Below the pieces are notes generated by a model. That model saw only the letters and a program-made list of their open reading frames with translations. It ran no database searches and was not told where the DNA came from. Positions 1-40,754 of a stretch of 40,754 nucleotides of DNA are shown here, piece by piece. Origin of the DNA: Oscillospiraceae bacterium (GTDB lineage Bacteria > Bacillota > Clostridia > Oscillospirales > Ruminococcaceae); contig JAAVIE010000007.1 of assembly GCA_014799325.1 (NCBI GenBank), positions 1-40,754 on the forward strand, given 5' to 3'. Every line of letters begins with the position of its first letter. Within the stretch, counting starts at the first letter, position 1. The translations under genes were made by a program, and so were the position numbers.

Positions 1-90
1 AGAACCATAAATCAGCAAAACTTCCCTAAGAGAACCATAAATCAGCACAACTTCCCTGAGAGAACCATAAATCAGCAAAACTTTCTTAGG
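1..90. repeat. Three tandem copies of a 30-bp unit (agaaccataaatcagcaMaacttYcYtRRg)
   Basis: Copies at 1-30, 31-60 and 61-90 with few mismatches; the reverse complement recurs near 38120-38190. Confidence 0.93.
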
Positions 91-118
91 AGCATAAAAC
101 AAAAGGAGCAATACAGAC

Positions 119-1072
119 ATGAGAATCACAGTAACCGACATAGACACAGTCACAAGAGGCGACCTTTCCTTTGATTTCTTAGAAAACCTGGGCGAGGTGG
201 AATATTACAGCGTCACTGCCGAAAATGAAGTCGCGGAAAGAATAAAAGATTCCGACATAGTTCTCTGCAACAAAACTCCCCTGAACCGAAACAACCTGAA
301 AGACGCAAAAAACCTGAAATATATAGGATTGTTTGCCACAGGCTACAACAATATCGACATAGAATACTGCCGCGAAAAAGGGATAACTGTCTGCAACGCC
401 CCCTCCTATTCCACCGATTCCGTGGCGCAGCTCACCTTTGCTCTGATCCTGGAGCTTACCAACCGAGTATGCGACTACCGTTCCTTGGTTGACAAGGGCG
501 ATTGGAAGAAAAGCCGTACCTTCAGCATGTTCCCCATTCCTCTTATGGAGCTTAAGGGGAAAACTTTGGGTATAATAGGCTTTGGAAGCATCGGGGCAAG
601 GACGGCGGAGATAGCTCTTGCTTTCGGTATGAAAGTGCTTGCCTTTAACCGCTCACCTAAGTCCTCCCAAGGAGTAGATTTTGTTGATTTAGACACCCTG
701 CTCTCACAAAGCGATATAGTTTCCCTCCACTGCCCCTTAAATCCCCAATCGGAAAAGCTCATCGACGAAAAGGCAATAAGCAAAATGAAACAGGGAGCCT
801 ATCTCATCAACACCGCAAGAGGACCTATCGTTGACGAAAACGCACTTGCAAAGGCGCTTAGGTCAGGCAGACTTGCAGGGGCAGGGGTTGACGTTCTCTG
901 CACTGAGCCTATGACCGAGGATTGCCCGCTGTATGGCATTCCGAGCTGCATAATCACTCCCCATATCGCCTGGGCAGGGCTTGAAACAAGGGAAAGGCTG
1001 CTGGGTATCGTCTTTGACAATATCAAGGCATTTTTAGAGGGAAAGACCATTAACAATGTTGCCAAACCTTGA
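119..1072 (+). CDS. D-2-hydroxyacid dehydrogenase family protein (NAD-binding)
   Basis: ORF 317 aa with GKTLGIIGFGSIGARTAEIA Rossmann motif, NTARGPIVDENAL and TPHIAWAG motifs. Confidence 0.93.
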   Translation: MRITVTDIDTVTRGDLSFDFLENLGEVEYYSVTAENEVAERIKDSDIVLCNKTPLNRNNLKDAKNLKYIGLFATGYNNIDIEYCREKGITVCNAPSYSTDSVAQLTFALILELTNRVCDYRSLVDKGDWKKSRTFSMFPIPLMELKGKTLGIIGFGSIGARTAEIALAFGMKVLAFNRSPKSSQGVDFVDLDTLLSQSDIVSLHCPLNPQSEKLIDEKAISKMKQGAYLINTARGPIVDENALAKALRSGRLAGAGVDVLCTEPMTEDCPLYGIPSCIITPHIAWAGLETRERLLGIVFDNIKAFLEGKTINNVAKP

Positions 1073-1126
1073 CAATATTCCCACTCGCAACTATAATAGA
1101 GATAACAAATCAAAGGGAGGATCACC

Positions 1127-2272
1127 ATGCAATACCGCAGACTTGGAAAAACAAACTTAATGGTAAGCGAGATCGGCTTCGGAGGAGAGTGGCTGGAGCG
1201 TCACAACTATGAGGAGTGCAAGGCGGTCATTGACCGCGCCGACGAGCTTGGAATAAATATCCTGGACGTCTGGATGCCCGAGCCCAACGTCCGCTCCAAT
1301 ATCGGAAAAGCCCTTGCGGGCAGGCGTGACCGCTGGTTCATTCAGGGTCACATAGGTTCCACCTGGCAGAATGAGCAATACACCCGCACCCGCGACGTTG
1401 ACAAATGCCGCGAGGCATTTGAAGATCTGCTTACACGTTTGCAGACCGACTATATAGACCTGGGAATGATCCATTTTATAGACAAGGAAAGCGACTGGGA
1501 AGCTGCCATAAACGGTCCTTTTATGGAATACGTGCAGGAATTGAAGAAAAAGGGCACTATCCGCCATATCGGCATGAGCACTCACAACCCCGTTATGGCA
1601 AAGCGCGCAGTGGAAGCAGGCTTTGTGGAAATGATGCTTTTCAGCATAAATCCTGCATACGATATGCTCCCTCCCACAGACGACCTTGACACATATTTCG
1701 CAGAGGAATTAGGGGAAGGCGTTGGCGGTATCGAACCTACAAGAGCCGAGCTGTACAAGCTCTGCGAGCAGAATGACGTAGGACTTACAGTCATGAAAGG
1801 CTTTGCAGGAGGCAGGCTCTTTGACGCCAAGCGTTCGCCTTTCGGCGTGGCTCTGACCCCTGTGCAGTGCATACACTACTGCCTGACACGCCCTGCTGTG
1901 GCTTCCATAATGGTGGGCTATGATACACCCGACCATGTGGAGCAGGCAGCAGCTTACGAAACCGCAACGGCGGAGGAAAAGGATTATGCCGCAGTCCTTG
2001 CAAAGGCGCCCCGCAACACCTTCGGACAGGGGGAATGCACCTATTGCGGTCACTGCAAGCCTTGTCCTGCTGAGATAGATATTGCCATGGTAAATAAATA
2101 TTACGACCTGGCGACTATGCAGGAGGAAGTTCCTGCTTCTATAAAGGAGCATTATCTGGGGCTGGAGCATAATGCCAAGGATTGTATCGGCTGTAAAAGC
2201 TGCGAGAGCAGGTGTCCTTTCGGGGTGAAGATCGCGGAGAGAATGGTCAGGACAGCGGAGTTGTTTAAGTGA
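1127..2272 (+). CDS. Aldo/keto reductase with C-terminal 4Fe-4S ferredoxin-like domain
   Basis: MQYRRLGKTNLMVSEIGFG AKR start; C-terminal CTYCGHCKPCP and CIGCKSCESRCPFG cysteine clusters. Confidence 0.95.
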   Translation: MQYRRLGKTNLMVSEIGFGGEWLERHNYEECKAVIDRADELGINILDVWMPEPNVRSNIGKALAGRRDRWFIQGHIGSTWQNEQYTRTRDVDKCREAFEDLLTRLQTDYIDLGMIHFIDKESDWEAAINGPFMEYVQELKKKGTIRHIGMSTHNPVMAKRAVEAGFVEMMLFSINPAYDMLPPTDDLDTYFAEELGEGVGGIEPTRAELYKLCEQNDVGLTVMKGFAGGRLFDAKRSPFGVALTPVQCIHYCLTRPAVASIMVGYDTPDHVEQAAAYETATAEEKDYAAVLAKAPRNTFGQGECTYCGHCKPCPAEIDIAMVNKYYDLATMQEEVPASIKEHYLGLEHNAKDCIGCKSCESRCPFGVKIAERMVRTAELFK

Positions 2273-2279
2273 ACAGCTG

Positions 2280-2308
2280 TTGACAAGCTTTAACTATAAT
2301 GATATAAT
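2280..2308 (+). promoter_or_regulatory. Consensus sigma-A-type promoter TTGACA-N17-TATAAT
   Basis: TTGACA at 2280-2285, 17-nt spacer, TATAAT at 2303-2308, upstream of the FkbM methyltransferase. Confidence 0.85.
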
Positions 2309-2363
2309 AAAGCGATATTCTAATATCAAAGTTTATGATATGATAATTGAAAGAGGTATTCCC

Positions 2364-3590
2364 ATGCAGACAGACTTTTTACGTTTAGACCCGCAAAAAC
2401 GCGGGCTTGCGAAAAAAATATACAATGCCCTTAATGAATACGAAAAGGAATATGTTTCCCGTTCCGACAATTCAGACGAACCTATAGAGGGAAGTGAAAG
2501 AGAAAAAATAACAAGGCTGCTTGAAGAGCTTTCCGAAGTTTCTCTCGAACAGCAAATCGAAATAAGCGCTCTTTCTGACGGTGAATGGCTTTGTACATCT
2601 TACAGGATCCTTTCGGAAACTGCGGAACCCTTTGTTCCAAAAAATCAGTTTGACAACGAATTTTTCATGCTGATAGACATTTTGAGAAAAACAAGCTCAG
2701 AAGGTCTTTTTGAAGCGCTTAAACAATCAATGTTTGACTTAAAGAAGCGTTATGAGAGCAATTACACAGTGTTTGTGGAATATTTTGCAAAATTTCCGCT
2801 CTGGGGAACACTTGATCCCAAGCGTCAGGATTTCGACACCTTAAAACGCAGGGCTGCTGTGCTGAAGCATCACACTTACGATTTTGTATGGCTTTTCCGC
2901 AGACTGTCGGACTACCTTTCCAAACGCACTCTCTTTGCCATACTGCTGAATTGGGCTGTTATTGACATGGCAATGCTCGGAAAAGTAAAGTCGATCTTCC
3001 CCGATTACTTTGAGCCTGATATTTTCCCGGATAATAAGGACGATATTTTTGTAGATGTCGGAGCCTATATTGGAGATACTGTCTACAATTATGTCAGCAA
3101 TTACGGCTATGATTATAAAAAGATCTGCGCTTACGAGATTTCCCCAAAAAGCTGCGAACAGATGCGGAAAAATTTAGCCGGGCTGGAGAAGCTGCATGAT
3201 CTTGAAATACACTGCAAGGGCGCAGGAAGCGCGGCGGGAGAATTTTTCCTGAGTGAATCGGAGTTTGATCAAAGTGCAAATCAACTATCCCAAGCAGGAA
3301 AAAGCAGCGGACAGCGTGTTGAGGTAGCTGCTCTTGACGATGAGTTTCCCGACGGCTTTACATTTTTGAAAATGGATATTGAGGGCGCGGAATATGAAGC
3401 ACTGAAGGGCAGCCGCCGCAATATCTGCACACATCATCCAAAGCTTGCTATATGCACATACCACGGCTATGACGACATCTGGAGAATTCCTGCGCTTATA
3501 GACAGATACAATCCCGATTATAAATTCTATATGCGCTATAACGGGGGAAATCTTATCCCAACGGAATTTGTACTGCTGGCAAAGGATTGA
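2364..3590 (+). CDS. FkbM family methyltransferase
   Basis: DDIFVDVGAYIGDTVYNYV and FLKMDIEGAEYEALKG motifs. Start moved to ATG 2364 (RBS gaaagagg) because the track start at 2280 lies in the promoter. Confidence 0.88.
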   Translation: MQTDFLRLDPQKRGLAKKIYNALNEYEKEYVSRSDNSDEPIEGSEREKITRLLEELSEVSLEQQIEISALSDGEWLCTSYRILSETAEPFVPKNQFDNEFFMLIDILRKTSSEGLFEALKQSMFDLKKRYESNYTVFVEYFAKFPLWGTLDPKRQDFDTLKRRAAVLKHHTYDFVWLFRRLSDYLSKRTLFAILLNWAVIDMAMLGKVKSIFPDYFEPDIFPDNKDDIFVDVGAYIGDTVYNYVSNYGYDYKKICAYEISPKSCEQMRKNLAGLEKLHDLEIHCKGAGSAAGEFFLSESEFDQSANQLSQAGKSSGQRVEVAALDDEFPDGFTFLKMDIEGAEYEALKGSRRNICTHHPKLAICTYHGYDDIWRIPALIDRYNPDYKFYMRYNGGNLIPTEFVLLAKD

Positions 3591-3626
3591 CGCTTTATAA
3601 AGCTTTTCCAATACTAATAAAACTAA

Positions 3627-3676
3627 ATCCCTTTTTAAACCGCTCGCATTTCGGCAGTTTAAAAAGGGATCTTCAT
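3627..3676 (+). terminator. Hairpin terminator after the FkbM methyltransferase
   Basis: ATCCCTTTTTAAAC (3627-3640) / GTTTAAAAAGGGAT (3657-3670), followed by a T-rich stretch. Confidence 0.7.
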
Positions 3677-3755
3677 TTTTTGAATGTCTTTTGATTTAAG
3701 CTGTTATGGAATTTGGGCCTTTTTAAATTATAGTATAGTTACATTAAAACACCGC

Positions 3756-3977
3756 TTATTTTTCATCAGCGTTCTTTTCAAGCAGAACAAAAGCCACAAA
3801 GCTCTCCTTGCGTGACGGCTCGTTACCGCTGTCAATTTCCACAGCATCGTGCGTAATATGCGCGGCTTTCCAGCCTTTGTCAAGCAGTTGGTTTATATGT
3901 GTAAAATATTTATTCTCATTGATACTTCCCTGCTCTGTGTAATCTCTGCTGTTGCTCAGATAAACTAACTTCTGCAT
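3756..3977 (-). CDS. Small uncharacterised protein (weakly DUF4177-like)
   Basis: 73-aa ORF MQKLVYLSNSRDYTEQ...LLDKGWKAAHITHD...SFVAFVLLEKN; family assignment tentative. Confidence 0.6.
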   Translation of the reverse strand: MQKLVYLSNSRDYTEQGSINENKYFTHINQLLDKGWKAAHITHDAVEIDSGNEPSRKESFVAFVLLEKNADEK

Positions 3978-4196
3978 TCGACTTTATTTCCTTTTTGTGT
4001 ATTTTAAAATTGCTCCACAGGTGACCGTGAAGCAATTTTGGTATGTGAGATCGTTACCAAAAAGATTTTTTAGAGAATAAGCATAAAAATACGCTCCCTA
4101 TATGTTGGGAACGTATTGAGTGCAGCGTCACGCTGCTGTTGAACGATTACAAAAAAGATTTTTCTTTTTAATGCAGAGTATTCCTCTGACGCAACT

Positions 4197-5048
4197 TCAA
4201 TCCTCCACTGTAAATGCTTTCAGCAGTGACTCGCCTATACCCGGCGCATCGGGATCATGTGAGGTCTTGCCTGTATCCAACCCACGAATGGAATTCATTT
4301 CCTCATCTGTCAAGGCAAAATCAAAGATATCTATATTGCTCTTTATTCGTTGGGGATCCGAGGATTTCGGAAGGGTGATGAAGCCCTCCTGCACCTCAAA
4401 ACGAAGGATAATCTGTCCCGCATCCCTGCCATATTTTTCTGCAAGCGATGTTATCACAGAATTACTCAGCAGCTCTGTATTTCCGTGCCCCAGCGGATAC
4501 CAACATTGTATTTTGACGTTGTTTTTGTTGAGTATTTTGCGCAGCTCTTTCTGTTGTGAAAAGGGATTGCACTCCACCTGATTGACAGAGGGAACAGTGG
4601 AAAACTGCGGTACAAACTTGTTCCATATTTTAGGAGTCATGTTGGAAACACCAATAGAACGCAGTTTGTTATCCGCCTTTGCCTCCTCCATCGCTTTCCA
4701 TGCACCGGGAACATCACCATAAGGCTGATGTATCAGATAGAGGTCAATATAATCCAGCCCCAGCTTACGCAGTGAACGGTCGATACCGATTTTTGCGCGT
4801 TCGTATCCGTAATGTGAAAGCCAAAGCTTGCTTGTAACGAATATCTCCTCTCTCGGAATACCGCTGTCACGGACCGCCTTGCCCACTTCCTCCTCGTTGA
4901 AGTAAGCTGTTGCCGTGTCGATATGGCGATAGCCTGCGTCAAGAGCGTCACGAACCGCCTTGTAAGTGCTGCCGTCCGCAGGTATCATAAATACCCCGAA
5001 ACCGATTGCGGGTATTTTTACACCGTCGTTTAAAGTGATCATTTTCAT
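4197..5048 (-). CDS. Aldo/keto reductase
   Basis: GFGVFMIPADGSTYKAVRDALDAGYRHIDTATAYFNEEEVGKAVRDSGI and IGVSNM motifs. Confidence 0.95.
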   Translation of the reverse strand: MKMITLNDGVKIPAIGFGVFMIPADGSTYKAVRDALDAGYRHIDTATAYFNEEEVGKAVRDSGIPREEIFVTSKLWLSHYGYERAKIGIDRSLRKLGLDYIDLYLIHQPYGDVPGAWKAMEEAKADNKLRSIGVSNMTPKIWNKFVPQFSTVPSVNQVECNPFSQQKELRKILNKNNVKIQCWYPLGHGNTELLSNSVITSLAEKYGRDAGQIILRFEVQEGFITLPKSSDPQRIKSNIDIFDFALTDEEMNSIRGLDTGKTSHDPDAPGIGESLLKAFTVED

Positions 5049-5062
5049 TGTTATATTCTCCT

Positions 5063-5914
5063 TTATTCTCTGCCTTTTACGGTATTCAGAAACTCGGCAA
5101 TGTGCCAGTCATAGTGATCGATTATTTCTGTGTGATTTGTGTCCAGTGAACTGATCTTCTGCATTTCTTCATCTGTCAGAGTAAAATCGAATATACTGAT
5201 ATTCTCCTCTATACGCTCTTTGTGAACGGACTTCGGGATCACTGCTACACCTCGCTGAACATTCCAGCGAAGAATTACCTGCGCAGCGGTTTTATTGTGC
5301 GCCTTTGCAATGTCGGTCAGTATCTCGTTTGTGAAGATACCCCTGCCGCCCTCTGCAAAGGGTGCCCATGCCTCAACCGCAATATTGAAATGCTCAGCGC
5401 ATTCAAGATCGGTATTTCTTTGGAAGAACGGGTGGCATTCTATCTGGTTCACCATAGGCTTTATTTCAGCATTCATGCAAAGGTCGGTCAGTCTTTCGGG
5501 ATAAAAATTGGATACACCGATGGCACGAACCTTTCCTTCCCTGTAAAGTTCCTCCAACGCTTTCCATGCGCCGTAATAATCCGACAGTGACTGGTGCAGA
5601 AGTATCAAGTCCATGTACTCCATTCCCAGCCTTTTCAAGCCTGCTTCATAAGCCCTTTTGGTTTTTTCATATCCGAAATTGGATAGCCATATTTTTGATG
5701 TTATAAATACCTCGTCACGTTTAAGCCCGCTTTTCTGAATTGCCGACCCCACTGCCTCCTCATTCATATAGGTTTCTGCTGTGTCAATAAGCCTATAACC
5801 TGCACCAAGCGCATCAAGTACACTCTGTTCACACTGCTTATGATCCTCTACCTGATAGACACCGAATCCGACCATGGGCATTTTAATTCCGTTAGCCAAC
5901 ATCTTGAACTCCAT
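5063..5914 (-). CDS. Aldo/keto reductase (paralog of the neighbouring gene)
   Basis: GFGVYQVEDHKQCEQSVLDALGAGYRLIDTAETYMNEEAVG and IGVSNFYPERL motifs. Confidence 0.95.
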   Translation of the reverse strand: MEFKMLANGIKMPMVGFGVYQVEDHKQCEQSVLDALGAGYRLIDTAETYMNEEAVGSAIQKSGLKRDEVFITSKIWLSNFGYEKTKRAYEAGLKRLGMEYMDLILLHQSLSDYYGAWKALEELYREGKVRAIGVSNFYPERLTDLCMNAEIKPMVNQIECHPFFQRNTDLECAEHFNIAVEAWAPFAEGGRGIFTNEILTDIAKAHNKTAAQVILRWNVQRGVAVIPKSVHKERIEENISIFDFTLTDEEMQKISSLDTNHTEIIDHYDWHIAEFLNTVKGRE

Positions 5915-5918
5915 AAAA

Positions 5919-6515
5919 TTACCTCCTGTATGAATTTATGATTTTTGCAAGACTATCTTTACAGAAGTCTTTTATTATCGCAGTATGTTCTATTTTTCCG
6001 TCCGACATACACCACAATGCAACAGCACCGTAATATAATGAAATTATCTGCATTGAAATTGAAGAAACAGGCATATTTGATTGCAGAATGCCGCTGTCAA
6101 TTGCCTTTTGCAAACAACGTTCAATAAAGCTCCTATCGTAGTTCAATTTGTCCATGCCAAGAGTATCACCCTCAAGGGGAGATGTGACGCTGCGATACCA
6201 TTGCTGTGCGATTTGCAGAGAATTTTCCTCAATAATTGAAGCCGAATCGTTGAGGAACTGCTCGATTTTTTCAGCAACATCCATTTCTTCATCGGAAGCT
6301 CTCTTTTGCGCCATATCCAGATTTTCATACGCAATGACAGAGATGATGTCCTCTCTGCGCTTAAAATAGGTGTAAAATGTTCCTTTCGCCACGCCTGCCG
6401 TCCGCGTGATGTCGTCTATGGACATTTCGTGATATGCTTTTGTTTCCGACAGCTTTTTTACTGCATAAATCAGTTTTTGCCTTGTTTCAAGTGCCGCTTC
6501 CTGCCGCTTTCCCAT
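5919..6515 (-). CDS. TetR/AcrR family transcriptional regulator
   Basis: KLIYAVKKLSETKAYHEMSIDDITRTAGVAKGTFYTYFKRREDIISVI HTH. Start MGKRQ at 6515 with RBS GGAGG; the track ORF extends further upstream. Confidence 0.92.
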   Translation of the reverse strand: MGKRQEAALETRQKLIYAVKKLSETKAYHEMSIDDITRTAGVAKGTFYTYFKRREDIISVIAYENLDMAQKRASDEEMDVAEKIEQFLNDSASIIEENSLQIAQQWYRSVTSPLEGDTLGMDKLNYDRSFIERCLQKAIDSGILQSNMPVSSISMQIISLYYGAVALWCMSDGKIEHTAIIKDFCKDSLAKIINSYRR

Positions 6516-6557
6516 GAGTTGCCTCCTTTCATTGACTGTATTCATTATAACGCATTT

Positions 6558-6571
6558 TTGACTAAAGTCAA
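6558..6571. promoter_or_regulatory. Candidate TetR operator TTGACT-AA-AGTCAA
   Basis: Perfect inverted repeat 43 bp upstream of the TetR start codon, followed by a further TGACTAAATTCA half-site. Confidence 0.6.
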
Positions 6572-6744
6572 TGACTAAATTCATTTTTCTATATTTTGCA
6601 CAATAAAAAAATGTTGAGCACTATTCACAATATACAAGGCAGGTCATACCTTTAACATCTAACATCATAATAAAAAAGCGGCAAGGATCTCATCCATGCC
6701 GCTTCAGCTTGTATAAAAAGCCTAAAAGTTTTCTTTTTCGGAAT

Positions 6745-6913
6745 GAAAGGGGTCTTAGGGGAAAGCCGGCTGAAATGATAGCACAAGTCAAGACTAAAAT
6801 TAAAGCTGAGAAAGAACAGCTGAAAACGATGAACGAATCATTCACCCTTGAAACTCAATAACAAAATGTTATTGACTATGTCAAATATCGGGTGGCAGTA
6901 AACAAAGAATAGA
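6745..6913 (+). pseudogene. Degraded coding remnant
   Basis: Reads GKPAEMIAQVKTKIKAEKEQLKTMNESFTLETQ*QNVIDYVKYRVAVNKE* with one internal TAA and no start codon. Confidence 0.4.
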
Positions 6914-6990
6914 GTGAAGCTCCATTCCCAAAAACAGAAGTGGGGTTAAGCTTTAAAACTGTAGTTTTTACAGAATAGCATTTACCATAA

Positions 6991-7020
6991 AAACAGGTAC
7001 CTCGTGTTTCACGAGGTACC
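6991..7020 (-). terminator. Terminator downstream of the tannase-like gene
   Basis: Perfect 11-bp stem GGTACCTCGTG-TTT-CACGAGGTACC (6996-7020); minus-strand reading ends CTGTTTTTATGG. Confidence 0.65.
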
Positions 7021-7109
7021 ACATAGATGAGGATACAGATTAGTTTCCTGTCTCATGTTTTTTGTTCATTTCCATATAACATAATATGAATTTTGATGAC
7101 CCGTCATAT

Positions 7110-9476
7110 TCAGCTCTTGCTGTTGAACAAAGGCTCGAGGACATCTCCATACTTCTCAAAAATTTCAAGCAAGTAAATGTTCCAATGCCGCGCGTCCTTT
7201 TCCGAGTTTCCGAAAACGTAATCTTCCTGACCGTAATCTATAACGTCAAAACCGGGAGTTGCCTTGCTCACGCCCGCTGTTCTGTAAGCTGCCGCGTCCG
7301 CAAGGGTAAAGGAGATCGCGGTGATGTCATCGTAGTTCACCCAACTGCTGATATTGCTGCCTGTGGCAGATTCGGATGAGCCGTTTTCAGTCTGCTTTGT
7401 GGGCGCTTCCTTTTCGATCTTTACCGCTCCGTCGACATATTTTCCGTACATCGTATCGACATAAAGAGAGAGGGACTCGCCCAATACGTCGGAGGGAACA
7501 TGACCGCCGTCCCATTGCCATTCAATTACCGAATCAACGTTCGCGTTCAGCCACGCAATTTGCAGATTTAAAGACGAGAACATGGACATATCGCCTTCCG
7601 ACGCGCCCATAACTATCCTTGTCCATACGGGATCTTCAGTGCCGTCTGCGCCGATATAGTTCAACGGGTTATACAGCGAAACAATATTTTTTCCGTATTT
7701 ATCGCCGGAATAAATTTCGTCTATATCCGCTTTGTATGCCGCGGCCATATCGGAGTAGGATTCATAATTTGTCGAGTCGCCTTTTCCCGTTGCGGACTGC
7801 GTTGTACCTCCATCGGGTGTTCCGACGATCATTTCGTTCCCTTGTCCGCCGTTGGACGGTCTTTCTCCGGGCGCACCGCCGTCAGGTAGATCACCACCGG
7901 GCATATTACCGTCCGGTGCCATATCATCGGACATATTGCCATCGGGTGCCATTCCGCTGGGCATATTGCCGTCGGGAGGCGTACCTCCGGGCATATCTCC
8001 ATCAGTTGCCATACCTCCCGGCATATTGCCGCCGGGACCACCCATCATACCACCGCTGCTGCTCTTGGCATAACGTCCTTCTATAAACGCACGGGCTTTG
8101 TCCTCGCTTGTCATTGCCGCAACGGCGCTGTCGCTGTAAGCGTTTCCGTTTTCATCAAACCAAGTCCAACCGTCGGAATAATCAAGATTATCGAGATACC
8201 ATTGAAGATTTTCGGTAAATTCGGCAAGATACAGATCAAGATACGTTCCGTAATATCCGTTGTTGTCGGCGTGTGCTTCGGGATCGTATTCGATTTTCAG
8301 ATCAATGACATCATCGGTATCGCCGTCCTTGTTCAGGTCAAATCCGACTGCGCTCTCGGCTGCCGAAAGATTCTGTGCGTTTATATATTCCATATACGCT
8401 TCGGACAAATATTCCGCAAGCTGCGCCTGGAAAGTTGTTTTAAACGAATAGTCCGAATCCAGGTAATATTCAAATGCAAGAGCCATATCTGCCTCGTAAA
8501 GCGAGGTAATTGCGCTGTACGCAACGCACCCCCACAATCCATCGGATATCTCGTAATTCTCACCGTTAATATTAACGGAAGTGGAATAGCCGCCGTCCGA
8601 GTTTTGATATACGCCGACCGCTCCGGCTTCGATCTGATAATCATAAAAATCGGAGTTGTTTGACGTAGCGGCTAACATAGACGCATGAGCGCCGCCGCCC
8701 GATCCGCCTGTGGACACGAAACGGTCTGCACTGCCGGGCAGATTGCCAAGAAGAATATTGTATTTTACATAGCGGACAGCCGCTTTCTGGTCAACAAGGC
8801 AGGAAGGAGCGTCACCCGTATAACCGGTATTTCCGTTTTCATCAGTCACAATATCCTGTTTTCCGCGGTTTCCGCAGGAAACGTTGATATATCCGTCTGC
8901 CGCGTAAGATGCAGAGGCTGCGGAGTTGTTCTGCGAACCATATCCCGCCGCTCCCGTATTCACAATAACAGGTGCGGTCGAGGCAGAGTATATTTGTCCG
9001 TTGGTGCTTGTGATCGTTGCATCATAATCAATTACAAGCGAGCCTTTTACCGCATTTGAAACCGACTGCGCCGTAACATCGGCGTTACCGTCGCCGTCCG
9101 TATCGATCCCCGAAACATAAGCTCCGGGAACGCAAACCGATACGCCCTGTTGATCGGGCAGCTCGGGATAAGCGACCGCCGAAACTATCGATAACGTCCA
9201 CGCATCGGAGTCCTTGGAGTACGTCCATTCCTGCTCCTCATTGCAGGCGAGGTTTAACATCTGTTCAATATATTCCCTTTCGGGATCGACGTACGGTTCA
9301 ATATTTTCTCCTATATCGTTTGATACCTGTTCTGTACTGCTTATTGTCTGCCCGGTACTGCTGCCTGAGGGATCGTCCGATTGATCGGAGCTGTCCGCTC
9401 CATTGGAGCAAGCGCTTAACCCCAGCGCAAGCGTTAAGGAAAGAATTATTGCGGTTATTTGTTTATTTTTCTTCAT
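7110..9476 (-). CDS. Secreted lipoprotein, tannase-like alpha/beta hydrolase
   Basis: Start MKKNKQITAIILSLTLALGLSACSN (lipobox) with RBS aggagg; VKYNILLGNLPGSADRFVSTGGSGGGAHASMLAATSN nucleophile-elbow region resembling tannase-type hydrolases. Confidence 0.78.
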   Translation of the reverse strand: MKKNKQITAIILSLTLALGLSACSNGADSSDQSDDPSGSSTGQTISSTEQVSNDIGENIEPYVDPEREYIEQMLNLACNEEQEWTYSKDSDAWTLSIVSAVAYPELPDQQGVSVCVPGAYVSGIDTDGDGNADVTAQSVSNAVKGSLVIDYDATITSTNGQIYSASTAPVIVNTGAAGYGSQNNSAASASYAADGYINVSCGNRGKQDIVTDENGNTGYTGDAPSCLVDQKAAVRYVKYNILLGNLPGSADRFVSTGGSGGGAHASMLAATSNNSDFYDYQIEAGAVGVYQNSDGGYSTSVNINGENYEISDGLWGCVAYSAITSLYEADMALAFEYYLDSDYSFKTTFQAQLAEYLSEAYMEYINAQNLSAAESAVGFDLNKDGDTDDVIDLKIEYDPEAHADNNGYYGTYLDLYLAEFTENLQWYLDNLDYSDGWTWFDENGNAYSDSAVAAMTSEDKARAFIEGRYAKSSSGGMMGGPGGNMPGGMATDGDMPGGTPPDGNMPSGMAPDGNMSDDMAPDGNMPGGDLPDGGAPGERPSNGGQGNEMIVGTPDGGTTQSATGKGDSTNYESYSDMAAAYKADIDEIYSGDKYGKNIVSLYNPLNYIGADGTEDPVWTRIVMGASEGDMSMFSSLNLQIAWLNANVDSVIEWQWDGGHVPSDVLGESLSLYVDTMYGKYVDGAVKIEKEAPTKQTENGSSESATGSNISSWVNYDDITAISFTLADAAAYRTAGVSKATPGFDVIDYGQEDYVFGNSEKDARHWNIYLLEIFEKYGDVLEPLFNSKS

Positions 9477-9546
9477 AAAAGAGCCTCCTATCTTAATGAA
9501 ACCATTATACAACAGGAAGATTGAAGTTAAATTGAAAAATTATAAA

Positions 9547-10801
9547 TTATTTTTGCAGCGGTATTCTGACAACAAATTCCACCTTTCCGCCGCGGCACTG
9601 CACCTCGATCTTACCGCTATGAGCGTTAACTATCGCTTTAGCTATTGCAAGCCCAAGCCCGTAATGTTTGTCGTCTCCGTTTCTGACAGTATCTGCACGG
9701 TAAAAGCGTTCAAATATTTGACTGCGGATCTCTGTGGGTATCTCGTCGCCGTCATTGATGACGGACAAAACGGCGAAATTGCGTTCGGATCGCAGCGCAA
9801 GGGTTACTTCTTTCTCCGCACGGCAGTAACGAATGGCGTTATCGAGAAGAATGGAAACAAGCTGTTTCATTTGAGCGCTGCTTCCCGAAATATATAATCC
9901 TTCCGATATATCGCATTGCAGCGTAAGATTTTTTTCAAAAGCGATACTCTCAAACGGCAGCGCTTCGCCATACACCAAACGGCTGAGGTCTACACGCTCT
10001 GCCTGTATCGAAACATTTTCGGTACGTGCAAGCTCAAGCAATTGAGCGACCAGTATGCCCATTCTTTCATTTTCGTATTGAATATTGGAAAGCCATTGAT
10101 TTTCACCGATCTCTCTTAAAAGTATCTCGGCATTTGCGCTGACGATAGACACTGGCGTTTTCAGCTCGTGACCTGCGTCGGATATGAACTGCTTCTGCTT
10201 GCCGTAAACCTCCTCAAGCGGACGAACGATCTGCCGCGCAAGATATACTGCAATGACGAACAGAAAAACTATCGCAGTGCAGCCGAATATCAGCGTATAC
10301 TGAAATAATGTGGTCATACCGCTCCCTATAACGGTATTGTCCTTGAACGCTACAAGCGTGTAATCTCCCTTATCCTTGACAAGGTAGATAAGGCTGCCGC
10401 TTGTTCCGTAAGCTCTGCCGCTGTCCATAATTTTTTTGGAGAGTTGCGCAAGCTCTTCGTCCTCATAAACTGCTGCGTTATTATCCTCAGCGAGAACATC
10501 TCCCTGAGCCGAAAGAGCAACCGAATAAAATGTGGAAAGACGAAAAGCGGGAGTGTCATCAAGCTGCGGCTCATCTTCGGGCGGATCATTGGGCGCAGGG
10601 TGCGGAGTCGGTTTGGGCGAATCATCTTCACCCGGCTGCTTGTCCAATGAGTACAGTTCTGCGTACCTTTCGAGCATCTCACGGTTTGTCTGTGAAACCT
10701 CATAATAGCTTGAACCGTAGATCACACAGCATGCCCATAAACAGCAGCACTAATACAGCCATTATCGACGCAACGATTTTTCGCCCGGACTTTTTAAACA
10801 T
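9547..10801 (-). pseudogene. Sensor histidine kinase with apparent N-terminal frameshift
   Basis: HisKA SDAGHELKTPVSIVSANAEIL and HATPase motifs. ATG 10801 reads MFKKSGRKIVASIMAVLVLLFMGMLC, then the frame shifts into VIYGSSYYEVSQTNREML. Confidence 0.8.
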
Positions 10802-11475
10802 TGTCATACCTCAATTCATACCCGATACCGCGGACGGCTTTAATTTCCGTTCGGGAATTAACAAACAGCAGTTTTTTCTTGTAAACGACATATACACTTC
10901 CACGTTATTATATTCAGTGTCACTTTCAAAGCCCCATATCTTAACGGCAAGCTGCTCACGGGTGAGTATCTGCCCTTGATTAACAATAAGATATTCAAGT
11001 ATGCGGTATTCCTTTTCGCTCAGGCGAACGCTCTGATTATTTGCGGAACAGGTGAGCGTTGACGCTGCGATATCAAGAGATATGTCGCCAAATGATAATA
11101 TTCCGTCGGTGGAATTTGTGCTTCGTCTCACAAGCGCCCGAAGCCGTGCAAGCAGCTCCTTTGTCATAAACGGCTTGGTGAGATAATCGTCCGCGCCGCA
11201 GTCAAGACCGTTGACCTTATCGTCAAGTTCACTTTTGGCCGTCAACATAAGAATGGGTGTGCGGATTCCCTTTTGCCGCGCTCTTTTCGCGATCTCATAG
11301 CCGCTCATACCCGGCAGCATAACATCAAGTATAACTATATCATAGATATCGGTTTCGATATAATCCATTCCCGACAGCCCGTCGAAGCAGCGTCGACCTC
11401 ATATTTTTCAAGCCGCAGTATTTCTGTGAGAGCCTGCGCCATTCTTTTCTCGTCCTCTACGATCAGTAATTTCAT
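10794..11475 (-). pseudogene. OmpR-family response regulator with two apparent frameshifts
   Basis: MKLLIVEDEKRMAQALTEILRLEKYEVDAAS / DGLSGMDYIETDIYDIVILDVMLPG / ...NNVEVYMSFTRK / KLLFVNSRTEIKAVRGIGYELRYDNV* lie in different frames. Confidence 0.82.
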
Positions 11476-11855
11476 TGCATACCGCCCCCTAATATCCGTA
11501 TTATTTTTGATTATAACATTAAAAAATTGATAAAAGATTGAACCTTGATTATATTTTATCATTTGATGTATAAAAAACAAGAGTTGCAGCAAGTTTATCA
11601 GACAGTGTTTGAACCGTCTCCGTGACCATGCCTTAACGATACGCTCCTAAGTTTACCGCTCGCTCCAAACAAAAGACCGCAGGCTGTTAAATTTGCGATT
11701 TGTAATTGTGCAAAAGAAAAGTCGCATTTCTTGTGTGACCCTAAATCGCGATCAGAAGCCTATGATTTTCAGCAAAGCTGAAAATCTAAAAATAGAGGCA
11801 GAGTTTTGCTCTGCCCGATTTTTGTTTTTGGCGGCTTGCCGCCAAAAATGGCGAC

Positions 11856-11897
11856 CAGATTGAAAAAACCTCCCGAATGGGAGGTTTTTTCAATCTG
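11856..11897. terminator. Bidirectional terminator-type palindrome
   Basis: 19-bp perfect arms CAGATTGAAAAAACCTCCC-GAAT-GGGAGGTTTTTTCAATCTG. Confidence 0.8.
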
Positions 11898-11939
11898 TGA
11901 TATTGTTACCAAAAAGATTTCTTAGTATTGGGAATTGTT

Positions 11940-12197
11940 TTAGACAATTTTTTCAAATACCATAGTAGCTTGAATGCGATCTCCGCCGAGCATACCCTTG
12001 CTACCTCCGTTGGATGTGGTTATAGTATGCAATCTGTATCCTTTGGATGCTTGATCGTTAATCACGGCTTCCAATTCGGTTAAATTTCCTGAACCTGTTC
12101 CCAAAAATTTCTCTTTAAGCGTTACCTGAAGAACAACATATTGCAGTGCTCTACCGGAAGCAGTGGAAAATGTTGATGAATCTGCATAATTGGGCAT
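11940..12197 (-). CDS. DUF4177-like small protein
   Basis: MPNYADSS...QYVVLQVTLKEKFLGTGSGNLTELEAVINDQASKGYRLHTITTSNGG...ATMVFEKIV; RBS AGGAGG before ATG 12197. Confidence 0.7.
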   Translation of the reverse strand: MPNYADSSTFSTASGRALQYVVLQVTLKEKFLGTGSGNLTELEAVINDQASKGYRLHTITTSNGGSKGMLGGDRIQATMVFEKIV

Positions 12198-12440
12198 AAT
12201 AAATAATCCTCCTGATATAATAAATTTTTTTATCATACAGCATGTCATCTGTATGATTTATGAATCGGAATACCGTTTTTAAAAGGTATTGATAATATAT
12301 TTTAAAAGTATTGATAATTTAAAAAAGTTCAGATAATAACCGAACTTTATTGAATACTGCACTGCGTTGTTGTGATTCATTTACAAAAGATTTTTTGAAT
12401 GAACCGTTAAAAATTATCACTATGCTGTGTAAATCCATTT

Positions 12441-12474
12441 AAAAATGCCCTTGGTAAAACCGAGGGCATTTTTC
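12441..12474. terminator. Terminator-like hairpin
   Basis: AAAATGCCCTTGG-TAAAA-CCGAGGGCATTTTT. Confidence 0.75.
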
Positions 12475-12480
12475 AAATGA

Positions 12481-12502
12481 TGTGGTTGGGGCGGAAGGAT
12501 TT
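12481..12502. repeat. attL-like core (duplicate of tRNA-Gln 3' end)
   Basis: Identical to 19835-19856. Confidence 0.9.
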
Positions 12503-12742
12503 AACAACGCTGTTTTCTGCCATTTTCTAACTTTTACAAAATGGTAATAAACGCCTTTATTAAGCCATTTTCTTTTATTTGATAGTTTCTCCCAAATCGC
12601 CAAAAATGAATAAATTTTAGTTTAATCGGGGATTTTTCGGGGATTTAAATATACAGATTTTTGATGTTATAAAAGCATATCTTAAGCATTATTTTTTTGG
12701 ATCGGGGAAATGCTGTAACGCTTGCTTTGACTTTGGATATAT

Positions 12743-13039
12743 TTAGCTTGCTAATTGAAATTGTTTCAGCTTGCAAAGGCGGTTTTCAAGGTCTGTAATG
12801 TCAAGTCCCCAACTCTTATATGCGGCTCTTGTGTTTACATTTGCGCTGTTCAGACTTGGGATATTATCAGCTGCCATTTGTTCCCTTGCCCTATTTTTCA
12901 ACTGTGTGATCGTCTTTGAGGACAGATCGCCTTTCTTGCTCTTGAATAGGGTTCTAATATCCTGTGATGTCAACTCGATATTTTCATAGTATGTTTTTAT
13001 TGCTGTTTCTAAACTTGTTATTTGTGGTGTTTGTGCCAT
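12743..13039 (-). CDS. Uncharacterised element-encoded protein
   Basis: 98-aa ORF MAQTPQITSLETAIKTYYENIELTSQDIRTLFKSKKGDLS...; start overlaps the upstream stop (TAATG). Confidence 0.7.
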   Translation of the reverse strand: MAQTPQITSLETAIKTYYENIELTSQDIRTLFKSKKGDLSSKTITQLKNRAREQMAADNIPSLNSANVNTRAAYKSWGLDITDLENRLCKLKQFQLAS

Positions 13040-13218
13040 TACTTGTTAATTTCCTTTCTGATGTTATTTAGTATGCTTTTTACAATGTCAATAGCTCTTT
13101 CAGCTACTTCAAGTTGTATTTGTAAATTGTCTGGCTGCTCCTGTTCACCCTGTGAATTACATAGATCAGTGTAATTGTTGAGTGCATTTTCTTGGGTTTG
13201 CGTTTCGTTCATTGTCAT
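13039..13218 (-). CDS. Small uncharacterised element protein (59 aa)
   Basis: Manual translation MTMNETQTQENALNNYTDLCNSQGEQEQPDNLQIQLEVAERAIDIVKSILNNIRKEINK*; below the ORF-track cutoff; TAATG coupling to the next gene. Confidence 0.65.
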   Translation of the reverse strand: MTMNETQTQENALNNYTDLCNSQGEQEQPDNLQIQLEVAERAIDIVKSILNNIRKEINK

Positions 13219-13275
13219 TCATTTCATTCCTTTCATTCTGTTTTTTCCTGCTCTGGCTTTGCGTAATCCTTCCTC

Positions 13276-13467
13276 TTTCACTTATAGGGGAGGTGACAGG
13301 GTGGGTATAATGCTTTTATGTATGCGGTTTTGTGGTTTTCTCTATTTGCGGGTTGTCTGAATTTTTTACAAGTGAGTGTATTTTATATCTGTTGTTTTTC
13401 CTGCCTTTTCCTTTTGGTTATTTTGAAGCGGCAAGGGCGGTGGGATCGGTGAGAGCGTAGCCAAAAA
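13276..13467. repeat. 192-bp direct repeat, copy 1
   Basis: Identical by line-by-line comparison to 17035-17226. Confidence 0.97.
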
Positions 13468-13471
13468 GAAA

Positions 13472-13500
13472 AGAGAGCCGCTCTTTTGGCTCTCTCTTGG
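13472..13500 (-). terminator. Terminator after the serine recombinase
   Basis: AAGAGAGCCGCTCTTTTGGCTCTCTT hairpin. Confidence 0.7.
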
Positions 13501-13513
13501 TATGCTTATGTGT

Positions 13514-14206
13514 TTATTCCGTTTCCCCTGCTTCCTCTGCTCTTATCTGTTTCTTGTATCTGAAATAGGTTCCACGGTCTACGCCTGCCAACTTGATACA
13601 TTCATTATCCGACAAACTGCCGCCAAATGTGTGACAGTGCTGTTTTATAACTTCTTTGGCTTTTATTGACTTTTGGGTTATAAGCTTTGCTCCTTTTGGC
13701 TGTCCTACTCTTTTCCCTGCCGCTTTTGCTTCTCTAAGTCCTTCGCTTGTGCGTTGCTTAAGGTCTTGCACTTCTTTTTCCGCTTGTTCAAAGGCTAATT
13801 GTATTTGCTTTGTTGCCAGCTTTTTCAAGTAGCTGTTTACGCCCTTAAGTATGTCGTCTATATCGTCTCCTGTAAGGGTTATACTATTGGATAGGGCGGC
13901 TTTGTAGGTTGCTGTATTTATAAAAGGCTCTTTCAGGAAAATAAGCTCTATTCCTTCATCATACAGTTTTAGGTATTCCCTTACTCCTTCGGCGGCGTTG
14001 CGGCTCATTCTGCTGACACTGTCAAATATAACCGTATCGCCTGTCTGTAGTTTCTTTAACAGCTTTTCCCACTGAGGGCGGCTTTGCTTTGTTCCTGTGT
14101 AGATTTCCTCAATAATTGCGGCGGCTGGGTATGCTTTAGAAATGTTTTCGATCTGTCTTGCAAGGTTTTGTTTTGGTGTGCTTATTCTGCAATATCCGTA
14201 TAACAT
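13514..14206 (-). CDS. Serine recombinase (resolvase/invertase family)
   Basis: MLYGYCRISTPKQNLARQIENI N-terminus with catalytic Ser, FDSVSRMSRNAAEG, C-terminal HTH. Confidence 0.93.
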   Translation of the reverse strand: MLYGYCRISTPKQNLARQIENISKAYPAAAIIEEIYTGTKQSRPQWEKLLKKLQTGDTVIFDSVSRMSRNAAEGVREYLKLYDEGIELIFLKEPFINTATYKAALSNSITLTGDDIDDILKGVNSYLKKLATKQIQLAFEQAEKEVQDLKQRTSEGLREAKAAGKRVGQPKGAKLITQKSIKAKEVIKQHCHTFGGSLSDNECIKLAGVDRGTYFRYKKQIRAEEAGETE

Positions 14207-15734
14207 TTTATATACGCTCCTTTTAGTATGCTTTTTACCGTTCGGTAGTTTCCATACTTAAACTATATCACATTATAACGGATTTGTCAAGAGGTTTTTT
14301 GTAATTTGCATACTTTTTTACAGTTGGTTAAATTGCATACTGCTTTTTAGCGGTGATTATAGCCAAAAAAGGAGGGCTTATTTTTAAAGGTTCAATATGC
14401 ACCTTTAAGAATTTGTAATTAAGGGGTGGGCGAAACGTCCAAAGGGGTCTCCTTTTAAGGGCTCCCTTTTCGTTCTTAAAGGTGAATTATCCACCTTTAA
14501 AGCCTGATACTGTTCGTTTGCCGCTTCGTAACATACAAGCGTGTAATTAAGCCACTTTACGAACGGTACAAAATGTTCCTTTCGTAATTTACCCACTCCC
14601 TAAATAGCAGAACAACAAGGCGGTAGGGGGGTATTTCCATTTTTATTTACCTTTTCAATTCTTCCCAAAAGGTGAGTTACTACACTTGTTTTTCAACTGC
14701 CTATTTTCAAATTTACCAAAAGCAGAGTGTAAAGGGAGCGGTAAAAAGCCGACCCCATCGTAAAATGCTACGGGGTCACTTTCGATTCTTAAAGGGAGTT
14801 TAACCCCCCTTAAGAAATTCTATTTTACTATATACTCACTAACTCAGGGTCAAAATAACCTTGAGCTTCTCTCGGCTACCGTTTTGGTACCCTACATTAT
14901 TGACTGTTTTTGGTTAAAATGTATAAAAATAGCTATATAAACTATAAAATATTTGTCAATAATTTATTTTCTTTCCCTTAATAAAAAATATCCAGAAAAG
15001 CAACTTGAAATCAAGCGCCGCAGAAGTGCTTGTATAAAGGCTCTACGCTGTTTTATGTACTGCTTGCTTGTGTCTGCTTCAAGGTTTTATTCCTGATTAA
15101 AGTCCGAGTATAAAGGCATTTTAGCAGTATATATTTTTATAAGCAGTAATGTTAATGCTGGATAAGCTGTTTAATATCGATCTTTATTCAATTTTTATCC
15201 AAAAAAGAATATAGCAGTGGTTAAAACACGCTTAAACGGTTATATAAAGCCATTCTTATTAAATTTTTAGTCATAAAGCAGTAGCAATATATTATAGAGG
15301 ATATGACGGTTGATAAGGCACTTTATAGAGAGATAGAATTACATGATCCCGTTTTCGTTTAGCTGTTGTCTGCCTTATCGTGGCTCATATCGATTTAATA
15401 ATTCAGTCTTATATAAAAGACTGATTTGGTAAACATTTCCGTTAGTGCTTGTTATTTTTAGCTTGACTGATTGTAAAATAAATAACTGCTCCTACATTGT
15501 GTAGCGGTAATTACAGCGTATACCGATTTTTTTATTTTTTATTTTTCTTTTTTTGCTTGGTTTTCTGCCTTTGCCGCTACGTTTATATGGTGATAATTTG
15601 TAACAGGCTATTTCCATTTTTATTATATAAATACTATTTCTTTCTTTTAGAGAACGACCCAGCAAACGGCTCTATAAAAGGATTTATTTTGGAAGATGTG
15701 AAATTTTCGGACAGCGTTTTTCACATTTTCATTT

Positions 15735-16982
15735 TTACCTTACTTCGTTGATCCAATTTAGCAATAAATTTCTCATTCGTTCTGACGGTAGATACAACTC
15801 TATTGGCTCTCCGTTTCTGATCTGACTTCTCCATATCCATTGTAAAAGTGCAGAGAGTGCAAAAAGATCCTCATCAAATTCAATTTGGTAATGATTTACA
15901 AAGTGCTTTATATCGGGTGAAATAAATTCATTGATAAGATATGCTAAATACTTCTTTTGGCTATAGTTATTTGTAGCTTTTGCGTTACAAGCAACATGGC
16001 AATTTGAATATAGTCTGCCTTTTATATATTTTCGGAATGGTTTAAAAACAGTATACATATTATCTGCTGATCTTGATTTGGTAACTGTTCTGAAATAGTT
16101 TTCAGTATTCTTTTTTATTTGTTCCAATAGTGAAAAGTTTTTTGCTTTTATCTGTCTTTCATACCAACTTTTTGACAAAGGATTGGATTTACCAACTTTA
16201 TTACCAATATCATTGAATTTTCCCTCATAAATATGTAATAGCTTAACTCTGTCTTTCCTCTTTCTAAGCTCTAACTCCCTGCTATGCGGTATGATCTCTT
16301 TTCCGTCCTTGTCAAGCATATATTTCTCATATTGGATAGAATGAATATCAAAATATGATTTTTGAATACTGCCATTCCAAAGGTAAGTTAAAATATAGCT
16401 ATCTTTGAAGCATTTGAAGAAATCAACGGGGAAGTTCCACATTAAAATTTTTGCTATATTGTCATCTTCATTTTTAAAGCCCATAAGTGACTTAAAACTG
16501 CATAGTTCTTTTATTTCCTTGAATGCTCCCTTGTAGTTGTTTTTTTCTTCATTCCATATCAAAAAGCCGTCATTATCAAGTGATACTAAATGTTCTCTAA
16601 ATATGATCTTGCGGTCATCATTACTTATTTTGTAGGGTGCTAATACCTCTAAGCATTCATCAATAATAAGTGTGTAGTCTCTGCTCCTGAGAAGCTCCAA
16701 TATAGTTAAGTCCATTTTTTGAATAAGAGCGTGTGTTGTAACAATATTATCGTTTTTCTCAATCAGGTTTATAAAGCTCTTTTTCTTTGTTCCCCATAGC
16801 TTGGGATCGAACATCTCTATTATAGTTTCCTTTTTATACCGTTCGCATTCAGGCAAAAACGGCACAACACATAAAAATTTCTTTTCAGGGTGTGAGTTGA
16901 TGTAGTTGATCGCCCATCTGCTTTTACCGCTCCCCATAATGTCGTCTACGATCTTGATTTTGTTTTCTTGTGTTAAATTCAT
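15735..16982 (-). CDS. SF2 helicase-like P-loop NTPase
   Basis: Walker A DDIMGSGKSRWAINYI, Walker B YTLIIDECLEVL, C-terminal motif-VI-like QWIWRSQIRNGEPIELYLPSERMRNLLLNW. Confidence 0.72.
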   Translation of the reverse strand: MNLTQENKIKIVDDIMGSGKSRWAINYINSHPEKKFLCVVPFLPECERYKKETIIEMFDPKLWGTKKKSFINLIEKNDNIVTTHALIQKMDLTILELLRSRDYTLIIDECLEVLAPYKISNDDRKIIFREHLVSLDNDGFLIWNEEKNNYKGAFKEIKELCSFKSLMGFKNEDDNIAKILMWNFPVDFFKCFKDSYILTYLWNGSIQKSYFDIHSIQYEKYMLDKDGKEIIPHSRELELRKRKDRVKLLHIYEGKFNDIGNKVGKSNPLSKSWYERQIKAKNFSLLEQIKKNTENYFRTVTKSRSADNMYTVFKPFRKYIKGRLYSNCHVACNAKATNNYSQKKYLAYLINEFISPDIKHFVNHYQIEFDEDLFALSALLQWIWRSQIRNGEPIELYLPSERMRNLLLNWINEVR

Positions 16983-17034
16983 TTACTGTTACCTTCCTTA
17001 GTTAGATTAGAAAATAAAGCTGACTGACTTTATA

Positions 17035-17226
17035 TTTCACTTATAGGGGAGGTGACAGGGTGGGTATAATGCTTTTATGTATGCGGTTTTGTGGTTTTCT
17101 CTATTTGCGGGTTGTCTGAATTTTTTACAAGTGAGTGTATTTTATATCTGTTGTTTTTCCTGCCTTTTCCTTTTGGTTATTTTGAAGCGGCAAGGGCGGT
17201 GGGATCGGTGAGAGCGTAGCCAAAAA
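17035..17226. repeat. 192-bp direct repeat, copy 2
   Basis: Identical to 13276-13467. Confidence 0.97.
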
Positions 17227-17382
17227 AGATTGATCTTAAATCGACATTATGTCGGATTAAGAAAAGGGGACTTCATTTTAAAGATCCCTTTTTGGGTTGG
17301 ACATTTTGTCTAATCCAAACTAACATTGAGACAGTTTACAAGCTGTGGTTTAACTACAACCCGTAAATTGAAATAAATGAAA

Positions 17383-17413
17383 AAAAAGAGAGCCGCTCTA
17401 TTGGCTCTCTTGG
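17383..17413 (-). terminator. Terminator after the 17431-17847 gene
   Basis: AAAGAGAGCCGCTCTATTGGCTCTCTT, nearly identical to the hairpin at 13472. Confidence 0.7.
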
Positions 17414-17430
17414 TTATGTATTTACTACAT

Positions 17431-17847
17431 TTAAATTTTTACCTGCTTCAGCATATATATTGTATTTCCATCTCCTCTTACTCCAATAGGCTTATCAAGA
17501 TCATCTACATAACAATACCCCTTTTTGTAGGCGTGTTTTTCCAAAAACCTTTCAAATTCTTCAAGCTGTTCATCGGACAAACCATAGAACATATCAACTT
17601 CTTCCTTTTGGGGGAATTCTACGCCCTCTCTATCCATTCTCTTTTTGTATGCCCTAAACTCGTTATCCGTCAATTTCCGAGGGCGGGGAAGTGTGATTGC
17701 TTTGGCTATTACACTACACTGTTCAAAAGTCAATTCGGGGAGCCTTGAAACAATCTTGCCTATTACTTTGGGAAGTGTCATTCTGTCAAACTCGCAGTTA
17801 TCCAGATATGAATTGATCTTTAATGCTTCATCAATAAATTTGCTCAT
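17431..17847 (-). CDS. Uncharacterised element-encoded protein
   Basis: MSKFIDEALKINSYLDNCEFDRMTLPKVIGKIVSRLPELTFEQ...; start assigned to MSKF downstream of the track start. Confidence 0.7.
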   Translation of the reverse strand: MSKFIDEALKINSYLDNCEFDRMTLPKVIGKIVSRLPELTFEQCSVIAKAITLPRPRKLTDNEFRAYKKRMDREGVEFPQKEEVDMFYGLSDEQLEEFERFLEKHAYKKGYCYVDDLDKPIGVRGDGNTIYMLKQVKI

Positions 17848-17873
17848 TGTCTTTTCTTCTTTCTGTATAATGG

Positions 17874-17902
17874 TTGATTTTTTCATTCGCTTGTGTTATA
17901 AT
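17874..17902 (+). promoter_or_regulatory. Promoter opposing the 30-aa peptide gene (TTGATT-N17-TATAAT)
   Basis: -35 17874-17879, -10 17897-17902, 17-nt spacer. Confidence 0.65.
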
Positions 17903-17961
17903 GTGTATGTTGGAGTGACGGCGGCAACCGCCACCCCTCAACACATTGCAATCACAAGTTT

Positions 17962-18054
17962 TTACTTGCGCTTGCTGTTGTTTGCCGTTTTAAGGTTGTA
18001 AAGATTTGTGGCTATACAGAACCCAAAAACGACTATGACTATAACAACAGCCAT
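17962..18054 (-). CDS. 30-aa hydrophobic peptide, type I toxin-like candidate
   Basis: Manual translation MAVVIVIVVFGFCIATNLYNLKTANNSKRK*; AAGGAG SD 9 nt upstream; hydrophobic N-half and basic C-terminus. Confidence 0.6.
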   Translation of the reverse strand: MAVVIVIVVFGFCIATNLYNLKTANNSKRK

Positions 18055-18059
18055 TTTTT

Positions 18060-18091
18060 AAATCTCCTTTCCGTAAGGGGATTTATTTTTT
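18060..18091 (+). terminator. Intrinsic terminator of the putative antisense RNA; same palindrome masks the peptide SD on the other strand
   Basis: 10-bp stem (with one G-U) plus ATTTTTT. Confidence 0.6.
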
Positions 18092-18112
18092 GCGCTCCCT
18101 TACTGTGATCAT

Positions 18113-18141
18113 AGTATAACACTATTTACACAAATAGTAAA
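18113..18141 (-). promoter_or_regulatory. Promoter of the 30-aa peptide gene (TTTACT-N17-TATACT)
   Basis: Minus strand; overlaps the operator-like repeat 18122-18137. Confidence 0.6.
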
Positions 18142-18210
18142 TAGCTGAATACAAAAAATAAAACAATCTACTATTTACACAAATACATGTTTCTCTATTT
18201 GTGCAAATAG
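18122..18210. promoter_or_regulatory. Three operator-like repeats CTATTT-N4-AAATAG
   Basis: 18122-18137 and 18195-18210 perfect arms; 18171-18186 one mismatch. Confidence 0.65.
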
Positions 18211-18214
18211 CAAA

Positions 18215-18243
18215 TTGCTAAATATGCTTTGATAGTTTATAAT
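18215..18243 (+). promoter_or_regulatory. Promoter of the RHH gene (TTGCTA-N17-TATAAT)
   Basis: -35 18215-18220, -10 18238-18243. Confidence 0.65.
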
Positions 18244-18274
18244 TACAATATAACCAACAAAGGGGGGTGACACT

Positions 18275-18478
18275 ATGGCAGTATCAAAAAAGCAACAGGC
18301 TTGTGTTAATCGCTACATTGCGGGCAAATATGATAGGATCAATCTAACCGTTAAAAAAGGCACCAAACAAGCCCTACAAGAAGCGGCAAAGGACAAAGGG
18401 GAAAGTATCAATGGGTATATAAAAAACGCTGTACAGGCTCAATATAAAGCCGATACAGGCAAGGGAATAGACTTATAG
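18275..18478 (+). CDS. Arc/CopG-like ribbon-helix-helix protein
   Basis: DRINLTVKKGTKQALQEAAKDKGESINGYIKNAVQ pattern; 67 aa; RBS aaaggggggtg. Confidence 0.78.
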   Translation: MAVSKKQQACVNRYIAGKYDRINLTVKKGTKQALQEAAKDKGESINGYIKNAVQAQYKADTGKGIDL

Positions 18479-18594
18479 CACTCCTTTGGTAAAATTTCTC
18501 TTTTATCCAAATGTAAGGGGGGTGGGTTGATCCTGCCCCACTGTATTTGGTATTATTACTTTAGCAATTCAGAATATAGATAAGGGGTGATACT

Positions 18595-19761
18595 GTGCCG
18601 ATAAACAAAATGACAGACAGCAAAGGTAAAGCAGTAAAGAACAAAGAGGGGTTACAAGGTTATAGGGTTAGGATCAATTACACTGACAGCAACGGAAAAG
18701 CAAGACAGGTGGAGCGGACAGCATACGGACTGGGAGAAGCGCAAACCCTTGAACAAAAGCTGATACAAGAATACAAGGACAAAAAACTGGTTGCCGCTTC
18801 AAAAATGACTATCAATGAATTATATACAGAGTATATGAAGTACCACGCCACCGAGACAAGAAAAAGCTCCGATATAAGCACGGCATCTAAGCTACAGAAA
18901 AGGGTGTTGCCTTATTTTGGAGAGTGTAGGCTTGACAAGCTGACACAAAAGGATCTTGCAGATTGGAAAATTGAGATCAGCAAACAAGATTTAGCATTAA
19001 GGACAAAACAAAATGGGTATATGGCTTTCCGAGCCTTGCTCAATTATGCGGTTAAAATGGAATATATACCCAAAAATCCTTTGACTGTCTTGGGCGGCTT
19101 TAAAGATGTTACAGGACTGAGTGAAAATTCCACCCCTGAAAAATTTCAATACTACACCGCTGAGCAATTCTTGAAATACATAGCCGCCGCAAAAGAAAAC
19201 TGTATCACTGTTACCGATTGGGGATATTATGTCTTTTTCAATATCCTGTTTTATTGCGGACTGCGCAAAGGTGAAGCCAACGCCCTTAAATGGTCTGATA
19301 TTAGGGGGAATATGATGTATATTCGCCGCAGCATTTTCCAAAAGGCAAAAGGGGAAGATGTTGAAACTGCCCCTAAAACTGCCAGCAGTAGCCGTGATAT
19401 TCAAATTCCCTTACCGTTAATGAAAATACTTGAAGAACACAAAGAACGGCAAAAGCAAGCCGCCGGGGAGCTATTCAGTGAAAATTTGAGGGTTTGCGGC
19501 TGTGAACGTCCATTGCGTGATACAAGTATAGAGAATAAAAACAAGGCTTTTTCCTCTGCAGCTGATCTGCCACACATACGCATACACGACTTTAGGCACT
19601 CCCACGCCTCTTTACTTGCCAACGAAGGGATAAACATTCAAGAGGTTGCAAGGCGGCTGGGTCACTCCAACGTAAAAATGACATTGAGTACATACTCCCA
19701 TTTATACCCAAGAGAGGAAGAACGGGCAATATCTGTATTGAACAAAATAGCGGAAAAATAG
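18595..19761 (+). CDS. int: Site-specific tyrosine recombinase (integrase)
   Basis: GLRKGEANALKWSDI, HIRIHDFRHSHASLLANEGINIQEVARRLGHSNVKMTLSTYSHLY catalytic motifs; GTG start. Confidence 0.97.
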   Translation: MPINKMTDSKGKAVKNKEGLQGYRVRINYTDSNGKARQVERTAYGLGEAQTLEQKLIQEYKDKKLVAASKMTINELYTEYMKYHATETRKSSDISTASKLQKRVLPYFGECRLDKLTQKDLADWKIEISKQDLALRTKQNGYMAFRALLNYAVKMEYIPKNPLTVLGGFKDVTGLSENSTPEKFQYYTAEQFLKYIAAAKENCITVTDWGYYVFFNILFYCGLRKGEANALKWSDIRGNMMYIRRSIFQKAKGEDVETAPKTASSSRDIQIPLPLMKILEEHKERQKQAAGELFSENLRVCGCERPLRDTSIENKNKAFSSAADLPHIRIHDFRHSHASLLANEGINIQEVARRLGHSNVKMTLSTYSHLYPREEERAISVLNKIAEK

Positions 19762-19834
19762 ATTTTGATGTTTTTTCGGGGATTTTTCGGGGAAAGAAAA
19801 AAATAAACCGCTTTGTTAAGCGGTTTTTTTGATG

Positions 19835-19856
19835 TGTGGTTGGGGCGGAAGGATTT
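19835..19856. repeat. attR-like core within the tRNA-Gln 3' end
   Basis: Identical to 12481-12502. Confidence 0.9.
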
Positions 19857-19912
19857 GAACCCTCGAAATGGTGGAGTCAGAGTCCACTGCCTTACCACTT
19901 GGCGACGCCCCA
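19837..19912 (-). tRNA. tRNA-Gln (anticodon CTG)
   Basis: TGGGGCGTCGCCAAGTGGTAAGGCAGTGGACTCTGACTCCACCATTTCGAGGGTTCAAATCCTTCCGCCCCAACCA folds as a cloverleaf with encoded CCA and U1:A72. Confidence 0.97.
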
Positions 19913-20024
19913 ATATTTCAGCGTTGTTATTTTACCATAATTTTGAGAGTTTGTCAATACATTTTTTAAAAATTTTTAATTTTTTGTTTGAATGCTCTAA
20001 AATGATCCGAAAACTTGTGCCGGT

Positions 20025-20430
20025 TTGGTTCTTCAGAGAAGCCGTTCGAACAAGTGATTGCTTTTTGGGAGGTTGTGCGGTTGGTGACACGCTTTTCGTG
20101 AAGTTGGGCAGGCAGAGACCTGCTTTTAAGGAAAGTCGGCGGTAATTTGCTGATTTAAAAAGAATTTCAAAATTCTGAAAATGAAGGCTCCGATTGTCTG
20201 CTTTGGGCGTTGACGTCCTGTCAACGCTTTGGGCAGACAGCGCTTCATCCTTGAAGCGTGCCGCAAGCGGCATTCCGCTCCATTTTCAGAACCGGACAAA
20301 ATTTTCGGAGAAAATTTTGAGACTTCCGCGGGAAGTCATAGCCTTCTTTGAAATTCGTGCTGTCAAAGCAGTTGTGCGAGTGTCCGCCCGCTTAAAACCT
20401 GTGCTGTCAAAGTAATTGTGCAGAATCCCA
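20025..20430. repeat. Structured dispersed repeat with variable hairpin core
   Basis: ggcggtaatttgctgatttaaaaagaatttcaaaa ... tttgaaattcgtgctgtcaaagcagttgtgcgagtg, shared with 27948-28110, 35366-35640 and 38100-38505. Confidence 0.75.
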
Positions 20431-20647
20431 CACTATATTAACTTAAATTACCAAATTAAGTTAACCTTTCACCCCCAACCTTGTAGAGAATAACCAAAAT
20501 TCCAAAAAATATTCTCTGTTTTGATTATTGACATACAAATATAAAAATGATAAAATAAGGCTGAAAAGCTATCTAAAAAATAGCTTTTGACACATATCAG
20601 ATTTTCACCTTTTTCAGCAAAAGGGAAAAATAATACAGGAGGATAAT

Positions 20648-22120
20648 ATGAATAGAAAAATTAAAATCGCTACCGCCTCCGCTTTGAGTATGGCTATGAT
20701 TCTTTCCATAACCGCTTGCAGCGAGGAAGGCGACCCCGCCCTCACCACAAACGCCGATTACGGTCCTCTCACCGACTATGTCAGCACAGTTGTAGACGAC
20801 TATAAGGCAAGCCTTGCTGGCAGCTTCAACGCAGACATTGAGGTAAAGGACAAGATCAAGTACTTAGGCTGGTGGGATATCGACGAGACCCAAGGCGCTG
20901 CTGTTCTGTTCAAGCAGGTATACGGCGTTCCCGGCGAAGGCACAAATATTTTCGACTACACCAATGTCACCTACAATGACAGATACGCCAAGCTCACCGA
21001 ATTGGTAACATCGGGTCAGTCTCCCGACATCTTCCAGTTCGAGATCAGCAACTTCCCCTACACCGCGGCTAAGATGCTGTTCCAGCCCATTGACGATGTT
21101 ATAGATTTCAGCAATTCTATATGGGACAGGAACAGAGAAGCTATGGAGAAGTTCAAGTGGGATCAGAAGACCTACTGCGCTATCACCACAGTAAACCTTG
21201 ACGACCTTCTCTTCTACAGACGCTCCGTAGTAGCCGAGAACAACCTTACAGATCCTTACGATCTGTACAGGGCAGGCACATGGGATTGGAATTCCTTCCT
21301 TGATATGTGCGATAAGTTCAGCGATCCTGCCAACGGCAAATACTGCATCGACGGCTGGCGCGTTCCCGATAAGTTCGTAAGCTCCACAGGTAAGGCTCTT
21401 ATCGAGATCAACAGCGAAGGCAAGCTTCAGAACAACTTCTACGACGCAGACATTGAAAGATGCATGAGCACTGTTGTAGATACAATGTTCAAGGAGAACT
21501 ACCGTTATCCCCGTCACGAGCTGAACAACTGGAGCATCAATATTTCCGAATGGTGCAAGGGCAATATCCTGTTCTACTGCGACCTTTCCAACTCCATCAA
21601 GGATACCTCCAACATTCAGGCAGGCTTCAAGCGTGAAGGCTGGGAGGCCGGCGATGTATTCATGGTGCCCATTCCCAAGGATCCTAACTCCGACAAGTAC
21701 TATTCCGCTATGAAGAACGACTCCTGGATGCTCTGCGGCGGTGCCCAAAACACAGCAGGCTTTGCTGCTTGGACACTTTGCTGCATGGCTACCGCTTATG
21801 ATGATGAGCTGGCAAGAATCAGTGACGAAAAGATAATGGTCGACTACGATGGCTACACACAGGAGATCCTCGACTTTTTAAGAGAACTCCAGTTTGACAA
21901 TGTATTGACCCCCGTATTTGACTTCAAGGGCGGTATCGGTACAGATATCGTTACCGGCGTTACCGATGACCCCATCAACGCACTTACCAACCATCCTTAC
22001 CTTGACGGTCTCGGCGGAGGAGACGAACACGGCGAGTCTGCTACCTTCACTACTCTGAGAGAGCAGTATCTGGGCGTTGTTCAGAAGAGAATCGACGACC
22101 TCAACAACGGCAATATCTAA
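20648..22120 (+). CDS. Extracellular solute-binding lipoprotein (ABC transporter family 1 type)
   Basis: MNRKIKIATASALSMAMILSITACSEEGD lipobox; LTELVTSGQSPDIFQFEISNFPY. Confidence 0.85.
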   Translation: MNRKIKIATASALSMAMILSITACSEEGDPALTTNADYGPLTDYVSTVVDDYKASLAGSFNADIEVKDKIKYLGWWDIDETQGAAVLFKQVYGVPGEGTNIFDYTNVTYNDRYAKLTELVTSGQSPDIFQFEISNFPYTAAKMLFQPIDDVIDFSNSIWDRNREAMEKFKWDQKTYCAITTVNLDDLLFYRRSVVAENNLTDPYDLYRAGTWDWNSFLDMCDKFSDPANGKYCIDGWRVPDKFVSSTGKALIEINSEGKLQNNFYDADIERCMSTVVDTMFKENYRYPRHELNNWSINISEWCKGNILFYCDLSNSIKDTSNIQAGFKREGWEAGDVFMVPIPKDPNSDKYYSAMKNDSWMLCGGAQNTAGFAAWTLCCMATAYDDELARISDEKIMVDYDGYTQEILDFLRELQFDNVLTPVFDFKGGIGTDIVTGVTDDPINALTNHPYLDGLGGGDEHGESATFTTLREQYLGVVQKRIDDLNNGNI

Positions 22121-22306
22121 GTTATTGGTGTAATTGCGAAAAGCTTTTACAGATCGGTCAAAGCTGAAGTTCGGCTGACCGAAAGATAATTTAAAATAAT
22201 AACAAGGCGTGTGATTTGCTGTGCAAACCGCGCGCCTTTTATTTTTATGATATATATGATTTTTACAATATACCTTGATTTTTTTGTAAAATATGTTATG
22301 ATATAT

Positions 22307-22491
22307 AATACTAATACTCATTTTAAAAGAAGCTTGTCTACTTTTTAAATGCGCTGCTGCCATGCGGCAGTGCAGGAGGCAAAGCTCACTCAGGTATTGT
22401 AATGAACGTACATACCCCCTTGGCGGTTCTTTGGCAAAGCCGAGGGACTTTGACAGTAGATTTTATCTGCTGTCAAAATGGATATTAGTAT
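22307..22491 (-). repeat. MITE-like repeat, ATACTAAT...ATTAGTAT ends, subfamily 2 copy A
   Basis: Ends aatactaatactcatttt / aaaatggatattagtat; homologous to 24992-25150 in reverse orientation. Confidence 0.85.
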
Positions 22492-22545
22492 AAAAAGCAA
22501 AAATGGCAAAAGCGATCAAAGGCAGCATTGTGGCTGAAAAATAAT

Positions 22546-22735
22546 AATACTAATTCTCGATCATACAATAGACTTTGTCTATTGTATGACGCCGCATTCA
22601 GGCAGATGTCAAAATCAAAGATCTTGACAGAATTAGTATTGAATGACTTTCCCGGCGGTTTCACTGCCAACGCCGTGCGCAGCGCGGTGAATCATACTGC
22701 AGACTATGTCTGCAGTATGATAAAGAAATAGTATA
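22546..22735 (-). repeat. MITE-like composite hairpin repeat, subfamily 1 copy 1
   Basis: Reverse complement matches 39071-39263 and 40565-40754; three internal hairpins. Confidence 0.9.
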
Positions 22736-22751
22736 AGGAGCAGTACAGATC

Positions 22752-24887
22752 ATGATCTTATCAATAGGAATGATAGTAAAAAATGAGGAAAAATATCTGG
22801 AGCAGTGCCTTTCCGCAATGAAGCCGCTGCTTGATAACGTTGACAGCGAGCTTATTATCGCCGACACAGGTTCCACCGATTGCACAGTGGAAATAGCAAA
22901 GAAGTTCACAGATAATGTTTATCATTTTGAATGGATCAATGATTTTTCGGCCGCAAGAAATTCCACCCTCCAAAAGGCAAAGGGAGAGTGGTATATGTTT
23001 ATTGACGCCGATGAGATATTGAAAAACTGCGATGATATTATCAGGTTCTTTAATTCCGGAGAATACAAGGATTACCTTTCCGCTGCCTATATTCAAAGAT
23101 CGTATCACAATATAAATAACGGAGAGATCGACTACAGCGATTTTGGCGATTTCCGTGTTCTGCGCCTTACAAAAAAACTCGATCATATCAAGTTTGAGAA
23201 TCCTATACACGAAGCTCTGACGCCCTATTACAGTCCGGTGAAATACCTCGATCTCATAGCTGACCACTATGGATATATGCTTTACAGAGACGGAAAAGTC
23301 ACCGAGGAGGGAATGGAAAAATTCAAGCGGAATATGGCTCCATTGCTTCAGATCGTAGAAAACCTCAAGCCGGGTGAAAGACCCGATATCTCCGTCTATA
23401 AAGAGATCTCAGACTGCTATTTGCTTTCTCAGGATTATGAAACTTCCTTAAAATATCTCGATATGGGATTGCAAACATTAGACAGAAATAAAATAGCGAT
23501 CACCACTTATTTTACAGAAAAAGCTCCCACCCTGCTCTATCTGAAAAGATATGAGGAAGTGATCGAGTGCTGCAGCGAGTATTTTAGCGAAAAAAATCCT
23601 GCCAGAAAAACGGCTCTCGCCTCTGACTGTACAATGTATTTCTACAGCGCGTCGGCATACTATTTTCTGAATCGTTATAAAGAGGCGGTTGACGATTTTG
23701 TCAAATTTTATGATGTGTATAAACTGTATTCCGAAAATAAACTCAACACAAATGATCTGCTTTATACTTCAGTTTCCTTTTCAGAGTTGAAGTTAAAAAC
23801 GGCTTTGGTTTTCTTTTTTGACAGCTGCGTCAAGGAGAAGCTGTTCGATATTGCAAAAAAATATGAGGATCCTATTCCCTATCTTAATTTTGAGGACGAT
23901 TGGGAGAATATCCTGCCATTCATAAAATTAAAAGCTGAAATTTTGAGGAACACAGACTATAACGGTCTTTTGCCCTTGTACAAGCGTCTTGGCGAAAACG
24001 GAAGAAAACAGCTTATCTGCGCACTTCGCTGGCACCTGTATGAAGCTGACGCAGAGAAACGGAAAACTATAACTGAAGCTCTCAGAATAATTTCCGATTC
24101 CGTATCTGATAAAGATAAAAAAACGGCAGAAGCAATAGCTATATGCAGCAATTATTTTATGCAGGGCAGCGTTGACGCCGCGGAAATAGAAAATTATCTG
24201 AAAAAATACGAAACTGCCTTTAATGCGGACATGCTTTGTATAATGCTTGACAAAAGCATTGATATTACCGCATTTGTGAACTCCTCGGACTTTATGGCAA
24301 ACGAATGCGCGTTTACCGTTTTTTCCATTTGCAGCAATGCAGCCGCCCTGCTTGAAAGCTACGATATAAAAGTAGTTTCGGCGGCAGGTCTGGAAAAGAC
24401 CGCGGAATTCTACAAATACTCCATGGCTCAGGAAATACGGCTCAATATAGCAGTTTCAGGACTTTTCGGCAAGTACGGTGGGATCGGCGCAAGGTGGCAG
24501 ACCGAGTTTGCCGAATTTGATGCAGAAAAGGCTCCCGCTGAGATCAAGCCGGCTGTTATGGCGTCTTATGTGGTTTCTGCCTTTGAAAAAGGAGACTATG
24601 ACCTTTGTCTGAAGGAATTACAGAAGCTTCTCTCCGTATTCCCCGAATTTTTGCCCATAGTGAATGCCTACAGAGCCGAAACGAAAAAAAGTGATAAACG
24701 CGCAAAAAGAGAAAACGCCCGCTCCGAATTTGAGCAGATGGCAATAGCGGTAAAGCAGAACATCCGCGAAATGATCGGGGCAGGCAATATTGCCGACGCG
24801 GAAAGCGTATTATCGGAGTATGAGCTTTTGTGCCCCGATGACAGCGAAATAGGCGTTATCAGGGCAGAGATCAATGCGTTAAAATAA
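22752..24887 (+). CDS. Glycosyltransferase family 2 with TPR-like C-terminal region
   Basis: MILSIGMIVKNEEKYLEQCLSAMKPLLDNVDSELIIADTGSTDCTVEIAKKFTDNVYHFEWINDFSAARN. Confidence 0.92.
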   Translation: MILSIGMIVKNEEKYLEQCLSAMKPLLDNVDSELIIADTGSTDCTVEIAKKFTDNVYHFEWINDFSAARNSTLQKAKGEWYMFIDADEILKNCDDIIRFFNSGEYKDYLSAAYIQRSYHNINNGEIDYSDFGDFRVLRLTKKLDHIKFENPIHEALTPYYSPVKYLDLIADHYGYMLYRDGKVTEEGMEKFKRNMAPLLQIVENLKPGERPDISVYKEISDCYLLSQDYETSLKYLDMGLQTLDRNKIAITTYFTEKAPTLLYLKRYEEVIECCSEYFSEKNPARKTALASDCTMYFYSASAYYFLNRYKEAVDDFVKFYDVYKLYSENKLNTNDLLYTSVSFSELKLKTALVFFFDSCVKEKLFDIAKKYEDPIPYLNFEDDWENILPFIKLKAEILRNTDYNGLLPLYKRLGENGRKQLICALRWHLYEADAEKRKTITEALRIISDSVSDKDKKTAEAIAICSNYFMQGSVDAAEIENYLKKYETAFNADMLCIMLDKSIDITAFVNSSDFMANECAFTVFSICSNAAALLESYDIKVVSAAGLEKTAEFYKYSMAQEIRLNIAVSGLFGKYGGIGARWQTEFAEFDAEKAPAEIKPAVMASYVVSAFEKGDYDLCLKELQKLLSVFPEFLPIVNAYRAETKKSDKRAKRENARSEFEQMAIAVKQNIREMIGAGNIADAESVLSEYELLCPDDSEIGVIRAEINALK

Positions 24888-24920
24888 CAAGACTGTAAAA
24901 AAACTCCTATTTTACAAAAA

Positions 24921-24970
24921 TATATCCCGACAAAGCGGCATTTTCCGTTGCCTTGTCGGGATATTTTTTT
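24921..24970 (+). terminator. Intrinsic terminator
   Basis: TATCCCGACAA...TTGTCGGGATATTTTTTT. Confidence 0.8.
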
Positions 24971-24991
24971 GAATTTTTTACAGCCCCATTT

Positions 24992-25150
24992 ATACTAATG
25001 CCCATTTTGACAGCAGATAAAATCTACTGTCAAAATCCTTCGGCTTTGCCGGAAGAAACGCCGGCGGCAGGTATATATGTTCAATACAATCCCAAAGAGG
25101 GCTATGCTCTTAAAAAGCAGCTTGTCTGTTTTTTAAACGGGTATTAGTAT
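24992..25150 (+). repeat. MITE-like repeat, subfamily 2 copy B
   Basis: atactaatgcccattttgacagcagataaaatctactgtcaaaa ... aaacgggtattagtat. Confidence 0.85.
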
Positions 25151-25193
25151 TATTGGGGCTGACTACCAAATCCGAACATTTTTTAAAATTTGC

Positions 25194-25898
25194 TCATTTA
25201 TTGTTCAATGATCGCCTAATCTCCCTATGCTCCGGCATGACCTTATCTATTACCGCATAAAATTTTGCCGAATGGTTTTGCTGCAAAAAATGCGCCAGCT
25301 CATGGCACACCACATACTCGATGCAAAGTGGCGCTTTTTCTGTCAGAGAGCAGTTCAGGGTTATCTTTTTCTTGGAGGGCGTACAGCTGCCCCAGCGTGT
25401 TTTCATGGCTTTCACCGTTATTGCGGGATAGGGTATGGTAAACCCCGCATTGACGAACCTTTGGTACGCCTTTTTAAGGTAGTCGGGAAAAAGCTCCCTC
25501 GCCCTTTCCTTTTGCCAGCGGAGAATTATTTCATCTGTAAGCCTTTCTTTTTCGGAAATGTCAGGAACGGCGGCGGAGGGCAGGTACACTGTCAAGATCT
25601 TTCCCGAAAGCCAAGCAAAGGCTCTTTCCCCCTCTATGACTTCCACATCTATGGCTTCTCCTAAATAATACCGCTTTGAGGGAGAACTTTGGCTCGACTG
25701 TATAAGCCTGCTCTGATGCTTTAAAACAAAGTCCATGTGATTTTTCACAAACTCATCTGCTTTTGCAAGAGTCGTGCTTTTTGGCACCGAAACATACACC
25801 GTACCGTCCGAGCGTATTCTCAGATTGAGATTTTTCACGGATTTCCGCTCCAACTCAAAGGTTACTGTTCCCTTTTCGGTAGTGACCGAGCGTATCAT
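25194..25898 (-). CDS. YgjP-like (DUF45) metallopeptidase domain protein
   Basis: TRWGSCTPSKKKITLNCSL...EYVVCHELAHFLQQNHSAKFYAVI. Confidence 0.92.
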   Translation of the reverse strand: MIRSVTTEKGTVTFELERKSVKNLNLRIRSDGTVYVSVPKSTTLAKADEFVKNHMDFVLKHQSRLIQSSQSSPSKRYYLGEAIDVEVIEGERAFAWLSGKILTVYLPSAAVPDISEKERLTDEIILRWQKERARELFPDYLKKAYQRFVNAGFTIPYPAITVKAMKTRWGSCTPSKKKITLNCSLTEKAPLCIEYVVCHELAHFLQQNHSAKFYAVIDKVMPEHREIRRSLNNK

Positions 25899-25940
25899 GG
25901 CATCACTTCCTTTCCGAACCTATTTCCGGCAATGATCCTG

Positions 25941-26053
25941 ATACTATTTCTAAATTAAAATGATCGTAAATTTTTGGAGGTTAATTTAGAAATAGTGCTT
26001 TGGGTGTAATTCTATCTTAAAAATATAAAACCTTTTTAAGATAGAATTAGTAT
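25941..26053. repeat. Two-hairpin repeat with ATACTATTTC...GAATTAGTAT ends
   Basis: 16-bp arms 25943-25958/25981-25996 and 17-bp arms 26007-26023/26033-26049. Confidence 0.9.
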
Positions 26054-26065
26054 GAAAACACAATA

Positions 26066-26118
26066 AAAAAGCTCTAAGCTCGTTCCCCTATCGGGTCAAC
26101 AGACTTAGAGCTTTTAGG
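26066..26118. terminator. Terminator-like hairpin
   Basis: AAAGCTCTAAG ... CTTAGAGCTTTT. Confidence 0.7.
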
Positions 26119-26158
26119 TAATACGAATGTTTCCGCTCAAAAAGCAGAGGTAATTTTT

Positions 26159-26506
26159 TTACTTTGAGGATTTGCCCTTTTGCTTGCTTTTCTCAAACTC
26201 TTCTTTTTCCTCTTCCTTAACAGCGTCTTTCTTGTCCTCGTCGCTGTGGCGGGGATGTTCGGAAACAAATTCAACAGCGCTGAGAACGGCAACGTTGATA
26301 TCAACTCCGTTCTGCTGCTCCTGCAAAGAATTGAGCTTGGAAAACAGCTTGCCCTTATCGGTGCTGACATACCTTGGAGGAAGCTTGTTGAGAGCCATTG
26401 CGCGGATATCGTCAAGGCATTTATCACAGTTGCAGCATTCCACGGTGGGAAGGATCTCCTCCATTTTCTGCTCCACAAAAACTTCCATTACATTTACAAT
26501 AGACAT
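26159..26506 (-). CDS. Late competence development ComFB-like protein
   Basis: MSIVNVMEVFVEQKMEEILPTVECCNCDKCLDDIRAMALNKLPPRYV. Confidence 0.85.
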   Translation of the reverse strand: MSIVNVMEVFVEQKMEEILPTVECCNCDKCLDDIRAMALNKLPPRYVSTDKGKLFSKLNSLQEQQNGVDINVAVLSAVEFVSEHPRHSDEDKKDAVKEEEKEEFEKSKQKGKSSK

Positions 26507-26724
26507 ATAAAAGCCCCTTTCGCTTTTTATGAGAAATTGCGAACAGCATGCGGCAAACGTTTCTCCCAAAAATCAGCCCGGCAATGCCGTTTATATTTAT
26601 GTAATAATTATACACATATTGCGGGAATTTGTCAAGGGCAGCCTTATGAATAATTCTTTTAGTATTTTGGGAATATTCACCAAATTACAGCCAAAATCGG
26701 TTTGCAGTCTTTCCTGCAAGCTGA

Positions 26725-27930
26725 TCATTCCTCTCCCGCCTTGAAATTGTAGATAGGCTTGATGACCTTCATTATTTCGGCGGTATCTCCGATATTATCC
26801 ACAATATCCGCCATTCCCTTGTACGCCATGGGGCATTCGTCAAGAGTGTCCTTGCCTACCGAGGTGGTGTAGATCCCCTCCATTTGCTTTCTGAATTCAT
26901 GGACGGTAAAGGACTGTTTTGCCGCGCCCCTGCTCATAAGGCGTCCCGCTCCGTGAGGAGCCGAGCAGTTCCAGTCGGCATTTCCCTTGCCCTTGCAGAT
27001 CAGTGAGCCGTCGCGCATATTTATGGGGATAAGGAGAGTTTCGCCCTCCTGCGCCGACACTGCCCCCTTGCGCAGGATCATTTTGTCGGTGTCTATGTAG
27101 TTGTGAATGGTGGTGAACTGTTCCTCCACGCTGATCTTCATGCCCTTGACGATCTCGTCGATCATTGCCTGACGGTTCAGCTCCGCAAACTGCTGAACTA
27201 TCTTCATATCGTGAATGTATCTGTCAAAAAGCTCTCCCTCTACATATGCAAGCTGTTTGGGGATAGGTGTGGTCTTGGTGTTTTTGAGAGTTTTTATGCT
27301 CTTTTCAATGGACTTTTCCTTTCCCTCAGCCTTTAAACGTGCGATAAGCTCCTCAATATCTTTTTTGGAAGCGCCGTTGAGCGCAAGGTAGCCCTCGTTC
27401 TGGTAATAGTTGGCTACCTCCAAGCCCAAATGGCGGCTTCCCGAATGGACGACTATGTAAATATTGCCCTCCTCGTCCTTGTCGGATTCGATAAAGTGAT
27501 TTCCGCCGCCCAGGGTGCCCATGCTTTTTTCAGCGCGGATAGGGTTTATCTCGCGGTAGCAGTAGAGATCCTCCAGGGGGAATTTATTGAAATAGCGGTG
27601 GGCTTTTTCGCGGATCTTAAAGCCTGAGGGGATCTTTTCGTAAATGAGCTTATCTAATTTCTGAAGCTCAATGTGCTTTTCTTTGATCCTTACCGTTTCC
27701 ATGCCGCAGCCTATATCCACTCCCACTAAATTGGGAACTATCTTGTCTTTGACGGTCATGGTGGTGCCTACGGTACAGCCTGCCCCGGCGTGAACATCGG
27801 GCATAAGGCGAATTGTGCTGTCCTTGACAAATTCCTGGTTCAGCAGCAGCATTACCTGCGAAATAGAAGCCTGGTCTACAACGTCGGTAAAGATCTTTGC
27901 GTTATTGTATTTTCCGTTTAGTTCTAACAT
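26725..27930 (-). CDS. rtcB: RtcB family RNA ligase
   Basis: LMPDVHAGAGCTVGTTMTV, GVDIGCGM, GGGNHFIE, VHSGSRHLG, SAPHGAGRLMSR motifs. Confidence 0.96.
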   Translation of the reverse strand: MLELNGKYNNAKIFTDVVDQASISQVMLLLNQEFVKDSTIRLMPDVHAGAGCTVGTTMTVKDKIVPNLVGVDIGCGMETVRIKEKHIELQKLDKLIYEKIPSGFKIREKAHRYFNKFPLEDLYCYREINPIRAEKSMGTLGGGNHFIESDKDEEGNIYIVVHSGSRHLGLEVANYYQNEGYLALNGASKKDIEELIARLKAEGKEKSIEKSIKTLKNTKTTPIPKQLAYVEGELFDRYIHDMKIVQQFAELNRQAMIDEIVKGMKISVEEQFTTIHNYIDTDKMILRKGAVSAQEGETLLIPINMRDGSLICKGKGNADWNCSAPHGAGRLMSRGAAKQSFTVHEFRKQMEGIYTTSVGKDTLDECPMAYKGMADIVDNIGDTAEIMKVIKPIYNFKAGEE

Positions 27931-27947
27931 GGTTTGCCTTTCTAAAA

Positions 27948-28110
27948 TGAATTTCAAAACCGCAAACTTTTTGAAATTCGTGCTATCAGAGAAGTTGTGC
28001 GAATGGTAGCCCGCCTTTAAGGAAACAGATGGTAATCTTTCGCCGCTTTTAGATGGTGTTGTGCTGATTATACAGCTCTGTCAGAAAGCTTCAACTAAAA
28101 GAGGCTTTTT
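27948..28110. repeat. Structured dispersed repeat, minimal-core copy
   Basis: atgaatttcaaaaccgcaaactttttgaaattcgtgctatcagagaagttgtgcg...; no long inner hairpin. Confidence 0.75.
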
Positions 28111-28242
28111 GAATCCACACAATGATATTATAACAAAATTCCAAAATTTTCTCAATCATTTATCCGAAATAAAAGTCGATAGTTGAATTTATGTAATAAT
28201 TGTGCTATTCTTATATACAAAGATACCCAAGGAGAAATTAAA

Positions 28243-29466
28243 ATGAAAGTCAACAAAACCCGCGATATGACCCCCTTTGATATGAAAAAAAGGCCCTGCC
28301 GTCAAAGCCCCCTGCTTATGCCAATAGTGTGGGGAGCCTCTTTTCTTCTGACACGTCCTTTTGGACTGAAAATAGACCGTTCGGGGATAAAAGGGCTTAA
28401 ACCGCCTTTTCTTGTGATCTCTACCCACCAGGGCTTTACCGATTACTATATTGCGCCGCTGTCGGTGTTTCCCTATAGGGCAAGCTATGTTTCGGACATG
28501 GAGGGGTTTGCGGCGTTCGGCGATACACTTTACAGGAAAATAGGCTGTATCGGGAAAAGGCGTTTTGTCACCGATATGACGGTGCTCAACAATATAAAAT
28601 ACGCCCTCCGCAAAAATAAGGACATCGTTTTTATCTTCCCCGAAGCAAGGCATTCCAATGTGGGCATTACCTCAATGCTGCCCGATAATATGGGGAGACT
28701 GGCGAAGTTCCTGAAAGTCCCTGTGGTAACGCTTACCGTTCACGGAAGCTATCTTATCTCGCCCTTCTGGGATGAGGAGCATACCAGGAAAGCCCCTGCA
28801 AGGGCGGAGATCAAGCTGCTTTATACCGCCGAAGAACTAAAAGAGATCCCTGAGGAGGAAATTCAGAAACGCCTTGAAAAAGAGCTTCAATATGACGAGT
28901 ACAAATGGCAGTATGACAACAAAATAAAAATAAGCTTCAAGAATCGCGCCGAGGGATTGAGCAATGCTCTGTATCACTGTATAAAATGCGGAAGCGAATT
29001 TACAATGAAAGGCAATGGCAGCACGATCTTCTGCGAAAAATGCGGCAAGAGCTGGGAAATGTCCGAGTACGGACAGCTTATAGATCAGAAAAACGGTGAA
29101 GCAATACATATCCCCCACTGGTACGAAATGCAGCGGGAACAGGTTCGGAAAGAGCTAATGGCTGACTATCGACAGGAGTTTTCGGTGACTGTTCAAGCAT
29201 TACCCAACGAAAAGGGCTTTGTGAATATGGGTGAAGGACGGCTCCGACACAGCAAAGAGGGCTTTACACTTGAATTTGGTGGAGAAAGGCTGTTTTTCCC
29301 CACAAGGACCTTGCCCTCTGTACAGACCGAGTACAATTACAAGGGGCATGGCAAGTGCATTGTGCTTTCAACGCGGGATTGCTGTTATTATGTTTATTGC
29401 AGGTCGACCTGCTTTAATCCCACAAAGCTGCAATTTGCAGCGGAGGAGCTTTATTTAGTGAGGTAA
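28243..29466 (+). CDS. 1-acylglycerol-3-phosphate acyltransferase-like (PlsC) with zinc-ribbon-like C-terminus
   Basis: VISTHQGFTDYYI (HX4D-like), FPEARHSN, CIKCGSEF...CEKCGKSW; start at ATG 28243 (RBS aaggag). Confidence 0.85.
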   Translation: MKVNKTRDMTPFDMKKRPCRQSPLLMPIVWGASFLLTRPFGLKIDRSGIKGLKPPFLVISTHQGFTDYYIAPLSVFPYRASYVSDMEGFAAFGDTLYRKIGCIGKRRFVTDMTVLNNIKYALRKNKDIVFIFPEARHSNVGITSMLPDNMGRLAKFLKVPVVTLTVHGSYLISPFWDEEHTRKAPARAEIKLLYTAEELKEIPEEEIQKRLEKELQYDEYKWQYDNKIKISFKNRAEGLSNALYHCIKCGSEFTMKGNGSTIFCEKCGKSWEMSEYGQLIDQKNGEAIHIPHWYEMQREQVRKELMADYRQEFSVTVQALPNEKGFVNMGEGRLRHSKEGFTLEFGGERLFFPTRTLPSVQTEYNYKGHGKCIVLSTRDCCYYVYCRSTCFNPTKLQFAAEELYLVR

Positions 29467-29536
29467 ACTTGCATTTTACACGCAAATGTGATATTATAAT
29501 AAAGTATATATGATCACAGCAAAAAGGAGAAAGAAA

Positions 29537-31792
29537 ATGAATATATCGGAACTTCTACAGAACCATTACGGCAAACCCGTTTCCCAATGCACCAATGAGG
29601 AGATATACATAGCCCTCCTGAAGGAGACCCAAAAGCTTGCCGAAAACAAAAAGCGCCCCGAAGGCAAGAAAAAGCTGTACTACTTTTCCGCCGAGTTCCT
29701 TATCGGCAAGCTTTTATCCAACAATCTCATAAACTTAGGCGTTTACGCCGATGTAAAAAAACAGCTTGCGGAAAACGGAAAAAATATCTGCGACATAGAA
29801 GATATAGAAAACGAACCCTCTCTCGGCAACGGCGGCTTGGGCAGACTTGCGGCTTGCTTCCTTGATTCTATCGCTACCTTGGGTCTTAACGGCGACGGTG
29901 TTGGTATCAAGTACCACTACGGACTTTTCAAGCAAGTGTTTAAGAATAACAAGCAGACCGCCGTTCCCGACAAGTGGCTCACTGATGACAGCTGGCTTGT
30001 TAAGACTGAAAAAGTATATCCCGTTAAGTTCAGAGGGCTCACTGTGTACGCCCTGCTCTACGATCTGACTGTAACGGGCTACAATAACACCTCCAACACA
30101 CTCCACCTTTTCGACGCGCAGACCGTGAACGAAAGTATCGTTACATACGGCATTAACTTTGACAAGGACAGGATCGCAAAGAACCTTACGCTGTTCCTCT
30201 ACCCCGATGACAGCGACGACGCGGGCAGAAAGCTCCGTATCTATCAGCAGTATTTTATGGTAAGCGCAGGCGCCCAGATGCTCCTTGACGAGGCTGTGGA
30301 AAAGGGCTGCAGCCTGCACGATCTGCCCGACTATGCGGTGATCCAGATCAATGACACTCACCCCACCATGGTCATTCCCGAGCTTGTACGTTTGCTGACC
30401 GAGCGCGGAATCGAGCTTGATGAGGCTATCGAGATAGTTTCCAAGTGCTGCGCTTATACCAACCACACCATTTTGGCAGAAGCTCTTGAAAAATGGCCTT
30501 TGCACTATTTAAAGGAAGTTGTCCCCCAGCTTGTTCCCATTATCGAGATCATGGACAGCAAGATCAGAAGAAAGATCGACAACACGAGCCTTGCTATTAT
30601 CGACAGAAACGACACCGTCCACATGGCGCACCTTGACATACATTACAGCATGAGCGTAAACGGCGTTGCTGCGCTCCATACCGAGATATTGAAGAAAGAG
30701 GAGCTTAGAGGCTTTTACGAGCTGTACCCCGATAAATTCAATAATAAAACCAACGGTATCACCTTCCGCCGCTGGCTGCTGCACTGTAATCATCAGCTTA
30801 CCGACTATATCACCGCCCTTATCGGCGACAGCTTCAAGAAAGACGCAAAGGAACTGGAAAGACTGCTGCAATTCAGAAAGAACAGAGAAGTGCTTACCAA
30901 TCTTCTGCACATCAAGCAGGATAAGAAGAAAGAACTGTGCAGCCACTTAAAGGTGACACAAAACATTGATCTTGACCAGGCTTCGATCTTTGACATTCAG
31001 ATCAAGCGTCTGCACGAATACAAAAGACAGCAGCTCAACGCGCTGTACATTATACACAAGTATCTTGAAATAAAGAGGGGCAAAACTCCTGCTACCCCCA
31101 TTACCTGCATTTTCGGTGCAAAGGCGGCTCCCGCTTATATAATCGCCCAGGATATAATCCACCTTATTTTGTGCCTTAGTGAGATCATCAATAACGATCC
31201 TAAGGTAAGCCCTTACTTAAAGGTAGTTATGGTGGAAAACTATAATGTGACTTTGGCTGAAAAGCTGATCCCCGCCTGCGACATTTCCGAGCAGATTTCC
31301 CTTGCGTCAAAGGAAGCCAGCGGTACGGGAAATATGAAGTTTATGCTTAACGGCGCGGTAACTCTTGGTACCGAGGACGGCGCCAACGTTGAGATACACC
31401 AGCTTGTGGGCGACAACAACATTTACGTTTTCGGCGACAGCAGCGACGATGTTGTGGAGCGCTACAAGAACGCAAGCTACAAGGCGAGAGAGTATTACGA
31501 AAAGGACGAGGACATCAAGGAAGCCGTTGACTTTATCACAAGCGAGGAATTGCTTAGGGTTGGCGACAAGACTATGCTGGAGCGCCTTTCCAACGAGCTT
31601 ATTGGTAAGGACTGGTTTATGACTTTCCCCGATTTCAAGGACTATGTCAAGACCAAGGAAAAAGCCCTTGAAGATTACGAAAACCGCCTGGAATGGGCAG
31701 AAAAAATGCTCGTAAACATCGCAATGTCGGGCTTCTTCTCCTCCGACAGAACCATTGAGGAATACAATAGGGATATTTGGAAGTTGGGCTGA
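29537..31792 (+). CDS. glgP: Glycogen/alpha-glucan phosphorylase
   Basis: [42 protein letters not shown] site [28 protein letters not shown]. Confidence 0.96.
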
Positions 31793-31858
31793 TCTGAAAC
31801 AGAACTATTGAGGAATACAATAGGGATATTTGGAAGTTGGACTGATTTGAAACAGAAC
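31746..31858 (+). repeat. 53-bp tandem duplication of the glgP 3' end
   Basis: acagaac...ggctgatctgaa unit begins at 31746, 31799 and 31852 (third copy only starts). Confidence 0.93.
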
Positions 31859-31948
31859 TGTCGAGGGAAACAAGTGATGATTTTTCACCGCTTTTAGATG
31901 TGTTGTGCTGATTTTTACGGCTCTCACAAAAACCTTGACATAAAAAGA

Positions 31949-31978
31949 GGGGCTGTCTTTTTTACAGCCCCTTTTTAT
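31949..31978 (+). terminator. Intrinsic terminator
   Basis: AGGGGCTGTCTTTTTTACAGCCCCTTTTTATT. Confidence 0.85.
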
Positions 31979-32062
31979 TATTGTGTTGTTCGTCGACGGT
32001 TTACAAGTCTTTTTTATGTTATGCTATCACAAGCAGCTTTTATACGATCTCTGCAAGCCGTT

Positions 32063-35000
32063 TTACGCCAAAACCTCGTCCAAAGTCTTAAACAAAGTTT
32101 CTATATCCACAGGCTTCGCAATATGCCCGTTCATACCGCTCTTTAACGCCTCCTGCTTATCCTCCTCAAAGGCATTGGCAGACATAGCCAAAATCGGTAT
32201 CTGCGCCAGCTCCTTATTCTCCAGCTTCCGCATCTCCCTCGCCGCCGTATATCCGTCCATAACAGGCATCTGTATATCCATAAGTACTGCCTGATAATAT
32301 CCCGGCTCCGAATTTCTCAACATATCCAGCGCGATCTGACCGTTTTCAGCCACTTCAACAGTAAATCCGCCCTCGCCGAGAATAGCTACCGCTATCTCCT
32401 GGTTAAGCTCCACATCTTCTGCCAGCAACAGACGTCCTGCGCGGCACTGATGATCCATCTGGTTCTTAACAGGCTTTTTCTCTGTCACCACAGGAGTTAC
32501 AATAGAATGCAAAGTCTTACTCAACTCCGAGAAAAACAACGGCTTGCTGCAGAATGCGCTTGCTCCCGCGTCCTTTGCCTCCTGCTCGATATCCGACCAG
32601 TCATAGGCGGTAAGCACTATAATGGGAACCTCTTCGTTAAGCTCCTTTTTCACCCGCCTGATGACCTCAACGCCGTTCATATCGGGCAAAAGCCAGTCTA
32701 TAATGTAAACGTTGTAGCTGTCGCCTCTGGAAACTGCCTGCTTTGTACGCAGAACCGCTTCCTTACCCGACAATGTCCACTCTGCCCGCAGACCCAACTG
32801 CTGCAGCATAAGCGAAACGCTGTCGCATGTAGTAAAGTCGTCGTCAACTACAAGCGCTCGGCAGTTCTTAAGCTCGGGAATAGGCTCGGGCCTTTTCGCC
32901 CCCTCGTCTATGGCAAAGGGCAGGCAAACTGTGACCTCCGTACCCTCGCCCTGCTTGCTCTTGACGCTGATGTCACCGTTCATCATAGTGACTATATTCT
33001 TGGTAATAGCCATTCCCAGACCTGTACCCTGGATACGGCTTATGGTGGAGTTTCTCTCTCTTTCAAAGGGTTCAAAGATGTTGGCAACGAACTCCTCGCT
33101 CATGCCGATTCCTGTGTCCTTGATAACAAACTCGTAAATTGCCTTTCCCTTATCGGAGCATGGCTTTTCACTGACTCTTATGCTGACAACGCCTCCCGCG
33201 GGAGTGTACTTTACCGCATTGCTGAGCAGATTCAGCAGTATCTGGTTAAGTCTCAGCTTGTCGCAGATGACCTCCTCATCGGAGATACCCACAGTATCCA
33301 TAAACAGATCAAGCTGCTTTGAGTTGATGTCCGCCTGAATAATGTTCCTGAGCCCATGAAGCACTTCGGAAAGGCTGCATGCGTTTTCCTCCAGGTGCAT
33401 TTTTCCGCTTTCGATGCGGCTCATGTCAAGGACATCGTTTATAAGGCTCAGCAGGTGATTTCCCGAAGTCATTATTTTTTGGAGATAGTCCGCTACCTGC
33501 TCTTTTTTGTCAAGGTGGGTCATAGCCAAGGCGGTAAAGCCCACAATGGCGTTCATGGGAGTACGGATGTCGTGTGACATATTTGACAGGAACACACTCT
33601 TCGCCTTGTTTGCTCTGTTTGCCTGCATCAGGGCCTCTTCCAGGGTATTCTTCTGCTTTATCTCTGCATGGATCTCTTCATCTATACAGCGGAAGCCCAA
33701 CACAACGCCGCTTCCCCATTCGCCTGTACGAACGGCTTTCATCTGGAAATAACGAATTTCCCCTCCGCAAAGTGTACGGTAGTTTATAGTAGAGGAGCCT
33801 TTGCCTTCAAGAGAACGCCTCAGTCCTTCCACAGATGTGGCAGTCCTCATAAGCTCCCTGTCCTCGCTGTAAATGCAGGAGTCCACATATTGGTGCAATG
33901 CCGCTTCCACATTGATATTGTTTCCCGTAAAAAGGGTCTTGAGGACTTTCATCTCGCAGTCCTCAACTCTTATGGAGTAGCCGTCTCCTGTTTCAAGGTT
34001 GATACAGCAAACCAGGCTGTAATCCACAGTAAGCGCCTGTGTGAGGTTGGCGTGGTATTTCTTCAAAGCCTCACGCTCGTTGTTCTCCTGAATACGCTGT
34101 GAGGTGCAGTCCACCAGGAAACGCTGATAGACAAGCTCACCGTTTTCCTCCAACAGCTTGACAGTACCCATAATATGTATTATCTTGCCGTCGCTGTGCT
34201 GGATACAGTATTCGATATTGACGCTGTCACCGATATTCTTTAATGACTTGATCGCCTCTCTCAGCTTGGGCTTATCCTCCTCCATAACTGTGGGAGCGAT
34301 TATATCAAAACCGCCCTTTTCCAGTTCGCTTACAGTCCTGTAGCCCAGTATTTCCAGGGCGGCATGGTTGATGCTGATTATCCTTGAGCCGCTGACAGTC
34401 TGACAGATAACGCCGCAGTCTATGGTGGCGAACAGTGATTCAAGGGTCTTGTTTTTCTCGATTATTTCATTTTCGTAGCTGCGTTCCTTGGTTATATCTA
34501 TGGCAACTCCGACAGTACCCATAACTTCTCCGTCAAGGTCGTACAGCGGCGACTTATATGTGGTGAGCAGCTTTATTTCGTTTCCTGACAAAACCGTCTC
34601 CTCTGAGGTACAAGTCGCTCCGCCCTCCATAACCAGTCTGTCGGATTCGGCGCAGACCTCTATGGCTTTTGTGTCACTTGGATCAACGTTCCAGATATAG
34701 GCGTGATCTCTGCCCTCCACCTGTTCCTTTGTCTTGCCAACGGTTTTACAAAAGCTGTCATTTACCTTTTCGTGAATGCCGTCCTTGGTCTTGTACCACA
34801 CAAGGTTGGGAATACTGTTGATAGTGGATTCAAGAAAATACTTGGTCTCCCAGTAATCTTTATCGGCTTTCTGACACTTCTGCCATTTTGTCAGGCGGAA
34901 TTTCAACTCTTTATCGGTAAGAGGCAGTATCCACAGGTCGTCATCGGGGCTGAGAAGCTCCGCCGCGTTCTCGGAAAGATCCTTTTCCGCAAGCGCAACA

Positions 35001-35221
35001 ACAGAAGCCGTTTCTTTTTTGCTTGCAAGAACGGTTTTCAGATCCTCGATATCCTTTAAAAACAGAAAAATCACATCTGCCTTTTCCGTCAAAGCCTTTT
35101 CGGGAGCAGCCGATCCGGAGAAATCATGGGTAAAATTCTCCGGCGGGGTCATTGCCTTTATGACCTCGGAAGATCCCTTATGGTCGCCTATAATATACAA
35201 GTTAAGATGACAGCGGTACAT
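32063..35221 (-). CDS. Hybrid sensor histidine kinase (PAS, HisKA, HATPase_c, two receiver domains)
   Basis: FLSNMSHDIRTPMNAIVGFTALA; DTGIGMSEEFVANIFEPFERE; ALVVDDDF... and LLAEDVELNQEIAVAIL...LMDIQMPVMDGY. Confidence 0.96.
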   Translation of the reverse strand: MYRCHLNLYIIGDHKGSSEVIKAMTPPENFTHDFSGSAAPEKALTEKADVIFLFLKDIEDLKTVLASKKETASVVALAEKDLSENAAELLSPDDDLWILPLTDKELKFRLTKWQKCQKADKDYWETKYFLESTINSIPNLVWYKTKDGIHEKVNDSFCKTVGKTKEQVEGRDHAYIWNVDPSDTKAIEVCAESDRLVMEGGATCTSEETVLSGNEIKLLTTYKSPLYDLDGEVMGTVGVAIDITKERSYENEIIEKNKTLESLFATIDCGVICQTVSGSRIISINHAALEILGYRTVSELEKGGFDIIAPTVMEEDKPKLREAIKSLKNIGDSVNIEYCIQHSDGKIIHIMGTVKLLEENGELVYQRFLVDCTSQRIQENNEREALKKYHANLTQALTVDYSLVCCINLETGDGYSIRVEDCEMKVLKTLFTGNNINVEAALHQYVDSCIYSEDRELMRTATSVEGLRRSLEGKGSSTINYRTLCGGEIRYFQMKAVRTGEWGSGVVLGFRCIDEEIHAEIKQKNTLEEALMQANRANKAKSVFLSNMSHDIRTPMNAIVGFTALAMTHLDKKEQVADYLQKIMTSGNHLLSLINDVLDMSRIESGKMHLEENACSLSEVLHGLRNIIQADINSKQLDLFMDTVGISDEEVICDKLRLNQILLNLLSNAVKYTPAGGVVSIRVSEKPCSDKGKAIYEFVIKDTGIGMSEEFVANIFEPFERERNSTISRIQGTGLGMAITKNIVTMMNGDISVKSKQGEGTEVTVCLPFAIDEGAKRPEPIPELKNCRALVVDDDFTTCDSVSLMLQQLGLRAEWTLSGKEAVLRTKQAVSRGDSYNVYIIDWLLPDMNGVEVIRRVKKELNEEVPIIVLTAYDWSDIEQEAKDAGASAFCSKPLFFSELSKTLHSIVTPVVTEKKPVKNQMDHQCRAGRLLLAEDVELNQEIAVAILGEGGFTVEVAENGQIALDMLRNSEPGYYQAVLMDIQMPVMDGYTAAREMRKLENKELAQIPILAMSANAFEEDKQEALKSGMNGHIAKPVDIETLFKTLDEVLA

Positions 35222-35365
35222 AAATTTTTCATTCCTCGCTATATAGTTTTGCTTATATACTATATATTATAACATCCGAATAAGCTATTGTCAACTTTGT
35301 TGTGAAGATTTGATATTGGGTGCGGGATTTTTGGTTATTTTGATGAGCGCGGTTAGAAAGTTGGT

Positions 35366-35640
35366 GCCGGCTTATGGTTCTCTCAGGGAAGTTGGCGGTA
35401 ATTTACTTATTTAAAAAAGAATTTCAAAACCGCCAAGATTTAAATTTGCTTGAAAAACTGGGCAAATTTAAATCTTGTCTATCTAACTGAGTTCGGCTTT
35501 TTTGCTTGAAAAGTTGGGCAAAAAATCCGAACTCAGTTGATTTTTGAAATTCGTGCTATCAGGAAAGTTGTGAGAGTGGAAACCCGTCTTTAAGGAAACA
35601 GGTGATAATTTTTCACTGCTTTTGAACTCCTGCTGGAGCC
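35366..35640. repeat. Structured dispersed repeat with two long inner hairpins
   Basis: Constant flanks plus hairpins at 35435-35476 and 35485-35538. Confidence 0.85.
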
Positions 35641-36539
35641 TTTCTGTTTCTTTTAGTTGATGATTGATTCATTTTTTCAAAATAAAACGTCTCCAGCCGC
35701 AAAAAAATATGCGAAATTTGTCGAAATTTAAAAAATAAGGTCATTGGATTTTTTATTTTTAATGCTGTGGTAAAATTTTTTGCAAATGAAAAAATTCAAT
35801 CATTGAGTTTTCCGATTTGTTCCCAAACAGCTTTTTATATTGTTTGATGCCTAAATTCAACACCTTTTCTTTCAAAAAATCCCATGAAAGGATTTACAAT
35901 TTTTTAAATCCCGCGAAAAAATTTTATTTTTGCAGCAGCTTGTACAAATTGTAGGTGATTTTTCGCTGTGCTTTTTACGGTTTTCTACTATATTTTTTCA
36001 AAATATTTCAAGCGATCCGATTTTTCGATAATTTCTTTCACCATAATTTTCACAAAGCTGACATTTTCAATCAATTTCTGCCTGCTTTTGACGGAAATTT
36101 GGCATTTTTCTGCTCCAGGTCTCCCCGTCCCCCCTTAAAAAATACTGCAAGCTTAATTACAGATAGGAAAAATCTGCTGAACCCATTATTTGCTGTTTTT
36201 GCAGATCCGCTTATAATAAGCTTTTACAAGATTATTGTTCTCACTCCATTTTTTCGGGGCTGTTTTTTACCGCTGAAAATCCAACAATCGGAATTTTCAC
36301 AAAACGAAATCTAACAGTGAGATTTAAAAATCAAAAATACGATTGCAGCATTTTTATATTTTGATGTATTCTTTTTCCTGCGCCTTTCAATTTGCCCTTT
36401 TCACCCAACCCTTTAACTTATTCTTACCTAATCTTGACTTTTCACCCAAAAATTGTTAAAATTTATATACACCTATCAAAAGGTGATTAAAGCCATTAAA
36501 GAAAAATGATATAAACCGAAAGGAACTGAAATTTACAAA

Positions 36540-38051
36540 ATGAAAACCAAGAAAGCTATTTTATCCTGTTTTATGAGCCTTTCTCTGCTGTTGCCCGCCA
36601 ACATCTGCTCTGATGTATATGCTGTTGGGGAAAACGATATTGCAGCAAGAGAAGCAGCAGGAAACGAAACACAGGAAGAAGCTCAGGACGGAACGCAGGG
36701 AGAAGCTCAAACCGCCCAGCCTATCGGATACACAGTAGAGGGCTTGGACGATTACAGTGCCTCTTGTATCACAGACGGAGAATACTCCACCTCTCTCAAT
36801 GAGGAACAATACGACTTCACAGTCATCGGCGAAAAGAATTTCAAGTATGTTTATGTTGTCTGGAACGCTCCTCCCGACGAGTATGCCCTGGAACACGGCA
36901 CAAGCACGGTAAAAGCCAATGACGGTGTTATACATAAGCTGATAGAGTTTGATTTCCCTGTAAAAAGCTTTAACTTCAAAAGTGAAACAGGAGGCGTCCT
37001 CACCGACATTTACCTTTTTGACAATGACAATTTCCCCGAGAATGTACAGACCTGGGATCCGCCCTGCGAACAGGCTGATATTGTGATCCTCTCCACTCAC
37101 GCTGACGACGAGTATCTCATGTTCGGCGGCACTATCCCCTATTACGCTAAGGAATTGGGTCTTAAGGTGCAGATACTTTACACCACCACCCACTTCCACC
37201 AGCAGCCAAGACCCCATGAGCTTTTGGACGCTCTCTGGCACGCAGGAGTGAGGAACTACCCCGTTTTCGGAGTAGTTGCCGATACCTGGCTCATCACCTC
37301 CATTGAGGAAGCGCAGCAGCACTTTGACTTCGATACTGTAAGAGAGTGGCTGGTGGAGCAGATAAGGCGTTTTAAGCCCTCGGTGCTTGTTACCCACGAT
37401 ATAAACGGCGAGTACGGTCACGGCGCCCACATGATGTCTGCGCAGCTCACCATGGACGCGGTGGAGCTTACGGCAGATCCCAGCCAATTCCCCGAATCTG
37501 CCCAAAAGTACGGCGTGTGGGACGTTCCCAAGACCTACCTCCATTTCTGGGAGGAAAACGCCATCGAGTTTGACTGGGAGATCCCCTTACAGAGCTTTGG
37601 GGGAATCACCGCCAAGGAAGCCGCACAGGAATGCTTTGAGATACACAAGTCACAGACCATATACCCCGAGCTGTATGTGGGCTACCAAAAATACTACGAC
37701 TGCCGTCAGTTCGGCTTGTACCGCACCTTGGTAGGGGTAGACGATAAAGCGGACTTTATGGATCACATCATGCCGCTGGCGGAGCAGACTACAGTTCCCG
37801 AAACGGAACCCGAGACAGAACCGGAGACCGAGCCTGAAACTGAGCCTGTTACCGAAGCGCCCGAAACTTCGGAAGATGCAGCAGACACTGTCAGCGAGGA
37901 GACTGCGGCAAGTACGGCGGCAGATACCGAAAATGCAGGCAGCGTCAGCCCCATTGGAATTATTTTCATTGCTGTTGGAGCCATAATACTTGTTGGAGTA
38001 GCTATAATGGTTTACGGCAAGCTGAATAGCGGGAAAAATAAGAAGAAGTGA
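36540..38051 (+). CDS. Surface-anchored PIG-L/LmbE-type deacetylase
   Basis: Signal peptide; ADIVILSTHADDEYLMFGGTIPYYAKELGLKVQILYTT; PETEPETE linker; C-terminal TM segment and KNKKK tail. Confidence 0.9.
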   Translation: MKTKKAILSCFMSLSLLLPANICSDVYAVGENDIAAREAAGNETQEEAQDGTQGEAQTAQPIGYTVEGLDDYSASCITDGEYSTSLNEEQYDFTVIGEKNFKYVYVVWNAPPDEYALEHGTSTVKANDGVIHKLIEFDFPVKSFNFKSETGGVLTDIYLFDNDNFPENVQTWDPPCEQADIVILSTHADDEYLMFGGTIPYYAKELGLKVQILYTTTHFHQQPRPHELLDALWHAGVRNYPVFGVVADTWLITSIEEAQQHFDFDTVREWLVEQIRRFKPSVLVTHDINGEYGHGAHMMSAQLTMDAVELTADPSQFPESAQKYGVWDVPKTYLHFWEENAIEFDWEIPLQSFGGITAKEAAQECFEIHKSQTIYPELYVGYQKYYDCRQFGLYRTLVGVDDKADFMDHIMPLAEQTTVPETEPETEPETEPETEPVTEAPETSEDAADTVSEETAASTAADTENAGSVSPIGIIFIAVGAIILVGVAIMVYGKLNSGKNKKK

Positions 38052-38072
38052 TTTATTGAAATAATGTAAAAC

Positions 38073-38100
38073 GGGGGCTGTAAAAAACAGCTCCTTTTTT
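38073..38100 (+). terminator. Intrinsic terminator
   Basis: GGGGGCTGTAAAAAACAGCTCCTTTTTT. Confidence 0.8.
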
Positions 38101-38505
38101 ATGCTCCTAAGAAGCTTGGTGCTGATTTAGGTTCTCTCAGGAAAGTTGTGCTGATTTGGTTCTCTCAGGAAAGCTGGCGGTAATTTACTGATTTAAAAAA
38201 AATTTCAAAATTCCGAAAATGAAGCTCAATGGCACAAGCGCCAAGAGCTTCATTTTCGGAACCAGACAAAATTTTCGTTGAAAATTTTGTCCTTTTTGAA
38301 ATTCGTGCTATCAGGAAAGTGGTGAGAGTGGTGACCCGCATTATTAAACTTGTGCTATCAGGGCAGTTGTGAGAGTGGAAACCCGCTTTTAAGGAAACAA
38401 GTGATATTTTTTCACCGCTTTTAGAGGTGTTGTGCTGATTTTTACGGCTCTCCCAAGAACCTTGACATAAAATAGGGGCTGCCTTTTTTACAGCTCCTTT
38501 TTATG
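38100..38505. repeat. Structured dispersed repeat, full-length copy
   Basis: Two ~30-bp units (cf. 1-90), aatttcaaaa core with hairpins, ~45-bp gtgctatcagg..gttgtgagagtggaaacccgc units, distal terminator segment also at 31862-31978. Confidence 0.8.
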
Positions 38506-39028
38506 CTCCCAAAAACAACCTAACCGCCCACCCGCTCAGAAACCACCCGCAAAGATCCCCCACCAGCGCCGCAGCAAGGGCGTATCTCGTTTTCTTCACC
38601 TTGGTGGCAGCAAAATAGACCGCAAGGGTGTAAAAAGTTGTCTCGCTGCTGCCTAACATTACCGAAGCCACTCTCCCTGCAAAGCTGTCAGCCCCCTCGC
38701 TGCCTAAAATGCTCTCAAAAATAGCAGTTGCTCCGCTTCCCGAAAAAGGGCGTAATATGGCGAGGGGGGTACATTCCCGCGGAAAGCCGAAAAAGTCAGT
38801 CACAGGGGCAAGAAGCTCCGAGATAAGCTCCACCCCGCCGCAGTTTCGGAACATTCCCACGCTCACCACCAAAGCCATAAGGGAGGGAAAAATATCCTTG
38901 ACGGTGTGTAAACCCTCCTCCGCTCCCTTTATGAATTCCGAAAAAATGTCGGTTTTTTTGAAAAACGCGTACAGACACACCAGACCGAAAATTATGGGAA
39001 TGGCATAGTCGCCGATGTTGAGGTTCAA
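38501..39028 (-). CDS. spmB: Spore maturation protein B
   Basis: IFGLVCLYAFFKKTDIFSEFIKGAEEGLHTVKDIFPSLMALVVSVGMFRNCGG...GSEGADSFAGRVASVMLGSSETTFYTLAVY. Confidence 0.93.
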   Translation of the reverse strand: MNLNIGDYAIPIIFGLVCLYAFFKKTDIFSEFIKGAEEGLHTVKDIFPSLMALVVSVGMFRNCGGVELISELLAPVTDFFGFPRECTPLAILRPFSGSGATAIFESILGSEGADSFAGRVASVMLGSSETTFYTLAVYFAATKVKKTRYALAAALVGDLCGWFLSGWAVRLFLGA

Positions 39029-39070
39029 ATTCTATCACCTGTTTTTGTTAAATTTTGTTCCAAGATCTGT

Positions 39071-39263
39071 TATACTATTTCTTTATCATACTGCAGACTA
39101 TATCTACAATATGATTCTTTGTGCTATGCACGGCGTTGACGGTGAAACCGCCAAGAAAGTTAGTTCAATACTGATTCTGTCAAAACCTTTGATTTTGACA
39201 GCCGTCCGGAGGGCGGCATCATACAATATACTTTGTCTATTGTTTGATCAAGAATCAGTATTA
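39071..39263 (+). repeat. MITE-like composite hairpin repeat, subfamily 1 copy 2
   Basis: tatactatttctttatcatactgcagac ... aagaatcagtatt; lies between spmA and spmB. Confidence 0.9.
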
Positions 39264-39673
39264 AAATTCTTGCAAAAATTGTTAAATCTTATCATCTGAT
39301 TTTTACTTTTTCTCTTAGCTCCCTCACCTCAAAAAATAAGGTGAGTTAATTTTTTAGCAGCTTTTATGACTGCTGTTCAGTCAGTTTTAACGAGCCGCCG
39401 CTTCATTGTCATGGACATGGACGTTATAAAAAAATCATAAGACTTTATTTTTTAAAGCGAATAATTGCAGAATATTAAAAATAATTTGACTTGATTATTA
39501 TTACTAAACCCTTTTATAATAAGGGTTTTTAAAAATCAGTATTTTTAGGCACTTCTCAAAAAAATAATGTCAAATGATTTTTTAGCCGTTTTTTCGGACT
39601 GCACGACCGAACTGACAAAAAACGGAAAAATATGTCCCACAATGACATGAATTATTAAAAAAATAAGGTCACC

Positions 39674-40342
39674 TTATTTTTTAGCCTTTTTGTATATCTT
39701 CCCCAAAACCTTTGCCGCTGTTAGGGTAAGCAGTAAATTCACCACCGACACAACCCAGACAGCAGGCAGAATTTCCATAGGCGCGGAGGAGCCGTGCTGT
39801 AATCTTAAAGCTGCCGCTGTGGTGGGGATAAGCTGAAGGCTGGCGGTATTCAGTATGGTGAAAAGGATCATGTTGTCGGTGGCAGTATCTTTGGGGAAAG
39901 GTATGTCTTTTTTCATACAACTACTGCTGACTGTGCCGCTCATCTTTTCACTCCTCTTTTCAAAGGTATCGTCGTGTTCCTCTTTTTCCAGCTCTTTCAT
40001 TGCTGCTATTCCAAAAGGGGTAGAAGCGTTACCCAGCCCCAGCAGATTTGCGGTAACATTTAAAATTATGTACTGCATGGCCTTTCCCTTTCGGTCGATC
40101 CCCTTGAAAAGCTTTGAAAGCAGGGGACTGAGAATTTTCGCAATGATTTCGGTAAGCCCCGAGGTCTGCGCCACCCGCATTATCCCGCTCCAAAGGCAGA
40201 TAACGCCGCACAATGTTATGGCAAGCGCCACCGCGTCGCCGCAGGAAGTGATTATTCCGTTGCTGACTGCCGCCGCATCGCCCCGTACAAAGCCAATGAC
40301 GACCGATAATATTATCAAGCCGCCGAAAATATAATTCATCAT
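39674..40342 (-). CDS. spmA: Spore maturation protein A
   Basis: MNYIFGGLIILSVVIGFVRG...NVTANLLGLGNASTPFGIAAMKELE. Confidence 0.93.
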   Translation of the reverse strand: MMNYIFGGLIILSVVIGFVRGDAAAVSNGIITSCGDAVALAITLCGVICLWSGIMRVAQTSGLTEIIAKILSPLLSKLFKGIDRKGKAMQYIILNVTANLLGLGNASTPFGIAAMKELEKEEHDDTFEKRSEKMSGTVSSSCMKKDIPFPKDTATDNMILFTILNTASLQLIPTTAAALRLQHGSSAPMEILPAVWVVSVVNLLLTLTAAKVLGKIYKKAKK

Positions 40343-40368
40343 AATCTCACCCCCATTTTGGCTTTAAG

Positions 40369-40534
40369 AACTTGTTCCAATAGGAGCGGTGTGCGGATTT
40401 TCGAGTGAAATTTTTCGCAATCAAGGAAGAAATACTTAATGTATTTCAGCGACTTTTTCAAAGTCGCATAAGCTTCTTCTGACGAAGAGTGCGGAAAATT
40501 TCGCCGAAAAGATGTGCGCCGATCCTATTGGAAC
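40369..40534. repeat. Fold-back (inverted terminal repeat) element
   Basis: gaacttgttccaataggagcggtgtgcggattttcg... / ...ggcgcacatc-related arm ending gatcctattggaacatgttc. Confidence 0.8.
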
Positions 40535-40564
40535 ATGTTCTATTTATCAAAAATAACATCATCT

Positions 40565-40754
40565 TATACTATTTCCTTATCATACTGTAGACTACGTCTA
40601 CAGTATGATTCGCCGTGCTATGCATGGCGTTGGCAGTGAAACCGCCAAGAAAGTTAGTTCAATACTAATTCTGTCAAAATCTTTGATTTTGACAGCCGCC
40701 TGAATGGCGGCATCATACAATAGACTTTGCCTATTGTATGATCAAGAATTAGTA
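40565..40754 (+). repeat. MITE-like composite hairpin repeat, subfamily 1 copy 3 (reaches window end)
   Basis: tatactatttccttatcatactgtagac ... aagaattagta. Confidence 0.9.

Follow-up and report, generated by a model that had tools for sequence, protein, structure and literature searches.

The window analysed here, a stretch of 40,754 nucleotides from a gut Clostridia genome, contains an integrative element of 7.4 kb, and within this element a locus that is likely to be a type I toxin-antitoxin (TA) module, in which a 30-residue membrane peptide would act as the toxin and an RNA transcribed from the opposite strand as the antitoxin. This reading, put forward in an initial annotation made from the letters of the DNA, is the best supported of those considered, because the layout of the locus matches that of the proven yonT/SR6 system and recurs in four other loci. 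All the parts that the annotation named lie at the positions given there, and their combination is beyond chance. The components of the locus are listed below; promoter scores are consensus matches only.

17962-18054, minus strand: ORF of the 30-aa membrane peptide, the putative toxin (MAVVIVIVVFGFCIATNLYNLKTANNSKRK), with an ATG start
18064-18070, minus strand: Shine-Dalgarno (SD) sequence of the peptide, AAAGGAG
18113-18141, minus strand: peptide (sense) promoter, TTTACT-N17-TATACT, extended -10 TG, 9/12
about 17900-17947, minus strand: strong hairpin of the peptide mRNA directly past the stop codon, with G-U pairs that favour this strand
17874-17902, plus strand: opposed (antisense) promoter, TTGATT-N17-TATAAT, extended -10 TG, 10/12, 59 nt past the stop codon
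17909-18091, plus strand: predicted antisense RNA of about 183 nt, deduced from promoter and terminator, spanning SD, ORF and stop codon
18059-18091, plus strand: intrinsic terminator of the antisense RNA (hairpin 18059-18085 plus ATTTTTT), overlapping the SD region

The peptide ORF is absent from the annotation of the genome. Its product has one membrane helix and a basic tail, with a maximum Kyte-Doolittle (KD) value of 3.18 over 15 residues and a net charge of +4; a length below 60 aa and a transmembrane helix with a charged end are the features expected of a type I toxin. The letters around the ribosome-binding site (RBS) and start codon recur, at 95-100% over 20-23 nt, at start codons in other Clostridia genomes, those of genes judged by their products to encode EF-Tu, ATP synthase c subunit (atpE), thioredoxin and ribosomal S18, so that the RBS region resembles that of highly expressed genes. 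These matches are independent of one another, and on such independent grounds the predicted translation start of the peptide is convincing. Both promoters and the plus-strand terminator were confirmed, and both promoters proved in addition to be of the extended -10 type. The plus-strand promoter and terminator bracket the peptide ORF, as would be expected of the antisense gene in a type I system, and the predicted antisense RNA folds with a z-score of -3.1.

Type I toxin mRNAs are expected to be structured, and in the minus-strand RNA across the region the degree of structure greatly exceeds expectation (z -6.7, or -5.1 for the predicted transcript); only 2% of 240 control windows reach z <= -5. 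The identical bases read as plus-strand RNA give a z-score of only -2.3, with a stability of -68.6 for the sense strand vs -53.2 for the antisense strand, because the G-U pairs of the mRNA turn into A-C mismatches on the other strand. This difference points to the peptide mRNA as the strand on which selection for structure has acted. The hairpin past the stop codon, which the initial annotation had not described, is complemented by the 5' end of the antisense RNA, and the start of the ORF pairs with its end in the mRNA (GCUGUUGUU/AACAACAGC). It had also been proposed that the terminator palindrome, read on the peptide mRNA, pairs with the SD. Masking of this kind is predicted, and the palindrome is perfect on the plus strand (11 pairs); on the mRNA itself the pairing is broken by one C-A mismatch. 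Two competing folds are predicted for the SD region: either the SD lies in the terminator palindrome, or the 5' GUAAGGG is paired with CCCUUAC and the SD is free. The predicted accessibility of the SD, calculated with an SD window that is off by one base, ranges from about 0.002 to 0.8 depending on the length of the transcript and switches back and forth as the transcript is extended, because the 5' end GUAAGGG competes for CCCUUAC; once the first ten nucleotides are removed, it falls below 0.001. The mRNA of another type I toxin has been described as forming metastable folds of such a kind (PMC6733600).

The region upstream of the peptide is shared with a divergent gene for an Arc-like ribbon-helix-helix (RHH) protein, whose relatives are numerous in the family (81 of 398 genomes gave matches at E <= 0.001). 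The stretch from the peptide promoter to the RHH promoter holds CTATTT-N4-AAATAG in three operator-like copies, one of them exactly within the spacer of the peptide promoter.

18121-18138: palindrome ACTATTTACACAAATAGT, the probable operator, inside the spacer of the peptide promoter
18170-18185: second operator-like copy, ACTATTTACACAAATA
18195-18210: third operator-like copy, CTATTTGTGCAAATAG, adjoining the RHH promoter
18215-18243: promoter of the RHH gene
18275-18478, plus strand: RHH protein, 67 aa, divergent to the peptide (phrog_13890, 4.9e-15; phrog_582, Arc-like repressor, 3e-5)

Judging from the placement of these palindromes, the RHH protein is probably a repressor both of its own gene and of the divergent toxin gene, where it would act through the operator in the promoter spacer. 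The peptide would be transcribed from a promoter region shared with its putative repressor gene, as a heavily folded mRNA, while the constitutive-looking promoter past the stop codon would supply an antisense RNA (about 183 nt) that is complementary to the SD and to the ORF over its full length. Once the two RNAs pair, translation would be blocked and the duplex would become a substrate for RNase III. Under such double control, the toxin would be set free both transcriptionally and translationally if the element were lost or inactivated, and the module may in this way stabilise the element. If the gating by the RHH protein is real, it would link a type I addiction module to the element's own repressor, a proposal that is directly testable.

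The mobile setting, which the initial annotation had also recognized, is borne out by att-like repeats at a tRNA-Gln gene and by an integrase.

12481-12502: att-like direct repeat of 22 bp, far end of the element
15735-16982, minus strand: homologue of SPbeta YonV, 415 aa, downstream of the peptide (38.5% identity over 98% of the length)
17431-17886, minus strand: ORF151, an orphan ORF of 151 aa downstream of the peptide (138 aa from a better start at 17847)
18595-19761, plus strand: tyrosine integrase of the element
19835-19856: second copy of the 22-bp att-like repeat, within the 3' end of tRNA-Gln
19837-19912, minus strand: tRNA-Gln

To judge from its genes (integrase, RHH protein, YonV homologue and resolvase), the integrative element may be of a satellite-like or plasmid-like kind. 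The element also contains a 199-bp direct repeat (13269-13467 and 17028-17226, 98% identical), which looks like a duplicated regulatory or origin segment, and each copy is followed by a similar hairpin, AAAGAGAGCCGCTCT..GGCTCTCT (13465-13495 and 17380-17410). ORF151 gave no matches among phage records. The genes downstream of the peptide raise the question of whether it is a leader and not a toxin at all, the plus-strand RNA then being an antisense regulator of ORF151 and the YonV homologue, as in plasmid replication leaders under antisense control. No clear terminator follows the peptide on the minus strand and the transcript runs towards ORF151, with the YonV homologue further along on the same strand; the two competing folds of the SD region would also suit a leader. 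We nevertheless hold this to be unlikely, since a membrane helix with a basic tail is needless in a leader, since some 115 nt between the stop codon of the peptide and the start of ORF151 at 17847 imply that the two are not coupled, and since in the proven SPbeta case it is a type I toxin that precedes yonV (PMC5848175).

Because no homologue of the peptide was found, the slot adjoining relatives of the RHH gene was examined instead, in about 100 loci. The same plan, with other peptides, was found divergent to relatives of the RHH gene in three of these, L068 (MTPKVKTETKIILLIAIIQLIGSLVDLIKKLIE), L144 (MGRNKKHRKEKASVESRINLIIAVLNLIAAILMFIKNNTG) and L147 (MAKHKRKPMRRPKKNRTDRSEVLQTLLIINAILVTVKTILEIIEKLS). 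A fourth locus, L188 (MNKKNKKGKDDTLEKIVLATAILNLLKEIVELIQKLIE), was found by a search with the L147 peptide, and its divergent neighbour is not a recognised RHH gene. The four loci belong to genomes of the same family as the window. Each has a hairpin directly 3' of the stop codon and then a promoter (10-12/12) firing back, an arrangement whose opposed promoter has a counterpart at 11 of 566 ordinary ORFs of those loci (1.9%); the z-scores of the mRNA folds are -8.5 for L068, -5.2 for L144, -5.5 for L147 and -5.3 for L188. The spacer of the toxin promoter holds a different palindrome in the same position in L144 and L147, and in L188 ACTGCTTTAAAGTAGT can be read there by eye. The presence of a palindrome within this spacer in the window and in three of the four loci suggests that the element's repressor probably gates the toxin. 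A related first peptide is present in L187, which was left out of the count because no strong opposed promoter lies near its stop codon.

All four loci also encode a second peptide, hydrophobic and basic-tailed, immediately past the antisense promoter; it resembles the window peptide in composition and not demonstrably in sequence.

L068, 1074-988, minus strand: second peptide
L144, 2104-2184, plus strand: second peptide
L147, 1265-1184, minus strand: second peptide (MMDWIIIILDSISLVLLVAAIITNRRK)
L188, 1423-1331, minus strand: second peptide

In L068, a short ORF in another frame (MSRKKAKK), which has a strong RBS and contains A AAA AAG, comes before the hydrophobic peptide (1156-1290, minus strand); the peptide may be frameshifted, or use slippage, or re-initiate. 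In the closest relatives of the RHH gene (L053, L054/L179, L056, L061, L180 and L181), other genes occupy the spot of the peptide. The plus-strand RNAs of L053, L054/L179 and L056 were rejected as instances of the same module, as they cover no short ORF. In these loci a small RNA gene stands alone, with a sigma-A promoter, a 5' hairpin and an intrinsic terminator; it faces minus-strand genes and lies between genes 1 and 2 of the RHH-divergent operons.

Small membrane proteins are common in mobile elements, and the peptide could be one of these with some other role, e.g. in immunity, conjugation or phage interference, the opposed promoter serving for transcriptional interference only. The exact bracketing of the ORF by opposed promoter and terminator, and the recurrence of the arrangement with unrelated peptides, make this quite improbable. 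Taken together with the type I reading of the window, the recurrence raises a broader and more tentative proposal, to which we would give slightly less than an even chance: that repressor-gated type I TA modules form a class, widespread and uncatalogued, in the mobile elements of gut Clostridia, a class in which the toxin is divergent to an Arc-like RHH repressor, the operator lies in the toxin-promoter spacer and the antisense promoter just past the stop codon, and peptides of unrelated families replace one another in the toxin slot, in some cases with a second, basic-tailed peptide downstream. If such a class exists, release of the toxin would be tied to the element's own control of lysogeny or excision.

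Searches by homology gave little for the peptide. The tblastn comparison that the initial annotation had suggested was run, and neither peptide homologues (tblastn/BLAST) nor DNA homologues were found in 391 genomes of the class, 199 of the family and 71 of the genus, or among phages and plasmids; DNA matches to the window were short and limited to promoter-like or RBS-like segments. No family in Pfam, NCBIfam, PHROG or PADLOC matched the peptide at cut-off or with a convincing E-value, and Rfam gave no antisense family and chance microRNA matches only. A profile search of viral contigs with the relatives' first peptide found no match, and when viral contigs were scanned for exact patterns of the antisense 5' region, nothing or a chance match within a gene came back; the idea that this 5' segment is a common Clostridia element found no support. 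Type I toxins are short, tend to be unannotated and evolve too fast for homology searches. The layout, i.e. post-stop hairpin, opposed promoter, divergent RHH gene and operator in the toxin promoter, revealed modules that sequence search had missed, and the same approach also recovered a proven system as a control. When the region was subjected to dinucleotide shuffling, a comparable SD-led hydrophobic small ORF arose in 4 of 3000 shuffles, and in none of the 3000 was it accompanied by both promoters; loose criteria were satisfied by two ORFs in 345 kb of comparison DNA, both less hydrophobic than the peptide. That the ORF arose by chance between two real promoters, as its shortness and want of detected homologues might suggest, is very improbable in view of these shuffles, the strong RBS, the structured mRNA and the recurrence of the layout.

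Among known type I systems, Fst/par and Ldr/Rdl resemble the window in combining a short hydrophobic toxin with a cis-encoded antisense RNA. The assignment of the peptide to an Fst/Ldr type, which had been suggested earlier, found no support: it gives no hit to Fst or Ldr models with E-values as high as 1 (Pfam) and 10 (NCBIfam) allowed, nor does it match Hol_Tox/TxpA (PF16935), and the Rfam search was likewise without a match. A weak Hol_Tox (PF16935) match (0.0077) was seen for MISYSELFLFANFVISVITLCFNIFYRKK, near another RHH gene (L153, 1116, minus strand). In the LexA-gated type I toxins (tisB/istR and symE/symR), the toxin mRNA is under the control of a promoter-binding repressor as well as of an antisense RNA. 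Such double control is also predicted for the window, whereas the repressor would there be the element's Arc-like protein, and the peptide and RNAs are unrelated. The type I toxins of C. difficile prophages (CD0977.1/RCd11, CD0956.2/RCd10 and others), as portrayed in the available parts of two reports, are comparable in size (34-59 aa) and share with the window a hydrophobic N-terminus, a Lys-rich C-terminus, a consensus RBS, a convergent antisense RNA, in the window a predicted one, and location on mobile elements (PMC7699646, PMC6563280). They differ in that family search reveals no sequence relation to the window peptide, and those same parts describe no RHH partner for them (PMC7699646, PMC6563280).

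The closest counterpart is yonT/SR6 of SPbeta, a prophage of B. subtilis; this is a type I system established by experiment, in which the long yonT mRNA extends through yoyJ, yonU and yonV (PMC5848175). The script applied to the window, run on this system as a positive control, found yonT together with an opposed promoter of the extended -10 type 46 nt beyond the stop codon (59 nt in the window) and the annotated post-stop stem-loop, with an mRNA fold z-score of -4.85; L198, a relative from B. pumilus, is arranged likewise. Common to both systems are thus a short hydrophobic and basic peptide (in the window a putative toxin), a post-stop hairpin, an opposed extended -10 promoter beyond the stop codon and a YonV homologue downstream on the same strand, and the two-peptide arrangement of the four other loci recalls the yonT/yoyJ pair. 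The link between yonT-like toxins and YonV is suggestive and not universal, since no recognisable toxin was seen upstream of the YonV homologues in two Clostridioides phages. YonT differs in having 58 aa and a long Arg/Lys tail, vs 30 aa in the window; SR6 overlaps only the 3' end of yonT, whereas the window antisense RNA is predicted to cover the whole ORF and the SD; and yoyJ and yonU are not recognisable in the window, of which the RHH-gated promoter would be a distinguishing feature. The two peptides share an NLK...SK.K end, a weak similarity (BLAST E 0.16) whose score is reached by 147 of 5000 segment shuffles. By analogy, the module of the window would work most like that system, and it is likely that its layout is the proven one of yonT/SR6, joined to a new peptide and to an RHH-repressor switch as an extra.
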